Assembly (NCBI GenBank): GCA_015493635.1
Contig: WGCU01000067.1
Span: 1 to 64,000, forward strand
Source: Spirochaetaceae bacterium
GTDB lineage: Bacteria; Spirochaetota; Spirochaetia; B11-G9
DNA: 64,000 nucleotides
Direction: 5' to 3'
In this document: one piece after another, positions 1 to 64,000 of the stretch
Position numbering within the stretch: position 1 is the first letter of the stretch
Layout of the letters: the number at the start of each line of letters is the position of its first letter
Notes under the pieces: generated by a model
What the model saw: the letters and a program-made list of their open reading frames with translations, nothing else
The model's database searches: none
What the model was told of the DNA's origin: nothing
Position numbers and translations under genes: made by a program

Positions 1-1
1 A

Positions 2-27
2 CCCGGGTGAATATCCCGGGCTTTTTT
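2..27 (+). terminator. Rho-independent terminator of an upstream gene
   Basis: CCCGGG, a 7-nt loop, then CCCGGG and C followed by six T. The T-run orientation means it ends plus-strand transcription entering from outside the window. It lies about 75 bp before the first readable HsdR homology. Confidence 0.7.
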
Positions 28-279
28 CTGCATCAATTTTCCCGCTTTTTATCAGGCACAGAAATAGTGCGGGATTCTTTCCTGTTTTACTCTTTTTCCT
101 AACAAAAACTCTCCGGGAATTACTCCAAAAATAATGCGGGAATCAACAAGTGGCAGCGTTTTGTCGAAGAGTATCTCGATAAACCCGGTGACAACATTAT
201 AGATAAAACCCGTAAGATCCATGATGACTATATCCATGATTTTGTATTCGATGACGGGCATATCCAGAACATCTATCTT

Positions 280-3009
280 TTGGACAAGAAGAACGTTGCC
301 CGTAACAAAGTACAGGTTATCAGGCAGTTTGAGCAGAGCGGTACACAGGCAAACCGCTACGATGTTACCGTTCTGGTAAACGGATTGCCCCTGGTACATA
401 TAGAGCTTAAAAAACGGGGGGTTGCCGTCCGGGAAGCATTTAACCAGGTACACCGCTACAGCAAAGAGAGTTTTAACAGTGATCATTCACTCTATAAATA
501 TCTGCAACTATTTGTAATATCAAACGGTACCGATACCCGTTACTTTGCAAACACCACCAAACGAGATAAGAACAGTTTTGATTTTACCATGAACTGGGCG
601 AAGGCGGACAACAGCCTGATCAAAGACCTGAAGGACTTTACCGCTACCTTTTTTCAAAAAAACACCTTGTTGAGTGTCTTGCTTCATTATTCGGTGTTTG
701 ATGTAAATAACACCCTGCTCATTATGCGCCCTTATCAGATTGCCGCGGCCGAGCGGATCCTATGGAAAATTAGAAGCTCCTATGAGGCAAAAAACTGGAG
801 CAAGCCGGAAAGCGGCGGATATATATGGCATACCACCGGTTCCGGGAAAACGCTTACAAGTTTTAAGGCAGCAAGGCTGGCGACTGAACTGGATTTTATC
901 GGCAAGGTCTTTTTTGTAGTAGACCGTAAAGACCTTGATTATCAGACAATGAAAGAGTATCAGCGATTTTCGCCGGACAGCGTCAACGGCTCGGAGAGTA
1001 CAGCAGGACTTAAAAGAAACCTTGCAAAAGATGATAACAAGATCATCGTTACTACCATACAGAAACTGAACAACCTGATGAAAAGTGAAAGCTCTCTGCC
1101 TGTTTACAACCTGCAGGTGGTGTTTATATTTGACGAGGCGCACCGCAGCCAGTTCGGGGAGGCGCAAAAGAACCTGAAAAAGAAGTTTAAAAAGTACTAT
1201 CAGTTCGGTTTTACCGGTACACCTATATTCCCCCAAAATGCTTTGGGTTCAGAGACTACCTCAGGCGTATTTGGACGGGAACTGCACTCCTATGTAATTA
1301 CCGATGCTATCCGGGACGAAAAGGTGCTGAAGTTTAAAGTGGACTACAACGATGTGCGTCCAAGGTTTAAGGATATTGAAAGGGAGCAGGATGAGAAAAA
1401 ACTCTCGGCGGCGGAAAACAAGCAGGCTCTGCTGCATCCTGAAAGAATTAAAGAGATTACCCAGTATATCCTTAAGAACTTCAATCAGAAAACCCACCGC
1501 CTGCAGGCAGGAGCAAAAGGGTTTAATGCAATGTTTGCGGTAAGCAGCGTGGATGCGGCGAAACTGTACTACGAGTCGTTTAAAGAACTGCAGCAGCCGG
1601 ACGGCAGACCCATAAAGATTGCTACCATCTTCTCCTTTGCCGCTAATGAGGAGCAGGATGCCATTGGGGAGATCCCGGACGAGAGCTTTGAAGTATCGGC
1701 CATGAACTCAAGTGCCAAAGAGTTTTTAACTGCGGCCATTAATGACTATAACACCATGTTCAAAACCAACTACGGTGTTGACAGCAGCTCGTTTCAAAAC
1801 TATTACCGTAACCTTTCTGGGCGGGTAAAAAACAGGGAAGTTGATTTACTCATTGTAGTGGGTATGTTTTTAACCGGTTTTGATGCGCCGGCCTTAAATA
1901 CCCTCTTTGTCGATAAAAATCTCCGTTATCACGGGTTGATGCAGGCCTATTCCCGCACCAACCGTATCTATAATGCCACCAAGAGCTTTGGTAATATCGT
2001 CACCTTCCGGGACCTGGAACAGGCAACCATCGATGCTATTACTCTTTTCGGTGACAGAAATACCAGGAATGTGGTGCTGGAAAAAAGCTACAAAGAATAC
2101 ATGGAAGGCTTTACCGATATTATCACCGGCGAAGCCCGGCGCGGTTATTTGGAAGTGGTTACAGAATTACAGGATCGTTTCCCTGATCCCGGGGTAATAG
2201 TTAGAGAAAAAGACAAAAAAGCCTTTGCGAAATTGTTCGGTGAGTACCTGCGCATAGAGAATGTACTGCAAAATTATGATGAGTTTGCAAACCTTCAGGC
2301 CCTGCAGAGTCTGGATATGAGTGACAGCGAAGCTGTAGAGCGGTTTAAAGCCGAACACTATATAAGCGATGAAGAACTGAATGAAATGAAGTCGGCAGCG
2401 GTGCTGCCTGCACGTACAGTTCAGGATTACCGCTCAACCTATAACGACATCCGCGATTGGCTCCGCCGTGTATCAACCGGCAGAGAAAAGGATTCTTCGG
2501 GTATTGATTGGGATGATGTGGTTTTTGAGGTTGATCTGCTCAAATCTCAGGAGATCAATCTGGATTACATTCTGGAACTGATTTTTGAACAGAATAAGAA
2601 GGTTAAGGATAAAGGAGCACTGATTGAAGAGATCCGGCGTGTAATTCGTGCCAGTTTAGGCCACCGGGGTAAAGAGAGTCTGATCGTTGATTTTATCAAT
2701 CAGACCAACCTGGATACCATCCTCGATAAACCGGGTATTATTGATGCTTTCTTTACATTTGCCCGGGAAGTACAAAAACGGGAAGCCGAAAAACTGATCC
2801 GTGAAGAAAACCTGAATGAAGAAGCGGCAAAACGTTACATTACGGTATCGTTAAAACGGGAATATGCCAGTGAAAACGGCACCGAACTCAACGAAATTTT
2901 ACCCAGGATGAGCCCTCTTAATCCCCAATACTTAACCAAAAAACAGAATGTCTTCCAGAAGATTGCTGTATTTGTAGAGAAGTTTAAGGGAGTAGGGGGA
3001 CAGATTTAA
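280..3009 (+). CDS. hsdR: Type I restriction enzyme R subunit (HsdR), 5'-truncated
   Basis: ATP-dependent translocase and nuclease subunit of a type I restriction-modification complex, very close in sequence to the EcoR124I-type HsdR. Visible are the nuclease motif (YDVTVLVNG then IELKK), Walker A (HTTGSGKT), the DEAH box (DEAHRS), the GFTGTP motif, and the C-terminal FKGVGG ending. The 280 start is an arbitrary TTG. Recognisable homology continues upstream in frame to about position 150 ([11 protein letters not shown]), but a stop lies at 100-102 and no ATG or RBS is seen. About 70 N-terminal residues expected for the family are absent. A short match in another frame around 105-130 (LRELLQK) hints at a frameshift. 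No hsdM or hsdS follows, so this is probably a relic or part of a system lying outside the window. Confidence 0.85.
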
Positions 3010-3041
3010 TCCAAAACGGTACACGTAGACACATCATGTAT

Positions 3042-5159
3042 CTAGTTCAGTTTTAATACAAGCATCGTCTGATCATCAATTCTTGGAGTTCCATCCATAA
3101 ATGACGTTATGTCAGATAGTACGGCATCTGCTATTGCCTGCCCATTCAGCTTTGTTTTCCCCTTTATCAGCTTTTCCAGCCTTCCCAATGAATATGTTTC
3201 TCCCTGTCCGTTCTGCGCATCCATGATACCGTCTGTATAGAGAAAGAAGAGATCACCCCTGGAAGTTGACAGCAGTTCCTTTGAGTACTGCTCATCCGGT
3301 TCCACACCAATGGGCAGTCCCGGAGTATCTATCTGAGAAAAGCGGTTCCCGGATGCCGCATAGTACAAAAGAGGCGCATGGGCAGCATTTGAATAGGATA
3401 TTTTACCGGTTTTTTCATTAAGAAAGAGCACACTCATCGTTGCATACTGGTCAACACCGATCTTCTTCCGCAGGCCCTTGTTGATGATTCTAAGAAGATG
3501 GTCCGAATCTTTTGCTGAGGGGGCTACAATTCTGATCATCGTCCGGATCATTACCATGAGAAGAGCTGCAGGAATCCCCTTCCCTACAACATCACAGAGA
3601 ACAACCGCAGTTCTCCCTCCGGGCAGTTTAAAAACATCGTAGTAATCACTGCTTACCGCTTCCGCAGCCTGTGAAAAAACGCCGATGGAAAAGTTTGTTA
3701 TGTCAGGAAGTTTAGCCGGAAGCAGCTTGCTTTGAATGTTCGCTGCTATTTTCAATTCCCGCTCCATCTCCGTTTTCTGTACTGCCTCGGTAAAATTATA
3801 CAGGTTATCGATTGTAAGCGCCGCGTAATCACCAAAGGTCTTCATGTTAGCAAAGTCAACGTCGGTAAACTCTTCCTCAGGGTTCGTTTTTACAAGGGCA
3901 ATGGCACCAAGAACTCTCCGGGTTACAACAAGAGGTACTATAATCATGGAACGGATGTACTGGCTGCTGTTTTTGTCACTGTTTTGAACAAGATACTCGT
4001 TCCCCGCGGAATTCCTGATATAAACACCTTCTCCGCTCTGCATTACTGCACCGATAATTGTTTTTCCGGGAGTAATTTTATACTCCCTTAAAAAATCAAG
4101 CTGCCGTTCCGGAGTTTCCAAAACAACTTCAGGAACCTTGAAGGGGCAGGGGAATTGTCCCTCTACCGCCTGCAGGCGGATTACCGGAGAATCCTCGTCA
4201 ATCATGAAAACCGCGCCTGCGTCAACATTTGAATTCTTCATTATAGACTGCAGTATCTTTTCAAGAGCACGTTTTATATCGAGACCTTCTGACAGGGAAA
4301 CACTGACATCAATCATAAACTCAAGTACAGAGTCAAGTTTTTTCCAGAGTTCTGTCTTGAACGCATTGTAATGATGAGAAAGTTCTTCAAACTCATCACC
4401 CGATTTGATATTCAGTTCACGGGAAAAGTCTCCCCTTGAAACAGTTTTAATGGCGTCTTCAACAATACTGATCCTCATCGAAATTCGCCAGGCTATAATA
4501 TTAACAATAATTATTGAAAGAATAATACTTAAAATAACAATAACGATAACGAGAATATAACTATTCTGCAAGGTTTTCTCGGATTCAGTGGAAACATTTT
4601 TAACAAATGCATTGAGCTTTGTATTAAATGTTGCCGCCATGGCCATTACATTATCCTGATAGTTCTGAAGGGTAAGGACTTTTCCAATCAGATCGGAGGC
4701 TTCATCCTGGTGCTGTAAATACGCGTGCTGAATCCCTTCATTTCCAATTTCCTGAGCAAACCCATTTGCTATCATTTCATCAAGGTACTTGATTTCCGGA
4801 CTTATATACCAGTCTTTAAGCTGTTTCCACCAGCCGACTACATCTCTATATCCTTTGATAGACCTTTTCCCAAGGAATTTTGTTCCCTTCTCCCGGGAAA
4901 GAATATTGAGTTGTTTTTCAAACCCGGCAACATTACTCTGGAAATTATCCCGGAGTGTTACAATATTCTCGGCGGTTGAAAGGAACGTTTGTGCTGAATA
5001 ATTCAGTTTTTCCATACTCGAAGATATTTCATTAACCTGATACTCAACATTCTTGAGAGATACGGCAAAATTGGTAAAATAAAGAGAAACACCGATGGCT
5101 ACTGCGAAACCTATGGTTATAACAACTTCAACAAAGGTTAACTTATATTGTATTCTCAT
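3042..5159 (-). CDS. Membrane HAMP-GAF-SpoIIE (PP2C-type) serine phosphatase
   Basis: A 705-residue signalling phosphatase. Order: TM helix about 9-30, a helical extracytoplasmic sensor region of about 170 residues, TM helix about 201-223, HAMP linker about 222-275, GAF-like domain about 295-460, and a SpoIIE/PP2C catalytic domain to the end with metal-binding motifs such as VVLCDVVGKGIPAALL and FLYTDGIMDAQN. Such proteins dephosphorylate anti-sigma-factor antagonists in response to signals; no anti-sigma partner gene is visible nearby. The start is ATG at 5159 with no Shine-Dalgarno. A TGATATACT extended -10 ends 9 nt upstream, suggesting a leaderless or nearly leaderless transcript. Confidence 0.85.
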   Translation of the reverse strand: MRIQYKLTFVEVVITIGFAVAIGVSLYFTNFAVSLKNVEYQVNEISSSMEKLNYSAQTFLSTAENIVTLRDNFQSNVAGFEKQLNILSREKGTKFLGKRSIKGYRDVVGWWKQLKDWYISPEIKYLDEMIANGFAQEIGNEGIQHAYLQHQDEASDLIGKVLTLQNYQDNVMAMAATFNTKLNAFVKNVSTESEKTLQNSYILVIVIVILSIILSIIIVNIIAWRISMRISIVEDAIKTVSRGDFSRELNIKSGDEFEELSHHYNAFKTELWKKLDSVLEFMIDVSVSLSEGLDIKRALEKILQSIMKNSNVDAGAVFMIDEDSPVIRLQAVEGQFPCPFKVPEVVLETPERQLDFLREYKITPGKTIIGAVMQSGEGVYIRNSAGNEYLVQNSDKNSSQYIRSMIIVPLVVTRRVLGAIALVKTNPEEEFTDVDFANMKTFGDYAALTIDNLYNFTEAVQKTEMERELKIAANIQSKLLPAKLPDITNFSIGVFSQAAEAVSSDYYDVFKLPGGRTAVVLCDVVGKGIPAALLMVMIRTMIRIVAPSAKDSDHLLRIINKGLRKKIGVDQYATMSVLFLNEKTGKISYSNAAHAPLLYYAASGNRFSQIDTPGLPIGVEPDEQYSKELLSTSRGDLFFLYTDGIMDAQNGQGETYSLGRLEKLIKGKTKLNGQAIADAVLSDITSFMDGTPRIDDQTMLVLKLN

Positions 5160-5168
5160 GGTAAAAGT

Positions 5169-5176
5169 AGTATATC
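5169..5176 (-). promoter_or_regulatory. Extended -10 promoter of the SpoIIE-type gene
   Basis: On the minus strand TGATATACT (TGnTATACT) ends 9 nt before the ATG at 5159. No good -35 hexamer was identified. Confidence 0.45.
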
Positions 5177-5195
5177 ATAAAACTCTCCATTACAT

Positions 5196-5636
5196 CTACT
5201 CTAAAATTATTTCCACTGTGTCGCCCTTCCTTACCACTCCCGATTTTATAACTTTCAGAAATCTCACCTCTGTTTTTAGGGAACAGACCCGGCCGCTTTT
5301 TACTATAGAGCACTCCGGATAGCATTTCTTCCTGTCCTTTACAACTTCAAAAACTGCTCCGCCGGCGGAAACCCGTGTACCGGTTTCAGTTTTATACAGC
5401 GGGAGACCGCTTATACGAAGCGTTTCCATAAACCGCTCGAAACATAATCCGTCAAGCACTTCATTCTGTACAGCACTCCGGCCTTCCAGAGAAAGAACAG
5501 AAACCTGTCTTTCTGTACCGCTCCTTGAGTAGGCATCCCCTTCCAGGCCGTAATCTTCCCTGAACATTCCTTCCTCTATCTCGATACGTGTTGATTTTTT
5601 TTCTTTGCTGACAAGAATTGCCTCTACTTTTCCCAC
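5196..5636 (-). CDS. MOSC-domain protein
   Basis: A 146-residue stand-alone MOSC domain (the family of molybdenum cofactor sulfurase C-terminal domains and YiiM/YuaD proteins). It has the beta-rich fold signature RxDYGLEGDAYS, then RQVSVLS, and the conserved cysteine region KKCYPEC (Cys105, Cys109). MOSC proteins bind sulfur or pterin-type cofactors and act in Moco-enzyme maturation or N-hydroxylated base reduction; the actual substrate cannot be read. It lies 3 nt after the preceding gene and is probably co-transcribed with it. The proximity to the divergent tup/moa operon supports a Mo/W cofactor role. Confidence 0.8.
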   Translation of the reverse strand: MGKVEAILVSKEKKSTRIEIEEGMFREDYGLEGDAYSRSGTERQVSVLSLEGRSAVQNEVLDGLCFERFMETLRISGLPLYKTETGTRVSAGGAVFEVVKDRKKCYPECSIVKSGRVCSLKTEVRFLKVIKSGVVRKGDTVEIILE

Positions 5637-5639
5637 GTA

Positions 5640-6398
5640 TTATTCACCCCTTTTTCTGTTTTGCTTTTTTTCAAAATACTGTGCAATATTTTCCTTTAAA
5701 TCAATAGTATGGGAAAACATGAACGGGTTAAAAAACCGTACAATTGTCTGTTTACTGGCAATTCTTCCCCTGCGGCGGACTTGCTGTTTAAAGAGTCTGA
5801 AGTCTACTGTTTTCCTTTCCATTGCCAGCTCTCTCAGTTTTATTTTCAGCCTTGTACGTTCTTTCTCAGCGGATTCTTTTATCAGCCGGTGGAGCCGTGA
5901 AGCGAGGTTAAATGAAACGACAATATCCTGAAAAAATACACCGTAATAAAATCCAAGTACCCAGTAGGAAGATACGCTGTTCCTGGCCACGTCAGCCAGC
6001 AAAACAAGCTGTGGAAAAATAAAATAGTAAAAGAAAAGAGCAAGAAGTGTCCAGTAAAGGGAAAAGAGGGGGCAAACCAGTCCTTTGTAGTTAAATTTTC
6101 TGTCTGAGTAATCCCAGAGACGGAGGTTAAAAGCATGGAGAAAGAATTCTCCTGTAAGAAGCTCAAGGACTGTTGTTCCCGCAAAAAACAAGAGTATACG
6201 AAAGTAAAGGGAGATATCAGGAAGCGAAAAAAGATACAGGTAAACAACACCGAATCCATATACAGGAAGATACGGCCCCGAAAGAAATCCGGGATTTACA
6301 AGGGTTTTCTGACTAAAGAGAGAACGGTAAAACAGCTCTAGAAGCCATCCTGCAACCGTTCCTGCCGAAAACACGAGCATTACATCAAAAATCGACAA
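5640..6398 (-). CDS. Putative ABC-transporter type IV (CmpB-like) membrane protein
   Basis: Polytopic membrane protein with about five to six hydrophobic segments in the first 165 residues and a basic, helical C-terminal tail. The pattern AGWLLELFYRS, NPGFLSGPYLPVYGFG and LWDYS is typical of the putative ABC-transporter type IV family (PF06541). Function unknown. The ORF track starts at 6434, but that ATG lies upstream of the predicted -10. A strong GGAGGAGG sits 5 nt before TTG at 6398, so the TTG start is preferred. It precedes the MOSC gene by 3 nt. Confidence 0.65.
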   Translation of the reverse strand: MSIFDVMLVFSAGTVAGWLLELFYRSLFSQKTLVNPGFLSGPYLPVYGFGVVYLYLFSLPDISLYFRILLFFAGTTVLELLTGEFFLHAFNLRLWDYSDRKFNYKGLVCPLFSLYWTLLALFFYYFIFPQLVLLADVARNSVSSYWVLGFYYGVFFQDIVVSFNLASRLHRLIKESAEKERTRLKIKLRELAMERKTVDFRLFKQQVRRRGRIASKQTIVRFFNPFMFSHTIDLKENIAQYFEKKQNRKRGE

Positions 6399-6427
6399 TG
6401 ATACCTCCTCCAGTGAACCATACGTTA

Positions 6428-6456
6428 TATACACAGTATTTACTCATAAATGTCAA
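6428..6456 (-). promoter_or_regulatory. Promoter for the CmpB-like/MOSC operon
   Basis: Minus strand TTGACA (6456-6451), 17-bp spacer, TGTATA (6433-6428), followed by GGAGGAGG and the TTG start at 6398. Confidence 0.6.
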
Positions 6457-6479
6457 CCGCATCTCACCGAGAGCAAAAC

Positions 6480-6508
6480 TTGACAAACACTTTTCCCGGT
6501 GCTACAGT
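6480..6508 (+). promoter_or_regulatory. Promoter for the tup/moe/moa operon
   Basis: TTGACA (6480-6485), 17-bp spacer, TACAGT (6503-6508). It is divergent from the minus-strand promoter at 6428-6456 and gives a leader of about 170 nt before tupA. Confidence 0.55.
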
Positions 6509-6540
6509 ATCTTAAAATTTACGACCAACTCCGAGCTGAT

Positions 6541-6593
6541 TATTCTAAGGGGTATTATTCTAAGGGGTATTATTCTAAGGGGTATTATTCTAT
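6541..6593. repeat. 15-bp tandem repeat, 3.5 copies, in the tup leader
   Basis: Three perfect copies of TATTCTAAGGGGTAT (6541-6555, 6556-6570, 6571-6585) followed by a partial copy. It lies in the transcribed leader between the promoter and the structured element before tupA. Each unit contains AAGGGG, resembling a Shine-Dalgarno. Confidence 0.9.
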
Positions 6594-6600
6594 GAATCTT

Positions 6601-6684
6601 CAGCCGGGAAAATCTGTACAACCGGATTTTTCAGAGGGTTGTTCCGGAAACGGAGCTGCCTCCCGTGTTTGGAAAGGAGTCACC
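6601..6684 (+). promoter_or_regulatory. Possible Moco/Tuco-like riboswitch leader
   Basis: Directly before tupA. ACAAC (6618-6622) can pair with GUUGU (6638-6642). A hairpin UCCG-GAAA-CGGA (6643-6654) has a GNRA tetraloop. CUCC (6660-6663) can pair with the tupA Shine-Dalgarno GGAG (6676-6679), whereas overlapping UCCCG (6661-6665) can instead pair with upstream CGGGA (6605-6609). These competing pairings look like an expression platform. Established: Moco RNA motifs occur before molybdate/tungstate transport and Moco genes. I could not test the match to the Rfam model. Confidence 0.4.
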
Positions 6685-7527
6685 ATGAAATTCTCTCAAA
6701 AACTATCCCAAAGGTTTGTTTTCTTCTTGTTCATGTTTCTTTTTCTGCTGCCGGTTATGATGTTTGCAGCAGGAAAGCATGAAGTTACATCCCGTCTCCG
6801 TCTTGCAACAACAACAAGTACCGACAACAGCGGCCTCTTAAACGTTCTCCTGCCCCCTTTTGAAAAAGAGACTGGCATGAAGGTAGATGTTATAGCTGTT
6901 GGAACTGGAAAAGCCATTACGCTTGGTAAGAATGGTGATGTTGATGTTATCATGGTACATGCCCGTGCCCGGGAGGACGCATTTGTTGCCGCTGGATACG
7001 GTGTAAACCGCAGCAATTTAATGCATAACGATTTTGTTATCATTGGTCCTGCTGACGATCCGGCCCGGATAAAGGGGTTGTCCAGTGCCGCCGAAGCGTT
7101 CAGGCGGATAGCAGCTTCTTCCTCTGACTTTGTATCCCGGGCAGATGACTCAGGAACTAATATAAAAGAAAAGTTTATCTGGAAAGAAGCAGCAATTACC
7201 CCGTCAGGGAAATGGTACAAAGAATCCGGTCAGGGAATGGGTGCTGTTATTACCATGGCAAACGACATGAAGGCTTATACTCTTTCTGACCGGGGAACAT
7301 TTTTGTCCATGAAAAGCAACATAGATCTTGTCGTTCTGGTCCAAGGGGATAAAAACCTCTACAATCCCTACGGAGTTATCGCGGTAAATCCGAAAAGACA
7401 TGACGGAATAAATTACAAAGGGGCAATGGCATTTATCAAATACCTTACCTCAAAAGAAGGACAGGATATTATCCGCTCTTACAAGAAGAACGGGGAACAG
7501 CTTTTCTATCCGGATGTACTAAAGTAG
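6685..7527 (+). CDS. tupA: Tungstate ABC transporter substrate-binding protein
   Basis: Periplasmic binding protein that captures tungstate for the TupBC transporter. The TupA signature TTTSTDNSGLL follows a signal peptide of about 30 residues ending near MMFAAG, and VGTGKAITLGKNGDVDVIMVHA is also characteristic of TupA rather than ModA or WtpA. The ORF track extends to 6499, but the start at 6685 is chosen because GGAG lies 5 nt before this ATG and the signal peptide begins there. First gene of the tup-moe-moa operon, probably controlled through the structured leader. Confidence 0.9.
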   Translation: MKFSQKLSQRFVFFLFMFLFLLPVMMFAAGKHEVTSRLRLATTTSTDNSGLLNVLLPPFEKETGMKVDVIAVGTGKAITLGKNGDVDVIMVHARAREDAFVAAGYGVNRSNLMHNDFVIIGPADDPARIKGLSSAAEAFRRIAASSSDFVSRADDSGTNIKEKFIWKEAAITPSGKWYKESGQGMGAVITMANDMKAYTLSDRGTFLSMKSNIDLVVLVQGDKNLYNPYGVIAVNPKRHDGINYKGAMAFIKYLTSKEGQDIIRSYKKNGEQLFYPDVLK

Positions 7528-7533
7528 CATGGG

Positions 7534-8211
7534 ATGAATATGCTTGCACGTGCTGTAGATCTTATCGTCTCGGGAGACAGGGAAGTTTTTTTTATAGCTT
7601 TTACTTCTCTGAAGTTTGCTCTTTCGTCTACTATAATCTCCACGTGCCTTGCCCTCCCCCTCGGGCTGTTGCTGAGTCTCCATCCTTTTAGGGGGAAAAA
7701 GCTTGTTATTATTACATTGAACAGTCTTATGGCCCTTCCTACCGTGGTTATCGGTCTTCTTGTCTATTCCCTTATCTCTAGATCCGCTCCCCTGGGAAGG
7801 TACGAACTGCTTTTTACTCCCTCCGCTGTTATTATTGGTCAGGTTATTCTTTCTTTTCCCATCATTGCATCTCTCGTTTACAGTGCTCTGTCGCATATGG
7901 AACCGGAACTTCTTGAAACCCTTGACACCCTGGGAACAAGGGGATACCGGAAATATATTCTGCTTATCAATGAATCAAAGATAGCACTCCTGTCCGCCCT
8001 TCTTTCAGGTTTTGGACGGGTAATAGGTGAAGTCGGGGTATCAATGATGCTGGGAGGAAATATACGGTGGTATACCCGGACAATAACTACCACCATCGCC
8101 CTTGAAACAAGCAAAGGAGACTTTGAGCTGGCTCTGGCTTTGGGGATTATCCTTATCGTTATTTCTCTTACCGTCAATTTCCTGCTGCACTGGAGAATAC
8201 GCTATGAGTGA
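7534..8211 (+). CDS. tupB: Tungstate ABC transporter permease
   Basis: A 225-residue inner-membrane permease with five to six TM helices. The cytoplasmic loop ETLDTLGTRGYRKY followed by GRVIGEVGVSMMLGGN is the EAA-type contact site for the ATPase. It follows tupA by 6 nt and overlaps tupC by 8 bp, indicating translational coupling. Short length and the pairing with TupA support the tungstate-type transporter. Confidence 0.88.
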   Translation: MNMLARAVDLIVSGDREVFFIAFTSLKFALSSTIISTCLALPLGLLLSLHPFRGKKLVIITLNSLMALPTVVIGLLVYSLISRSAPLGRYELLFTPSAVIIGQVILSFPIIASLVYSALSHMEPELLETLDTLGTRGYRKYILLINESKIALLSALLSGFGRVIGEVGVSMMLGGNIRWYTRTITTTIALETSKGDFELALALGIILIVISLTVNFLLHWRIRYE

Positions 8212-8863
8212 ACTGTTGAAGATGGAGAATCTGACCTTTACCTTTGATAAAGATGTCATTCTTGATATAGAGCAGATTATTTTCCCAGCGGAAAAAATAA
8301 CCGCGGTAACAGGTGCCAATGGTTCCGGTAAAACAACACTCCTGAGGATAATTGCCGGTCTCATTACACCTCAGACGGGAATAATTTACTATAAGGGCAG
8401 TTCTGTTCCTGGCAGGGTAAGAGATTTTCTAAAAAAGCAGAGTGTACTCGTACATCAAAAGCCATATCTGTTTTCCGGAACAGTACGCAAAAACATTAAA
8501 ATGGGTATGTATACCTCCGGTATTACCGGTAAAGATGCAGAGTATGAAACGGATGAACTATTGGAAAAATTTACGCTTTCAGGCCTGGGAAATAAAAAGG
8601 TTTCATGCCTTTCAGGAGGAGAAAGGCAGAAGGTTGCCCTTGCAAGGGCGGCGGGTCTGCACCGGCCTGTACTGCTCCTTGACGAACCTGAAGTTCACAT
8701 AGACAATGAATCGAGAGAAGCGATAGAAAACCTTCTTGCACAGCTGGCTGAAGAAGGAAAACACATTATCTTTTCAACACATGACAGTGAGTTTGCCCGG
8801 AGATTATCAGGGCAGATTATCCGGTTACATTCCGGAAAAATAGAAGGAGTGGAAATTATATGA
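8204..8863 (+). CDS. tupC: Tungstate ABC transporter ATP-binding protein
   Basis: A 219-residue ATPase. Walker A TGANGSGKTT, Q-loop region VHQKPYLF, signature LSGGERQK, Walker B VLLLDEPEV (with E for catalysis) and the switch histidine in STHDSEF are all present. The ORF track begins at 8102, but the domain starts at ATG 8204 (MSELLKMENL), overlapping the tupB stop by 8 bp. It overlaps moeA by 4 bp (ATGA). Confidence 0.88.
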   Translation: MSELLKMENLTFTFDKDVILDIEQIIFPAEKITAVTGANGSGKTTLLRIIAGLITPQTGIIYYKGSSVPGRVRDFLKKQSVLVHQKPYLFSGTVRKNIKMGMYTSGITGKDAEYETDELLEKFTLSGLGNKKVSCLSGGERQKVALARAAGLHRPVLLLDEPEVHIDNESREAIENLLAQLAEEGKHIIFSTHDSEFARRLSGQIIRLHSGKIEGVEII

Positions 8864-10026
8864 TACAACTTACCGAAGCAATGAATCTTATACATGCACA
8901 ACAGATTACGATAAAACGGGAAAAAGCCGCATTGAATGATCTTCTCGGGAGGCTCCTTCCGGAACCTCTTGTGAGCACCATTGAATCTCCGCCCTTTTCA
9001 AAAGCGGCCATGGACGGTTACGCAGTACATTCAGCGGACCATTCCGAGCGATACCGGATTCTCGAAACCGTCGGCGCAGGAGATACTCCGTCAAAAACGG
9101 TTCACTTGGGTGAATGCACAAAAATTATGACGGGAGCCATGATGCCTGAAGGCACGGACAAGGTACTGAGAGTTGAATACGTGGACAGAGAAGGAGACTG
9201 GGCTGTTCCTCATACGGAAGAAAAAGCCGGAAACGTAATACAGAAAGCGGAAAATCTTAAAAAAGGAGATGTTGTTCTTCAGCCTGGAATTATTCACCCA
9301 AAGGATATCGGAATTATAGCATCCCTCGGACTTCCGGAGGTTACTGTCATTAAACAACCAGTAATTGGTATCCTTACAACGGGATCAGAACTTAAAAATC
9401 CAGGCGAAATACTTAAACCGGGGCAGATATACAACAGCAACGGATTTCAGCTTACTGCCCAGGTTGTTTCAGTCGGCGGTATACCGGTTTACTACGGAAT
9501 AGTGGAAGACAATAAAAAAGCACTTTCAGAAACAGTAGCGAAGGCTCTTTCCGCATGCGATCTTGTTCTTCTCTCAGGAGGTGTTTCAAAGGGTGAATAT
9601 GATTATGTACCTGATGTTCTGCAGGAAAACGGTGTGAAACCCATCTTTCACCGGGTAGCTGTAAAACCGGGACGGCCGACCTTTTTTGGACGCCGGGAAG
9701 AAACGTTTGTTTTCGGGCTGCCGGGAAATCCTGTTTCATCTTTTGTTATTTTCGAAGTGATGGTTAAGGCACTCCTCTTTCGGCGGGGCGGACTTACCTA
9801 CAACCCGGTACTGTTCGAGGGAGTTCTGCAGGAAACCCTCCGCCGCAGAGATACAGAACGGACAGAGTTCCATCCGGTTCAGCTGAAGGGAGGCAAGGTT
9901 ACTCCGCTCGTTTACCATGGATCTTCACATCTCAACGCTCTTGCAGACGCAAACGGGCTTCTCTCAATTCCGGCAGGGGTTAAAGAACTTGTAAAAGGGG
10001 AAACTGTCAATGTTAGACCGATTTAA
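8860..10026 (+). CDS. moeA: Molybdopterin molybdenumtransferase MoeA
   Basis: Inserts molybdate, or here possibly tungstate, into adenylylated molybdopterin. The 388-residue protein has the MoeA hallmarks PPFSKAAMDGYAVH, GECTKIMTGAMMPEGTD, TTGSEL, SGGVSKGEYDYV and FGLPGNPVSSF, then a C-terminal domain. Located between the tungstate importer and moaA, overlapping both (4 bp and 17 bp), so transport and cofactor assembly are translationally coupled. Confidence 0.92.
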   Translation: MIQLTEAMNLIHAQQITIKREKAALNDLLGRLLPEPLVSTIESPPFSKAAMDGYAVHSADHSERYRILETVGAGDTPSKTVHLGECTKIMTGAMMPEGTDKVLRVEYVDREGDWAVPHTEEKAGNVIQKAENLKKGDVVLQPGIIHPKDIGIIASLGLPEVTVIKQPVIGILTTGSELKNPGEILKPGQIYNSNGFQLTAQVVSVGGIPVYYGIVEDNKKALSETVAKALSACDLVLLSGGVSKGEYDYVPDVLQENGVKPIFHRVAVKPGRPTFFGRREETFVFGLPGNPVSSFVIFEVMVKALLFRRGGLTYNPVLFEGVLQETLRRRDTERTEFHPVQLKGGKVTPLVYHGSSHLNALADANGLLSIPAGVKELVKGETVNVRPI

Positions 10027-10810
10027 CCGTGAAATAACATACTTAAGAATTTCAGTAACCGACAAGTGCAACCTGCGGTGTACGTACTGTATGCCGGAAG
10101 AAGGGATACCCTTAAAAACTCACGATGATATAATGAGTTTTGAAGATATTGTTAAAACTGCAGAAGCTGCCGCCAAAACCGGTATTACAAAGATACGCCT
10201 TACCGGAGGAGAACCCACAGTACGCAAAGGGATAGTGCAGCTTGTGAAAATGCTCCATGCGGTAAAGGGGATTACCCATCTTGCCATGACAACAAACGGG
10301 GTACTCCTTGATTCCCTGGCACAGCCTTTAAGGGATGCCGGCCTTGACAGTGTAAATATCTCCCTCGATACTCTCGAACCGGAACGCTACAGCCGGATAA
10401 CACGTATCGGTGATATATCCCATGTACTGCGGGGAATAGAAGCGGCCCGGAAGGCAGCGTTTGAAAAAATAAAAATAAACATGGTGGTAATGAACGACAC
10501 AACCGATGCGGAAATTGCCGCGTTGAGAGAATTCTGTACAGAGAAAGGACTTGTTCTCCAGTTGATCAACCATTATGAGCTCTCCCGGGAAAAGGTAAAC
10601 GCGTATACCTATGACCGTCCCCCAAAATGCAGTGCATGCAACAGGATACGCCTGACTGCTGACGGTTTTCTTAAACCATGTCTCCACTCAAATGAGGAAA
10701 TTCCTCTCTTGATGGAGAACCTTGAGGATTCAATTAAAAAGGCAATTCTTGACAAACCTGAAAACGGCGCGGTCTGTACCAACCGAAGCATGATTGAGAT
10801 AGGAGGCTGA
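10010..10810 (+). CDS. moaA: GTP 3',8-cyclase MoaA, compact form
   Basis: Radical SAM enzyme starting molybdopterin synthesis from GTP. It has the N-terminal cluster motif CNLRCTYCMPEEG, SAM motif LTGGEPTVR, the C-terminal cluster motif CSACNRIRLTADG...C (C-x2-C-x13-C), GTP-contacting arginines in LRISVTD and CNRIR, and a C-terminal GG tail. At 266 residues it is about 55-70 shorter than usual. The missing part is the segment between the barrel and the second cluster motif, where only a short LQLINHYELSREK stretch remains. All recognised catalytic elements are kept, so it is likely active. Confidence 0.9.
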   Translation: MLDRFNREITYLRISVTDKCNLRCTYCMPEEGIPLKTHDDIMSFEDIVKTAEAAAKTGITKIRLTGGEPTVRKGIVQLVKMLHAVKGITHLAMTTNGVLLDSLAQPLRDAGLDSVNISLDTLEPERYSRITRIGDISHVLRGIEAARKAAFEKIKINMVVMNDTTDAEIAALREFCTEKGLVLQLINHYELSREKVNAYTYDRPPKCSACNRIRLTADGFLKPCLHSNEEIPLLMENLEDSIKKAILDKPENGAVCTNRSMIEIGG

Positions 10811-10811
10811 C

Positions 10812-11261
10812 ATGGAATTTTCACATCTAGATAAAAACGGCAATGCTGTTATGGTGGATGTTTCCCGAAAACCGAAAGTCCGGAGAACTGCCCGGGCCGA
10901 AGGTAAAATATTTATGAAAGAAGAAACAATAGAAAAAATAAGAAAGCAGCTTATAAAGAAAGGCGATGTCCTTACTGTTGCAAAAATAGCAGGAATTACC
11001 GGAGGGAAACAGACCTCCGATCTTATTCCGCTTTGCCATAATATAGAAATAGATCAGATATCAGTGGACTTCACTATTAACGAAAACCATATTGTTATAA
11101 AAAGCAGCTCCCTCTGTACTGATAAAACAGGAATTGAAATGGAAGCTCTTACAGCTATCTCCATTGCCGCTCTCACTATCTACGATATGTGTAAAGCGGT
11201 AGATAAGGGAATGCGCATAACGGATATCCACCTTATTGAAAAAACAAAGGAGTCTCTATGA
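10812..11261 (+). CDS. moaC: Cyclic pyranopterin monophosphate synthase MoaC
   Basis: Converts the MoaA product to cPMP. The 149-residue protein has MoaC motifs SHLDKNGNAVMVDVS, AKIAGITGGKQTSDLIPLCH, TGIEMEALTA and IYDMCKAVDKGM. It starts one nucleotide after the moaA stop and overlaps mogA by 4 bp. Confidence 0.93.
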   Translation: MEFSHLDKNGNAVMVDVSRKPKVRRTARAEGKIFMKEETIEKIRKQLIKKGDVLTVAKIAGITGGKQTSDLIPLCHNIEIDQISVDFTINENHIVIKSSSLCTDKTGIEMEALTAISIAALTIYDMCKAVDKGMRITDIHLIEKTKESL

Positions 11262-11731
11262 AAACAGCAGTAATTACCATATCGGACAGAGCTTCCAAAG
11301 GGATTTATGAAGATGCATCGGGACCGGAAATTGTTTCCATACTTAAAGAAACAGTACCTGACAGTGAAATTTCCACCCTCATTATTCCCGATGACAGGGA
11401 AGAAATTGTTAAGGCCTTTAAAAAATATTCCGGGTGGGACTTCATTTTAACCACAGGGGGGACAGGTATCGGTCCCCGTGATTTTACTCCTGATGTGACC
11501 AGAAAGTACTGTGACAAAGAGCTGCCGGGTATTGCTGAAACAATACGGGCTCTGTCATACAGGGAGACCGTTTCCGCGATGCTCTCACGGGGCTATTCGG
11601 GAATGAAGGATACGACCATTATCATTAATTTTCCGGGTTCCGTAAAAGCAGTACGGCTCTGCACACAGATAGTCGCCCCTGTCATGAAACACGCGGTTCG
11701 GATGATTCTTGGCCAGGGGCATGAAAAATAG
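11258..11731 (+). CDS. mogA: Molybdopterin adenylyltransferase (MogA/MoaB family)
   Basis: Adenylylates molybdopterin before metal insertion by MoeA. The 157-residue single-domain protein shows TTGGTGIGPRDFTPD, SRGYSGMKDTTIIINFPGS and the N-terminal ITISDRAS motif. Last gene of the operon. MoaD, MoaE and a final nucleotide-transfer enzyme are not in the window. MogA and MoaB cannot be separated by sequence reading alone. Confidence 0.88.
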   Translation: MKTAVITISDRASKGIYEDASGPEIVSILKETVPDSEISTLIIPDDREEIVKAFKKYSGWDFILTTGGTGIGPRDFTPDVTRKYCDKELPGIAETIRALSYRETVSAMLSRGYSGMKDTTIIINFPGSVKAVRLCTQIVAPVMKHAVRMILGQGHEK

Positions 11732-11740
11732 AAAAAATGT

Positions 11741-11752
11741 GCTATACTGTAG
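11741..11752 (+). promoter_or_regulatory. Extended -10 promoter before the barrel-like gene
   Basis: TGTGCTATACTG (TGnTATACT) with a good RBS GGAGG downstream at about 11769. It separates the following gene from the moa operon. Confidence 0.45.
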
Positions 11753-11779
11753 GGTGGATACTATCTTTGGAGGTGAACC

Positions 11780-12313
11780 ATGAAAAAAATAGTTCTGTTC
11801 ATTCTCATTATTACTGTTTTCCTTGTCCCTTCAGCCTTTGCCCAGTTCAGACTTGATCTAGGATTACAGATACCGGTAAAAATGGGAATTAAATTCCCTG
11901 ATACTTCCGGTATTGACAGTACTTCAATAAACATTCTGGATAAATACACCTTTCTTCTGCCTGAAGCAACAGGAAGTTATCAGCTGTCACTGGGACCGGT
12001 AAAATTCGGGGCGGGAGTGCAGTTGTACAGCCTTATTCTTGAAAGTATTGCCTGGCCGGTGGCTTTTGCCGAGCTTGACCTTTCGCCAATTGTTATCAAC
12101 GCAAAAGTAGGAGGACTGGCCTACGTTCTTTTCGGAATAAAGAATGATGCAGGGACCGGAGACCTCGTTATCCCCGAGATAAACATCGCCTATAAACTGG
12201 GAAAATCCTTCAGAGTCGGCGTCGGGGCAATGGCTTTCACATCAAAAGACTTTGATACAGGTACCATTCCCTATCTGATTTATCTGGGAGGCAGTTTCTC
12301 AACAACCTTTTAA
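11780..12313 (+). CDS. Secreted, probably outer-membrane beta-barrel protein of unknown function
   Basis: A 177-residue protein with a signal peptide (MKKIVLFILIITVFLVPSAFAQ, cleaved after about residue 21) and a body of alternating hydrophobic/polar strands ending in GGSFSTTF, a terminal aromatic typical of outer-membrane barrels. No named family recognised. It has its own extended -10 promoter, an RBS (TGGAGGTGAACC) and a strong terminator, so it is monocistronic. Confidence 0.65.
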   Translation: MKKIVLFILIITVFLVPSAFAQFRLDLGLQIPVKMGIKFPDTSGIDSTSINILDKYTFLLPEATGSYQLSLGPVKFGAGVQLYSLILESIAWPVAFAELDLSPIVINAKVGGLAYVLFGIKNDAGTGDLVIPEINIAYKLGKSFRVGVGAMAFTSKDFDTGTIPYLIYLGGSFSTTF

Positions 12314-12326
12314 TGTTACGTTCATG

Positions 12327-12374
12327 TACAGGGATTTACCTGCCGGACAAAGGCTATAATCCCTGTATTTTTTT
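12327..12374 (+). terminator. Rho-independent terminator
   Basis: TACAGGGATT (12327-12336), 21-nt loop, AATCCCTGTA (12358-12367), then seven T. Perfect 10-bp stem. It lies after the barrel-like gene and before lysR. Confidence 0.8.
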
Positions 12375-12412
12375 CATTGAACAATAACGGTAATAAGTAT
12401 ATTCTGGGGAGT

Positions 12413-13291
12413 ATGAGTTTATCTTCCCTGCAACTTGACGCTTTTACCGCTGTTGCACGGCTTCTTAATTTTTCAAAAGCCGCAGAAAGCCTTTTTATTA
12501 CACAGTCTGCACTATCGCAGCGGATTAAAAATCTGGAACAGACTATCGGGGCAAATCTCTTTATCCGGGAACCTGGAAAGGTACGCATAACCGAAATGGG
12601 AGAACGGCTCCAGCGGTACTGTGCTGTTAAGGATTCCATGGAGCAGGAACTTCTCTTCAATCTACAACCCTCTAACGAAGGACAGCTGGGGGGAATAACA
12701 CGAATTGGTGCGTTTTCTTCGATCCTGCGCTCCGTTATTATTCCCGCCATGAGTTCTCTCCTGAGAAAAAATCCGAAAATTCAGTGTGATTTTATTCATA
12801 AGGAAACCCAAAATCTTCCGGAGCTTTTGGAGCGGGGGGAATGTGATTTTATTATCCTTGATTACGCTCTTGATTCAGCGGGAACCGAAAAGGTTGTTCT
12901 GGGGTATGAGGAGTACGTCGTTATTGAAAGCGCAGAATATTCCTGTCCCCATAATGTCTATCTCGATAATGCCCCCGAAGATCCTGCAACCCGAGATTTT
13001 TTTAATAATCAGGATAAAACCCCTCCTGAGTACTCCCGGAGATTCATGGGAGAAACGTACGGTATTCTTGCCGGTGTTGAAGCTGGGCTCGGAAGGTCTG
13101 TTATGCCTGTCCACCTCCTCGCCGAACGTCCGCATCTAAAAAAAGTGGAAGGGTTCGCCGAATACAGAAGACCCATTACGCTTCACTTCCATAAGCGGTC
13201 CTACTATTCAGATCTTCATAAAGCCATTTTGAAACAGCTTACGGAGAACTGTTCAAAATATCTGAACTCCGAAATTGCAGTCAGGATATAA
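12413..13291 (+). CDS. LysR-family transcriptional regulator (ArgP/LysG-like)
   Basis: A 292-residue regulator with the LysR winged helix at the N-terminus (LDAFTAVARLLNFSKAAESL followed by FITQSALSQRIKNLE) and a periplasmic-binding-like effector domain. The helix-turn-helix reads closest to the ArgP/LysG group, whose effectors are arginine and lysine. Start at ATG 12413 with GGGGAG 4 nt upstream is preferred to the ORF-track start at 12377. It is immediately upstream of argG on the same strand, which makes argG a candidate target. Effector assignment is inference. Confidence 0.8.
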   Translation: MSLSSLQLDAFTAVARLLNFSKAAESLFITQSALSQRIKNLEQTIGANLFIREPGKVRITEMGERLQRYCAVKDSMEQELLFNLQPSNEGQLGGITRIGAFSSILRSVIIPAMSSLLRKNPKIQCDFIHKETQNLPELLERGECDFIILDYALDSAGTEKVVLGYEEYVVIESAEYSCPHNVYLDNAPEDPATRDFFNNQDKTPPEYSRRFMGETYGILAGVEAGLGRSVMPVHLLAERPHLKKVEGFAEYRRPITLHFHKRSYYSDLHKAILKQLTENCSKYLNSEIAVRI

Positions 13292-13307
13292 GTTTAATTT
13301 ATATCCT
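13283..13307. promoter_or_regulatory. 9-bp dyad over the lysR stop, upstream of the argG promoter
   Basis: AGGATATAA (13283-13291), 7-nt spacer, TTATATCCT (13299-13307). No T-run follows, so it is a poor terminator. It sits 16 bp before the argG -35 and could be a regulator site or an mRNA-end hairpin. Confidence 0.35.
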
Positions 13308-13323
13308 CATAGATTATAATAAT

Positions 13324-13352
13324 TTTACACGTTTCCTCTATTTTGTTATACA
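13324..13352 (+). promoter_or_regulatory. argG promoter
   Basis: TTTACA (13324-13329), 17-bp spacer, TATACA (13347-13352), followed by GGAG and the ATG at 13382. Confidence 0.6.
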
Positions 13353-13381
13353 TAAGATACATAAAACGAAGGAGAAAGAGA

Positions 13382-14629
13382 ATGAACGATAATAAAGTAA
13401 TTCTTGCTTACAGCGGAGGTCTTGACACCTCTATTATTCTACACTGGCTTCTTGCCAAAAAATACGAGGTTATCGCGTACATAGCGAATGTTGGACAGGA
13501 GGATGATTTTGATGCCGCCCGGGAAAAAGCACTCAAAATAGGAGCCAGCAAGGTTTATATTGAGGATCTACGGGAAGAATTTGTTACAGACTATATCTTT
13601 CCTGTTTTCAAGGCCAATGCAATTTACGAGGGAAGCTACCTCCTCGGTACGTCCATAGCACGGCCGATAATAGCGAAAAAGCAGATAGAGATTGCCGAAA
13701 AAGAAGATGCCATGTACGTGGCCCATGGAGCAACAGGGAAAGGGAACGACCAGGTACGCTTTGAATTATCCTATTACGCCCTTAACCCGAATATAAAGAT
13801 TATATCGCCGTGGAAAACCCGTGAGTTTCTGGACCAGTTTACCGGGCGCAGCGACATGATCGCTTATGCTGAAAAACATGGGATTCCCATAAGTTCAACC
13901 CCAAAAAAACCGTACAGTGAGGATGATAATCTCCTCCATATAAGCCATGAGGCGGGGATTCTTGAAGACCCGGCAGCAGAAGCTTCTGAAGACGTATACT
14001 GCAAAACGACCTCTCCCGAAAATGCTCCTGACAAGCCGACAAAGATAGCCATTACCTTTAAAAACGGCGTTCCTGTGGAAGTAAAGGATCTGAACAGTGG
14101 AAGGACAGAAACAAAGCCCCTTGACCTCTTTCTCTTTCTTAACGAACTTGGCAGTACCAATGGAATAGGACGCCTTGATATGGTTGAAAACCGTTTCGTT
14201 GGTATCAAATCCAGGGGAATTTATGAAACCCCCGGAGGCACCATTCTCCATATTGCCCATAAGGATATTGAAGGGATTGCCATGGACAGAGAAGTGATGC
14301 GCCTCCGCAACATGCTTGTTGAAAAGTTTTCAGAGATTGTATACAACGGATTCTGGTTCAGCCCCGAGATGGACTTTCTTATGGCCGCCATAAACACAAG
14401 CCAGGACGTAATAGACGGCACCGTGTATATGAAGCTGTACAAAGGTAATGCCTACGTTATCGGAAGGGAAAGCGACAGCTCCCTGTACGACCAGGATCTT
14501 TCCAGCATGGATATAGAGGGCGGTTTTAATCAGGAAGATTCACGGGGGTTCATTAAGATAAATGCCATACGGCTCATGGCCCACAACAAGATAATGAAAA
14601 AGAAAAAGAAGAATTTTCACCAAAGCTGA
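13382..14629 (+). CDS. argG: Argininosuccinate synthase
   Basis: Joins citrulline and aspartate with ATP in arginine biosynthesis. The 415-residue protein has the N-type PP-loop [38 protein letters not shown] and [20 protein letters not shown], all family signatures. Start at ATG 13382 behind AAGGAGAAAGAG; the ORF-track extension to 13343 would begin inside the promoter. The extreme C-terminus is lysine-rich. No other arg genes are nearby. Confidence 0.93.
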
Positions 14630-14669
14630 TAGAGCAGTAACGGAGAAGATTCAATACCCGGAGGATGTA

Positions 14670-15194
14670 ATGAACAAGAGCACAATACATAAACTAGTGG
14701 ATGAAAACATCCATCATCTTTCTTCGGGTATTAAAATATTATCCATGATTTCGGATGAACATTACTGTTTTGCGGGAGGTACCGATTCGCCATGGATGAG
14801 CGGAATTGGAAAACACTTCAGACACATACTGGATTTCTATGACAGATTTTTTAACCAGTTTCCCGCCGTTAACTATGATCTGCGCACACGGAGTACTGAA
14901 ATAGAGAAGAATAAAGCTGCGGCAGCAGCCAGAATCAACTCTTATATAGAAAAACTACAGTCTTTTTATGATAAAGATATACATCAGAAAATAGATCTCT
15001 ATCAGGGGGATGTTCCGCAGCATCTCAACCGCAACAAAGTTGATTCCTCCCTCGGCAGGGAGTTACGGTACCTGGTAGAACATACCGTTCATCATTTCGC
15101 TATCATATCCATGTTTTTAAAACATCAAGGGTACACTGTTCCCGAAGGATTCGGCATTGCCCAGTCTACCCTTGATTACGAAGCAAAACAATAA
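14670..15194 (+). CDS. DinB-like metal-dependent hydrolase-fold protein
   Basis: A 174-residue four-helix-bundle protein of the DinB/YfiT type. Putative metal-binding histidines are in GKHFRHILDFYDRF (His49, His52) and LVEHTVHHFAII. Members use divalent metal, often for thiol transfer; the substrate here is unknown. An RBS (GGAGG) precedes the ATG. It lies 40 nt after argG and may be co-transcribed with it. Confidence 0.7.
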   Translation: MNKSTIHKLVDENIHHLSSGIKILSMISDEHYCFAGGTDSPWMSGIGKHFRHILDFYDRFFNQFPAVNYDLRTRSTEIEKNKAAAAARINSYIEKLQSFYDKDIHQKIDLYQGDVPQHLNRNKVDSSLGRELRYLVEHTVHHFAIISMFLKHQGYTVPEGFGIAQSTLDYEAKQ

Positions 15195-15220
15195 TCTCCT
15201 TTTTTTAGACACTGATCTGT

Positions 15221-15228
15221 GGTAAAAT
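15221..15228 (+). promoter_or_regulatory. Extended -10 promoter of the PanE-like gene (leaderless)
   Basis: TGTGGTAAAAT ends 7 nt before the ATG at 15236. There is no Shine-Dalgarno in the interval, so the transcript should start at or next to the ATG. Confidence 0.45.
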
Positions 15229-15235
15229 CCATTCC

Positions 15236-16255
15236 ATGAAAATTGCAATTTACGGAGCAGGATCTTTAGGTACGGTTCTCGGAGCCTTTTTAACGAAGGC
15301 GGGACTGGATGTTGATTTAATAACACGGAACAAACAACATGTTGAAGGGCTTTTGCATAAAGGAGCACAGATTACCGGGACGATGCACTTTACCGTTCCG
15401 GTCAACGTTTTGTTACCGGAACAGATGCGTAAAAAGTATGATCTTATTTTCCTCTTAACCAAACAGACAGAAAATGAATCTGTTGTACGGTTTATTTCAA
15501 ACTATCTGAGTGATGACGGTGTCCTCTTTACGCTGCAGAACGGACTCCCCGAAGATCTTATTGGTAAAATTATCGGGAATGATAAGACTTTTGGCTGTAC
15601 GGTAGCCTGGGGAGCTACCCTGATTGGTAACGGTATCTGTGAATTGACCTCGGATCCGCATCACCTGACCTTCAGTCTCGGCCAGTTTGGTACACCTGAT
15701 CATGAAAAATTATTACGTATAAAAGAAACACTTGAAAACATGGGCCCGGTGGAAATTGCTGAGAACTTTATCGGAACCCGGTGGTCAAAACTCCTCATAA
15801 ACAGTGCTTTCAGCGGTATGTCAGCAGTACTCGGCTGTACCTTTGGAGAAGCTGCCCAAAATAAAAAGGCAAGACTGTGTGTGCAGCGGATTATAAAAGA
15901 ATGTATCGATGTCGCACATAACGCCCGTATCAGGATAGAGAAGGTTCAGGGAAAGGATATTGTAAGATTCTTTGATTACCATTCAAAACTGAAAGAGAAA
16001 GTATCAAACGTTCTTATTCCCCTTGCGATAAAAAAGCACCGCCTGCTTAAAGCAAGTTTACTGCAGGATATTGAAAAGGGGAAGAAAACCGAGATAGAGT
16101 TTATAAACGGTATCGTCCGGGATTACGGTATCAGGTACACCACACCCACTCCCTTTAATAACAAGGTAATTGAGATCGTTCACAAAATTGAATCCGGATC
16201 AATGCAGCCGTCATTCAAGAATCTGGATCAGTTTACTACCTTGCTTTCCCGGTAA
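15236..16255 (+). CDS. Ketopantoate reductase family protein (PanE/ApbA-like)
   Basis: NADP-dependent reductase of 339 residues: Rossmann motif YGAGSLGTVLGAFL, LLTKQTEN, FTLQNGLPE, CTVAWGATL and the catalytic-lysine helix RWSKLLINSAFSG, then a helical C-terminal domain. PanE converts 2-dehydropantoate to pantoate, but the family includes other 2-oxoacid or opine-type reductases and no pan genes are nearby, so the substrate is uncertain. The promoter puts the transcription start at the ATG. Confidence 0.75.
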   Translation: MKIAIYGAGSLGTVLGAFLTKAGLDVDLITRNKQHVEGLLHKGAQITGTMHFTVPVNVLLPEQMRKKYDLIFLLTKQTENESVVRFISNYLSDDGVLFTLQNGLPEDLIGKIIGNDKTFGCTVAWGATLIGNGICELTSDPHHLTFSLGQFGTPDHEKLLRIKETLENMGPVEIAENFIGTRWSKLLINSAFSGMSAVLGCTFGEAAQNKKARLCVQRIIKECIDVAHNARIRIEKVQGKDIVRFFDYHSKLKEKVSNVLIPLAIKKHRLLKASLLQDIEKGKKTEIEFINGIVRDYGIRYTTPTPFNNKVIEIVHKIESGSMQPSFKNLDQFTTLLSR

Positions 16256-16287
16256 CGATACTCATTCAATAAAGCAAATACCTGTGG

Positions 16288-16293
16288 TATAAT
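16288..16293 (+). promoter_or_regulatory. Extended -10 promoter of the MFS gene (leaderless)
   Basis: TGTGGTATAAT with 7 nt (TGAACAC) to the ATG at 16301 and no Shine-Dalgarno. The upstream CTGTGG is the same as in the PanE-like promoter. Confidence 0.5.
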
Positions 16294-16300
16294 TGAACAC

Positions 16301-17593
16301 ATGGACATAAAGCGTAACACTGCGGGAAAAGTACGGTACGTTATCACCAGCTTCCTCGGGCTGAAGAAAAATATGGTTGCTCTGCTTACTATGGTAATTC
16401 TTGTCGGTCTTGGTGAAAAGATGGCTGAACGGTTTCTGCCGATTTACCTGGTAGCTTTAGGCGGAGGGGCATTCTCCGTGGGGCTCCTGAACGGAATGGA
16501 TAACCTGCTCAGTGCTCTTTACTCCTATCCCGGCGGGTATGCCAGTGACAAAATGGGTTACAAGCGTGCGCTTCTTCTGTTTAATCTGATAGCAATGTTC
16601 GGATACCTCATTGTCATTATCTTTCCGTACTGGCAGGCGGTAGTTGTCGGCGCGGTCTTTTTCTTGTCCTGGACAGCCGTTTCGCTCCCAGCGACCATGG
16701 ATATGGTCTCCCGGGTACTGCCGAAAAACAAGCGGACCATGGGTGTCTCAATGCATTCACTTATCCGCCGCATACCAATGGCACTGGGGCCGGTTCTGGG
16801 CGGCATTATGATAGGATTGTACGGGGCAAAAACAGGGGTACGTCTGGCATTTGTCATTGCCTTTATCCTGGGAGGAGCCTCCCTCCTGCTGCAGCAGATA
16901 ATGATAGTGGAAGAGAAACGGGAAAACAAAAAAACAGAAGGAAGCCCCTTTAAAGCATTAAAACTTATAAATCCCGCGTTAAGAAATTTGCTTATATCGG
17001 ATATTCTCATCCGGTTCTGTGAACAGATTCCCTATGCGTTTGTCGTAATCTGGTGTGTTACGCGAAACGGGATTACTCCGCTGCAGTTCGGTGCCCTTAC
17101 CACCATTGAGATGGCTACTGCCATGATCATTTATATTCCCGTCGCGTACGCTGCCGACAAAAGTACAAAAAAGCCTTTTGTTGTTGTTACTTTTGGATTT
17201 TTTACCCTCTTCCCGCTTGTTCTGCTTTTTTCCCACTCCTTTGGATTTATGGTCATTGCATTCGTTATACGGGGTTTGAAAGAATTCGGCGAGCCGACAC
17301 GCAAAGCTCTGATAATGGACCTGGCTCCGGAGGGAAAGAAAGCGGGAACCTTCGGTGTTTACTATTTAGTGAGGGATGTTGTCGTATCTATAGCAGCTTT
17401 CGGCGGCGCATTTTTATGGAACGCTTCGGCCTCTGCCCGTCTGTTCGGAACAGCAGAAAGAGGGCACTCGTTTCTGGCATGGCTGCAGTCTGCCGCATCA
17501 CCGGAAACCAACTTTCTAACCGCTTTCGGTTTTGGTATTCTTGGTACCGTATACTTTGCCCTGTTTGGTAAAGATACGAGATCATTAAAATAA
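16301..17593 (+). CDS. Major facilitator superfamily transporter
   Basis: A 430-residue permease with about 12 TM helices. The MFS loop motif between TM2 and TM3 reads GGYASDKMGYKRAL, and the second half repeats a related loop (VAYAADKSTKKP). Substrate not evident. It is followed 19 nt later by a ChrB-domain gene, an association that suggests an oxyanion or stress-efflux role (inference). Its mRNA is predicted to be leaderless. Confidence 0.8.
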   Translation: MDIKRNTAGKVRYVITSFLGLKKNMVALLTMVILVGLGEKMAERFLPIYLVALGGGAFSVGLLNGMDNLLSALYSYPGGYASDKMGYKRALLLFNLIAMFGYLIVIIFPYWQAVVVGAVFFLSWTAVSLPATMDMVSRVLPKNKRTMGVSMHSLIRRIPMALGPVLGGIMIGLYGAKTGVRLAFVIAFILGGASLLLQQIMIVEEKRENKKTEGSPFKALKLINPALRNLLISDILIRFCEQIPYAFVVIWCVTRNGITPLQFGALTTIEMATAMIIYIPVAYAADKSTKKPFVVVTFGFFTLFPLVLLFSHSFGFMVIAFVIRGLKEFGEPTRKALIMDLAPEGKKAGTFGVYYLVRDVVVSIAAFGGAFLWNASASARLFGTAERGHSFLAWLQSAASPETNFLTAFGFGILGTVYFALFGKDTRSLK

Positions 17594-17612
17594 TTTTTAT
17601 AAGGAGAGAAAA

Positions 17613-18047
17613 ATGAAATGGGTAACCCGTTCACATGTACATGTAGACCGTGTAGCCTGCCCATGGCTCATAGACCGGTTTATTGACTCTGATGCTGAAT
17701 TCCTGTTTGTACCAAAAAGTCAGATCGGTAAAACTGCCGAAGAAACAGGAGCAATCCCCTTTGACGCACCGGGAGTCGAACTCGGCCATCATAACAGCAA
17801 GTGTTCTTTTGAAACAATTATCGAACATTTCGGCCTTACTGACCCCGGTTTACTGAGACTGGCAGAAATAGTACACAGCGCGGATGTAAAATCAGACAGG
17901 GATGCTGATTCTGCAGCGGCCGGACTGGAAGCAATTGCCGTCGGATACAGTCTACGCTATCCTGATGATTTTGAAAACCTTACCCAGCAGTTCGAGGTTT
18001 ACGATTCGCTGTATGCCTGGTGCCGGTTACAGGCAGCAAAAAAATAG
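17613..18047 (+). CDS. ChrB C-terminal-domain (chromate resistance-type) protein
   Basis: A 144-residue protein matching the ChrB C-terminal domain: WVTRSHVHVDRVACPWLIDRFID, then FDAPGVELGHHNSKCSFET and EIVHSADVK. The conserved histidines and cysteine suggest a metal or redox site. No ChrA chromate transporter accompanies it; its operon partner is the MFS permease. A clear RBS (AAGGAGAG) is present. Ends 3 nt from the convergent atpC. Confidence 0.8.
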   Translation: MKWVTRSHVHVDRVACPWLIDRFIDSDAEFLFVPKSQIGKTAEETGAIPFDAPGVELGHHNSKCSFETIIEHFGLTDPGLLRLAEIVHSADVKSDRDADSAAAGLEAIAVGYSLRYPDDFENLTQQFEVYDSLYAWCRLQAAKK

Positions 18048-18050
18048 TAG

Positions 18051-19729
<1,679 letters not shown>

Positions 19730-20599
19730 CTATCCCTTTAATGCCTCTTTACCGGACACTATCTCGATCAGTTCATTCGTGATAGATGCCTGACGGGCGT
19801 GATTCTGCATTGTTATATATTTATCTATTAAATCTTCAGAGTTATTTGTCGCATTTTCCATGGCAGTCATCCGTGATGAATGTTCACTTAAATATGAATT
19901 AAGAAGAAAGGATCTCAATTTGTAAGCAACATACAGCTCAGCAGCAGGAACAGCGAAATCACTTCCCGGGGGATCTGTTTCCCGCAATACCGCGGGAATG
20001 GACAGCTCTTTTTCACTGACAATAAAAGGCAGCAGCTGCATTATCAGTGTTTCCTGGTGAAGTGTTGTATGAAAAATATTACCCACAACAAAGAGTTTCT
20101 GTATCTCGTTTTGACGGTACCGTTTAAATACCGCCTGTGCAATCTTGCGAAGCTGTTCTTTGGTAAAGGCCCGTTCGTTTATCTCCGCCTGCTGGAATAT
20201 CTCATACTCTTTCCGCTTGCAAAAAAGGGCCCCTTTATTGCCGATACAGGTTATATCCACCTGAGCACCATCGGCTGTACTCTCTGTAACAAGCTGATCA
20301 ACGGCTTTCTGAACAGAGCTGTTATGAGTCCCGCAGAGCCCTTTATCCGAAGTAAACATAATGATATGGACTCTCTGAACGGTTTCAAATCCTGTCACAA
20401 GGGGACTGCTGGAATCCTTAAGCATGCGGTACACCTCCACACGCATTTTATCTATCGATGAATCAAAAAGAGAAAGCGGGTTTTGAATCTCATAGAGTTT
20501 ACGCAGTTTAATTGAAGAGATCATGTTCATGGCGCGCATGACCTTCTGCATATTCTTTAAAGAGTTTATTTTATGACCGAGATCCCTTATATTACTCAT
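19730..20599 (-). CDS. atpG: ATP synthase F1 gamma subunit
   Basis: Central stalk, 289 residues. The N-terminal coiled coil (HKINSLKNMQKVMRAMNMIS), the central FTSDKGLCGTHN and the C-terminal helix SSRMTAMENATNNSEDLI are family signatures. It lies 4 nt after atpA, so the long atpA C-terminus is genuinely followed by the next operon gene. Confidence 0.93.
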   Translation of the reverse strand: MSNIRDLGHKINSLKNMQKVMRAMNMISSIKLRKLYEIQNPLSLFDSSIDKMRVEVYRMLKDSSSPLVTGFETVQRVHIIMFTSDKGLCGTHNSSVQKAVDQLVTESTADGAQVDITCIGNKGALFCKRKEYEIFQQAEINERAFTKEQLRKIAQAVFKRYRQNEIQKLFVVGNIFHTTLHQETLIMQLLPFIVSEKELSIPAVLRETDPPGSDFAVPAAELYVAYKLRSFLLNSYLSEHSSRMTAMENATNNSEDLIDKYITMQNHARQASITNELIEIVSGKEALKG

Positions 20600-20603
20600 C
20601 CGG

Positions 20604-22802
20604 TTACCTGTTCCACTCTTCTTTACTCTTTCTGATTTTTAATATAAGCTCCCGCAGCTCTTCAGTATTCCCGGCGGCAATCCACTTCTCTTCAAACTCT
20701 TCATGCTGAACAATCTGCGCAAGGGAAGAAAGAACCACAAGATGGAAATGGCGCTGATCCATGGATCCGAGAAGGAAAAAGACAGCATGGATCTTTTCTT
20801 TTTCCGGTGAAAAAGAAACCCCCTTTGCTGACCGTACAACAAGCATCTGAAACTTTTCCTTTCCTTCAACAACAATATGAGGAATAGCAAAGAACGGACT
20901 GAGAGCCGTGGAACTGGATTTTTCCCGTTCCACAAGCTTCGCGTATATTTCAGAACTGCTTATATCTCCGGAAACCTTTGCCATCTTTTTGGAAGCTGTT
21001 TTAAATAACGCTTCAAGAGACGTACTCTTGTTAAAATCAATAATTTCACAGGTTTCAACAAGCTCTTCAAACCGGTCTTTTTCAACAACATCTTTTCCGG
21101 TAATAATCTGCTCAATCTCTTTCTCAAGGGATGGAGAAGCAAGCTCCCGTGATGTTATCCGTTCCACAAGTTTTAACATGTCACGATTTATCCGGGAATT
21201 ACGCTGACCAAGTGCCATGGCAAGATTAACCGTGTATCCTGAATCAATTCCTGATTCAATGGAATCGGGCCGGAACGTTTCTTCGAAGGCTTCAAAAATC
21301 TTTATTGACTCTGCCTCCAGTTCATCATTGAATGCCATGGCAGCCTTAAAACGTTTCATAAAGTCCGGTGCTTTTGAATCAAGATAATCGAACAATTCAT
21401 TCTGATACGTAAGGAGCTTTGCCGTCGGGTACTTATCCAGTCTTCCTGATATACCCGCTTTCAGTATCAAAACCTGCTTTAAGACATCGATGGGTGAGTA
21501 CTGGGGCTGCTTGAGTATTTCTGTCAGCCGTTCTCCCCTGTTAAGCTCGTTCTTTGTTGACGGATCAAGCTCCGATGAGAACTGCATAAAGGCTGCAAGT
21601 TCCCTGAACTGTGCAAGATCGATGCGGAGAGAACTCGCCGTCTGTTTCATTGCCTTGACCTGCGCATCTCCGCCGACCCGGGAAACAGAAATTCCCACGT
21701 TGATAGCCGGACGGAGTCCGGAATTAAACAGGTTTGCTTCCAGGAAGATCTGCCCGTCGGTTATGGAAATAACGTTTGTCGGAATGTAAGCGGAAACATC
21801 ACCTTCCTGTGTCTCGACAATGGGCAGTGCAGTAAGAGATCCGCCCCCCTTCTCATCGCTCATCTTTGCCGCCCGCTCTAAAAGTCTCGAGTGGAGATAA
21901 AAAATATCCCCCGGATACGCTTCCCTTCCCGGAGATCTCCGCATCAGAAGCGAAAGCTCACGATAGGCCTGGGAATGCTTGGTAAGATCATCAAATATAA
22001 CAAGCGCGTGCCGTCCGCTGTCCCTGAAGTACTCTGCCATAGCAGTGGCAGCATAGGGAGCAAGATACTGCAGTGATGCCGGATCGGAAGCAGTAGCTGC
22101 TATTATCGTTGTATACCGGAGTACTCCATGTTTCTTCAGGGTTTCAACAAGCTGTACAACGGAAGAGCGTTTCTGACCAATGGCAACGTAGAAACAGTAC
22201 ACTCTGTTTTTTTCATCTGAATTTTTCTGACTGATGATGGTATCAATGGCAATGGTTGTTTTCCCTGTCCGGCGGTCACCGATAATAAGCTCCCGCTGCC
22301 CCCTTCCAATGGGGATCATCGCGTCTATTGCCTTGATTCCCGTCTGGAGAGGTTCCACGACATTCTGACGTTCAACAATACCGGGACCTTTCACTTCAAC
22401 CCTGTTTGTTTCTTTTGACTGTATCGGCCCGTTTCCGTCAAGCGGATTTCCAAGAGGATCAACAACCCTGCCCAGAAGAGCCTCACCTACAGGGACCTCA
22501 GCAACTTTTTCGGTTCTCCTGACGGTACACCCTTCCCGGACAAGCTCATAATCTGAAAAGAGAATGATGCCTACCGTTTCCTCTTCGAGATTCATCACCA
22601 TTCCATGAACGACTTCACCCTCTTCCGTATCTATCTCTACCAGCTCTCCGGAAAGAATATTATCAAGTCCCCAGACCTGGGCTATTCCATCGCCTGCCTG
22701 TATAACCCGTCCTGTTTCAATTTCTTTTACTTCCGGCTCAAATCCTGAAATTTTCTTTTTTAGAATCTCAAGTATTTCCGCCGGTTTAATTTCATCTCTC
22801 AT
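20604..22802 (-). CDS. atpA: ATP synthase F1 alpha subunit with C-terminal PTS EIIA-like domain
   Basis: The first about 510 of 732 residues are a standard alpha subunit: P-loop GDRRTGKT (175-182), [15 protein letters not shown], and the arginine-finger region [14 protein letters not shown]. Typical alpha subunits end near residue 505-513. Here a helical linker (about 515-600) leads into an EIIA fructose/nitrogen-type (PTS_EIIA_2) domain, about 600-725. The alignment is visible: [21 protein letters not shown] fits the family's ExL-x-RE..ST-x-(G)IAIPH active-site segment, with the phosphorylatable histidine at His642. The later [15 protein letters not shown] and [16 protein letters not shown] segments fit the family's HL..LA.la and eef...l..a.s..el ends. 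There is no frameshift or stop between the parts. Function of the added domain is unknown. Confidence 0.93.
20607..21005 (-). other. EIIA-like (PTS_EIIA type-2) domain region inside atpA
   Basis: Encodes about residues 600-732 of AtpA. Landmarks are [30 protein letters not shown] with His642, [11 protein letters not shown] and [10 protein letters not shown]. In PTS and PTS-Ntr systems the histidine accepts phosphate from HPr or NPr. No PTS gene lies in this window. Confidence 0.8.
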
Positions 22803-22810
22803 ATACGTTC

Positions 22811-23344
22811 CTATTTTAATACCATTCTCAATCTCTTTATTCTGCCGAGAACTGACATATCAAGTATCCTGTTTTGCCATATAACTCTGAACCCGCCTAA
22901 CAATTCAGGGAAAAGATGTTCATGTAAACGGATTTTCTTTCCGGTTCTCCGTTCCATTCCTGCAGTGATCATTTTCAGTACCCCCTCTGAAAGCTTAACA
23001 GGACTTTCAAGTTCCACAGAAACAGTATCCCCCCGCTGTTCCACAATTTCAGCAAATGCCGCGGGGATAAAAGGAACGGCTGCAAGCCGTCCGTTTGTAC
23101 ACAGAGCAGTAAGCATCCGTCCTGTCAGATCTCCTACGTAAGGAATAAAAGAGATCCTGACAAACTCATGTTCCTGCATCCGGTTTGTATGGGGCTCCAG
23201 GCAGTATGCCCGTATCTCCGGTACTTCCTTCAGAAGCTTTGTAAGTACCGAAATATCCTCTCTGACCTCATCAAGCGCCTGGTTCTCCTCCGCGGTTTCG
23301 AAAAGAGCACGAACGTAACGTTTTACAACCAGCCGGCCGCTCAT
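22811..23344 (-). CDS. atpH: ATP synthase F1 delta subunit
   Basis: Peripheral-stalk subunit linking b to alpha, 177 residues, normal length. N-terminal helical domain starts [16 protein letters not shown]; the C-terminal [29 protein letters not shown] is the usual delta ending. Overlaps atpF by 4 bp and precedes atpA by 8 nt. Confidence 0.9.
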
Positions 23345-23823
23345 AATTCTTTAACAAGCTCCCGGGTCCACTGCCGCTCTTTTTCCGAAATAAAGGATGC
23401 ACCGATAACTTTCTCGGAAGCGTCACATACAAAATCAGCAAGATCTTCCTGCAGAGTCTGAAGAAGCGCTTCCCTTTCCGCTGCCGCTTTATTACGGGCA
23501 AGAACAAGAATATTTTCAGCCTCTTTCTCGGCTTTTTCCACCAATTTTGCCTTTAAAACTTCCGCGTCTTTCCGTGTCTGATGAAGAATTTCATCCGCTT
23601 TGACACCGGCTTCCTTCAGAATCTTTTCCCGCTCCTCTTCAATCTCGCCAAGGCGCCTTTCGATTGCCGCAGCATTATCTACAGATTTCGCTATCGTCCG
23701 CTCTCTCGTTTTAATATTTTTCATCAGCGGAGGAAAGACAAACTTCCAGAGGATGAATAATAAAGCACCAAAGGCAATCCATGTCCAGGCAGCCAGACCG
23801 GGATCCAGTTTAAACAGTTCCAT
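23341..23823 (-). CDS. atpF: ATP synthase F0 b subunit
   Basis: Peripheral stalk, 160 residues: one N-terminal TM helix (TWIAFGALLFILWKFVFPPL) followed by a long charged coiled coil with many E, K and A residues. Single b gene, so a homodimeric stalk is expected. Confidence 0.93.
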   Translation of the reverse strand: MELFKLDPGLAAWTWIAFGALLFILWKFVFPPLMKNIKTRERTIAKSVDNAAAIERRLGEIEEEREKILKEAGVKADEILHQTRKDAEVLKAKLVEKAEKEAENILVLARNKAAAEREALLQTLQEDLADFVCDASEKVIGASFISEKERQWTRELVKEL

Positions 23824-23827
23824 ACTG

Positions 23828-24058
23828 CTACTTCATAAAGACAACGAGAAGCGCAATAATTGCACCGAAAAAGGCAAGCCCCTCTATCAATGCGGCCATC
23901 AGTATCATGTTGGTCCTGATATCCTTCTTTTCCTGAGGCTGCCGCGCAATAGCATCAAGAGCTTTTCCACCGATCAGTCCAATACCTATTCCTCCTCCTG
24001 CGATTCCAATACCAGCTCCTATAACTGCTATTGCCTTTGCCAATAATGTAAGATTCAT
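23828..24058 (-). CDS. atpE: ATP synthase F0 c subunit
   Basis: Proteolipid of 76 residues with two TM helices joined by the polar loop ARQPQEKKD. The ion-binding glutamate is in AALIEGLAFFG. The glutamine and serine ligands typical of sodium-binding c subunits (Ilyobacter type) are replaced: isoleucine in GIGIGLIGGK and glycine after the glutamate. A proton-coupled rotor is therefore predicted. RBS AAGGAG is present. Confidence 0.95.
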   Translation of the reverse strand: MNLTLLAKAIAVIGAGIGIAGGGIGIGLIGGKALDAIARQPQEKKDIRTNMILMAALIEGLAFFGAIIALLVVFMK

Positions 24059-24088
24059 ATAAACTCCTTAAAATTAAACATTTTCGCC

Positions 24089-24928
24089 TTACTCATTCTC
24101 GGAGGTGCTTGCCATCATAATATAAATACAGCTTAATAGCGTAAAAACAAACGCCTGGATTAATCCGACAAGGACTTCCAATACATACGTAAAAACCGCA
24201 AAAGGCATGGAAACAAACCCAAACAAAGGGTTAATAACAAAAATCAAAACAAGAAACGAAAGTATTGCCAGATGCCCGGCAAACATGTTAGCAAAAAGCC
24301 GGAGACTCAACACGATGGACCGGGTAAAAATTCCTATAAATTCCAAAAATGCAACAAAAATACCTATAGGGATGTTTGTCCCTTCAGGAAAAAGATTCTT
24401 GAAAAAGCCAACTATCCCCAGATTCTTCATACCGATAATAAAGATAAGAATAAAAACAAGGAGCGCCATGGAAGTTGTAACATTGATATTCCCTGTGGCA
24501 GTTTTAAAGGCCGGTATAAGGCCTAAAAGATTTACCGTAAGCAGAAAAATAAACTGGGTAAAGAAAAAAGGGAGCCATTTTTCTCCCCGTTCCTCTCCCA
24601 TAACCGGAATGACAATATCATCCCGTACAAAAAGCACGAGGGTTTCAACTATGACAGCAGGGCTTTTCGGTTTAAGAATACCCTTTTTTACCGCCAGCAG
24701 AGAAAACCCCACTATAAGCAGAGCAGCTAGTATCAGCATCAGCACATGGACACTCATCCCGAAGGGAAGTGTTACAGGCGCAATTCCGGGAAACAGATCA
24801 ATCTTTTTACTATCCAGGATGTGATGAAAGAGCGTGCCTGAAACATCCGCCTGCTCCGCAGCAGCAAAAAACGGAATAACAGCCGTAAAAAAGAATACAA
24901 AAGTAATTTTTCTTATATGCAGTTTCAT
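24089..24928 (-). CDS. atpB: ATP synthase F0 a subunit
   Basis: Ion-channel stator, about 279 residues with five to six TM helices and the essential arginine in SIVLSLRLFANMFAGH. Start at ATG 24928 (MKLHIRK) is preferred to the ORF-track 24955 because a hydrophobic signal-like segment ending FFAAAEQ begins there. First gene of the operon; atpI is absent. Confidence 0.92.
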   Translation of the reverse strand: MKLHIRKITFVFFFTAVIPFFAAAEQADVSGTLFHHILDSKKIDLFPGIAPVTLPFGMSVHVLMLILAALLIVGFSLLAVKKGILKPKSPAVIVETLVLFVRDDIVIPVMGEERGEKWLPFFFTQFIFLLTVNLLGLIPAFKTATGNINVTTSMALLVFILIFIIGMKNLGIVGFFKNLFPEGTNIPIGIFVAFLEFIGIFTRSIVLSLRLFANMFAGHLAILSFLVLIFVINPLFGFVSMPFAVFTYVLEVLVGLIQAFVFTLLSCIYIMMASTSENE

Positions 24929-24955
24929 GCTTATCCTTGTCTCCCAAGCACCCAT

Positions 24956-24984
24956 AAAGTAATGAACTTACCTCAGCATGTCAA
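24956..24984 (-). promoter_or_regulatory. ATP synthase operon promoter
   Basis: Minus strand TTGACA (24984-24979), 17-bp spacer, TACTTT (24961-24956), 27 nt before the atpB ATG at 24928. Confidence 0.6.
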
Positions 24985-25013
24985 GTCTTTTTATGACTAT
25001 AACAACCCGCCGG

Positions 25014-26273
25014 TTAAAAACTGTACGTAAAAACAGCTTTAACAACATGGTGCACCGGCGAAGCTGTCACTTCATTAAAATCGCTGCTGTCTGTATCAAA
25101 CATTCCCGCATACCCAATGTTTACTTCGAAACTGCCTGAAAAGGTATAGGTCAACGACGGCATTACCATCAAAGCCCCTGAATCTGGAGAATAGAGAACT
25201 GATGCTGACATATCTGTATGTACGTTGTAAAAGGGCTGTTCAAAATTGAAAAGGACATACTGCCGTGCAAAGTAGCCAGGCAGGTACATTTTATAAAGCT
25301 GCGCCGTCGGTACAGGAAAGGTTTCTACGGTGGTTTTATAATCAAGCCGTTCGTTTTTATCATAGCCTTCACCATTATAAAAATATTCAATAACCAGATT
25401 TCCTTCTGAAGTAAAGGTATACTCTAATCCTGCCAGAAAAGAAAAAAGCCAGGATGTTTTCTTCACAGGCAAACCAGCTCCACCTGCCTCTGCAAAATAA
25501 TTACGGCTTCCCTTTCTTGCCGAGACCTCGCCGTACACACCGATTCCAGCAAGATCAAGATTCACAGCGGCACCTGCAGCTGTTGTATATGAATCATCAC
25601 CTGCATTACTGGTAAAATCCCCTAATCCCGCAAGCTTGAATTCAACTCTCGGCAGACTGACCGTGAGCTCTCCGCCGGGTTTGACATCTTTATAATTAAG
25701 TCCTGTAAATAGAAAATTTCGGGGAAAGAGCGAATAGAGATTCAGCGAGACGGTACCTCCCAGATACGCTTTCAGGACAACCGCATCCACTCCCTTCATA
25801 TCCGCATCAGGATTCATGGGGTCTTTCAGGGGATCAGCAAAATCTACAGGGTTCCAGCCGTAACCGTACCCGGTAAGCATACTCTGCCGTCCGACTTCCA
25901 GAGAAATACTATCCGTAAGATAAACGTTCGCCCGGAGCCGAAGCAGGTCAAAATAATACAGACTGTCGCCGGCAGCAGAGATAAATTCCGCCGCAGCATT
26001 TGATTGAGTAGAATCTCCATACGCTGCTGCAAGAAGCCCCTGGCCCAGGGGATATTCTTTCAAAGAAAACCAGGCGGAAAAGGCAGTGGTATCATCGCCG
26101 GTATCCAGTTTAAGCGTCATTGACGGTGTCATACTGATATCGGTAATCCCCATCATATTCCCCGGATTCAGCAGGCTGCTGTAACCGTCTGATTCCGGAA
26201 TATCCGCATTAACTGTTACGGCTGCATTCCCCGAAAAATCAGTCTGGGCAAATACACTTGCCACAAACAGCAT
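25014..26273 (-). CDS. Outer-membrane porin-like protein with amber codon in its signal peptide
   Basis: A 419-residue ORF rich in beta strands with a terminal aromatic (FTYSF), as in outer-membrane barrels, and motifs such as ISLEVGRQSMLTGYGYGWNPVDFADPL. The true N-terminus lies upstream: ATG at 26303 behind AGGGG reads MKKIIGTV-stop-SMLFVASVFAQ in one frame. A single TTG-to-TAG change would explain the stop at 26279-26277. The remaining ORF from ATG 26273 keeps the hydrophobic core and cleavage site but loses the lysines. Last gene of the TetR/MMPL operon, 8 nt after the LolA-like gene, so it probably serves the same export pathway. Confidence 0.7.
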   Translation of the reverse strand: MLFVASVFAQTDFSGNAAVTVNADIPESDGYSSLLNPGNMMGITDISMTPSMTLKLDTGDDTTAFSAWFSLKEYPLGQGLLAAAYGDSTQSNAAAEFISAAGDSLYYFDLLRLRANVYLTDSISLEVGRQSMLTGYGYGWNPVDFADPLKDPMNPDADMKGVDAVVLKAYLGGTVSLNLYSLFPRNFLFTGLNYKDVKPGGELTVSLPRVEFKLAGLGDFTSNAGDDSYTTAAGAAVNLDLAGIGVYGEVSARKGSRNYFAEAGGAGLPVKKTSWLFSFLAGLEYTFTSEGNLVIEYFYNGEGYDKNERLDYKTTVETFPVPTAQLYKMYLPGYFARQYVLFNFEQPFYNVHTDMSASVLYSPDSGALMVMPSLTYTFSGSFEVNIGYAGMFDTDSSDFNEVTASPVHHVVKAVFTYSF

Positions 26274-26311
26274 ACTCTAAACAGTACCAATAATTTTTTT
26301 CATTGTATCCC

Positions 26312-27073
26312 CTACCGTATACTCTGAAGGTAGCCGGTGGTAAAGTACCGGTCCTTTATTTTAGAACTGTTCCGTTCGAACTGTTTTGTCAGTATCACTG
26401 TCCGTGAATCTTTTACATGGCTCTCCATAACAACCTTAAAGGGATAGTTGATGCCGTCTTTAACCCGGTAGTCGGAAAGTTTCATTGTCTTGATAGTGGC
26501 ATTATTCTCATAGTAATCAATCCGGATGTACCGGTAATCATCTTTTGAAACAAAAACCATCAATTTCTCATAGGGAGCTCCGGGGGATACAGCGGTCAAT
26601 TCAACCTTGAAACAGGATACACCGTCAATCTTCTCTTCCCCTCTTAATGACGGGGTATACTTCTCCGCCAGTCCCTGCCCGTTTTCCCCCATGTCAGCGT
26701 AGGAGAAGTCACTTCCTCCGGCAGAATTCTTCTTTGCAGAAGAACTCAGTTTCCGGACCCTTCCTGTAGAGGCAAACCGTACCCACAAGTCATTATCAAT
26801 CATCAGCATTGCTGTTCCTTTCATTCTCCGGGGTGCTTTATAGATAGTCAGGGAATAAGACTTTCCGTTCCTTTCCATGGTATACCCTTCTATTACCTGA
26901 GCAGGCTGGGCTTTACCGCTTTTGTAAACAGTCAAGGAGCTGATACTGTAAACCCTGTTGATCTTGAATGCTTCATCCGCTTTATCAACGATATCCCGGG
27001 CTGTTTCAGCACATACGTAACTGGCACTTGCTGCTACAAGCAGGGCAGTTAAAAGAAATATTCTTTTCATCAC
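26312..27073 (-). CDS. Outer-membrane lipoprotein-sorting (LolA-like) protein
   Basis: A 253-residue exported protein with a signal peptide (MKRIFLLTALLVAASASYVCAE). The body shows the LolA-like features common in genes next to MMPL exporters: VIEGYTMERNGKSYSLTIYKAPRRMKGTAML, DNDLWVRFASTGRVRKLS and KLSDYRVKDGINYPFKV. It probably carries a hydrophobic ligand across the periplasm between the RND protein and the outer membrane. Overlaps the upstream DUF6064-like gene by 4 bp. Confidence 0.8.
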   Translation of the reverse strand: MMKRIFLLTALLVAASASYVCAETARDIVDKADEAFKINRVYSISSLTVYKSGKAQPAQVIEGYTMERNGKSYSLTIYKAPRRMKGTAMLMIDNDLWVRFASTGRVRKLSSSAKKNSAGGSDFSYADMGENGQGLAEKYTPSLRGEEKIDGVSCFKVELTAVSPGAPYEKLMVFVSKDDYRYIRIDYYENNATIKTMKLSDYRVKDGINYPFKVVMESHVKDSRTVILTKQFERNSSKIKDRYFTTGYLQSIR

Positions 27074-27750
27074 TCTCCGTCCTTTAGTTTTTTTACCCTG
27101 AAAATGGTCTTGAAGTATACAATCAGTATCAGTACACCAAGAACTCCTGCACCGGCATACATAAAATCAAAGGGTGCACCGCTTAAAGCGACAGAACCGC
27201 CGGTAAAAACTGCATTAAGGCTGATAAGTACAAACAGTATTTTATTTACCCGGGGAACACTTCCAATAAAGAGACCAATAAGCGCTATTGTTGTCGGGCA
27301 TTCCGCCCCAAAGAACACCATCCGGGGATAAGTGAATCCAAGAATAATTTCCAGAAGCGGATAAAGAAAAATACCTGAGAAAATCAAAAGCCATGAAAGG
27401 ATCTGTAAAAGTTTATTGTTATGTAGCTTTATCTCAGTCCAGCTGAAAAATATGTCCAGTATCAATAACAGAAATACAAGCCAGAGCCCAAATACTCCGG
27501 CCATGGCCGTGCTTGTTCCCATAAAATCCTTACCGATAAATATTGTCCATCCTCCGAACAGGTAGGCAGCAGCAAAAACTGCCAAAACTATCCTGCTGTT
27601 TCGTGTGGAGGGCTTTCTATAGGCTCTTACCAGAAAGAAAATCACGGCAGAAGCTAAGATCACCGGAATGATAAACGACCATATACCCATCTTTTCATTC
27701 AGCCAGACGATACCCTTTAATACCTGTTCTGTCGTTTCTTTATTAAACAT
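27070..27750 (-). CDS. DUF6064-like membrane protein
   Basis: A 226-residue polytopic membrane protein with about seven hydrophobic segments and the motif FFGAECPTTIALIGLF, as in the DUF6064 group as I recall it. No enzyme motif. It is sandwiched by overlaps between the MMPL exporter (8 bp) and the LolA-like gene (4 bp), implying an accessory role in the same system. Function unknown. Confidence 0.6.
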   Translation of the reverse strand: MFNKETTEQVLKGIVWLNEKMGIWSFIIPVILASAVIFFLVRAYRKPSTRNSRIVLAVFAAAYLFGGWTIFIGKDFMGTSTAMAGVFGLWLVFLLLILDIFFSWTEIKLHNNKLLQILSWLLIFSGIFLYPLLEIILGFTYPRMVFFGAECPTTIALIGLFIGSVPRVNKILFVLISLNAVFTGGSVALSGAPFDFMYAGAGVLGVLILIVYFKTIFRVKKLKDGE

Positions 27751-30514
27751 GTTTTTTATCTCCCTTTCTCCATGGATTGATATTCAACTTTAATTTCTCT
27801 GCTGCAACAATAAGAACTGCAGGATGCAGCAATACGGAGTTGATAAAGGCAATCGCCATAGCAAGAGAAAGCACAATACCGGTACTCTTCATTGCCCTCA
27901 TAGGGGAGGGAATAAATGAAGCAAACCCGATAATTGTTGTAAGAGAGGTAAGGAGCAGTGCCGTTCCTGTTTTACCGATAACCCGTGCCATGGAACCTTT
28001 CCCTTCCAGTAAATACCGGTGGTTTATGTGTACCGCATCATCTATCCCAATCCCTATAAGCAGAGGAACAGCAATGATATTGACAAAGTCAAATTTTATG
28101 TTAAAGATCCCCATAATTCCGAAAAGGACGAGAAAGGACGCAGCAAGGGGAATCATGGTCAGGAATGCAAGCTTTACATTTCTGAAATCAATGAGAATAA
28201 TTATAAAAATGACAAGTACCGCGCCCAGTGAAGAACGGACACCATCCTCCCGGGCCATAATAGTTAAAACATCTCCCGCTAGAACCATCCCTGTTGCTTT
28301 GTCGGTAACACTTTTTATCTGGGACTCGTAAATTTTTCTAAAATCTCCCTTCCACGGATTTTTTGTCGGTACAATGTTTAACAGAAACTTGCTTCCGTCA
28401 GATGAGACAAAGGAATCACGCATGACAGCTGGAACCATATCAAGCGTTACCGGTTGAAGGGATGTCATTTCTGTCAGTTTGGCTGCAAGATTATCCCGTA
28501 CCATATTCTGAAGATGCTCAAGATTACGTTCATCGACAGGACCTTTTTCAAGCATTCCACCCAGTGAATCGAATGCTGTTGTTCCGACTTTTACTCCATC
28601 GCTGTTGCGGCCTGTAGCGTGAGAAAGTATTCCCGCTATCTTATCCATATTTCCTAGATACGCTAAATCTGATAATTCAAGAAAATTATCCTCCAATCTG
28701 TTTAGTTCATAGAGCAGCTTTCTATTGTCAATACCGCTGTTTTCACTCCGGGTGTTTTCGATATTCATTTTAAATTCTTTAATTTCCGGCGTCCGGACTT
28801 TTACCTCATCTCCGATTGTTACGTACGGTACTATTGATTCTACCCGTTTTACCGAAGAAAGTTTTTTAAGCTTTGTACTTAAAGATTTTATCTCATCAAG
28901 ATTGCTGCTTATTATGGACATTACGTCCGGTGCCATACCGAATTCCTTGACCATTTCATCCTGAAGCTTTATGGACTCAAGGCCCTTCTTCTCCATATTC
29001 ATGATATTCTGTTCAATGCTTATTTTACCGGCAAAAAAAGAAAATCCGGTTATCACAAGTATCATTACCAGCATAACAGCATAGGGCTTTTTTACGAGCA
29101 TGTTTCCGAGACCGGAAGCTGCATGGGAGTTTATATTTATACGCGCAAAGAGCTTATGTTCACCCTTCCCTTTCCTTTCCACCCGGGAATTTCTCCAGCT
29201 GAGCAGCGGAGGAATCATCATAATCATAACGACAAGTTCACTTATTATTCCGAGACCTGCAACGATACCAAGCTCACTTATCATTTCTGTTTTGGAAAAA
29301 CTCAGCATAAAAAAGGCCGCGGCTGTTGTCAGAGCTCCTATGATGATACCGTTGCCGCTCTTTCCAAGGGAGTTTAGAACCGCATCTTTAAAGGGAACAC
29401 CCCCGTCACGCTCCTGTACAAATGCGGTAAGAAGGTGTATGGCATAGTCAATTCCAAGTCCCAGCAGTGCAACCATGTACATTGCTGTAACAATATTGAG
29501 CCGTTGTATAGTAAAACCGGTTAGTCCTATTGTCCATATTATACCAACGACGAGGGGAGTACCTGAAATAAGGGGAGCGGAAAACATGCGGAAGGCAAAT
29601 ATCATGAGAGCCAGAATAAGCAGCAGCGCAATGGTACTTGAAACCGCAAGTCCCTGCTGGGATGTTTCCATCTCATCCCGTCCGACAACGGTTAACCCGG
29701 TAAGACCTGCTTTAAGTCCGTGAGCCGCCGCAACTGATTTTACCCCTTTTTCTATAAAGGAAACTCCCTTTGTCATTTTACCAATAGTATCAATGGTAAA
29801 ATTCGGTTCTATAATAAGTAATCCCATCCTGTTGTCATTACTTAACAGATAGGAATCACCATAAAGATATCCACCAAGGACCTTATTGACTTCAGCATTA
29901 CTGACTTTCTTGCCTGAAGCAGCTTTTTCCATCAAATGTACAAGATTATCAAGTCCCTTAAACTGACTGACTGCAAAATTCTCATCTAAAGACAGTTTTT
30001 CTTCATTTCCTGAATACTCTTTTTCAAAATCATTATTTATATTGTGGAGAAGAGCTGAGAAATTTAAGCTTTTAAACATTTCGGCGAACCGTTTTATATC
30101 TTCACTTTTTGTCAGCATTAGCCCGTGTTCTTTAAAGAGTGAAATATCCGTTTTACCGGAAGTGCGGATAATGTATTTTTTATATGAAGCTTTATTCAGT
30201 TCCCGCTCAAGGGCATCAATTGTTGCCTTGACCTGCTTTTCAGCTTCAGCAGGATTCTTGATTTTTCTGCCGTCAATGACCGCAATGATACCAGAGGCCA
30301 TGGGGAAATTTTTGATAATTTCTTTAAGATCCTGAACATTTTTCTCTTTGCTTGGTAGTATTGAATAGTACGTCATCTGTGACTGCACCCGGGAAGCCCC
30401 GTATATCATTATAAGGGTAATTCCCAGTACAATAAGCAGGGCTTCTTTCCAGTGAACTATTGACCACCTTCCCCAAGACGTTAAGAGCCTGATCCTCAAA
30501 TTCTGTTTTTCCAT
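27743..30514 (-). CDS. RND/MMPL-family exporter
   Basis: A 923-residue RND-superfamily protein with one N-terminal TM, a large periplasmic loop, a block of six TMs, a second periplasmic loop and another TM block. The motif GLGIDYAIHLLTAF and its repeat GIGIDDAVHINHRYL hold the aspartates typical of MMPL/HpnN-type proton-driven exporters. Likely moves lipid-like or hydrophobic substrates. First structural gene of the operon. A palindrome resembling that upstream of tetR lies 12-36 nt before its ATG; the RBS is GGAGG. Confidence 0.85.
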   Translation of the reverse strand: MEKQNLRIRLLTSWGRWSIVHWKEALLIVLGITLIMIYGASRVQSQMTYYSILPSKEKNVQDLKEIIKNFPMASGIIAVIDGRKIKNPAEAEKQVKATIDALERELNKASYKKYIIRTSGKTDISLFKEHGLMLTKSEDIKRFAEMFKSLNFSALLHNINNDFEKEYSGNEEKLSLDENFAVSQFKGLDNLVHLMEKAASGKKVSNAEVNKVLGGYLYGDSYLLSNDNRMGLLIIEPNFTIDTIGKMTKGVSFIEKGVKSVAAAHGLKAGLTGLTVVGRDEMETSQQGLAVSSTIALLLILALMIFAFRMFSAPLISGTPLVVGIIWTIGLTGFTIQRLNIVTAMYMVALLGLGIDYAIHLLTAFVQERDGGVPFKDAVLNSLGKSGNGIIIGALTTAAAFFMLSFSKTEMISELGIVAGLGIISELVVMIMMIPPLLSWRNSRVERKGKGEHKLFARININSHAASGLGNMLVKKPYAVMLVMILVITGFSFFAGKISIEQNIMNMEKKGLESIKLQDEMVKEFGMAPDVMSIISSNLDEIKSLSTKLKKLSSVKRVESIVPYVTIGDEVKVRTPEIKEFKMNIENTRSENSGIDNRKLLYELNRLEDNFLELSDLAYLGNMDKIAGILSHATGRNSDGVKVGTTAFDSLGGMLEKGPVDERNLEHLQNMVRDNLAAKLTEMTSLQPVTLDMVPAVMRDSFVSSDGSKFLLNIVPTKNPWKGDFRKIYESQIKSVTDKATGMVLAGDVLTIMAREDGVRSSLGAVLVIFIIILIDFRNVKLAFLTMIPLAASFLVLFGIMGIFNIKFDFVNIIAVPLLIGIGIDDAVHINHRYLLEGKGSMARVIGKTGTALLLTSLTTIIGFASFIPSPMRAMKSTGIVLSLAMAIAFINSVLLHPAVLIVAAEKLKLNINPWRKGDKKHV

Positions 30515-30525
30515 TTCCTCCCCTT

Positions 30526-30550
30526 TAACATACCAACCGTAGGTATGTTA
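30526..30550. promoter_or_regulatory. TetR operator at the MMPL operon
   Basis: TAACATACC (30526-30534), 7-bp centre, GGTATGTTA (30542-30550): perfect 9-bp arms. Its core ACCAACCGTAGGT matches 11 of 13 bases of the site before the TetR gene. It lies just upstream of the exporter RBS. Confidence 0.75.
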
Positions 30551-30565
30551 TTATTCCAAAAAAAC

Positions 30566-31165
30566 TTATGCCTTGACCATAATAAGCACATTTTCCGCCA
30601 TGGTGTTACCGAGAATTTTCAAGTCAAAATCCTTATCAAGTCCCGCGACAAGCATTGCACCTTCCATCATTGCTCCTAATTCAAACGCGAGAGCATTACA
30701 ATCAAGTATTTTATTTACTTCTCCCCTTTGCTGGTATCGGAGAAGGGCTTTCTCCAGTTCGTTAATCAGAAAAGTATAGATGTTTCCGATCATCAGTTTA
30801 AGATCGGGGAACTTCTTGATCCCTGCAAACATCAGATACGCAAAGTTGAAATAGTCATTGAGCAGATTGATATTAAACATTGCTGCCAGAGCTTTGAAAA
30901 GGTCTTCAAAAGAAAATAACCCACGGACAAACTCTTTAATCGTCATATCCTCCGATACCATGGCCATGGATATATCCTGGATTGCGGTAAACATAAACAC
31001 CAGACAATCATGAAAGAGCTCATCTTTACTCGCAAAATAATGATAGATCCCCCCTTTTGTTATACCTATCGACCGGGCTATTTTATTGAGGGACGCTCCT
31101 TCATAATCGTTCTCCGTAAAATATTGCAGAGCTTTGAGTAGTATTTTTTCCTTTGTTTCGTTCAA
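30566..31165 (-). CDS. TetR-family transcriptional regulator
   Basis: About 199 residues. The N-terminal helix-turn-helix reads ILLKALQYFTENDYEGASL then IARSIGITKGGIYHYFASKDEL, the TetR signature; the helical C-terminal domain binds an unknown ligand. The TTG at 31165 is chosen as start because AGGAG lies 5 nt upstream; the track's ATG at 31189 lies within the operator and has no Shine-Dalgarno. Located directly upstream of the MMPL operon. Related operators at both genes indicate repression of the operon and autoregulation. Confidence 0.85.
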   Translation of the reverse strand: MNETKEKILLKALQYFTENDYEGASLNKIARSIGITKGGIYHYFASKDELFHDCLVFMFTAIQDISMAMVSEDMTIKEFVRGLFSFEDLFKALAAMFNINLLNDYFNFAYLMFAGIKKFPDLKLMIGNIYTFLINELEKALLRYQQRGEVNKILDCNALAFELGAMMEGAMLVAGLDKDFDLKILGNTMAENVLIMVKA

Positions 31166-31187
31166 CTGCACTCCTGTGTCAGACAAC

Positions 31188-31204
31188 ATACCTACGGTAG
31201 GTTT
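31188..31204. promoter_or_regulatory. TetR operator at its own promoter
   Basis: ACCTAC-G-GTAGGT (31190-31202), a perfect odd palindrome, placed around the predicted transcription start, just downstream of the -10 at 31215-31210. Confidence 0.75.
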
Positions 31205-31209
31205 CTTAT

Positions 31210-31238
31210 ATATTAATCCTGAATACTGGTATTGTCAA
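31210..31238 (-). promoter_or_regulatory. TetR gene promoter
   Basis: Minus strand TTGACA (31238-31233), 17-bp spacer, TAATAT (31215-31210). Confidence 0.75.
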
Positions 31239-31256
31239 GGATTCTTTACCACAAAA

Positions 31257-31739
31257 TTATTCGTACGTGTGTTCCAGCTTTAATCGGTACTTGTACCGGA
31301 TGGCTTCCTGTTTCTTTTCCAGCTGTGTTTTCCCGTAAACCCAGTCAAAAAGATAGGAAGAAATGAGCACTCCCATGGTTACATAGGTAAAGTTTCTGTC
31401 AAACTGATTGGAAAGAACCTGAGGGAATCCTTCATTATTATATTTAACAAGCTCATACAAAGCACCGACATAACCGAGAATTCTGACACCCATGAATATG
31501 TACCCTGCTGTCGGTTCTTCCGCCTTAAAGGAGATGTATCCCGGAAAAACCGTTCCTGCAGCCATATCCATAAGTTTTATATTTCTGGAAAGAATCCTGA
31601 ATTCATCAAAACTCATTCCCTCGGGCAGTATTGGAGCAGTAAGCATGTCATCCTGGTAGCGGTTAAAAACCTCCAGATCCTGGGAGAAAACATGTCCGGC
31701 TCCGGCAAACAGAATTATGATAATAAGTATCTTTCTCAT
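31257..31739 (-). CDS. Exported hypothetical protein
   Basis: A 160-residue protein with a signal peptide (MRKILIIIILFAGAGHVFSQ). The mature part has one or two weakly hydrophobic, glycine-containing segments (GYIFMGVRILGYVGALYEL and TYVTMGVLISSYLFDWVYG), so it may be membrane-associated. No family recognised. Its C-terminus is charged (KTQLEKKQEAIRYKYRLKLEH). It is upstream of, and co-directional with, the tetR gene, but tetR has its own promoter. Confidence 0.55.
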   Translation of the reverse strand: MRKILIIIILFAGAGHVFSQDLEVFNRYQDDMLTAPILPEGMSFDEFRILSRNIKLMDMAAGTVFPGYISFKAEEPTAGYIFMGVRILGYVGALYELVKYNNEGFPQVLSNQFDRNFTYVTMGVLISSYLFDWVYGKTQLEKKQEAIRYKYRLKLEHTYE

Positions 31740-31784
31740 ACACCAACTATACTTTAAAGCTATATCTCCCGCAAGATACCAGAA

Positions 31785-31961
31785 TTAAAATTTACTTACT
31801 TCCCTCATAAACTCTTTAAAATCACCAAGATTTTTATTAATGAAAGGTGTCAATCTCCCAGTCAATTTTCTGATATTCATGCACAGTTTTTCAGACAACT
31901 CTTCGGAGAGATATCCTGCCTGAGCCATCGCTGGAAAAATCTCCCCCATGGTTTCCGGCGA
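31785..31961 (-). pseudogene. HepT (HEPN toxin) remnant
   Basis: The frame reads SPETMGEIFPAMAQAGYLSEEL ... NLGDFKEFMREVSKF-stop, matching the C-terminal half of HepT-type HEPN proteins. The segment that should contain the R-x(4-6)-H catalytic motif and the following tyrosine is deleted or changed (KLCMNIRKLTGRLTPF). The N-terminal half is only recoverable in other frames. Non-functional relic. Confidence 0.6.
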
Positions 31962-31970
31962 AGAACATCA

Positions 31971-32377
31971 TCAAGCATTCAAGAATATACCGGATATTCG
32001 GAGCCATATCAGCTTCAAAATATAACATTTTTTAATGAGTTCAGCATACAGGTTCACGTCTTTCTTTTTCAGGACAATGCCTTTTGTAAGGATCTGAGTA
32101 AGAATTGTACCACCGGTTCTGTTCAAATCTATAATGTCCACTTCTCTCTGAATCAACGCCGCCGGGGAGACATTTAATGCTCTGCAAGACGGCTGCTGGA
32201 CAAAGGAGAATCCCCGGCTAAAGCAATATCCACATCACTTTCCGGTTTCTCCCTTTTTTCCGCAAAAGAGCCATATAAAACAACAAGTTTAACAGAATCG
32301 TCATTTCTAAAGTATTCCCGTATTGTTTCAGCCATTTTCATACTCTTAAAAGTATAACACTGCAGCGTAGAGAGCAC
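31971..32377 (-). pseudogene. MntA-type nucleotidyltransferase antitoxin, frameshifted
   Basis: The first ORF (32377-32174) gives VVLYGSFAEKREKPESDVDIAL, the GSF-x-SDVD active site of MNT/MntA minimal nucleotidyltransferases, then ends at RLAEH-stop. The adjacent frame continues the family sequence (ALNVSPAALIQREVDIIDLN...GIVLKKKDVNLYAELIKK). A further shift is needed to reach MLYFEADMAPNIRYILE, the usual C-terminus. At least two frameshifts, so it is decayed along with its HepT partner. Confidence 0.7.
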
Positions 32378-32439
32378 AACATCTGTAAGGATCAGAAAAA
32401 TCTGTTATTGACTCTGTTGTTGAATCCGAAAAAATAAGT

Positions 32440-32814
32440 ATGACGCAAACCGAGTTTCTTTTTCTGGAAATAAAGAAACTGTTCCAGGACTATTTTGATC
32501 ATCCATGGCTGATTAATGTTACCAGTTTCTCGGAAATAGGAACAATACGGGCATTTCTCTCGCTTTCTCCCCGTGAAGAAGACAGGGAATATCACCTTGT
32601 TCTGACAGGGATTCGGGCATTACGGAAATTTATAAGAATCCTACGCTCTACCGCAGTACCGGGGATTCATTATAACCCTCATGAAAACAAAGATCTGCTG
32701 CTGCTGAAAAAATGCATTATCTACACATTACCGGAAAATACAAAAAAGCTGGACTACCTGTCTGTTGAGTTCGAAAAGACCATTATGAGACAGAGTCTCC
32801 TTACACAGCTCTAA
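32440..32814 (+). CDS. Hypothetical protein
   Basis: A 124-residue soluble protein, no family recognised, no signal peptide. Its 3' end contains the first copy of a 58-bp repeat. The second copy at 35998-36055 carries an alternative ending (SLLT-stop instead of SLLTQL-stop), which suggests that the gene originally ended against the thioredoxin-like gene now 3.2 kb away. Confidence 0.5.
   Translation: MTQTEFLFLEIKKLFQDYFDHPWLINVTSFSEIGTIRAFLSLSPREEDREYHLVLTGIRALRKFIRILRSTAVPGIHYNPHENKDLLLLKKCIIYTLPENTKKLDYLSVEFEKTIMRQSLLTQL
32747..32804. repeat. 58-bp direct repeat, left copy
   Basis: Begins AGCTGGACTACCTGTCTGTT and ends GTCTCCTTAC. Identical to 35998-36055. It lies in the 3' end of the hypothetical ORF at 32440. 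Confidence 0.97.
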
Positions 32815-32821
32815 TGAATGG

Positions 32822-33250
32822 TTAAGGCAGCTGGACATTCAGGATGCTGCTGAAGAGGTAATAGACAACAACAATGGTTAGTCCTGATAAAACTGGTGTC
32901 TTCCAGTAAAATTTTTTATAAAGTACTGTCATGGTAAGTACCAGAAATATAAATGATGAGATAATGAAATGGAAATAATACAGTAGCAAAAGATAGCCCG
33001 GAAAAAAAGAAAGAATCAGCAGAAGATTCCTGTTAACTCCGTCCCCTTTTCCCCTGGATGAATTATTTTTCTTCAAACCTGAGAACAGGTAAATACTGTT
33101 TAATATCAGTAAAAGAGATGAAACAACACCAGGGAAGAGTCCGGGACTTAATGCAATAGTACCATGAGAGGGGAGAAGCAGACTGTACACGAGGCCTGCC
33201 GCTCCGCCAATAATGAGTACTACTGTAAAAATGAATTCTCCCCTTCTCAT
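32822..33250 (-). CDS. tctB: Tripartite tricarboxylate transporter small membrane subunit
   Basis: A 142-residue protein with four TM helices and the TctB-like N-terminal segment LSPGLFPGVVSSLLLILNSIYL. Start at ATG 33250 (MRRGEF) behind AAGGAAA is preferred to the track's 33328, which overlaps tctC. Part of the TTT importer with TctA and TctC; last gene of the cassette. Confidence 0.8.
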   Translation of the reverse strand: MRRGEFIFTVVLIIGGAAGLVYSLLLPSHGTIALSPGLFPGVVSSLLLILNSIYLFSGLKKNNSSRGKGDGVNRNLLLILSFFPGYLLLLYYFHFIISSFIFLVLTMTVLYKKFYWKTPVLSGLTIVVVYYLFSSILNVQLP

Positions 33251-33272
33251 GACATTTTCCTTAAAAAGTGAA

Positions 33273-34298
33273 CTAATTTCTGGGTATGTTAAAATCGGCC
33301 GGAGATTTCTCGGCAACCCCGGCATCATAAAGCAGCCATGTAGTTGTTGATTTCCAAAGATCTATTTTTTTCCAAAAATCTTTACCAGTTTGACCCATGG
33401 TTTGAATATAATATTTGTCACTGAAATCTTTCCATTTTTGATCTTTAAGCGCATCCCGTGCGGCTTCTTCAAGTTTCTTGACTATAGGTACCGGTGTGTC
33501 TTTATTTACCAGTATCATGACCATAAGGCCCCACGGCAGCACTTTCGAAAACCGGGGCTCTACTTTCCCAAGTGCAGGGATCCCTTTGACCAGTGTGTCA
33601 TTGGAAAATGTAGCAAGTATTTTAACATTTCCGGCTTTGTAATCTCCCATAACAGATATAAGCGGATTAAAAGCGACTTCAACGTGTCCTCCCAGGAGAG
33701 CAGCTTTGACTTTACCTCCTCCTCCGAAAGGAACCATATTAAATTTGGAATTTGAGTACTCTGAAAAAAGTAGTCCTGCTACATGGCCGAGGGACCCGGG
33801 AGCTGCATATCCAGCGATAATTTTACCAGGTCTTGACTGGGCATCTGAAATAAGCTCCTGCAGGCTGTTCCAAGGTGCACTACTTTTGACATAACATGTC
33901 GGATTAAGGGTTGAAAGAAGAATTATAGGCTGGAAATCCGTTACATCAAGATCGGAAAGCCCCATTACATTCCATACTCCGGCAGCTTCTGTTGTAGTAA
34001 CAAGCAGCGTATATCCGTCTGCCGGTTTATTCTTCACATATTGGCTTCCAATGGCACCGCTTGCTCCCGGTTTATTTTGAATAATTATTTTTGAACCGCC
34101 CAGACGTTTCTCCATGAGAGGCATAAAATTACGCCCGATATTATCTGTTAATCCTCCGGCTCCCCAAGTGATAACCGCTTCGATATCCTTGTCGGGATAG
34201 TTTGCAGTTTTCTGTTCCTTTTTACCCATTGCAGTAAGGGTCATTGAAATAAAAAGAAGCATCACTGCGAAAAATACTCCATTTTTTACACGTACCAT
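33273..34298 (-). CDS. tctC: Tripartite tricarboxylate transporter substrate-binding protein
   Basis: Periplasmic binding protein of the Bug/TctC family, 341 residues with a signal peptide (NGVFFAVMLLFISMTLTAMG). Family motifs: GGLTDNIGRNF, IIIQNKPGASGAIGSQYV, KPADGYTLLVTTTE, AGYAAPGSLGH and GHVEVAFNPL. The ligand is some carboxylate and cannot be specified. Lies between tctA and tctB. Confidence 0.88.
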   Translation of the reverse strand: MVRVKNGVFFAVMLLFISMTLTAMGKKEQKTANYPDKDIEAVITWGAGGLTDNIGRNFMPLMEKRLGGSKIIIQNKPGASGAIGSQYVKNKPADGYTLLVTTTEAAGVWNVMGLSDLDVTDFQPIILLSTLNPTCYVKSSAPWNSLQELISDAQSRPGKIIAGYAAPGSLGHVAGLLFSEYSNSKFNMVPFGGGGKVKAALLGGHVEVAFNPLISVMGDYKAGNVKILATFSNDTLVKGIPALGKVEPRFSKVLPWGLMVMILVNKDTPVPIVKKLEEAARDALKDQKWKDFSDKYYIQTMGQTGKDFWKKIDLWKSTTTWLLYDAGVAEKSPADFNIPRN

Positions 34299-34322
34299 AC
34301 AACCTCCATAAAAAAATTTATT

Positions 34323-35843
34323 TTAATCCTGCTTTTTAAAAGCAAGAATATTCCTTAATTTAAGGATGGATGATTTTTTCCATTCTTTGAAAACAGTAAT
34401 CTGGTCAAGTATCTGTAAAAGTGCAAACATAAAAATTACCATAGCAATTGGACGGGTCAATAATTTCCCTAAAATGTTTCCTTCTGAAATCATTGTAACC
34501 CTGCGAAGTGCTCCGTCAGCCATTGATCCCAGTACAAGACCAATCACTACAGGACCGATGGGGAATTTGATAGTTTTGAAAAAATAACCAAGAAATCCGG
34601 CGACAATCATTATGATAATATCAAAAGGGGAATTACGTATTGCATAAGCACCGACAAAGCATAAAACAGTTACAATAGGCATAAGTGATTCAGGACGTAT
34701 TGAAAGTATTTTCAGAAAGTATTTTGTTACAAATAATCCTATAAAAAGGAATAGTATATTGGATAGAAAAAGAAGAATTACAATAAACCAAAAAAGATCA
34801 GGAGTTTTTGTCATAAGCATAGGTCCGGGCTGTAGTCCATGAACAATGAAAGCTCCCATCATTACTGCAGTTACAGCATCGCCTGGTATACCCAAAGTTA
34901 ACAAGGGAATCATTGTTCCGCCTATCATTGCATTGTTCGCAACTTCTGGAGCTACGACACCCTCGTATGCTCCTTTACCGAAAGGTACATCCGGGTTTTT
35001 TACTGTTTTTTTTGCATTATCATAAGCAAGAAATGATGCAATGGTACTTCCTACGCCGGGAAGTGCTCCGATCCATGCACCTATTGCTGAGGATCTGAGT
35101 ATTACAGGAACCATCTTTCTAAAAGTACGCAATGTGGGAAGAACCTTTCCAAGCTGTCCGACTTTTTGATGTTTGTGGGAAGGGATACGCATTTGGTAGA
35201 TTATCTCGGAAAGTCCAAAAAAACCTATCAAACTCGGTATCAGGCCTATTCCTGACAGTAATTCCATACTTCCGAATGTAAAACGGGGAGTTCCATAGAA
35301 AGGATCCATTCCAACGGTAGAAAGCAGTAACCCAATTAACCCGGCAATAATGGCTTTCAAGAAAGAACCTTCCGACAAGTTCCCGATTGTAATTAATCCA
35401 AGGGTGATCAAACCAAGATATTCAAAAGGGCCAAAGCTGAGGGCAATTTTTGAAATAGGAGGAGCAAATGAAGCCAGAAAAAACAGACCAATAATACCCC
35501 CGATAAACGATCCGATCCTGGCCAAACCAAGTGCCATTGCCGCTTTGCCTTGTTTCGCAAGAGGATAACCGTCAAATCCAGTACAGATGGATGAAGGAGC
35601 ACCGGGAATATTGAGCAATACTGCCGAGATGGAACCCCCAAATACTCCTCCTGCATATACTCCTATTATCATTGCGAGCGCATAATTCATGGACCAGCTG
35701 AATGTTAATGATACCAAAAGTGCTGTAGCCATGGTAACTGACAGTCCAGGAAGGGCTCCTATAATTACTCCGGAAAAGCTTCCCAATGCTGTTAACAAGA
35801 TTACATTTATGTCCAATGCATTGCTTAAAGCGGCTCCAAACAT
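34323..35843 (-). CDS. tctA: Tripartite tricarboxylate transporter large permease
   Basis: About 506 residues, 11-12 TM helices, with TctA signatures GVIIGALPGLSVTMATALL, GGSISAVLLNIPGAPSSICT, YPLAKQGKAAMALGLA and the repeat GALPGVGSTIASFLAYDNAKK. Start at ATG 35843, with GGGGG 7 nt upstream, is preferred to the TTG at 35864, which directly abuts a TGATATACT -10 (35871-35866). The operon tctA-tctC-tctB lies inside the 58-bp repeats. Confidence 0.88.
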   Translation of the reverse strand: MFGAALSNALDINVILLTALGSFSGVIIGALPGLSVTMATALLVSLTFSWSMNYALAMIIGVYAGGVFGGSISAVLLNIPGAPSSICTGFDGYPLAKQGKAAMALGLARIGSFIGGIIGLFFLASFAPPISKIALSFGPFEYLGLITLGLITIGNLSEGSFLKAIIAGLIGLLLSTVGMDPFYGTPRFTFGSMELLSGIGLIPSLIGFFGLSEIIYQMRIPSHKHQKVGQLGKVLPTLRTFRKMVPVILRSSAIGAWIGALPGVGSTIASFLAYDNAKKTVKNPDVPFGKGAYEGVVAPEVANNAMIGGTMIPLLTLGIPGDAVTAVMMGAFIVHGLQPGPMLMTKTPDLFWFIVILLFLSNILFLFIGLFVTKYFLKILSIRPESLMPIVTVLCFVGAYAIRNSPFDIIIMIVAGFLGYFFKTIKFPIGPVVIGLVLGSMADGALRRVTMISEGNILGKLLTRPIAMVIFMFALLQILDQITVFKEWKKSSILKLRNILAFKKQD

Positions 35844-35865
35844 TTCCAAACCCCCGATGACCAAG

Positions 35866-35873
35866 AGTATATC
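35866..35873 (-). promoter_or_regulatory. Extended -10 promoter of tctA
   Basis: Minus strand TGATATACT, ending 22 nt before the ATG at 35843. No strong -35 seen. Confidence 0.45.
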
Positions 35874-35997
35874 ACAGATATCGTTTCTATGTATAGATAC
35901 GAATATCTGAAAAAAATAATCCGGCCAATCAACGCATTAATCAGGAACAATTGGAAAAAAACGAAGTCTAGGGGTTATTCCCATAGAAACAGCTAGA

Positions 35998-36055
35998 AGC
36001 TGGACTACCTGTCTGTTGAGTTCGAAAAGACCATTATGAGACAGAGTCTCCTTAC
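35998..36055. repeat. 58-bp direct repeat, right copy
   Basis: Perfect copy of 32747-32804. Reading on in the frame of the 32440 ORF gives SLL-T-stop, and the last bases overlap the stop codon of the thioredoxin-like gene. Confidence 0.97.
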
Positions 36056-36447
36056 GTAGCACCAATAAGGTCGAGAATACCCTGTTCACTGATTGCTCCC
36101 GCCTTGTATTCTTTAATGATGCCCTCTTCCACCACAACAAACGAAGGGGTACCCATGACACTGAGTTTCTGCGCAGTTTCCATATCCTTGGAAATATTAA
36201 TGCTGAAGATATCTCTCCGCTTCTTCTGCAGTGATTTTACAATGGGTGTTATTGCCTTGCAGGCTCTGCAGTTTGTGCTGTAAAAATAGAGGAGAACCCG
36301 GTCACCTTTCTTTATCCGCCTGCCGTACGCTCCTCCAAGAGAAGGTACTTTCTTTCCTTTTTTTAATTTCATGCGCAGAATCATTGATAACTGCAGTATG
36401 GTAAAACCACCGATAATTACCGCAATAATAATGCCGACTACAACCAT
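36052..36447 (-). CDS. Membrane-anchored thioredoxin-like protein
   Basis: A 131-residue protein with an N-terminal TM helix (MVVVGIIIAVIIGGFTILQL) and a thioredoxin fold: active site FYSTNCRACKAITP (Cys60-x-x-Cys63, CRAC) and cis-proline GTPSFVVV. The topology would place the domain in the periplasm or cytoplasm depending on orientation; the positively charged residues after the TM suggest a cytoplasmic domain. It follows the MFS gene without a gap. Confidence 0.8.
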   Translation of the reverse strand: MVVVGIIIAVIIGGFTILQLSMILRMKLKKGKKVPSLGGAYGRRIKKGDRVLLYFYSTNCRACKAITPIVKSLQKKRRDIFSINISKDMETAQKLSVMGTPSFVVVEEGIIKEYKAGAISEQGILDLIGAT

Positions 36448-37695
36448 TTACGTCTCCTGAGATAATTTGTCAAATCTCTCGCAGGTTACCTTCCGTGAAA
36501 AATAAAAACTGCTCAAGATAAGTATACTTGTTAAAATAAATATTACGGTATATCCAAACCGCTGTATGATAATCCCCGCAAATACAGGATATATAAGAAC
36601 GCCGATACTGCCAAGACCGGACAGACCGGTATATATCGCTCTGTTCTCATCTGTTGAAATCTCCAACAGCATTCCCGGCAGAGAAATCTGACGGGCAGCA
36701 AGAACAACACCGGAGAGAAGAAAAAGTGAAAGGTACAAGAGACGGTTACCGTGCAGCAGAAGGGCAAGAACGGGAAGAGCTGCTCCGGTAATAATGAAGA
36801 TGGAAAGGATCCCCTTGTACCGCTGGCTTTTTGAGGTAAACCGGTAGATTATGGTTGAAACGACCATTCCCGTTACCTGAAGCAGCAGGAAATTCCCTGT
36901 GTCACTGCTTGTAAGGCCAAAATTCTTTTTTGCATAGGCTATAAGAAAAGGAATGATTGCGAACCCCAGGCTCACAGTATTGGTGAGGTAGAGATAGTTC
37001 CGCAGGTTTTTATCACCAACAAAGGCATCTTTTAACAAACCAAACCGTTTCCGGTAGGATATTTTTTCTTTGACAATCATCGGCTTTTCTTTAATAACCC
37101 AGAAACCGATGGTTGCGGTTAACAACAATCCGCCGGCAATAAGAAAAAGAGCACTGTAATTTTTTGGATACGCGAGAAGCCGCAGTGTACGGCGGGCAAG
37201 AATAGCTGATGCAAGAATACCGATACTTGCGAGGGTCTGTTTGTATATAAAAAATTTCTTCCGGGACGCAGTATCAATTGCCCTCCCGAGGATATCGGTA
37301 TACGAAATACCGGCAAATGCTCCGGAAAAGGAAAAGATCGTCATAAGGATGAGTATGGAGGCAATAATGGCACTTCCAGACAACGCTCCCGCATAGGCAA
37401 GTATCGCGCCCATAAAAAGGAGTGCTCCAACCCTCAGGTAAATCCCTGTTATAAGAAACTTCCGCTTCCGTTCCCGGTGGGTAAGAAAGGAAGCAAAAAA
37501 GATCCCCATAAACCCGTTCCCCCCAACCATAACGGCAGTAAGGATACCAAGATGAACCGGTGTGCCCCCGGATTGAATAAGGAGCGTCGGGATAACAGTA
37601 TTAACATCCATAAATTTCTGGGCAAGCGCCAGAAACACCGCGTGCCAGATAAATGCTTTAAAGTTACGTTTTGAATAATCTGGATCTTCTATCAT
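36448..37695 (-). CDS. Major facilitator superfamily protein
   Basis: A 415-residue permease with about 12 TM helices; substrate unknown. Begins MIEDPDYSKRNFKAFIWHAVFLALAQKF. It starts 7 nt after the deoB stop. A TATAAT (37707-37702) overlaps the deoB end and could provide an additional start. Its position at the tail of the microcompartment operon could mean nucleoside or sugar uptake, but nothing in the sequence proves this. Confidence 0.72.
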   Translation of the reverse strand: MIEDPDYSKRNFKAFIWHAVFLALAQKFMDVNTVIPTLLIQSGGTPVHLGILTAVMVGGNGFMGIFFASFLTHRERKRKFLITGIYLRVGALLFMGAILAYAGALSGSAIIASILILMTIFSFSGAFAGISYTDILGRAIDTASRKKFFIYKQTLASIGILASAILARRTLRLLAYPKNYSALFLIAGGLLLTATIGFWVIKEKPMIVKEKISYRKRFGLLKDAFVGDKNLRNYLYLTNTVSLGFAIIPFLIAYAKKNFGLTSSDTGNFLLLQVTGMVVSTIIYRFTSKSQRYKGILSIFIITGAALPVLALLLHGNRLLYLSLFLLSGVVLAARQISLPGMLLEISTDENRAIYTGLSGLGSIGVLIYPVFAGIIIQRFGYTVIFILTSILILSSFYFSRKVTCERFDKLSQET

Positions 37696-37702
37696 CCTGC
37701 CA

Positions 37703-38878
37703 TTATATAAATGTTTCCCCTTTTGGAAACCCTTCCAGATTAAAAAAACGGGTTATTGACCGGGCTATATCAGAAAACTGATTTCTTATTCCCAGGGAAG
37801 TTCCCATTTTCCCCTTCCGGTAACTGAGAAGCGGTACGTGCTCTCTCGTATGATCAGTCCCCCTGAACGTAGGATCACAACCGTGATCGGCGGTTACAAT
37901 AAGAAGGTCATCCTCTCCAAGCATCTTCAATAACCGTCCAAGATGCGTATCAACAGCCTGTACAGCGTCATGGTATCCCTGCGGGTCTCTGCGGTGGCCG
38001 TAGTTCATATCGGTATCCACATAATTTACAAAGATAAACTCTTTTTTATCTGTCTTTTTACCCAGGAGCGCTTCTGTCCGTTTGATACAGGCAGAATTAC
38101 CCTTGTCGTGGTAACTGTCATTGATACCCCTTTCACCGAAAATATCACCTATCTTTCCGACTCCCACCGTGTTGACATCCCGCGCTTTTAGAAAATCGAA
38201 GAGGCTTTCCCCGTCGTATGCTATGGAAAAATCTTTTCTCCCGCTTGTCCGGGTAAAGTTCCCCGGTTCACCAATAAACGGACGGGCTATTACTCTGCCG
38301 ACCTGATATTCATCACAGAGATCCCGGGCAGCCGCACACATACGGTACAGCTCTTCCACGGGAATAACATCTTCATGAGCCGCTATCTGGAAGACAGAAT
38401 CCCCTGAGGTATAAATAATCGGTTTCCCTGTTTTAATATGTTCAGCTCCCAGTTCTTCAATTATTACCGTTCCGGAAGCGGCCTTGTTTCCCAGCACACC
38501 GCGGCCTATTTTTTTAGAAAAATCCCGAACCAGTTTTTCAGGGAAAGAAGGATACTCAGAGGGGAAAACAGTAAACGGCTTCGTCAGTTCAAGACCGGCA
38601 ATCTCCCAGTGACCGGTGGTCGTATCTTTCCCGGGGGATTTTTCCTTCATAACACCGAAAGACGCCCGCGGTTTATCCGCAGGAGCACATCCGGGAAGTA
38701 TATTCCCCAGCAGCTTAGAAGCATTACCCAGCCCCATTTCCTGCAGATAAGGCCATTTTGCTCCGCCGACTGTTTCACAGATATGCAGTGCCGTATTTGC
38801 ACCCTGATCTCCGTATTTCTCCGCGTCGGGAAGATATCCAATTCCGAAACTGTCTATAACAATAATTACTGCTCTCAT
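37703..38878 (-). CDS. deoB: Phosphopentomutase
   Basis: Interconverts (deoxy)ribose-1-phosphate and -5-phosphate. The 391-residue alkaline-phosphatase-fold enzyme has VIVIDSFGIGYLPDA, PGKDTTTGHWE, VNYVDTDMNYGHRRD and the metal site VTADHGCDPTFRGTDHTREHVPLL. Distal gene of the microcompartment operon, 9 nt after deoC. It has no N-terminal encapsulation helix, so it probably acts in the cytosol, feeding the compartment from nucleoside phosphorolysis. Confidence 0.93.
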   Translation of the reverse strand: MRAVIIVIDSFGIGYLPDAEKYGDQGANTALHICETVGGAKWPYLQEMGLGNASKLLGNILPGCAPADKPRASFGVMKEKSPGKDTTTGHWEIAGLELTKPFTVFPSEYPSFPEKLVRDFSKKIGRGVLGNKAASGTVIIEELGAEHIKTGKPIIYTSGDSVFQIAAHEDVIPVEELYRMCAAARDLCDEYQVGRVIARPFIGEPGNFTRTSGRKDFSIAYDGESLFDFLKARDVNTVGVGKIGDIFGERGINDSYHDKGNSACIKRTEALLGKKTDKKEFIFVNYVDTDMNYGHRRDPQGYHDAVQAVDTHLGRLLKMLGEDDLLIVTADHGCDPTFRGTDHTREHVPLLSYRKGKMGTSLGIRNQFSDIARSITRFFNLEGFPKGETFI

Positions 38879-38887
38879 TTTCCTCTC

Positions 38888-39697
38888 CTAATATCCAGAA
38901 GTGATTTCCTCACCCTTAACAATCTTTACGCCGCCGCTTGTTCCAAGACGGGTAGCACCTGCTTCTATCATGGCAACAGCATCCGCAAAGGTCCGGACAC
39001 CGCCGGCAGCTTTCACTCCCATTTTCGGACCAACCGTCCGGCGCATAAGCATTACATCTTTAACGGTTGCTCCCCCTGTTGAAAACCCGGTTGAGGTCTT
39101 TACGTAATCGGCACCCGCTTTTTTGACAATTTCACAGGCGAGCACCTTTTCCTCATCCGTCAGCAGTGCCGTTTCTATAATAACCTTCAAAAGAGCCCGC
39201 TGTCCGCATGCCCGTACAACCCACTTTATATCCTCTTCAACCGTTTTCAAGTCACGTTCTTTCAGGGCGCCGATATTCATGACCATATCTACTTCATCTG
39301 CCCCCTCTTCTATCGCATGCCGGGCTTCAAACCCCTTGCTCCGGCCGCTCATGGCGCCTAAAGGGAATCCGACAACAACACATACCTTGACACCGCTTCC
39401 CCGCAGGTTTTTCGCGCACCGGGTTGTCCAGGTTGTATTAACACAAACTGAGTGAAACTGATACTCCCTCGCTTCGCTGCACAGCTTGTCGATTTGCGGA
39501 CCCGTCGCATCCGCCTTCAGCAGCGTATGATCAATGTACTTTGCCACATCTGCCGGCACAAGAACCTTGTTATTATTTTCTGAAGAAGCAGTCTCTAAAA
39601 AAGCAGGTTGAGGAGTTTCAACAGTACCTTCCGCTGAATCTTTCAACTGCGCCATTACTTCACGGGTTATTTTTTCTATTAATGCTTTATCATCCAT
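38888..39697 (-). CDS. deoC: Deoxyribose-phosphate aldolase with encapsulation peptide
   Basis: Splits 2-deoxyribose-5-phosphate into glyceraldehyde-3-phosphate and acetaldehyde. The 269-residue protein has an N-terminal amphipathic helix ([16 protein letters not shown]) and a flexible linker of about 30 residues before the aldolase core ([13 protein letters not shown]). This is the layout of microcompartment encapsulation peptides. The Schiff-base lysine lies in [14 protein letters not shown], and NIGALKERD and [11 protein letters not shown] are family motifs. It begins 1 nt after rpiB. The released acetaldehyde is the likely reason for a shell. Confidence 0.93.
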
Positions 39698-39698
39698 T

Positions 39699-40202
39699 TT
39701 ATATCCTGTTTCCTCTCTCTACTGCCATCATTTTATTTATACGTGCCCAGTGTCTGCCGCCTTCAAACCGTGTTTCGAGCCATACTTTTACCATGCTGCA
39801 TAATGCTTCAGGCTCATGGAGGGGGCCGCCGAGGGTCAGAACGTTGGCATTATTATGCTTTCTGCTGTTTTCAATCGTACGCATATCGTAGCAAAGCGCA
39901 GCACGGATACCCCGTACCTTGTTGCATACCATGGAGGATCCGATTCCGGCACCGTCTATCATGATACCTCTGTCAGCTTCTCCCCGGGCTACATACCGTG
40001 CCACCTTCTCAGCATAATTGGGATAGTCGACACTTTCTTTTGAGAAGGTTCCGATATCCGTCACCGTGTAGCCCAGAACTTCCAGATACTTCCTCAGGAT
40101 CTCTTTTGCCACAAAACCGCCATGATCTGAACCGATAACAACCTTTGAAACCGTATCTTTCTCATTATGGACAGAGAAATCATCCTCTTTTATCATTATC
40201 AT
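39699..40202 (-). CDS. rpiB: Ribose-5-phosphate isomerase B
   Basis: Interconverts ribose-5-phosphate and ribulose-5-phosphate. The 167-residue protein has [24 protein letters not shown], the active-site region [26 protein letters not shown] and [10 protein letters not shown]. An extra about 20 residues precede the normal start. They are polar and do not form an obvious amphipathic helix. Overlaps the preceding BMC-P gene by 23 bp. Confidence 0.9.
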
Positions 40203-40473
40203 TCTCCTTGTTTTCTATACTGTCCACTATCCCGGTAATAACAGTCCGGACCGGCTGTCCGGTTAGCCCGAGTATGATACCCGCGGAACCGCCTTCATCA
40301 AGGACAAGAACAGTATCACCTTTACCGGCCTGCACCGTATCGACAGCGACAACTGGTTTCGCTGTAAAGCTTCCATCCGGTCGTACCGGTCTGACGAGCA
40401 GGAGTTTATGCCCCTCAAGGGACCTTATTTTTACCGTTGAAACAACCGGACCAAGCACCCGCGCAAGAATCAT
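40180..40473 (-). CDS. BMC-P (EutN/CcmL) vertex protein 4
   Basis: A 97-residue pentameric shell vertex protein: ILARVLGPVVSTVKIRSLEGHKLLLVRPV, VAVDTVQAGKGDTVLVLDEGGSA and AVITGIVDSIE-like C-terminus. Caps the vertices of the icosahedral shell. One of four BMC-P genes; overlaps the next by 4 bp and rpiB by 23 bp. Confidence 0.9.
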   Translation of the reverse strand: MILARVLGPVVSTVKIRSLEGHKLLLVRPVRPDGSFTAKPVVAVDTVQAGKGDTVLVLDEGGSAGIILGLTGQPVRTVITGIVDSIENKENDNDKRG

Positions 40474-40736
40474 AAGCCTTCCGCCTTGTCTATGATACCG
40501 ACAATCGTTGCGTCCGAGGGATTAAACCAGTTTTCCAGTGCAAGTGCGGCTTCCCTGCCCCCTTCATAGAGAACCATATCTCCCGTACCGGCCTGAACAG
40601 TATCACAGGCAACAAGCGGTATGCCGGTTTCCTGGTACGCTTCATCCAGAGGCTGAAGTAATAAAAGCGGTACCCCGTACAGCGCGTCAGCTTTATTACT
40701 GCATACTACCGAACCAATAATCTGCCCAATTCTCAT
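40470..40736 (-). CDS. BMC-P (EutN/CcmL) vertex protein 3
   Basis: An 88-residue EutN/CcmL fold: RIGQIIGSVVCSNKADALYGVPLLLLQPL, VACDTVQAGTGDMVLYEGGREA and ATIVGIIDKAE. The glycine-rich GTGDMVLYEGG loop lines the pentamer pore. 12 nt after the aldehyde dehydrogenase gene. Confidence 0.9.
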   Translation of the reverse strand: MRIGQIIGSVVCSNKADALYGVPLLLLQPLDEAYQETGIPLVACDTVQAGTGDMVLYEGGREAALALENWFNPSDATIVGIIDKAEGL

Positions 40737-40748
40737 TTCATCCTCTTT

Positions 40749-42167
40749 CTACACAATTCTAAAATAATCAATTAAGGCACAGCGCCGTTCACGGGTAAAT
40801 GTCCGGGCACGGGTAAATCCTTCGCCCGTTGGACTTGCAATGGTAAAAGAAGTAAACCCCGCTCCGCCGAATCCCATTCCGTTAAAATTTGATCCGTTCT
40901 TTACAAAAAGAGAACAATTTACAAGCTTTGCCATCTTCGAAAGTTTCGCAATATTAAGGGAATGCATGGAAGCCGAGTGTCTGAAACCATGTTCCAGATC
41001 AAGCGCCAGATCAATGGCATCATCCACCGTATCAACCCTGACCAGAGGAATAACAGGCATAAGCTGCTCGGTCCAGAGCAGAGGATGAGAAGCATCAACC
41101 TCCAGAAGAAGAATTTTGGTTTCTTCGGGAATTTTCAGTCCTATCTCAGCAGCAATATAGTCAGCACTTTTACCCACATACGTCTTGTTCGGAGCGCCTT
41201 CATATCCCTTTCTGCCGGGATCCGCTATAACAAGATCGGTCACCTTCTTTATCTGGTCTCCTGTCAGTTCAAAAGCGCCTGCTTTTACCATTTCACTCTT
41301 CAACCGGTCGGCAACAGACCGTACAACAACAATTTCTTTCTCGCATATACATACAATATTGTTATCAAAGCCGGCTCCGTTAACCAGATCACGGGCAGCT
41401 TTTTCAATATCAGCCGTTTCATCAACAACCGACGGAGGATTTCCGGGACCCGCGGCAATAACCTTCTTTGATGTTTTCATTGCCTGCCCGACAACCCCCG
41501 GGCCTCCGGTTACCGTAAGAAGATTTATGAGAGGATGCTGCATCATTTCCTTTCCCGTTTCAATAGTCGGACTTTTAACGGTCGTAATGCAGTTTGCCGG
41601 TCCTCCAGCTTTTTGTATTGCTTCATTCAGCAGACCGACCGTGTAAACGGAAACATCTTTGGCAGCAGGATGCGCGTTAAAAACAACAACGTTCCCCGAG
41701 GAAATCATACTGATGGAATTGTTGATAATGGTTTCTGTAGGATTGGTACTGGGAGCGATAGCTCCAATTACTCCGTAGGGTGCACGCTCTGTGAGGGTTA
41801 AACCGTGATCATCGGAGAACACGGAAGGCTGCACATCTTCAACCCCCGGAGTCATATGCGCCGCAAGAAGATTCTTCTTGATTTTATCACCTGCTTTGCC
41901 CATGCCTGTTTCTTTAACCGCTCGTTCTGCCAGTTGATTGACATTTCCCTCCACCGTCCGGCGCATCCCTGCAATCATTGCTCTCCTGATCTCAAGTGAT
42001 ACTTCAGAAAATACTTTAAAAGCCTTCGATGCTTCATAAACAGCTTTGTCCATGGTATCAAACACTCCCGGTATAGTAAAACTACCGGAAGATGAGTCAG
42101 TAGAAACTGAATATTCTTCTACAACCTTCTCGACAATACCTTTTATTATCTTTTCATCAATTTCCAT
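40749..42167 (-). CDS. CoA-acylating aldehyde dehydrogenase of the microcompartment
   Basis: A 472-residue member of the EutE/PduP group, expected to oxidise the acetaldehyde made by DeoC to acetyl-CoA with NAD and CoA. The N-terminus (DEKIIKGIVEKVVEEYS followed by a Ser-rich linker) looks like an encapsulation helix. Family motifs: APSTNPTETIINNSISMISSGN, TGGPGVVGQAM, AGPGNPPSVVDETADIEKAARD and the catalytic-cysteine region GFDNNIVCICEKE. Overlaps the upstream BMC-T gene by 11 bp. No phosphotransacylase or alcohol dehydrogenase gene accompanies it. Confidence 0.9.
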   Translation of the reverse strand: MEIDEKIIKGIVEKVVEEYSVSTDSSSGSFTIPGVFDTMDKAVYEASKAFKVFSEVSLEIRRAMIAGMRRTVEGNVNQLAERAVKETGMGKAGDKIKKNLLAAHMTPGVEDVQPSVFSDDHGLTLTERAPYGVIGAIAPSTNPTETIINNSISMISSGNVVVFNAHPAAKDVSVYTVGLLNEAIQKAGGPANCITTVKSPTIETGKEMMQHPLINLLTVTGGPGVVGQAMKTSKKVIAAGPGNPPSVVDETADIEKAARDLVNGAGFDNNIVCICEKEIVVVRSVADRLKSEMVKAGAFELTGDQIKKVTDLVIADPGRKGYEGAPNKTYVGKSADYIAAEIGLKIPEETKILLLEVDASHPLLWTEQLMPVIPLVRVDTVDDAIDLALDLEHGFRHSASMHSLNIAKLSKMAKLVNCSLFVKNGSNFNGMGFGGAGFTSFTIASPTGEGFTRARTFTRERRCALIDYFRIV

Positions 42168-42714
42168 ATATAAATCCTCTCATATCAGCATGAGGTCCGG
42201 GAATAACAACTTTCCGGTACAACTGCCCTTTATCCTCCGCAAAGGGAGCGGCAAGGTTCATTGCGTCTTCAATATCTCCCAGATCGCCTGAAAAGGTAAC
42301 AACAGCTTTACCGCCGTATTCATTTCCTGACAGAATGCCGAGGACTGTGATCCCTGTTGCCTTAACAGCCATATCCGCGGCCTCAATACCGGTGGTAATG
42401 GAAAGCGTTTCAAGGATTCCGAGGGATTCAGGTGACGCAGTAACTTCCCTCATCAGGAGAGCATTGACGATCTGTTCATCGATATTTTTCAGAAAAAGCT
42501 GATCAATCAACGAACGCTGACCTATATCAATCCCCCGTTCCATTGCGTATTCTACGGAAGCAACATCCCCTTCAATAATAATGAGGTACTTTCCGGGATT
42601 AACCGGTTCTGCCCTTACTATTGAAACCGGCGCGGCTTTCACCATTCCATCAAGTGCCAGGAGACCATCGGCAATACTGCTAAGCTCTAGAATTCCCAAT
42701 ACGTGTATGTTCAT
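42157..42714 (-). CDS. BMC-T shell protein (tandem BMC domains, single-layer type)
   Basis: A 185-residue trimeric shell protein made of two BMC domains: domain 1 starts VLGILELSSIADGLLALDGMVKAA, domain 2 SLGILETLSITTGIEAADMAVKATG, each followed by the beta segment (KYLIIIEGDVASVEYAM; KAVVTFSGDLGDIEDAM). PduT/PduB-like in plan. No clear Fe-S cysteine. It overlaps the neighbouring BMC-P gene by 4 bp. Confidence 0.9.
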   Translation of the reverse strand: MNIHVLGILELSSIADGLLALDGMVKAAPVSIVRAEPVNPGKYLIIIEGDVASVEYAMERGIDIGQRSLIDQLFLKNIDEQIVNALLMREVTASPESLGILETLSITTGIEAADMAVKATGITVLGILSGNEYGGKAVVTFSGDLGDIEDAMNLAAPFAEDKGQLYRKVVIPGPHADMRGFIYGN

Positions 42715-42998
42715 TTTTTAAAGACTATCTTCCCTTTTTCCTCAATGAGATCAATAATACCGACAATAACCGCGTCTACCGGTTTCTCTTTTGTTTCCTG
42801 GGTCTGTCTCGCAGAGCTGCCCCGGGCAACCATTACCACCTCTCCTGCTCCTGCATTCACCGTATCGTAAGCAACAAACACAGATCCGGCAGGTTCTCCC
42901 CGCTGATTACAGGGTTCCACAAGCAGGTATCTTCCTTCAGGTACTGTATCAGCCTGAATTGAAGCAACGAGGGTTCCTTTAATGCGGGCAGTTATCAT
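42711..42998 (-). CDS. BMC-P (EutN/CcmL) vertex protein 2
   Basis: A 95-residue vertex protein: [53 protein letters not shown] and [12 protein letters not shown]. Overlaps both flanking shell genes by 4 bp (ATGA). Confidence 0.92.
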
Positions 42999-43297
42999 GT
43001 ACGGTCATCCTTCCGGTAGACAATGCTGCCGTCCATTTCCAGATTATCAACAATACCGATCACCGCCGCATCACCGGGTTTACCGGTGGTAAGGCCGGTC
43101 TGCCGTGCGCTGCTTCCACTTACATAGAAGACAACTTCTCCCTCTCCGGCACCTACGGTATCCAGGGCAACAACGTATTCCCCCGTTCCCTTCATATCCG
43201 CAGGATCTATTTTCTCCAAAAGAAGCAGTTTTAACCCTTCAAGTCTCGGTTCCTTTGCGCTGGAAACAACGTTTCCTGTTACACGTGCAAGTACCAT
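42995..43297 (-). CDS. BMC-P (EutN/CcmL) vertex protein 1
   Basis: A 100-residue vertex protein: [53 protein letters not shown] and [10 protein letters not shown]. Most similar by eye to vertex protein 2 through the shared GSSARQT segment. It is 3 nt after the BMC-H gene. Confidence 0.92.
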
Positions 43298-43300
43298 CGG

Positions 43301-43600
43301 TTATTTTTTTACCTTGTTTTGTCCAAGGGGAAATACCGCATCAACACTTTCATGCGGCCGCGGAATAATATGAACAGATACTATTTCCCCGACTCGTTCA
43401 GCAGCACGGTTTCCTGCATCCAGTGCCGCTCTTACCGCGGCAACATCACCTCGGATAATTGCCGTCGTATATCCGCCGCCTATCTTTTTATAATTTACCA
43501 GCTCCACCGCGGCCGCTTTAACCATCGCATCCGATGCTTCAACCATCGCAGCAAATCCTTTTGTCTCTATCATTCCCAGTGCATTTCCGGTTATATTCAT
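43301..43600 (-). CDS. BMC-H hexameric shell protein 2
   Basis: A 99-residue single BMC domain: [58 protein letters not shown] and [18 protein letters not shown]. It is a close paralogue of the other BMC-H at 44238. The KIGGGYT segment forms the central pore, likely passing small charged metabolites. Confidence 0.95.
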
Positions 43601-43612
43601 CTGTTTCTCTCC

Positions 43613-44230
43613 CTATTTTCCTGTTATATCGGCAAGTCTGGCTTCTACAATCTCTTTACTGACAAGAACTTCCGATTCCTTACCAGCTATATATATCCGT
43701 CCGTATTTCCCGTATCCGGTAACATTGATAATATTTATGTTTGAAGCCTTTTCCGCTTCGTTAGCAGCATAATATGCATACCCCGCAGGCTCAATTTCCA
43801 GAATAAAGAGGGTATCACCCCGCAGAACCATGTTTCCGTAACGTACTTTGTTTATCAGCTGGGCATGATGGTCACTTATATTTCTGATAAGCTGGCTTGT
43901 CAGAATTTTGGGCTTCAATCTGTCAGTTTCCTGCAGTCCCAGTTCATCCAGTACTGCCTGCCCTGCCTGCCGGGCGTCTCCCTGTCTGTCGGAATGGACT
44001 TCCAGCAGTCCGAAAGAACGTTCAACAACCTGAATCCCCGGCTGTACCCCTGTAGCTTTAAGAGCAACATCAGTAAGTCTGTTTATCTCAATCCCCGGAG
44101 CTATTTCAATAATGGAACAAGCCTGTCCCGCTACGGGAAAGTATCCTTTTGAAATGGTACACATGTACGATGCCATCTGAAGCTGCAGAGCGTCTATAAA
44201 ATTATATGTCCTCAGTTCTACATTATCCAT
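43613..44230 (-). CDS. BMC-T double-stacking type shell protein
   Basis: A 205-residue protein with two permuted BMC domains. It resembles the gated, stacking trimers of the Haliangium BMC-T2/T3 kind (recalled similarity): LRTYNFIDALQLQMASYMCTISKG, IIEIAPGIEINRLTDVALKATGVQPG, VVERSFGLLEVHSD and FILEIEPAGYAYYAANEAEKAS. Such trimers form openable pores for larger cofactors or sugar phosphates. Lies between the two BMC-H genes. Confidence 0.85.
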   Translation of the reverse strand: MDNVELRTYNFIDALQLQMASYMCTISKGYFPVAGQACSIIEIAPGIEINRLTDVALKATGVQPGIQVVERSFGLLEVHSDRQGDARQAGQAVLDELGLQETDRLKPKILTSQLIRNISDHHAQLINKVRYGNMVLRGDTLFILEIEPAGYAYYAANEAEKASNINIINVTGYGKYGRIYIAGKESEVLVSKEIVEARLADITGK

Positions 44231-44237
44231 ACTGTTC

Positions 44238-44525
44238 CTACTTGTTAAGCGGTAAAACCGCGTCTACCGTACTGTCCGGCCGTGGAATCAAGTGAACCGA
44301 AATTACCTCTCCTACCCGTTCAGCAGCCTTGCTTCCGGCATCGAGTGCGGCACGGACAGCAGCAACATCGCCTCGTACAATAACGGTAATATAGCCTCCG
44401 CCTGTCTCCTCATAACGATTCAGTTCTACTTTTGCCGCTTTTACCATTGCGTCTGCCGCTTCAACAACAGCTGCAAAACCTCTTGTTTCGATCATACCGA
44501 GAGCGTTTCCCTGTTTTTCTTCCAT
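44238..44525 (-). CDS. BMC-H hexameric shell protein 1
   Basis: A 95-residue BMC domain: [58 protein letters not shown] and [18 protein letters not shown]. First gene of the operon, with GGAGG before its ATG and a DeoR-type palindrome 15 nt further up. Likely the main facet protein. Confidence 0.95.
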
Positions 44526-44539
44526 AGATCCTCCATCTA

Positions 44540-44563
44540 TAAATGTTATTTTTTTAACATTTA
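44540..44563. promoter_or_regulatory. Palindromic operator at the microcompartment promoter
   Basis: TAAATGTTA (44540-44548), six T, TAACATTTA (44555-44563): perfect 9-bp arms, placed just downstream of the -10. Its core TGTTATTTTTTTAACA is 15/16 identical to the site before the deoR-type gene. Confidence 0.75.
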
Positions 44564-44570
44564 TTGTTTT

Positions 44571-44598
44571 AGTATACTACATAATTCTACAGTGTCAA
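44571..44598 (-). promoter_or_regulatory. Microcompartment operon promoter
   Basis: Minus strand TTGACA (44598-44593), 16-bp spacer, TATACT (44576-44571), about 50 nt before the first BMC-H ATG. Confidence 0.75.
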
Positions 44599-44678
44599 GA
44601 GTTGTGAAGTACCTTGTTCATTGATTCACAATATTATCGATACAATGATAAAAATAACTTGTTCAAATTGTAGAAATG

Positions 44679-44694
44679 TGTTAATTTTTTAACA
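44679..44694. promoter_or_regulatory. Palindromic operator before the DeoR-family gene
   Basis: TGTTAA-TTTT-TTAACA, ending 3 nt before the ATG at 44698. The site would cover the ribosome-binding region or promoter start, consistent with autoregulation. Centre-to-centre distance to the other operator is about 135 bp. Confidence 0.7.
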
Positions 44695-44697
44695 GTC

Positions 44698-45477
44698 ATG
44701 ATACGAAAACAGGAAGAACGGCTTCAAACCATCCTCAATGTCCTCAAACTGACTAATCCGGCAACCATTAACAAACTGGCCCGGACGCTGGAGGTTTCCC
44801 ACATGACGATACGGCGGGACATTGAAATACTTGAACGCGAGCAGAAGGTTGAAGTGTTCCATGGCGGTGTCATGCTTCTAAACTCCGGAGAACCTGAATA
44901 TATGAGAGAGTATTCTCTCGCTGACGCTACGTCGATTATGCGTGAAGAAAAAAAGAGGATTGGTTTAAAAGCGGCATCCCTCATTGAAAATGACAGTTCA
45001 ATAATACTTGATACGGGCTCAACCACGGAACTCATTGCCAGATCTCTTTCCACGGACCTTTCCATAACCATAATTTGTTATACGCTTAACGTTCTTATAA
45101 ACGTGTCAAAACTAAAAGACGTGTATATAATATTTCCCGGCGGACACTTTCATAAAAATACATTGATGTTTGAAAGTGCTGAAGGGCTTGAGCTTATCAG
45201 AAAAAACAGAGCCTCAGTCGCATTTGTTTCCGCCAGCGGGATAAGCCTTTCCATGGGAGTTACCTGTTCCAACAGTTATGAGCGGGAGGTAAAAAATTCA
45301 ATTATGAAATCTTCTCTTAAAAAAATACTTGTTGCGGATTCTTCCAAATTTGATGTTGTCCACAGCACCTACTTTGCGGATATCAATAATTTTAACGAGA
45401 TTATCACTGATAAGGGAATCCCTGACCAGTACAGGGAATACTGTTTAGAACACCATATAAAACTCTCACTTGTATAG
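44698..45477 (+). CDS. DeoR-family transcriptional regulator
   Basis: A 259-residue repressor. The N-terminal winged helix reads RLQTILNVLKLTNPATINKLARTLEVSHMTIRRDIEILE; the C-terminal DeoR sugar-phosphate sensor domain has LDTGSTTELIARSL and KKILVADSSKFD. Divergent from the microcompartment operon with a shared 172-bp intergenic region holding two near-identical palindromes. It is the likely local regulator, with a sugar phosphate such as deoxyribose-5-phosphate as inducer (inference). Confidence 0.9.
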   Translation: MIRKQEERLQTILNVLKLTNPATINKLARTLEVSHMTIRRDIEILEREQKVEVFHGGVMLLNSGEPEYMREYSLADATSIMREEKKRIGLKAASLIENDSSIILDTGSTTELIARSLSTDLSITIICYTLNVLINVSKLKDVYIIFPGGHFHKNTLMFESAEGLELIRKNRASVAFVSASGISLSMGVTCSNSYEREVKNSIMKSSLKKILVADSSKFDVVHSTYFADINNFNEIITDKGIPDQYREYCLEHHIKLSLV

Positions 45478-45490
45478 AAACCTGTATATT

Positions 45491-45529
45491 AAAAAAAGGC
45501 CGCTTCCTTATAAGAAGCAGCCCTCTTCG
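45491..45529 (-). terminator. Rho-independent terminator
   Basis: Stem GGC-C-GCTTC, loop CTTATAA, GAAGC-A-GCC (one mismatch), flanked on the left by seven A, which is a U7 tract for minus-strand transcripts. It ends the pyrophosphatase operon and may also serve the convergent deoR-type gene. Confidence 0.75.
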
Positions 45530-45534
45530 TTTAC

Positions 45535-46317
45535 CTACATGGTCCGCCAGAATTTAAAATGCTCTTTTTCAATGGTTTTATAATCCGGAATCTGATAGTA
45601 CAGGCATTCCCCGCCGCCGGAAAAAGAAAAACCGTTTTTGATTAGTTTATAGGAGAAATTGTCAAGATTACTTGAAAGAGAAAGCCCCTTGTTATGTTTG
45701 GACGGGTATTTTTTCAATTCATAGAACCCGTCCCGTATGGTAGACGGGTGAAGGGTGGGAATGGGAGAAGGCTCAAAGGGGTTCTGTTCAAATCTATTGA
45801 CAAAATCAACAATATTAATATCAAACTGCGTATAAAACTGTTTCGGCGCACTCTTGGGATTATCAGGATTGGTAATATAATCTCCAAAATCCTTCTTGTG
45901 CATCTCCGAAAGGACAAGCATACGCATGGGAGCAATTTCCGCGTACAGTACAACATCTTGATCCATTGACTCATCACATGCACCTGGATTCAGGCCGAGA
46001 CAGTATCCTTCCTGAGTTGTGACATACAGAGTGCCGATAGCAGAAAAATCAACATGTTCAAGGACCCGGTAGGAAGAGATAAACTTCGTTGCTTTCGGTG
46101 TTCCATCCTCATGGGGAACAGTCTTCTCCAGGACTTCATCAATCCGGAAATAATCGTTCCGGTAATTCTTGTCTATTTCCGCAAAAATAACTTTCCCTGA
46201 ATAATGCCTGCTTGAACCTGATGTATAGTGTTTTGCGAACATCTCCGGATCTAGCTGCGACGCGACAAGCGCCTGATTAGGATACAGTATCATGTACAAT
46301 CGTTTTTCATAATCCAT
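45535..46317 (-). CDS. Conserved-looking hypothetical protein
   Basis: A 260-residue soluble protein with no signal peptide or TM and no family I recognise. It has an even aromatic-rich composition (YMILYPNQALVASQLDPEMFAKHY, SGGGECLYYQIPDYK). It starts 2 nt after the hppA stop and ends at a shared terminator, so it is co-transcribed with the pyrophosphatase. Confidence 0.55.
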   Translation of the reverse strand: MDYEKRLYMILYPNQALVASQLDPEMFAKHYTSGSSRHYSGKVIFAEIDKNYRNDYFRIDEVLEKTVPHEDGTPKATKFISSYRVLEHVDFSAIGTLYVTTQEGYCLGLNPGACDESMDQDVVLYAEIAPMRMLVLSEMHKKDFGDYITNPDNPKSAPKQFYTQFDINIVDFVNRFEQNPFEPSPIPTLHPSTIRDGFYELKKYPSKHNKGLSLSSNLDNFSYKLIKNGFSFSGGGECLYYQIPDYKTIEKEHFKFWRTM

Positions 46318-46319
46318 TT

Positions 46320-48383
46320 CTACAACCCCCAGTAACTTTTAAGCATAGGCGCAATAACAAGTGAAATAATTGCCATAAGTTTAATAAGAATATTTAGTGA
46401 CGGTCCTGCAGTATCTTTAAAAGGATCACCTACCGTATCTCCGACAATTGCCGCCTTGTGAGCCTCGGAACCTTTCCCCTGGCTGCTGCCGTTCTCAATC
46501 ATCTTCTTGGCATTATCCCACGCACCGCCGGAATTAGCCATAAAAATAGCAAGAACAACACCCGACGCAGTAACCCCCAGAAGCGTTCCTGAAAGCATCT
46601 TCGGTCCTCCGAGGAATCCGATAAGCACAGGAGTTGCCACTGCAATAATTCCGGGAAGGAGCATCTCTTTCAATGCTGACGCCGTTGAAATATCAACACA
46701 CCGGCGGTAATCAGGCTCCTCGGTTTCATCAAGAATTCCCGGTTTCTCCCTGAACTGACGCCGGACTTCCTCTATCATCGCAAACGCAGCTTCTCCCACA
46801 GCATTCATTGCCATGGAAGAAAAGAGATACGGAAGAACAGCACCGAAAAGAATACCGACAATAACCTTTACACCCATAAGATCAATAACCTTTAACCCAA
46901 CCTGTTCCTTAAAAGCTGAAAAAAGGATGATGGATGTAAGAGCTGCAGATCCAATGGCAAAGCCTTTCCCGATTGCTGCCGTTGTATTTCCGACAGCATC
47001 AAGTTCATCGGTAATGTCCCGTACTTCCGGAGGAAACTCAGCCATCTCCGCAAGCCCCCCCGCGTTATCAGCTATCGGTCCATAGGCATCTACCGCCAGC
47101 TGTACACCGAGAGTCATAAGCATCCCCAGTGCCGCTATTGCCACACCGTACAATCCTGCAAAAAAGTAACTGACAAGTATTGCCGAAGTAATAACAACAA
47201 TGGGAAAAAAAGTGGACATCATACCTACTCCCATTCCGGTTATGATAGTTGTTGCCGCTCCGGTTTCACAGGATTTAACAATTTTCATGACCGGTTTTTT
47301 GTTGGTCCCGGTATAATATTCTGTCAATATTCCTATGGCACTCCCCGCAATCATCCCAAGAACCGAAGAAAGGAAGATACTCATGGAGGATATCGAACCT
47401 TCTCCTCTCAGAAAGAAAAAGGTAAGAAGAAAGGAGAAAACCGCTGCAATACCCGCTGCGCCGAAAGTACCTCTGTTCAGTGCGCTCTGAGCAGCTTTCC
47501 CGGGTTTTACCCGGACAAGACCGATACCGATAAACGCGGAAAGGATTCCGGCTACAGAAAGGATAAGGGGGAAGAGAGCCAGTTTCATGCGGAAAATATC
47601 ACTCCCCGCTATACCAACTCCGAGAATCATGGAACCAATAATTGATCCCACGTATGATTCAAAAAGGTCAGCACCCATTCCGGCAACATCACCAACGTTA
47701 TCACCAACGTTATCCGCTATCGTCGCAGGATTACGGTGGTCATCTTCCGGTATACCTGCTTCTATCTTGCCGACAAGATCGGCCCCGACATCGGCTGCTT
47801 TGGTAAAGATACCCCCTCCGACACGGGCAAAAAGAGCCATGGAACTTGCACCGAGACTGAAGCCCGAAATAACCGGTAGTATAGTACCGGCCAGATCACC
47901 TACTTCACCGCCGATAAAGAGCCTGCTAAGGGTTAAAAGGATTAAAATACCGAGCATTGCAAGACCGACAACACTCATTCCCATAATGCTTCCACCGAAA
48001 AAGGCTACTTTCAAAGCAGGAACAAGTCCACCCTGGGCAGCATGAGTTGTCCGTGAATTCGATGCCGTTGCAACTCTCATACCGATAAACCCGGCAAGAG
48101 CTGACGCTGAAGCACCGACAACAAAGGATACCGCCTGAAACCTCAGGTACCCCTTGTTAGCCAAAGCGAGAAACAATGCAACGATGGTAACAAAAGGAAC
48201 AAGAACCTTATATTCCCGTACAAGAAAAGCCATTGCGCCATCTGCCACATACCCGCTGATCCGGATCAATGTTTTGTTTTCCACCGGCTGCCGGTAGATC
48301 CATTTCGTCTTTACCAGTGCGTATCCTAACGCCAGAAGGCTTCCGCCTGCAACAACAATAAGTGTTACGATAAATATGCTCAT
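46320..48383 (-). CDS. hppA: Membrane ion-translocating pyrophosphatase, K+-dependent type
   Basis: Couples pyrophosphate hydrolysis to ion export. The 687-residue, about 16-TM protein has the PPi-site motif [39 protein letters not shown] and the C-terminal [27 protein letters not shown] carries alanine where K+-independent enzymes have lysine, indicating K+ dependence. The glutamate in GADLFESY is at the Thermotoga (sodium-pump) position rather than the plant (GSYAE) position, so sodium export is possible. RBS AAGGATGG. Confidence 0.9.
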
Positions 48384-48491
48384 AAACCATCCTTAAATAT
48401 GAAATTTTATATAGGGATCAATCATGATACAGGAAAACAGAAAATTTTTCCAGTTTTTTACCATAATTTTTTTTTATAGCCGGTATAAGCA

Positions 48492-50000
48492 CTAATGCTT
48501 GAAGTGCCGGATACCGGTAAAAACCATAGGAATCCCCGCATTATTGCAGACCTCGATGGAATCTTTGTCTCTCACTGATCCCCCCGGCTGCATTATAGCG
48601 GCAATTCCGTACCTGGCAGCTTCCCCGGCCACATCATTGAAAGGCATAAAGGCATCAGATACCATTACCGCGTCTTTAATACCCTTTTCAGCAGCCCGCT
48701 CAAACGCCTGCTGAGCCGCCCATATCCGGCTTACCTGTCCGGAACCGACACCAAGGACCTGCTTATCCTTTACCACAACAATGGCGTTCGATTTTACATA
48801 TTTGCAGATAATTTCACCAAAAAAGAGATCCGACAGCTGTTCCTCCGTTGGTAAAGTACGGGTAACAAACTCCGGTGTTTCATGATTCATACGGTCTCGT
48901 TCCTGCACCAGAATACCGCCGTCCACCGCTATCATTTCAACAGTATCAGCAGGTGCTTTTTCCGCCTGTATAAGCCTGATATTCTTCTTTTTTTTAAGAT
49001 AATCAAGGGCATCCTCTGCAAAAGAGGGGGCTATGACAACTTCAAGGAAAATCTCTCCCATCTTCTCCGCAGTCTGCACATCAACCGTTCTGTTAAAAGC
49101 GACAATACCGCCGAAGATGGAAACAGGATCTCCCTCGTAGGCTTTCTCGTATGCCTCAACTACAGAATCGGCAAGTGCGGCACCGCAGGGAGTATTATGT
49201 TTAAGGGCACAGCAGGCTGTTTCTTTGAACTCGTTCACAACCTTCCAGGCTATATCCATATCCCGGTAGTTATTGTAGGACAGGTCTTTCCCGTGGAGCT
49301 GCACAAAACTGTTCATTCCGCCGTCACGCAGAAGCGAGCGGTAAAAAGCAGCTTTCTGGTGGGGATTTTCTCCGTAACGAAGATCTCTTGTCTTCTCAAA
49401 AGAGCCTTTAAGGAAAAGAGGAAACTCATCTTCCAGGAGGAAAGCGGAAACAGCCGCATCGTAGGAACTCATAAGGTTAAATACTTTTCCCGCAAGACGC
49501 TTCCGGTACGCGTAGTCGACATTGTCCGATGCGGTAAGGCGCTCTTCCACCCCCTCGTAATCATCAGGGTCGGTAACAACAACAACATCCTTGAAATTTT
49601 TTGCCGCGGCCCGGAGCATTGTAGGCCCGCCGATATCTATAAACTCAAGTTTATCTTCAAAAGAAAGGCTGCTCCGGTACTTTTCAAAAAACGGATACAG
49701 ATTGACCACAACCATATCAATAGGCCGTATCCCCTCCCGGGCCAGAGTTTCCATATCTTCAGGATTATCTCTCCGGGCAAGAAGTCCGCCGTGAACCTTC
49801 GGATGCAGTGTTTTGACCCGTCCGTCAAGAATTTCCGGGAATCCGGTAACTTCACTTATTTCGGTTACGGCAATACCGTGCTCCCTTAAATACTTGGCTG
49901 TTCCTCCGGTAGAAAGTATTTCCATATCCCTCTTCTGTAGAAATTCGGCAAAAGCAGCTATTCCGTTTTTATCATATACGCTGATCAATGCTCTTTTCAT
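48492..50000 (-). CDS. purH: Bifunctional AICAR formyltransferase/IMP cyclohydrolase
   Basis: Last two steps to IMP. The 502-residue protein has an N-terminal MGS-like cyclohydrolase domain ([39 protein letters not shown]) and an AICAR transformylase domain ([43 protein letters not shown]). Start at ATG 50000 behind AAGGAAAAGAG; the track start at 50057 overlaps guaB. It follows guaB by 10 nt. Confidence 0.95.
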
Positions 50001-50010
50001 CTCTTTTCCT

Positions 50011-51450
50011 TTAATGCTTTGAATAATTAGGAGCTTCCCGGGTAATTGATATGTCATGAGGATGACTTTCTCTTAATCCCGCTCCTGTTATTTTGACGAA
50101 TTTTTTATAACTCCGCAAGGTTTTAATATCTCCGCAGCCGCAGTAACTCATCCCTTTTTTGAGCCCCGTTACCAGCTGAAAGATAAAGGGTTTAAGATCC
50201 CCTTTAAAAGGCACCCTGCCCTCTATTCCCTCCGGAACGGGGTCTTCCCCCTTTTTCATCTGGTACCGGTCTCCCGAACCACTCTGTATCGCACCGATGG
50301 ATCCCATACCGCGGTAGGATTTAAAGATTCTTCCCTCATAGATAATTTCATTCCCGGGAGCTTCTTTCAATCCCGCAAGCATATTCCCGAGCATAACGGT
50401 TTGTGCTCCTGCAGCCAGGGCCTTGGTAATATCGCCCGAATATTTAATACCGCCGTCAGCAATGACAGGGATACCGCTCTTATCAGCTTCTTCCGCGCAC
50501 TCAAGAACCGCTGAAAACTGGGCAGCTCCTATCCCCGCGACAATCCGTGTCGTACAGATTGATCCGGGGCCCACTCCAACTTTAACCGCGTCGGATCCCG
50601 CATCAATCAAGCGTCTCGTCCCTGCTGCAGTAGCGGTATTCCCTCCGATAACAGAAATGGAAAACTTCCGCTTTATTTCTTCCACCGCGTCAAGAACACT
50701 CTTTGTATCTCCGTGAGCCGTATCAAGAACAACAAAATCGACATTATTCTCCAAAAGAAGAGGAATACGTGTATCGTAATCCTGAGGAGAAACTGCTGCA
50801 CCAACCACAAGGCTTCCTCTTCTATCCAGTGCGGCATCCGGATAGAGACGCTTTTTTTCCATATCCTTTACGGTAATAAGCCCGGTCAAACGTCCATCCG
50901 CATCGGTAACAGGAAGTTTTTCGATCCGGTGGCGGTTAAACTTCTCCCGTGCACTCTCCGGGGTAGGAGAGCCTGAAGCAACAACAGGATTTTTTGTCAT
51001 GGCATCTTTGACCTGCATGGAATCATCCCGGCAGAACCGCAGATCCCGCCCGGTGATAATCCCTACCAACTTTCCTTTTTCCACAACCGGAAGGCCGGAA
51101 ATAGTATACTTCCGGATAATCTCCTTCACATCGGAGATAGTCTGGTATGGAGCAACAGTCAGAGGATCATCAATGATCCAGTTTAAAAATCTTTTAACCC
51201 CCCCTACCTGACTGGCCTGTTCCTCCGGAGCAAGATTACGGTGAATAACTCCAGCTCCCCCTTCAAGGGCAAGAGCAATTGCTAGTTCTTCTTCCGTTAC
51301 CGTGTCCATGGCAGCAGAAAGGATGGGAATATGAAGTCTAATATTCCCTGCAAGTTTCGTTTCCGTGTCAGCTCCCCCGGGAAGAACTTCCGAATAAGAG
51401 GGAACAAGCAGGACATCATCATAACTCAGGGTTTCAGGAATTTTCACCAT
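50011..51450 (-). CDS. guaB: Inosine-5'-monophosphate dehydrogenase
   Basis: Oxidises IMP to XMP for guanine nucleotides. The 479-residue barrel enzyme has two inserted CBS domains (about 95-215), the catalytic-cysteine loop [33 protein letters not shown] and the flap [15 protein letters not shown]. It overlaps purB by 17 bp. Confidence 0.95.
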
Positions 51451-52879
51451 TTTTCAACACACTCCTCATTTTTTTAATAACATTTCTGTACTTTGAAGTC
51501 AGCATCAACGTTTTTTCTACTGCCTTCCCCCGATAATTCCGGGGATTTGAGAAAAACTCTTCCGCTTTTTCTCCTGTAGTCTTTTCAAGCTGCGTTTTTA
51601 CAAGGTTCCATACCTTTTCATCCCTCTTTAAAGCCGTTTTAAGTTTTTCGCCTGTTTTTTCACACTGAAGTGTTATAACCCGTATCCGCTCATGAGCGTC
51701 AGCATCTCCTGAAAGGGCAAGGAGAATGTAGGCAGCTTCCGCGAGAACCAAATCACCATGGAGGGTCATATTATCCAGCAATCTTTTCCTGTCGACCTTA
51801 ATGGTGGTTATTATTTTCCGCATCCGGGCTGCCGCATCCGCAAATCCGGCAATATAGTCAGCGGTAAACCGGCCGGAAGCTGAATTACTCATATCCCGCT
51901 GATGTTCTGAAATTTGATCCATGTAGAACGTCATCACCCGGGGGGAAAATGCCTTCCATAGACTTTTAACGTGTTCCGAGTTCCAGGGGTTGCGTTTCTG
52001 CGGCATGGTAGATGAGCCGACCTGAGTTTCGGAAAAGAACTCCCTCAGTTCATCTATCTCTGTCCGCTGCAGATGACGGAGATCATCCGCAAGGTTTGCC
52101 AGTATACCGAAAGCTGTGTTTACTTCAAGAAGCAGACGGAGCAGATATTCGGGTTCTACCATCTGGGTAGAATATTCCGCCGGCTCTATTCCCAGTTTTT
52201 CAAGAAACTGACGCTCAAAATCAAGAGGGTCCTTAACAAGGAGGCTGGAGGCGTTGTACGCTCCGACAGCTCCGGCAAACTTGCCCCGCAAATCAGAAGA
52301 AAGAGTCTCAAGCCTGATAACTGATTTTCCAAGCCGGGCAACAAATTCGGCAAAAGAAAACCCCAGGGTGAGAGGAACCGCATGCTGTCCATGGGTTCGG
52401 CCGACCTGGGGGGTATCAGCTTCCTGTTCCGCAAGATGTATAACATCCTCCAGAAGGTCAAGAAGCAGCGGGATAATGACCTTCCTCATGACATCCCGCA
52501 TCCTGAGCGCCTGGGCTGTATCCAGAATATCAACAGAAGTGGCCCCCAGATGAACAAAATTGCTTATTTCATCGGGAACATTCCGTTTTATGACATTTAC
52601 AAGGGCCCGTAGATTATGCTGTGTTTTTTCCTCTTCTTCATATACCATTTCAGGAGTAATAGTATCGGTGAGGGCATGAATCAAACCGGTAAATTTACGA
52701 TAATCCCGGCGGTGCATGCTGACATGGGTTTCCAGGAGGACCAGTTCAACCTTTAGGCAGTATTTTACAACTGCTTCCTCACTTAAGAAGCCGCTCAAAC
52801 GGTCAAACAATACTCTGTTGGAAAGATAATAACGATGATCAAGGGGAGAAAGATTTTTGAAAATATTTCGTGATTCCAT
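51434..52879 (-). CDS. purB: Adenylosuccinate lyase
   Basis: Acts twice in purine synthesis (SAICAR and adenylosuccinate cleavage). The 481-residue fumarase-superfamily protein has the signature VGSSTMPQKRNPWNSE, GRTHGQHAVPLTLG and SEHQRDMSNSASGRF. The ATG has no Shine-Dalgarno, and the -10 ends 6 nt before it, predicting a leaderless mRNA. First gene of purB-guaB-purH, the branch around IMP. Confidence 0.93.
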   Translation of the reverse strand: MESRNIFKNLSPLDHRYYLSNRVLFDRLSGFLSEEAVVKYCLKVELVLLETHVSMHRRDYRKFTGLIHALTDTITPEMVYEEEEKTQHNLRALVNVIKRNVPDEISNFVHLGATSVDILDTAQALRMRDVMRKVIIPLLLDLLEDVIHLAEQEADTPQVGRTHGQHAVPLTLGFSFAEFVARLGKSVIRLETLSSDLRGKFAGAVGAYNASSLLVKDPLDFERQFLEKLGIEPAEYSTQMVEPEYLLRLLLEVNTAFGILANLADDLRHLQRTEIDELREFFSETQVGSSTMPQKRNPWNSEHVKSLWKAFSPRVMTFYMDQISEHQRDMSNSASGRFTADYIAGFADAAARMRKIITTIKVDRKRLLDNMTLHGDLVLAEAAYILLALSGDADAHERIRVITLQCEKTGEKLKTALKRDEKVWNLVKTQLEKTTGEKAEEFFSNPRNYRGKAVEKTLMLTSKYRNVIKKMRSVLKNGENS

Positions 52880-52885
52880 TTACAA

Positions 52886-52914
52886 GTAATAACCAAAAGA
52901 GACCCTTTTGTAAA
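52886..52914 (-). promoter_or_regulatory. purB operon promoter (leaderless)
   Basis: Minus strand TTTACA (52914-52909), 17-bp spacer, TATTAC (52891-52886), then 6 nt to the ATG at 52879. Confidence 0.6.
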
Positions 52915-52968
52915 GGTACAGGATCACGGATCATTGTCTTTTTTTTATTATTCATCTATTCTTCTGTA

Positions 52969-53895
52969 ATGATCAAACAAAAAATTCAGAAAAAGGAAAT
53001 TATCAACCACCTGAATTCTATTGCTCCTGACCAGAACCTTGTATTTCTCCTCTCCGGAGGAACCATCAGAGGATCACTTATTCACGGAACCCGGATGGTA
53101 AACGAAATGCGGGCAAATCACCAACTCGGAATCCTAGAAACCCTCGTTCTGGGGCAGGCATACATTGGAACAGGGCTGTTAACCGCCATGATCAAGGGGA
53201 ACGACAGGATAAGTCTTACCATAGAATGCGGAGGACCGATTAAAGGGATATCAGTAGAAGCAACGGCTGCGGGAAATATAAGAGGGTATCTCGTGAATAA
53301 TCCCATCCCCCTTTCAAAACCTCTTGAAAGTTTCGATCTTTCTCCCCTTTTCGGACCGGGATTTCTCCGTATAACAAAATACCTTGAGTCGGCAAAGCAG
53401 CCATTCTCCGGTCAGGTAATGCTGAATTACGGCACTCTCTCCAAAGACCTTGCATACTATTTTTATACATCAGAACAGATAAAAACCCTTTTCAACATAA
53501 GTATTCATTTCAACCGGGAAGGAGAAGCAGTAGGAGCCGGAGGACTCTTTATTCAGGAACTTCCCGGTGCTGATCAGAACGATCTGGAACGGCTGGAGGA
53601 TACAATAAGAGATCTCCCCTCTCTCGGGAAATACTTCAGCGGGGGAGATGATAACGAAAAACTAATAGAGACGTTCCTGAAAGATTATTCACCCCAAAGT
53701 ATTGCGGATAAACCAATCTCCTTCAACTGCAGCTGTACAAAAGAACGTTTCGGATCATTCCTTTCCGCCATGAAACAGGAAGAAAAAGTATCCATTCTTA
53801 AAGAAGGTCCGTTTCCCCTTGTTACCACATGCCAGAACTGCAACACCCGTTATTCTTTTTCCCGGGAAGAGCTCGAAGAACTATTTTCAAACTGA
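52969..53895 (+). CDS. hslO: Redox-regulated holdase chaperone Hsp33
   Basis: Zinc-bound chaperone activated by oxidative unfolding. The 308-residue core domain (LSGGTIRGSLIHGTRMVNEMRANH, ATAAGNIRGYL) is followed by the zinc switch: CSC in FNCSCTKERF and CQNC in TTCQNCNTRY, all four cysteines kept. Start at ATG 52969 is chosen from family length; the track start at 52870 lies inside purB. Divergent from purB, convergent with the response regulator with no gap. Confidence 0.9.
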   Translation: MIKQKIQKKEIINHLNSIAPDQNLVFLLSGGTIRGSLIHGTRMVNEMRANHQLGILETLVLGQAYIGTGLLTAMIKGNDRISLTIECGGPIKGISVEATAAGNIRGYLVNNPIPLSKPLESFDLSPLFGPGFLRITKYLESAKQPFSGQVMLNYGTLSKDLAYYFYTSEQIKTLFNISIHFNREGEAVGAGGLFIQELPGADQNDLERLEDTIRDLPSLGKYFSGGDDNEKLIETFLKDYSPQSIADKPISFNCSCTKERFGSFLSAMKQEEKVSILKEGPFPLVTTCQNCNTRYSFSREELEELFSN

Positions 53896-54261
53896 TTATA
53901 AAAGCGTTTTAAGCATGGAAGCAAGTTCAGATTTATGTAACGGTTTCTTTAAAAAATAAACATTTTCAAGAGGTTCTATATCCTTAGACAGTTCTGCATA
54001 ATCGTATCCGGAAGTCAGAATAATGGGGATATGGTACTCCACACCTATTTCCTCCGCTGTTTCCAGTCCTGTCAGTTTCCCGGCCAGACTTATATCCATA
54101 ATAACAACGGCAGGTTTTGATTCAGCTATCATGATCAGTGCCTTTTCACCCGATGTAACATACGAACAGGTATCATACCCCATCCGTTTAAGATCATGCT
54201 GAAGCGACATAGCAGTCAGCACTTCATCTTCCACAATAAGAATTGCTTTATCCTCCGTCAT
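53896..54261 (-). CDS. Single-domain response regulator
   Basis: A 121-residue CheY-like receiver: acidic pair in LIVEDEVL (Glu11-Asp12), phospho-acceptor Asp56 in VVIMDISLAG, threonine/serine in ILTSGYD and lysine in FLKKPLHK. There is no output domain, so it acts through protein contacts. No histidine kinase is nearby; the pairing is unknown. SD GGGAGAG. Confidence 0.85.
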   Translation of the reverse strand: MTEDKAILIVEDEVLTAMSLQHDLKRMGYDTCSYVTSGEKALIMIAESKPAVVIMDISLAGKLTGLETAEEIGVEYHIPIILTSGYDYAELSKDIEPLENVYFLKKPLHKSELASMLKTLL

Positions 54262-54400
54262 ATCATTCTCTCCCTATGCCAATGGTATGGTGAAACAGAG
54301 AATATTACAATCAAACAATCTCTTTTTTTATTAAAAAGTGGCGGAATCTATATATTCGGTTTATAATTAAGTGATAATGTCAGTACGATAGGAGAATAAT

Positions 54401-56068
54401 GTGCCGGAATCAATAAAAAACAGAAAAAAAGAATGGGAAAGGACAACGCTTAAGAAGGTTCTCGAGCGCTTTCCCGAACAGCGGGAGATATTTACAACCG
54501 GTTCTGATAAAGAGGTTGACCGTATCTATCTGCCGGAAGAGGAACTGAAGGGAGACTACCTTGAAAAAATCGGATTCCCCGGAGAGTATCCCTATACACG
54601 GGGAGTTCAACCGACCATGTACCGGGGGCGGTTATGGACAATGCGCCAGTATGCCGGATTCGGGACAGCGGAAGAGTCAAACAGCAGATACAAGTATCTG
54701 CTCAACCAGGGGCAGACGGGGCTTTCCATTGCTTTCGATCTTCCGACCCAGATCGGTTATGATTCTGATGATCCGGTAAGTGCCGGAGAAGTGGGAAAGG
54801 TTGGTGTTGCCATTGACAGTCTGAAAGATATGGAGATCCTTTTTGACGGCATTCCCCTTGATAAAGTATCGACGTCCATGACCATCAATGCTCCCGCCGC
54901 AGTGCTTCTGGCCATGTACATCGTTGTAGCGGAAAAACAGGGTGTATCCAGGGACAAGATACGGGGAACTATTCAGAACGATATCCTCAAAGAATACATT
55001 GCCAGGGGAACGTATATTTTCCCACCCGCTCCATCCATGCGCCTTATCAACAACATTTTTGAGTTCTGTTCCACAGAGGTTCCAAAATGGAACACCATAA
55101 GTATTTCCGGCTACCATATCCGGGAAGCAGGATCAACAGCCGTACAGGAAATTGCGTTTACTATTGCCGACGGTATCGAGTACGTACGCAACGCGATAGG
55201 TGTCGGTCTTGATGTGGACCATTTCGCAGGCCGTCTGTCTTTTTTCTTTAACGCCCATAATGATCTGCTGGAGGAAGTTGCCAAATACCGGGCTGCCCGG
55301 AGAATATGGGCAAAGGTCATGAAAGAAAATTTTTCCGCTAAAAAAGAGAAATCAATGATGATGCGGTTTCATACCCAAACTGCCGGTTCTTCGTTAACAG
55401 CTCAGCAGCCTGACAATAATGTCATACGGGTAACTATTCAGACCCTTGCCGCTGTTCTGGGGGGAACACAGAGCCTTCATACCAATTCAAAGGATGAAGC
55501 CCTTGCTCTTCCTACTGAAGATTCAGTCCGTGTTGCCCTCCGCACTCAGCAGATTGTGGCTCACGAATCGGGTGTAACAAATACGGTGGACCCTCTTGCC
55601 GGATCATACTATCTGGAACAGCTTACCGATGATATAGAAAAAGAAGCGTGGGACTATATAAACCGGATAGAAAAAATGGGGGGGATGGTTCAGGCCATTG
55701 AAGCGGGATATGTTCAGAAGGAAATTCAGGATTCAGCATACCGGTACCAGAAAGCTGTTGAATCCGGTGACAGGGTAGTTGTCGGCGTAAACAAGTTTAC
55801 CGTGGAGGAAAAAGAACCGGCAGGGCTCCTGAAAGTCGATCCGGCTCTCGGAAAAATACAGGCAAAAAAGCTGCAGGACGTCAGGAATACCAGAGACAAC
55901 AGGAAAACTTCAGACACCCTGCAGGCTCTCGGAGAAGCGGCAAAGGACACCAAAACAAACCTTATGCCGTTCATCATGGAGGCGGTCCGATCATACGCTA
56001 CCCTGGGGGAAATAAGCAACGTTCTCAGAAAAGAATTCGGTGAGTACCGGGAATCAATTGTACTGTAA
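54401..56068 (+). CDS. Methylmalonyl-CoA mutase, catalytic (large) subunit
   Basis: B12-dependent interconversion of succinyl-CoA and (R)-methylmalonyl-CoA. The 555-residue TIM-barrel subunit lacks the B12-binding domain, which is the next gene. Motifs: [58 protein letters not shown] and [20 protein letters not shown]. Start is GTG 54401, preceded by AGGAG; an overlapping ATG at 54399 is out of frame and stops at once. Confidence 0.93.
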
Positions 56069-56083
56069 AAAAAGGAGATCCTT

Positions 56084-56488
56084 ATGTCTGAAAAAATACG
56101 TATCGAGATAGCTAAACCGGGGCTTGACGGTCATGACCGGGGAGCAAAATATATTGCCCGGGCATTAAAAGACGCCGGTTACGAAGTAATTTACACCGGT
56201 ATCCGGCAGACTCCCGAGTCCATCGTCGCAACTGCCATTCAGGAAGATGTTGATTTTGTGGGGTTGAGTCTCCTTTCCGGGGCCCACAACGAGCTCTTTC
56301 CACGGGTTGTGGAACTGCTTAAAGAGCAGGATGCCGGAGATATCATTGTTTTCGGCGGCGGTGTCATACCGGAAGAGGATCTTGATTTTTTAAAGACCCA
56401 CGGTATTCAGGCTATTTTCAGACCGGGAACACCAATCAGCGATGTTATTGCATTTATTGAATCAACCAGAAAGGGCCACGCGGCCTAA
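56084..56488 (+). CDS. Methylmalonyl-CoA mutase B12-binding subunit
   Basis: A 134-residue cobalamin-binding Rossmann domain with the base-off ligand motif DGHDRG (His17), GLSLLSGAHNELFP and VFGGGVIPEEDL. Pairs with the preceding large subunit; split mutases occur in many archaea and some bacteria. RBS AAGGAG. Confidence 0.93.
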   Translation: MSEKIRIEIAKPGLDGHDRGAKYIARALKDAGYEVIYTGIRQTPESIVATAIQEDVDFVGLSLLSGAHNELFPRVVELLKEQDAGDIIVFGGGVIPEEDLDFLKTHGIQAIFRPGTPISDVIAFIESTRKGHAA

Positions 56489-57442
56489 ATGGAACTGGTT
56501 ACGGATATTCTCGCGGGAAAAACGAGAGCTGTTGCCCGGGCAGTTTCCATTGTTGAAAATAATTCACATGATAAGGAAGCTCTCATCGATGCACTCCACG
56601 ATTACACGGGACATGCTGCCGTCTGGGGCATAACAGGCCCTCCCGGCGCGGGAAAAAGTACCCTTGCTGACTGCCTTATTCAAAAAGAACGGGACGCAGG
56701 CAAAAAAGTAGCTGTCATTGCCGTTGATCCCAGCTCACCGTTTACCGGAGGAGCACTTCTCGGTGACAGACTCCGCATGCAGACCCATGCTGTCGATCCG
56801 GGTGTCTTTATCCGTTCCATGGCTTCCCGGGGACATCTGGGAGGAATTTCCGCAGGAACACTGGATGCCGTAAAAATTTTCGATGCAGCAGGATTTGATA
56901 CCATTATCGTTGAAACGATCGGTGTTGGACAAACCGAGATTGAAATTATTGAACTCTCTGATATTGTTATGCTTGTACTTGTTCCCGGCATGGGAGATGA
57001 AATCCAGGCTATGAAAGCCGGAATCATGGAAATTGGTGATGTTTATGTTGTCAACAAGAGTGATAAAGACGGAGCACAGCGGTTAAAAGCAGAGATCGAA
57101 TATGTTCTCATGCTTAAGGAACAGACTAACGGAGATCCATCCCCCGGAATACTTATGACCAGCTCCCGGGATAATACCGGAATTGATGAACTGCACATCC
57201 ACCTTACACAGCTGTACCATGAACGAACCCGTAACGGGATGCTCAGTGTGCGGCGGAAAAAGCGTATAAAAAAAGAGATGGACGATATTTTCAACCGTAA
57301 AGTGCAGGACCTTATTGAAAAAGAGCTTTCACTCTCTGCAAACAGCAGTACATGGATAGAGAAAGTTTACCGTAAGGAAATAAAACTGTATTCGTTTATC
57401 AATAACACATTAGCGGAATTTGAAAGGAGTAACAAAAAATGA
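56489..57442 (+). CDS. meaB: Methylmalonyl-CoA mutase-associated GTPase MeaB
   Basis: G3E-family GTPase that gates cofactor loading and protects the mutase. The 317-residue protein has P-loop GPPGAGKSTLADCL, VAVDPSSPFTGGALLGDRLRM, ETIGVGQTEIEI, VPGMGDEIQAMKAGIMEI and VNKSDKDGA. It starts on the base after the B12-subunit stop. Confidence 0.92.
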   Translation: MELVTDILAGKTRAVARAVSIVENNSHDKEALIDALHDYTGHAAVWGITGPPGAGKSTLADCLIQKERDAGKKVAVIAVDPSSPFTGGALLGDRLRMQTHAVDPGVFIRSMASRGHLGGISAGTLDAVKIFDAAGFDTIIVETIGVGQTEIEIIELSDIVMLVLVPGMGDEIQAMKAGIMEIGDVYVVNKSDKDGAQRLKAEIEYVLMLKEQTNGDPSPGILMTSSRDNTGIDELHIHLTQLYHERTRNGMLSVRRKKRIKKEMDDIFNRKVQDLIEKELSLSANSSTWIEKVYRKEIKLYSFINNTLAEFERSNKK

Positions 57443-57846
57443 TAAAGAAGATAAATCACATCGGTATTGCTGTTGCGGCGCTCGAAGAGCAGATCCCTTT
57501 CTACCGGGATATCCTGTGCCTTGAAGAGCTCGGTACGGAGGAGGTTCCTGATCAGAAAGTCCGGGTTGCCATGTTTAAGGTAGGCGCCATAAATATTGAA
57601 CTCCTGGAACCTACTTCCGATGACAGCCCCATAGCAAAATTCATTGCAAAACGGGGGAACGGGATCCACCATATCGCGTACGAATCTGACGGTATTGTAC
57701 AGGAAATACACAGTTTTGAAGATAAAGGAGTACAGATGCTCGACAAGGTACCGAGGGAAGGTGCCCACGGGTCCCTTATTGCGTTCTTACATCCAAAATC
57801 TTCAGGGAAAATACTTACTGAACTCTGTCAGGTAAAGGAGGGGTAA
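57439..57846 (+). CDS. mce: Methylmalonyl-CoA epimerase
   Basis: Interconverts (R)- and (S)-methylmalonyl-CoA. The 135-residue glyoxalase-fold protein has metal ligands in INHIGIAVAAL, GIHHIAYESD and the glutamate in ELCQVKEG. Overlaps meaB by 4 bp and the next gene by 1 bp. Confidence 0.92.
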   Translation: MIKKINHIGIAVAALEEQIPFYRDILCLEELGTEEVPDQKVRVAMFKVGAINIELLEPTSDDSPIAKFIAKRGNGIHHIAYESDGIVQEIHSFEDKGVQMLDKVPREGAHGSLIAFLHPKSSGKILTELCQVKEG

Positions 57847-59690
57847 TGGCAAAACAACAGAAAAAGCGGATAAAACCAACAGTAGATTTCACCATTCGTA
57901 TAGCAGGAGAAGGGGGAGAGGGAGTTATAAGCTGCGGGGAACTTTTTGCCAAAACAATTGCCAGAACAAGTTTTCATGTTTTTACCTTTATCACGTACCC
58001 TTCTGAAATGAGGGGCGGCTATTCGATGATTCAGATAAGATTCAGGGATGTTACCGTCTATTCCATGGGTAGTTTTGTTGACTGTCTCGTTGTATTCAAC
58101 CAGGAAGCGTACGACAAATCCATAGAAGTTCTTAAAGCGGGAGGAATCCTTATCTACGACCCGGACAAGGTAAACATTGATACGGCCCTTCCTGTTCAGA
58201 AATTTCCTGTTCCCATTGAGCATATATCCAAAGATGTTATAGGGAAGACTCTTGGTAAAAATGTTGTTGCTTTGGGAGTGCTGAGCCACATTTACGATCT
58301 TGAGCGGGATCAGACCAAAAAGCTTATACTTGAACGGTACGGATCAAAGGGAGAAAAGGTTGTTGAGGGGAACTATGCAGCTCTGCAGGCAGGAACGAAG
58401 GAAGCTGACACTGCCGGGATTCCCCAAGTGTTTTCTCTTGCCGGCGGTAAACCCGCTAATGCGGAATACATGTTTATCTCCGGAAACCAGGCGGTAGCTC
58501 TCGGTGCTATTGCGGCAGGCTGCAGGTTTACTGCAGGCTATCCGTTAACGCCCGCAACATCCATCTTTGAGACCCTGTCAAAACTTCTGCCCCTTGTAGG
58601 AGGAAAAGCAATTCAGATGGAGGATGAGATCGCCGCCATTTCGGCCATTATCGGCGCTTCCTTCGGCGGAGAGAAGGTTATAACACCCACTTCCGGACCG
58701 GGAATCCAGTTGATGGCTGAGCAGCTCAGTCTCGCATCCATGCTGGAACTGCCCATCGTTGTTGTTGATGTTCAAAGAGGCGGCCCAAGTACCGGTCTTC
58801 CGACAAAAACAGAACAGGGTGATTTAAAGTTTGCCGTCTATGGCTCCGCCGGAGAATCCCCCCGGATCATTCTTGCCCCGACATCGGTGGAAGATACCTT
58901 CTATCAGACGATACGGGCATTTAATCTTGCCGAAAAGTATCAGCTGCCGGTTATTCTTCTTACTGATCAGTCTATAGGATACCGGAAAGCCACAGTCAAG
59001 ATGCCCGATTTTGATAAAATTTTCAGGGTTGACAAGTTTGACCGCAAAAAAAATATTAAAATACCCCAGGCTGATCTTATCGACATTCTTCAGCGCCAGG
59101 AACCGACGGATAAAGAACTGGCCGATTATAAACGCTATCGGGACACAAAGAACGGTATTTCACCGATATCAAGACCCGGAACCCCGGGAGGGCAGTATGT
59201 TGCCACCGGCCTTGAACACAACGAATACGGCAGAACAGACCAGAGCCCTGAAAACCACCTTAAGATGTCAAAAAAACGGTTTAGGAAGCTTGATACGGTA
59301 TCCAGGGCTTTTGAAAAGAATCCCATGGAAACCTACGGCGACCCCCACGACAAGATAGGAATAATCGGATGGGGATCAACGGAAGGAGCTATCAGGGAAG
59401 CCCGGTATCTTGCGGAAGACAAAGGTATCAAGGTACGGCATCTTCACCCAAGTACCATTTCACCGCTGCCGGAGCGTCAAATATCAAATTTCCTTCACCG
59501 TCTCGACCATTTAATCGTTGTTGAGGAAAACCTGACCGGACAGTTTGCACATTTTATTAAAGCCAAATTCGGAGTAAAACCTATTGAGGTTCATAAATGC
59601 GAGGGAACGCCTTTTACTCCCCATGAAATTTATAATGCCATAATGAAAGTAGCGAGGATAGCAGATGAAGACACTATTACAAAATTATAA
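57846..59690 (+). CDS. 2-oxoacid:ferredoxin oxidoreductase, fused gamma-alpha subunit
   Basis: A 614-residue fusion. The N-terminal about 190 residues are the gamma domain (RIAGEGGEGVISCGELFA, FITYPSEMRGGYS); the rest is the alpha domain (GNQAVALGAIAAGCRFTAGYPLTPATSI, PTSGPGIQLM, RGGPSTGLPTKTEQGDL). With the beta subunit it decarboxylates a 2-oxoacid to acyl-CoA, reducing ferredoxin. The fused architecture and the mutase context favour 2-oxoglutarate (giving succinyl-CoA) or a branched 2-oxoacid. Confidence 0.88.
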   Translation: MAKQQKKRIKPTVDFTIRIAGEGGEGVISCGELFAKTIARTSFHVFTFITYPSEMRGGYSMIQIRFRDVTVYSMGSFVDCLVVFNQEAYDKSIEVLKAGGILIYDPDKVNIDTALPVQKFPVPIEHISKDVIGKTLGKNVVALGVLSHIYDLERDQTKKLILERYGSKGEKVVEGNYAALQAGTKEADTAGIPQVFSLAGGKPANAEYMFISGNQAVALGAIAAGCRFTAGYPLTPATSIFETLSKLLPLVGGKAIQMEDEIAAISAIIGASFGGEKVITPTSGPGIQLMAEQLSLASMLELPIVVVDVQRGGPSTGLPTKTEQGDLKFAVYGSAGESPRIILAPTSVEDTFYQTIRAFNLAEKYQLPVILLTDQSIGYRKATVKMPDFDKIFRVDKFDRKKNIKIPQADLIDILQRQEPTDKELADYKRYRDTKNGISPISRPGTPGGQYVATGLEHNEYGRTDQSPENHLKMSKKRFRKLDTVSRAFEKNPMETYGDPHDKIGIIGWGSTEGAIREARYLAEDKGIKVRHLHPSTISPLPERQISNFLHRLDHLIVVEENLTGQFAHFIKAKFGVKPIEVHKCEGTPFTPHEIYNAIMKVARIADEDTITKL

Positions 59691-60522
59691 ACATCCAAGT
59701 ATCAAACCTGTCTGGTGCCCGGGATGCGGAGATTATGCTGTACTTAATTCAGTTCAAAAAGCATTTGCAGAACTGGAATTAAAACCGGAGGAAATAGGTG
59801 TTGTATCCGGAATAGGCTGTTCCGGACGTTTTTCCCATTATTTTAACAGCTACTCCCTCCATGGAACCCATGGCCGGGCGCTGCCTATAGCGACAGGTTT
59901 AAAGGCTGCACGTCCGGACCTCACTGTCCTTGTTGCGGGGGGAGACGGTGACGGTATGGCCATAGGAGGAGGGCACATAGCCCACGCGGCACGTAAAAAT
60001 ATTGATCTGACATACCTTATTATGGACAATACTATCTACGCGCTGACAAAGGGGCAAAGTTCTCCCACCTCTCCCGTAGGAGCCCGGACGAAGACTGCTC
60101 CGTACGGTGTTTTTGAGGACGCGTTAAATCCTATGGCAATCTTTCTTTCCTATGATGTAAGTTTTATTGCCCGTACAACAAGTTTAAAAATCAAGGAAAT
60201 GGAGCATATCATTACCAGTGCTATCAGACATCCCGGGTTTGCCATTATCCAGATTATGTCCCCCTGTGTAACCCACAAATCACTGACGTATGAGGATATT
60301 AAGGAAAATGTTCCGGAACTTCCTGAAAACCATGATCCAACCGATAAACTTGCAGCATTAAAATATGCCTACGCTGAACCTCAGTACACCGGTATCTTTT
60401 ACAATATTAGGAAGCCGACCCTTGAAGAGCGGCTTACTTCCGTATTTGATCACGTAACTGAGAAGGCATTCAACAAAAACCATACCATGACCACCAGTCA
60501 GATAATGGAAGAATACCGGTAA
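59665..60522 (+). CDS. 2-oxoacid:ferredoxin oxidoreductase, beta subunit
   Basis: A 285-residue TPP-binding subunit: WCPGCGDYAVLNSV and GIGCSGRF hold Fe-S-ligand cysteines, GGDGDGMAIGGGHIAHAARKN is the TPP/Mg motif and CVTHK a further conserved Cys segment. Closest by eye to KorB-type proteins. Overlaps the alpha gene by 26 bp. Confidence 0.9.
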   Translation: MKTLLQNYKHPSIKPVWCPGCGDYAVLNSVQKAFAELELKPEEIGVVSGIGCSGRFSHYFNSYSLHGTHGRALPIATGLKAARPDLTVLVAGGDGDGMAIGGGHIAHAARKNIDLTYLIMDNTIYALTKGQSSPTSPVGARTKTAPYGVFEDALNPMAIFLSYDVSFIARTTSLKIKEMEHIITSAIRHPGFAIIQIMSPCVTHKSLTYEDIKENVPELPENHDPTDKLAALKYAYAEPQYTGIFYNIRKPTLEERLTSVFDHVTEKAFNKNHTMTTSQIMEEYR

Positions 60523-60525
60523 CGG

Positions 60526-60900
60526 CTACCGCGCTGCAACAGCCTCAATCTCTATGAGAACATCCTTCGGAAGTCTGGCAACTTCGACAGCGCTTCTTGC
60601 AGGATGTTCATCTTTAAAGAACTCACTGTACACCTCGTTCATACTGCCGAACATGTTCATATCCTGCAAAAAAACGGTTACTTTCACCACATCTTTCAAG
60701 GACAGACCCGCAGAAACAAGAATTGCTTCAACATTGGACAGGGACTGCTTTGTCTGGGCAGTAATACCCTCCGGTATATTCCCTGTCCGGGGATCCACCG
60801 GTATCTGCCCGGCAGTAAAAATAAATCCCCCTGCTTCGACAGCCTGCGAATAGGGTCCTATTGCTCCGGGAGCCGTATCAGTTTTAATAATTTTTTTCAT
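60526..60900 (-). CDS. ridA: RidA family reactive-imine deaminase
   Basis: A 124-residue YjgF/RidA protein that hydrolyses 2-aminoacrylate-type imines from PLP enzymes: [45 protein letters not shown] and the arginine in [15 protein letters not shown]. It follows alr by 3 nt, fitting protection from by-products of PLP enzymes. Confidence 0.93.
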
Positions 60901-60903
60901 TAT

Positions 60904-62019
60904 TTATGTTTCCTCCACATAAATTCTAGGTACCCGTTTATTGACAGCGCAGGTAACTTCATAAGAAATGGTTCCTGTTATCCCGGCAATATCCTCAGCG
61001 CTGGGTCCTGCGGGATCCGGTCCGAACAGAATAACATTATCGTATAGTTCCACATCTGTACGGGGCCCAAGATCTACCATGCACTGGTCCATACAAATTC
61101 TGCCTGAAATAGTATATTCCCTGCCGCGGATAATGACTTTCCCTTTGGAAGACAGGAGTCTGTTATACCCGTCTCCATAACCCACGGGAATAGTAGCAAT
61201 AAAGGTTTCCTCTTTTGTGGTATAGGTTGCACCATACGAAAGAGTCTGCCCTGCAGGCACCCTCTTTAAAAATACAACCCTGGATTTCAACTCCATCACC
61301 GGCTTCAACGGCAGTAATCGGGGCGTTTCATTTCCGGGATAGTAGCCATACAGCATTATTCCCGGACGGACCATATCTATCCATGCATCAGGATATTCAA
61401 GTATGGCTGCTGAATTGGAAGCATGCACTATTCCCGGGTCTACTCCCGCTTTTCGAATGGAATCCACCGCATTTTTAAACAGTGATAATTGACCGATGGT
61501 AAACTGTCTGTCCTTACTGTCAGCGCAGGCAAAATGAGTAGAAACCCCGGCAAGATGCACATTACTTAGACTGTTAATGTACACCGCCAGTCCGGAAGCA
61601 TCTTCAGGAGTACATCCGACCCGCCCCATACCTGTATCAATGTGCAGGTGTACGCTGCATGTCTTACCCCGGGATACAGCTTCTTTATTGATTAAATCCA
61701 GGTAAGGTTTATCCGCTGCGAAGGGCTGGATGTCATAATTTACAATATCCTTCAGCTCCTGGGGATTTGCAAGGGTTAACAGTATAACAGGGGCCTTCAG
61801 CCCCTGCTCTCTTAAAAGAACACCTTCCTCTGCTGTTGCTACCGCAAAAGAGGAAACCCCCTCTTCCAAGGCTATCTTTGCCATCTCAAAAGCCCCATGC
61901 CCGTAGCCGTCAGCTTTTACAGCAGCACAGATAAGACGGTCTTCTCCAATCTGCTTACGGACAAGCCGTATATTATTTCTAAAATTATCAGTATGTATTA
62001 CTGCGCGTGTACTTCTCAT
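60904..62019 (-). CDS. alr: Alanine racemase
   Basis: PLP-dependent supply of D-alanine for peptidoglycan. The 371-residue protein has the PLP lysine in AAVKADGYGHGA (Lys35), HIDTGMGRVG, and the catalytic-tyrosine region TLSYGATY, then GRICMDQCMVDLG. A TATAAT -10 lies at 62044-62039; the Shine-Dalgarno is GGAAGG. Confidence 0.93.
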   Translation of the reverse strand: MRSTRAVIHTDNFRNNIRLVRKQIGEDRLICAAVKADGYGHGAFEMAKIALEEGVSSFAVATAEEGVLLREQGLKAPVILLTLANPQELKDIVNYDIQPFAADKPYLDLINKEAVSRGKTCSVHLHIDTGMGRVGCTPEDASGLAVYINSLSNVHLAGVSTHFACADSKDRQFTIGQLSLFKNAVDSIRKAGVDPGIVHASNSAAILEYPDAWIDMVRPGIMLYGYYPGNETPRLLPLKPVMELKSRVVFLKRVPAGQTLSYGATYTTKEETFIATIPVGYGDGYNRLLSSKGKVIIRGREYTISGRICMDQCMVDLGPRTDVELYDNVILFGPDPAGPSAEDIAGITGTISYEVTCAVNKRVPRIYVEET

Positions 62020-62095
62020 TTCTTGCCTTCCGGTAAAGATTATAACGCCTCGTCTTCAGTCTGAACAGATACAGCCCGTTGTTCATACGTTACTG

Positions 62096-62818
62096 TCAAC
62101 CGCCAAGATACGCTTTTTTTACGTCAGGATTTTCCATAAGTTCTTTCCCCGTACCGCTGGCAACAATCTCTCCAGTATCAATAACGTACCCCCGATGGGC
62201 AAACTCAAGGGCAATTTTAGCGTTCTGCTCAATAAGAAGAATGGTCATATTCTCCTCGTTCATCTGACGAAGTGCTTTAAACATGTCATATACAAGAACC
62301 GGGGCAAGCCCCATGGAAGGTTCATCGAGCATGATAAAGTTACTACCCGTCATAAGGGCCCGCCCTACAGCCAGCATCTGCTGCTCACCACCGCTTAAGG
62401 ATTCACTCCGCTGCTTTCTGCGTTCATACAGCCGGGGGAAAAGTGAATACACCTTTTCATAAGCATCCTTGACATTTGCATCCTTGTCGAGGGCATAGGT
62501 CGCTATCTGCAGATTTTCCTGAACAGAAAGATTTCCGAATATATGCCGTCCTTCCGGTACGAGAGCTATCCTTTTCTCTGCTACCACAACATCAGGAGAA
62601 ACGTTCAGAAGGCTTTCCCCGTCGTATATAATATCACCGGCAATAACAGTCGGAGCTTCAGGTCTCGGCAGCCGGGCAATACTCATAAGGGTCGTTGTTT
62701 TTCCGGCTCCGTTCGCTCCGATAAGAGTTACGATTTCCCCTTTATCTACAGTGAAACTGATTCCGTGCAGCGCTTCGATATTCCCGTAACGTACTTTAAG
62801 ATCCTTTATTTCAAGCAT
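62096..62818 (-). CDS. livF: Branched-chain amino acid ABC transporter ATPase LivF
   Basis: A 240-residue ATPase: Walker A GANGAGKTTT, signature LSGGEQQMLAVGRAL, Walker B FIMLDEPSMGLAP, and VPEGRHIFGNLSV typical of LivF. Start at ATG 62818, overlapping livG by 8 bp, matches the family N-terminus. Confidence 0.92.
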   Translation of the reverse strand: MLEIKDLKVRYGNIEALHGISFTVDKGEIVTLIGANGAGKTTTLMSIARLPRPEAPTVIAGDIIYDGESLLNVSPDVVVAEKRIALVPEGRHIFGNLSVQENLQIATYALDKDANVKDAYEKVYSLFPRLYERRKQRSESLSGGEQQMLAVGRALMTGSNFIMLDEPSMGLAPVLVYDMFKALRQMNEENMTILLIEQNAKIALEFAHRGYVIDTGEIVASGTGKELMENPDVKKAYLGG

Positions 62819-63587
62819 AAATATCCCCTTCATCTCCAAGGTACGCTTTAATTACCTGTGGATTCTTCTGTATCTCTTCAGGTGAACCTTCAGCTATAGT
62901 TTTTCCAAAATCGAGAACCTTGATATCTTCACAGAGGTTCATAATAACCTGCATCTGATGTTCAATCATTAAAATGGTAATATCAAAATTTTTATGAATC
63001 CATTTAATATGATCAATAAGCTCTTTAACATCCGCGCTGCTTAATCCTGCGGCAGGTTCATCAAGAAGTAGAAGCTTGGGCTGTACCGACAGCGCCCGGG
63101 CAATCTCAACCCTCCGCTGTACGCCGTAAGGAAGGTTCTTTGGGAATTCATCAGCCTCTTTTTTCAATCCGAAAATATCCAGAAGTTTTAAGGCTTCCTC
63201 TTTTATCTCTCTTTCCCTTTTATAATACTGTTTACTTCTGAAAAGAGCACCGGCCAGGGAATACTGCAGGTGATAATGCTGCGACAGCCGTATGTTGTCA
63301 AGAACGGTCATATCATGCCAGAGACGAATATTCTGAAAGGTCCTGCCAATCCCGAGAGCGGTAACCTCATGGGGTTTTTTCCCGTTTATCAACGTACCGT
63401 CAAACTCAATCGTCCCTTCTGTCGGGACATAGAAACCGCTGATTAAATTAAAAATTGTCGTCTTCCCGGCTCCATTCGGACCGATAAGACCGTTGAGAGA
63501 ACCTTCTTTTATATCAGCCTGATACCCGGAAACAGCCGTAAGTCCGCCGAAACGCTGAACCAGGTTGGTTATTTTTAATAGACTCAT
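62811..63587 (-). CDS. livG: Branched-chain amino acid ABC transporter ATPase LivG
   Basis: A 258-residue ATPase: Walker A GPNGAGKTTIFN, GIGRTFQNIRLWHDMTVLDN, signature LPYGVQRRVEIARAL and LLLDEPAAGLS. The Liv-type insert region is present. Follows livM by 9 nt. Confidence 0.92.
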   Translation of the reverse strand: MSLLKITNLVQRFGGLTAVSGYQADIKEGSLNGLIGPNGAGKTTIFNLISGFYVPTEGTIEFDGTLINGKKPHEVTALGIGRTFQNIRLWHDMTVLDNIRLSQHYHLQYSLAGALFRSKQYYKREREIKEEALKLLDIFGLKKEADEFPKNLPYGVQRRVEIARALSVQPKLLLLDEPAAGLSSADVKELIDHIKWIHKNFDITILMIEHQMQVIMNLCEDIKVLDFGKTIAEGSPEEIQKNPQVIKAYLGDEGDIYA

Positions 63588-63596
63588 GACTGCTCC

Positions 63597-64000
63597 TTAT
63601 TTAAACTTGTAATACTTCTTCAGTTTAGGAAAGAAGTCCGGCAATTCTTTATCACCCATCAGACCTTCCGGTCTGAACTGCATAAGCAAAATAAGCAGCA
63701 GCGGAATGATAACCCATTTCAGAATCTGGAAAGGCCGTAACAATTCCAGGAGAATGGTGAAAAGTATCGCAGAAATAACAGAACCTCCCAGTGAACCCAT
63801 ACCTGCCATATAGACCATAACAAGGGCTTCAGTTGACTTTAAAATGGAAAATGAGCCGGGGTTAACATATCCGATTACATGAGCAAACAATCCGCCGGAA
63901 ATCCCTGCAAGACCGGAAGAGAACATGAATGCTACAAGTTTCATCCTGTTGGTATTGATGCTCATAATCTCCGCGGCAACCTCATCCTGCTTAATGGCAA
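63597..64000 (-). CDS. livM: Branched-chain amino acid ABC transporter permease LivM, partial
   Basis: C-terminal about 134 residues of the permease; the frame stays open to the window edge (AIKQDEVAAEIMSINTNRMKL before the track's start). LivM landmarks are SGLAGISGGLFAH, STEALVMVYMAGMGSLGGSV and LLLILLMQFRPEGLMG. The N-terminal half lies beyond the window; the track ATG at 63965 is internal. Confidence 0.9.
   Translation of the reverse strand, partial: AIKQDEVAAEIMSINTNRMKLVAFMFSSGLAGISGGLFAHVIGYVNPGSFSILKSTEALVMVYMAGMGSLGGSVISAILFTILLELLRPFQILKWVIIPLLLILLMQFRPEGLMGDKELPDFFPKLKKYYKFK

Follow-up and report, generated by a model that had tools for sequence, protein, structure and literature searches.

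We conclude, at a probability of about 85%, that two near-identical palindromes in the spacer between a bacterial microcompartment (BMC) operon and a divergent DeoR-type regulator gene are operators of the DeoR-clade repressor that this gene encodes, the first acting on the BMC operon, the second serving autorepression, and with deoxyribose-5-phosphate releasing the protein; we infer binding, repression, the inducer, and the oligomeric state from sequence. The locus is likely to be a DeoR regulon rewired onto a sugar-phosphate-utilizing (SPU) BMC, with deoxyribose-5-phosphate as the presumed inducer.

Results

Genes of the locus

The window is a stretch of 64,000 nucleotides from a Spirochaetaceae bacterium (contig WGCU01000067.1). 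The regulator gene (44698-45477, plus strand, 259 aa) combines HTH_DeoR and DeoRC domains and is assigned as a DeoR-type repressor from its domain matches and from the tree described below. On the minus strand, domain searches reveal an operon that begins with a BMC-H shell protein (44238-44525) and continues with a CcmP-like BMC-T shell protein (43613-44230), a second BMC-H shell protein (43301-43600), two BMC-P (EutN/CcmL) vertex proteins (42711-43297), a PduT-like BMC-T shell protein with two BMC domains (42157-42714), a CoA-acylating-type aldehyde dehydrogenase of the PduP/EutE subfamily (40749-42167), two more BMC-P proteins (40180-40736), ribose-5-phosphate isomerase B (RpiB, 39699-40202), deoxyribose-phosphate aldolase (DeoC, 38888-39697) with an N-terminal extension, and phosphopentomutase (DeoB, 37703-38878), the last clear gene of the operon. 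The shell set amounts to two BMC-H, two BMC-T, and four BMC-P proteins. After deoB, on the same strand (36052-37695), there is a reading frame for an MFS-type membrane protein of 415 aa, which has no NCBIfam match, and a thioredoxin-like gene; these may be transcribed together with the BMC operon.

SPU loci that encode DeoC and RpiB have been described before, and the relevant passages of Axen 2014 (PMC4207490) and Sutter 2021 (PMC8217296) propose for them a role in DNA-sugar degradation. Compared with those passages, and with PMC8217296 in particular, our locus is of the SPU type: it encodes a DeoC-type aldolase and RpiB together with an aldehyde dehydrogenase and shell proteins. It differs from the SPU loci described there in also having deoB. 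The same passages mention neither a regulator nor an operator for SPU loci, and a literature search that covered few subscription journals found no relevant paper that links microcompartment, DeoR, and operator in spirochaetes. In the passages of PMC4207490 that concern them, GRM5 and PVM loci resemble ours in having a DeoR-family gene within a BMC locus; they differ in breaking down fucose and rhamnose via a class II aldolase, and the likeness is one of gene content.

Two palindromes at divergent promoters

The spacer between the minus-strand operon and the plus-strand regulator gene (44526-44697) is 172 bp long and 75% A+T. Putative operator 1, TGTTATTTTTTTAACA (44544-44559), lies just 3′ of the predicted BMC operon start point, at about +6 to +21, and putative operator 2, TGTTAATTTTTTAACA (44679-44694), overlaps the regulator's own −10; neither palindrome is assigned to a strand. 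The two differ at a single base (15/16 identical) and start 135 bp apart, exactly as the original prediction had it. The BMC operon promoter, which had been called near consensus, is indeed present (TTGACA-16-TATACT, 44571-44598, minus strand) and is the best of the region, with a score of 11/12; its TTGACA occupies 44598-44593 and its TATACT 44576-44571, with a spacer of 16 bp. The putative regulator promoter (TTGTTC-17-TAATTT with a TG before the −10, 44659-44687, plus strand) runs inside operator 2. It is a weak match to consensus, and we place it there because its CTTG box stands at a constant distance from the operator in seven genomes.

Operator 2 had also been described as lying just before the deoR-type ATG. 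This is true here, but the position that stays constant in 7/7 genomes is that of the regulator's −10, and proximity to the ATG is peculiar to this genome. The ATG (44698) stands 3 bases past operator 2, and there is no Shine-Dalgarno sequence in 44679-44700, so we predict a regulator mRNA with little or no leader. The corresponding gap is ~25 bases in G001 and ~44 in the g3 genomes, which have a clear Shine-Dalgarno sequence. A weak middle site, TGTTCATTGATTCACA (two mismatches, from 44615), does not occur in the sister genomes, and we discarded it.

Conservation in the family and the class

We compared this genome with six relatives (Spirochaetes MAGs), whose orthologous regulators are 51-69% identical; a seven-row alignment query of the genome contigs gave matches where a single-protein query gave none. 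Throughout this family (7/7 genomes), TGTTAATTTTTTAACA, or its single variant TGTTAAAATTTTAACA, aligns without gaps behind a CTTG(C/T)(A/T)A-like box, always the same distance downstream of it, and coincides with the regulator's −10. The position of operator 1 is kept in all seven testable genomes as well: a second copy, which reads TGTTAAAA(A/T)(A/T)ATAACA on the operon strand, follows the TTGACA/TATAAT-type promoter of the first BMC gene by ~9-11 bases, and this promoter type is itself kept in the seven genomes. The regulator and the BMC operon are separated by ~6 kb in G002 and by ~9 kb in G003, with unrelated genes between them, and are on different contigs in G006, and each keeps its own site. 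Thus, the neighbors changed while the sites stayed, which ties the sites to these promoters. Paralogous regulators in G004 and G006 (L016 and L017), which are related to this regulator but form a distinct member of the DeoR clade, have the palindromes TGTTACCTTAATAACA and TGTTACTATGGTAACA / TGTTACTATAGTAACA upstream, 22 bp apart.

Across the class, we set 18 BMC-linked regulators (17 from the class and one from an Atribacteria locus) against 53 other DeoR-family genes. TGTTA-N6-TAACA with at most one mismatch was present within 200 bp upstream of 15 of the 18 (shuffles: mean 0.38, maximum 2). When 400-bp regions were compared, the same tolerance gave 15/18 BMC-linked regulators versus 3/53 other genes, and the exact site 10/18 versus 1/53, counts that are not all independent because some of the compared genomes are closely related (e.g., G117 and G177). 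Three of the 18 BMC-linked regulators lack a recognizable site. With no motif presupposed, TGTTA-N6 was the most frequent of all 5-bp inverted arms at spacings of 0-12.

In these relatives, sites are spaced 21 bp apart in six lineages, 22 bp in two, 32 bp in three, and 62-64 or 94-95 bp in several others; the array spacings (21, 32, 63, and 95 bp) are multiples of the helical turn, and chance alone would give a partner at 21/22 bp in about 0.4% of cases. Such phased tandem sites suggest, from their layout, cooperative binding on one face of the DNA. The tandem TGTTA-N6-TAACA-type sites upstream of the regulator at the loci L117, L118, L120, L128, L129, and L066 are exactly 21 bp apart.

Specificity in the genome and reach of the regulon

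TGTTA-N6-TAACA occurs at 8 places in the 3.27-Mb genome, versus 6 for a reversed-pattern control, and thus shows no enrichment as a bare pattern. The T-tract-centered 16-mer occurs in this genome only at the two places in the spacer. Five of the other six TGTTA-N6-TAACA places fall inside predicted reading frames, one of which is a 61-aa frame that is possibly no gene; the sixth, TGTTAAAGTTTTAACA on contig C83, is the only clearly intergenic one and lies 5′ of a BMP/PnrA-type ABC transporter operon. The concern attached to the original prediction, that the 16-mer might be common at unrelated sites, was therefore not borne out by the genome scan. Sites with one mismatch elsewhere were considered as regulon members and rejected, being mostly intragenic or near genes of unrelated function (a nickel transporter, a peptidyl-prolyl isomerase, and a peptide-binding protein).

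The same DNA word stands 5′ of the BMP/PnrA-type ABC transporter operon in 7/7 family genomes. On contig C83 this operator (L050, 3900-4030) immediately follows the genes for a pyrimidine-nucleoside phosphorylase and an OmpA-like protein, and the gene for the BMP-type binding protein closes the operon; in the g3 genomes the word is 5′ of the binding protein, and a PNP_UDP_1-family nucleoside phosphorylase follows further down in at least G004. The word is also found at the promoter of the pyrimidine-nucleoside phosphorylase, where it covers the extended −10, in G002, G003, and G005 (exact) and in G006 (one mismatch); the pyrimidine-phosphorylase promoter of this genome is without the site. The transporter operator, on C83 and at the equivalent places in G001-G006, lies upstream of the apparent −35, a position that is unusual for a simple repressor and is not accounted for by simple blocking. 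A weak, imperfect second copy lies 22 bp downstream at the transporter in G000 and G001.

Relation to E. coli DeoR

The upstream region of MG1655 deoC (L152), our positive control, yielded TGTTAGAATTCTAACA and TGTTAGAATACTAACA, 599 bp apart, which are the published DeoR palindromes (PMC5326754). Both sites in the window follow TGTTA-N6-TAACA, and their core is identical to that of the E. coli DeoR operators. The regulator belongs to the DeoR family (PF08220, 42.6 bits against a cut-off of 21; PF00455, 138.1 bits against 31.8). Its best NCBIfam model is DeoR (PRK10681, 164.4 bits, short of the equivalog cut-off of 244), followed by AgaR (135.5 bits). In a maximum-likelihood tree, the BMC-linked regulators form a group with E. 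coli DeoR, itself long-branched (branch support 99/92 and 93/81), and AgaR, SrlR, YgbI, YciT, FucR, and CsqR fall outside it; UlaR, also on a long branch, was not placed with certainty, and GlpR, a pseudogene in the E. coli strain, was left out. Judged by operator, model, and tree together, with a score below the cut-off, the regulator appears to sit in the wider clade of DeoR and probably works in a DeoR-like way, but does not qualify as a strict equivalog.

Like the E. coli DeoR regulon (deoCABD, nupG, and tsx, with the operators deoO1, deoO2, and deoOE), the spirochaete regulon has several operators with an identical core and takes in DeoC, DeoB, a transporter operon, and, in sister genomes, nucleoside phosphorylase genes. 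The E. coli operators have a GAATTC/GAATAC center, whereas the spirochaete sites have a T-tract or A/T center. Unlike E. coli DeoR, the spirochaete regulator is adjacent to its target, divergent, and apparently autoregulated, and its main target is the BMC operon. Spacings differ too: 99-135 bp, or tandem arrays at 21/32 bp, in spirochaetes versus ~600 bp in E. coli. E. coli DeoR is released by deoxyribose-5-phosphate (PMC5326754).

Discussion

In a spacer this rich in A+T, the palindromes might be chance matches, and single 5-6-5 palindromes are not rare in such DNA: any two of them arose in 327 of 5000 dinucleotide shuffles of the 172-bp spacer. Two that are at least 15/16 alike arose in none of the 5000, and conservation in the seven genomes and across the class already refutes a chance origin, the probability of which we consider vanishingly small. 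Nor do the palindromes look like elements that act as RNA, whether leader hairpins or terminators. Operator 1 does lie inside the predicted 5′ leader of the BMC mRNA, but little of operator 2 would be transcribed because it sits on the regulator's −10, the transporter copy is upstream of its promoter, the stem is nearly all A/T, and the core equals that of a known protein-binding operator. A search for a riboswitch gave no Rfam match, there is no terminator at either site, and both readings were rejected; we regard action as RNA as very improbable.

The original prediction was that the regulator binds both sites, perhaps by looping, and represses in both directions. One part of this holds up: conservation, co-occurrence with the clade, and the E. 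coli core argue that both sites are operators of the adjacent DeoR-type regulator over both divergent promoters. A short loop, in which one repressor oligomer would bridge the ~135 bp and repress both promoters, could form here, given that E. coli DeoR makes loops when its operators are ~300-600 bp apart, with looping detectable up to about 5 kb; loops have been observed by electron microscopy (PMC8053113). Four family genomes also retain two sites in the intergenic region, and the multi-site arrays of relatives are spaced at multiples of the helical turn. In the family of the window, however, the paired palindromes are 135, 123, 100, and 99 bp apart (12.9, 11.7, 9.5, and 9.4 turns) and thus share no helical phase. 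Each promoter retains its site even where the two are 6-9 kb apart or on different contigs, and each site is placed where repression from it alone is feasible. The sequence evidence does not favor a specific 135-bp loop, and we consider one rather unlikely. We lean instead toward two unlinked local operators, with autorepression only and no bridging in this lineage, and with cooperative binding side by side in relatives. The position of a site at each promoter, the absence of a conserved phase, and the separation in G002, G003, and G006 speak for this arrangement, although full repression by E. coli DeoR needs several operators (PMC5326754) and lone strong sites without a partner are a minority among the distant relatives.

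If the palindromes are operators of the divergent DeoR-clade repressor, then in the absence of inducer a dimer or higher oligomer on 44544-44559 would block the BMC promoter at its start point, and repressor on 44679-44694 would cover the regulator's own −10, resulting in autorepression. Uptake of DNA or nucleosides, followed by phosphorolysis and the action of DeoB, would give rise to deoxyribose-5-phosphate, on which the operon's own DeoC acts. Deoxyribose-5-phosphate would then release the repressor, so that the shell, aldolase, aldehyde dehydrogenase, and isomerase are switched on together, and the shared operator would link the BMP/PnrA-type ABC transporter operon with the BMC locus, as it would the pyrimidine-nucleoside phosphorylase in sister genomes. 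A different sugar phosphate, such as ribose-5-phosphate, could instead act as inducer.

A broader proposal, on which we are evenly divided, is that the TGTTA-N6-TAACA code is common to gammaproteobacteria and spirochaetes and has been wired onto a BMC that degrades DNA sugars, and that the phased tandem arrays were reduced in this lineage to one site per promoter, which let the regulator and the organelle genes separate while remaining co-regulated. The combination of a DeoR-clade regulator, the E. coli DeoR operator, and a regulon that extends to an ABC transporter, and in several of the genomes also to a nucleoside phosphorylase, would provide independent support for a DNA-sugar function of these compartments. 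This reading predicts deoxyribose-5-phosphate as the inducer and supplies a DNA word with which more members of the regulon may be found.
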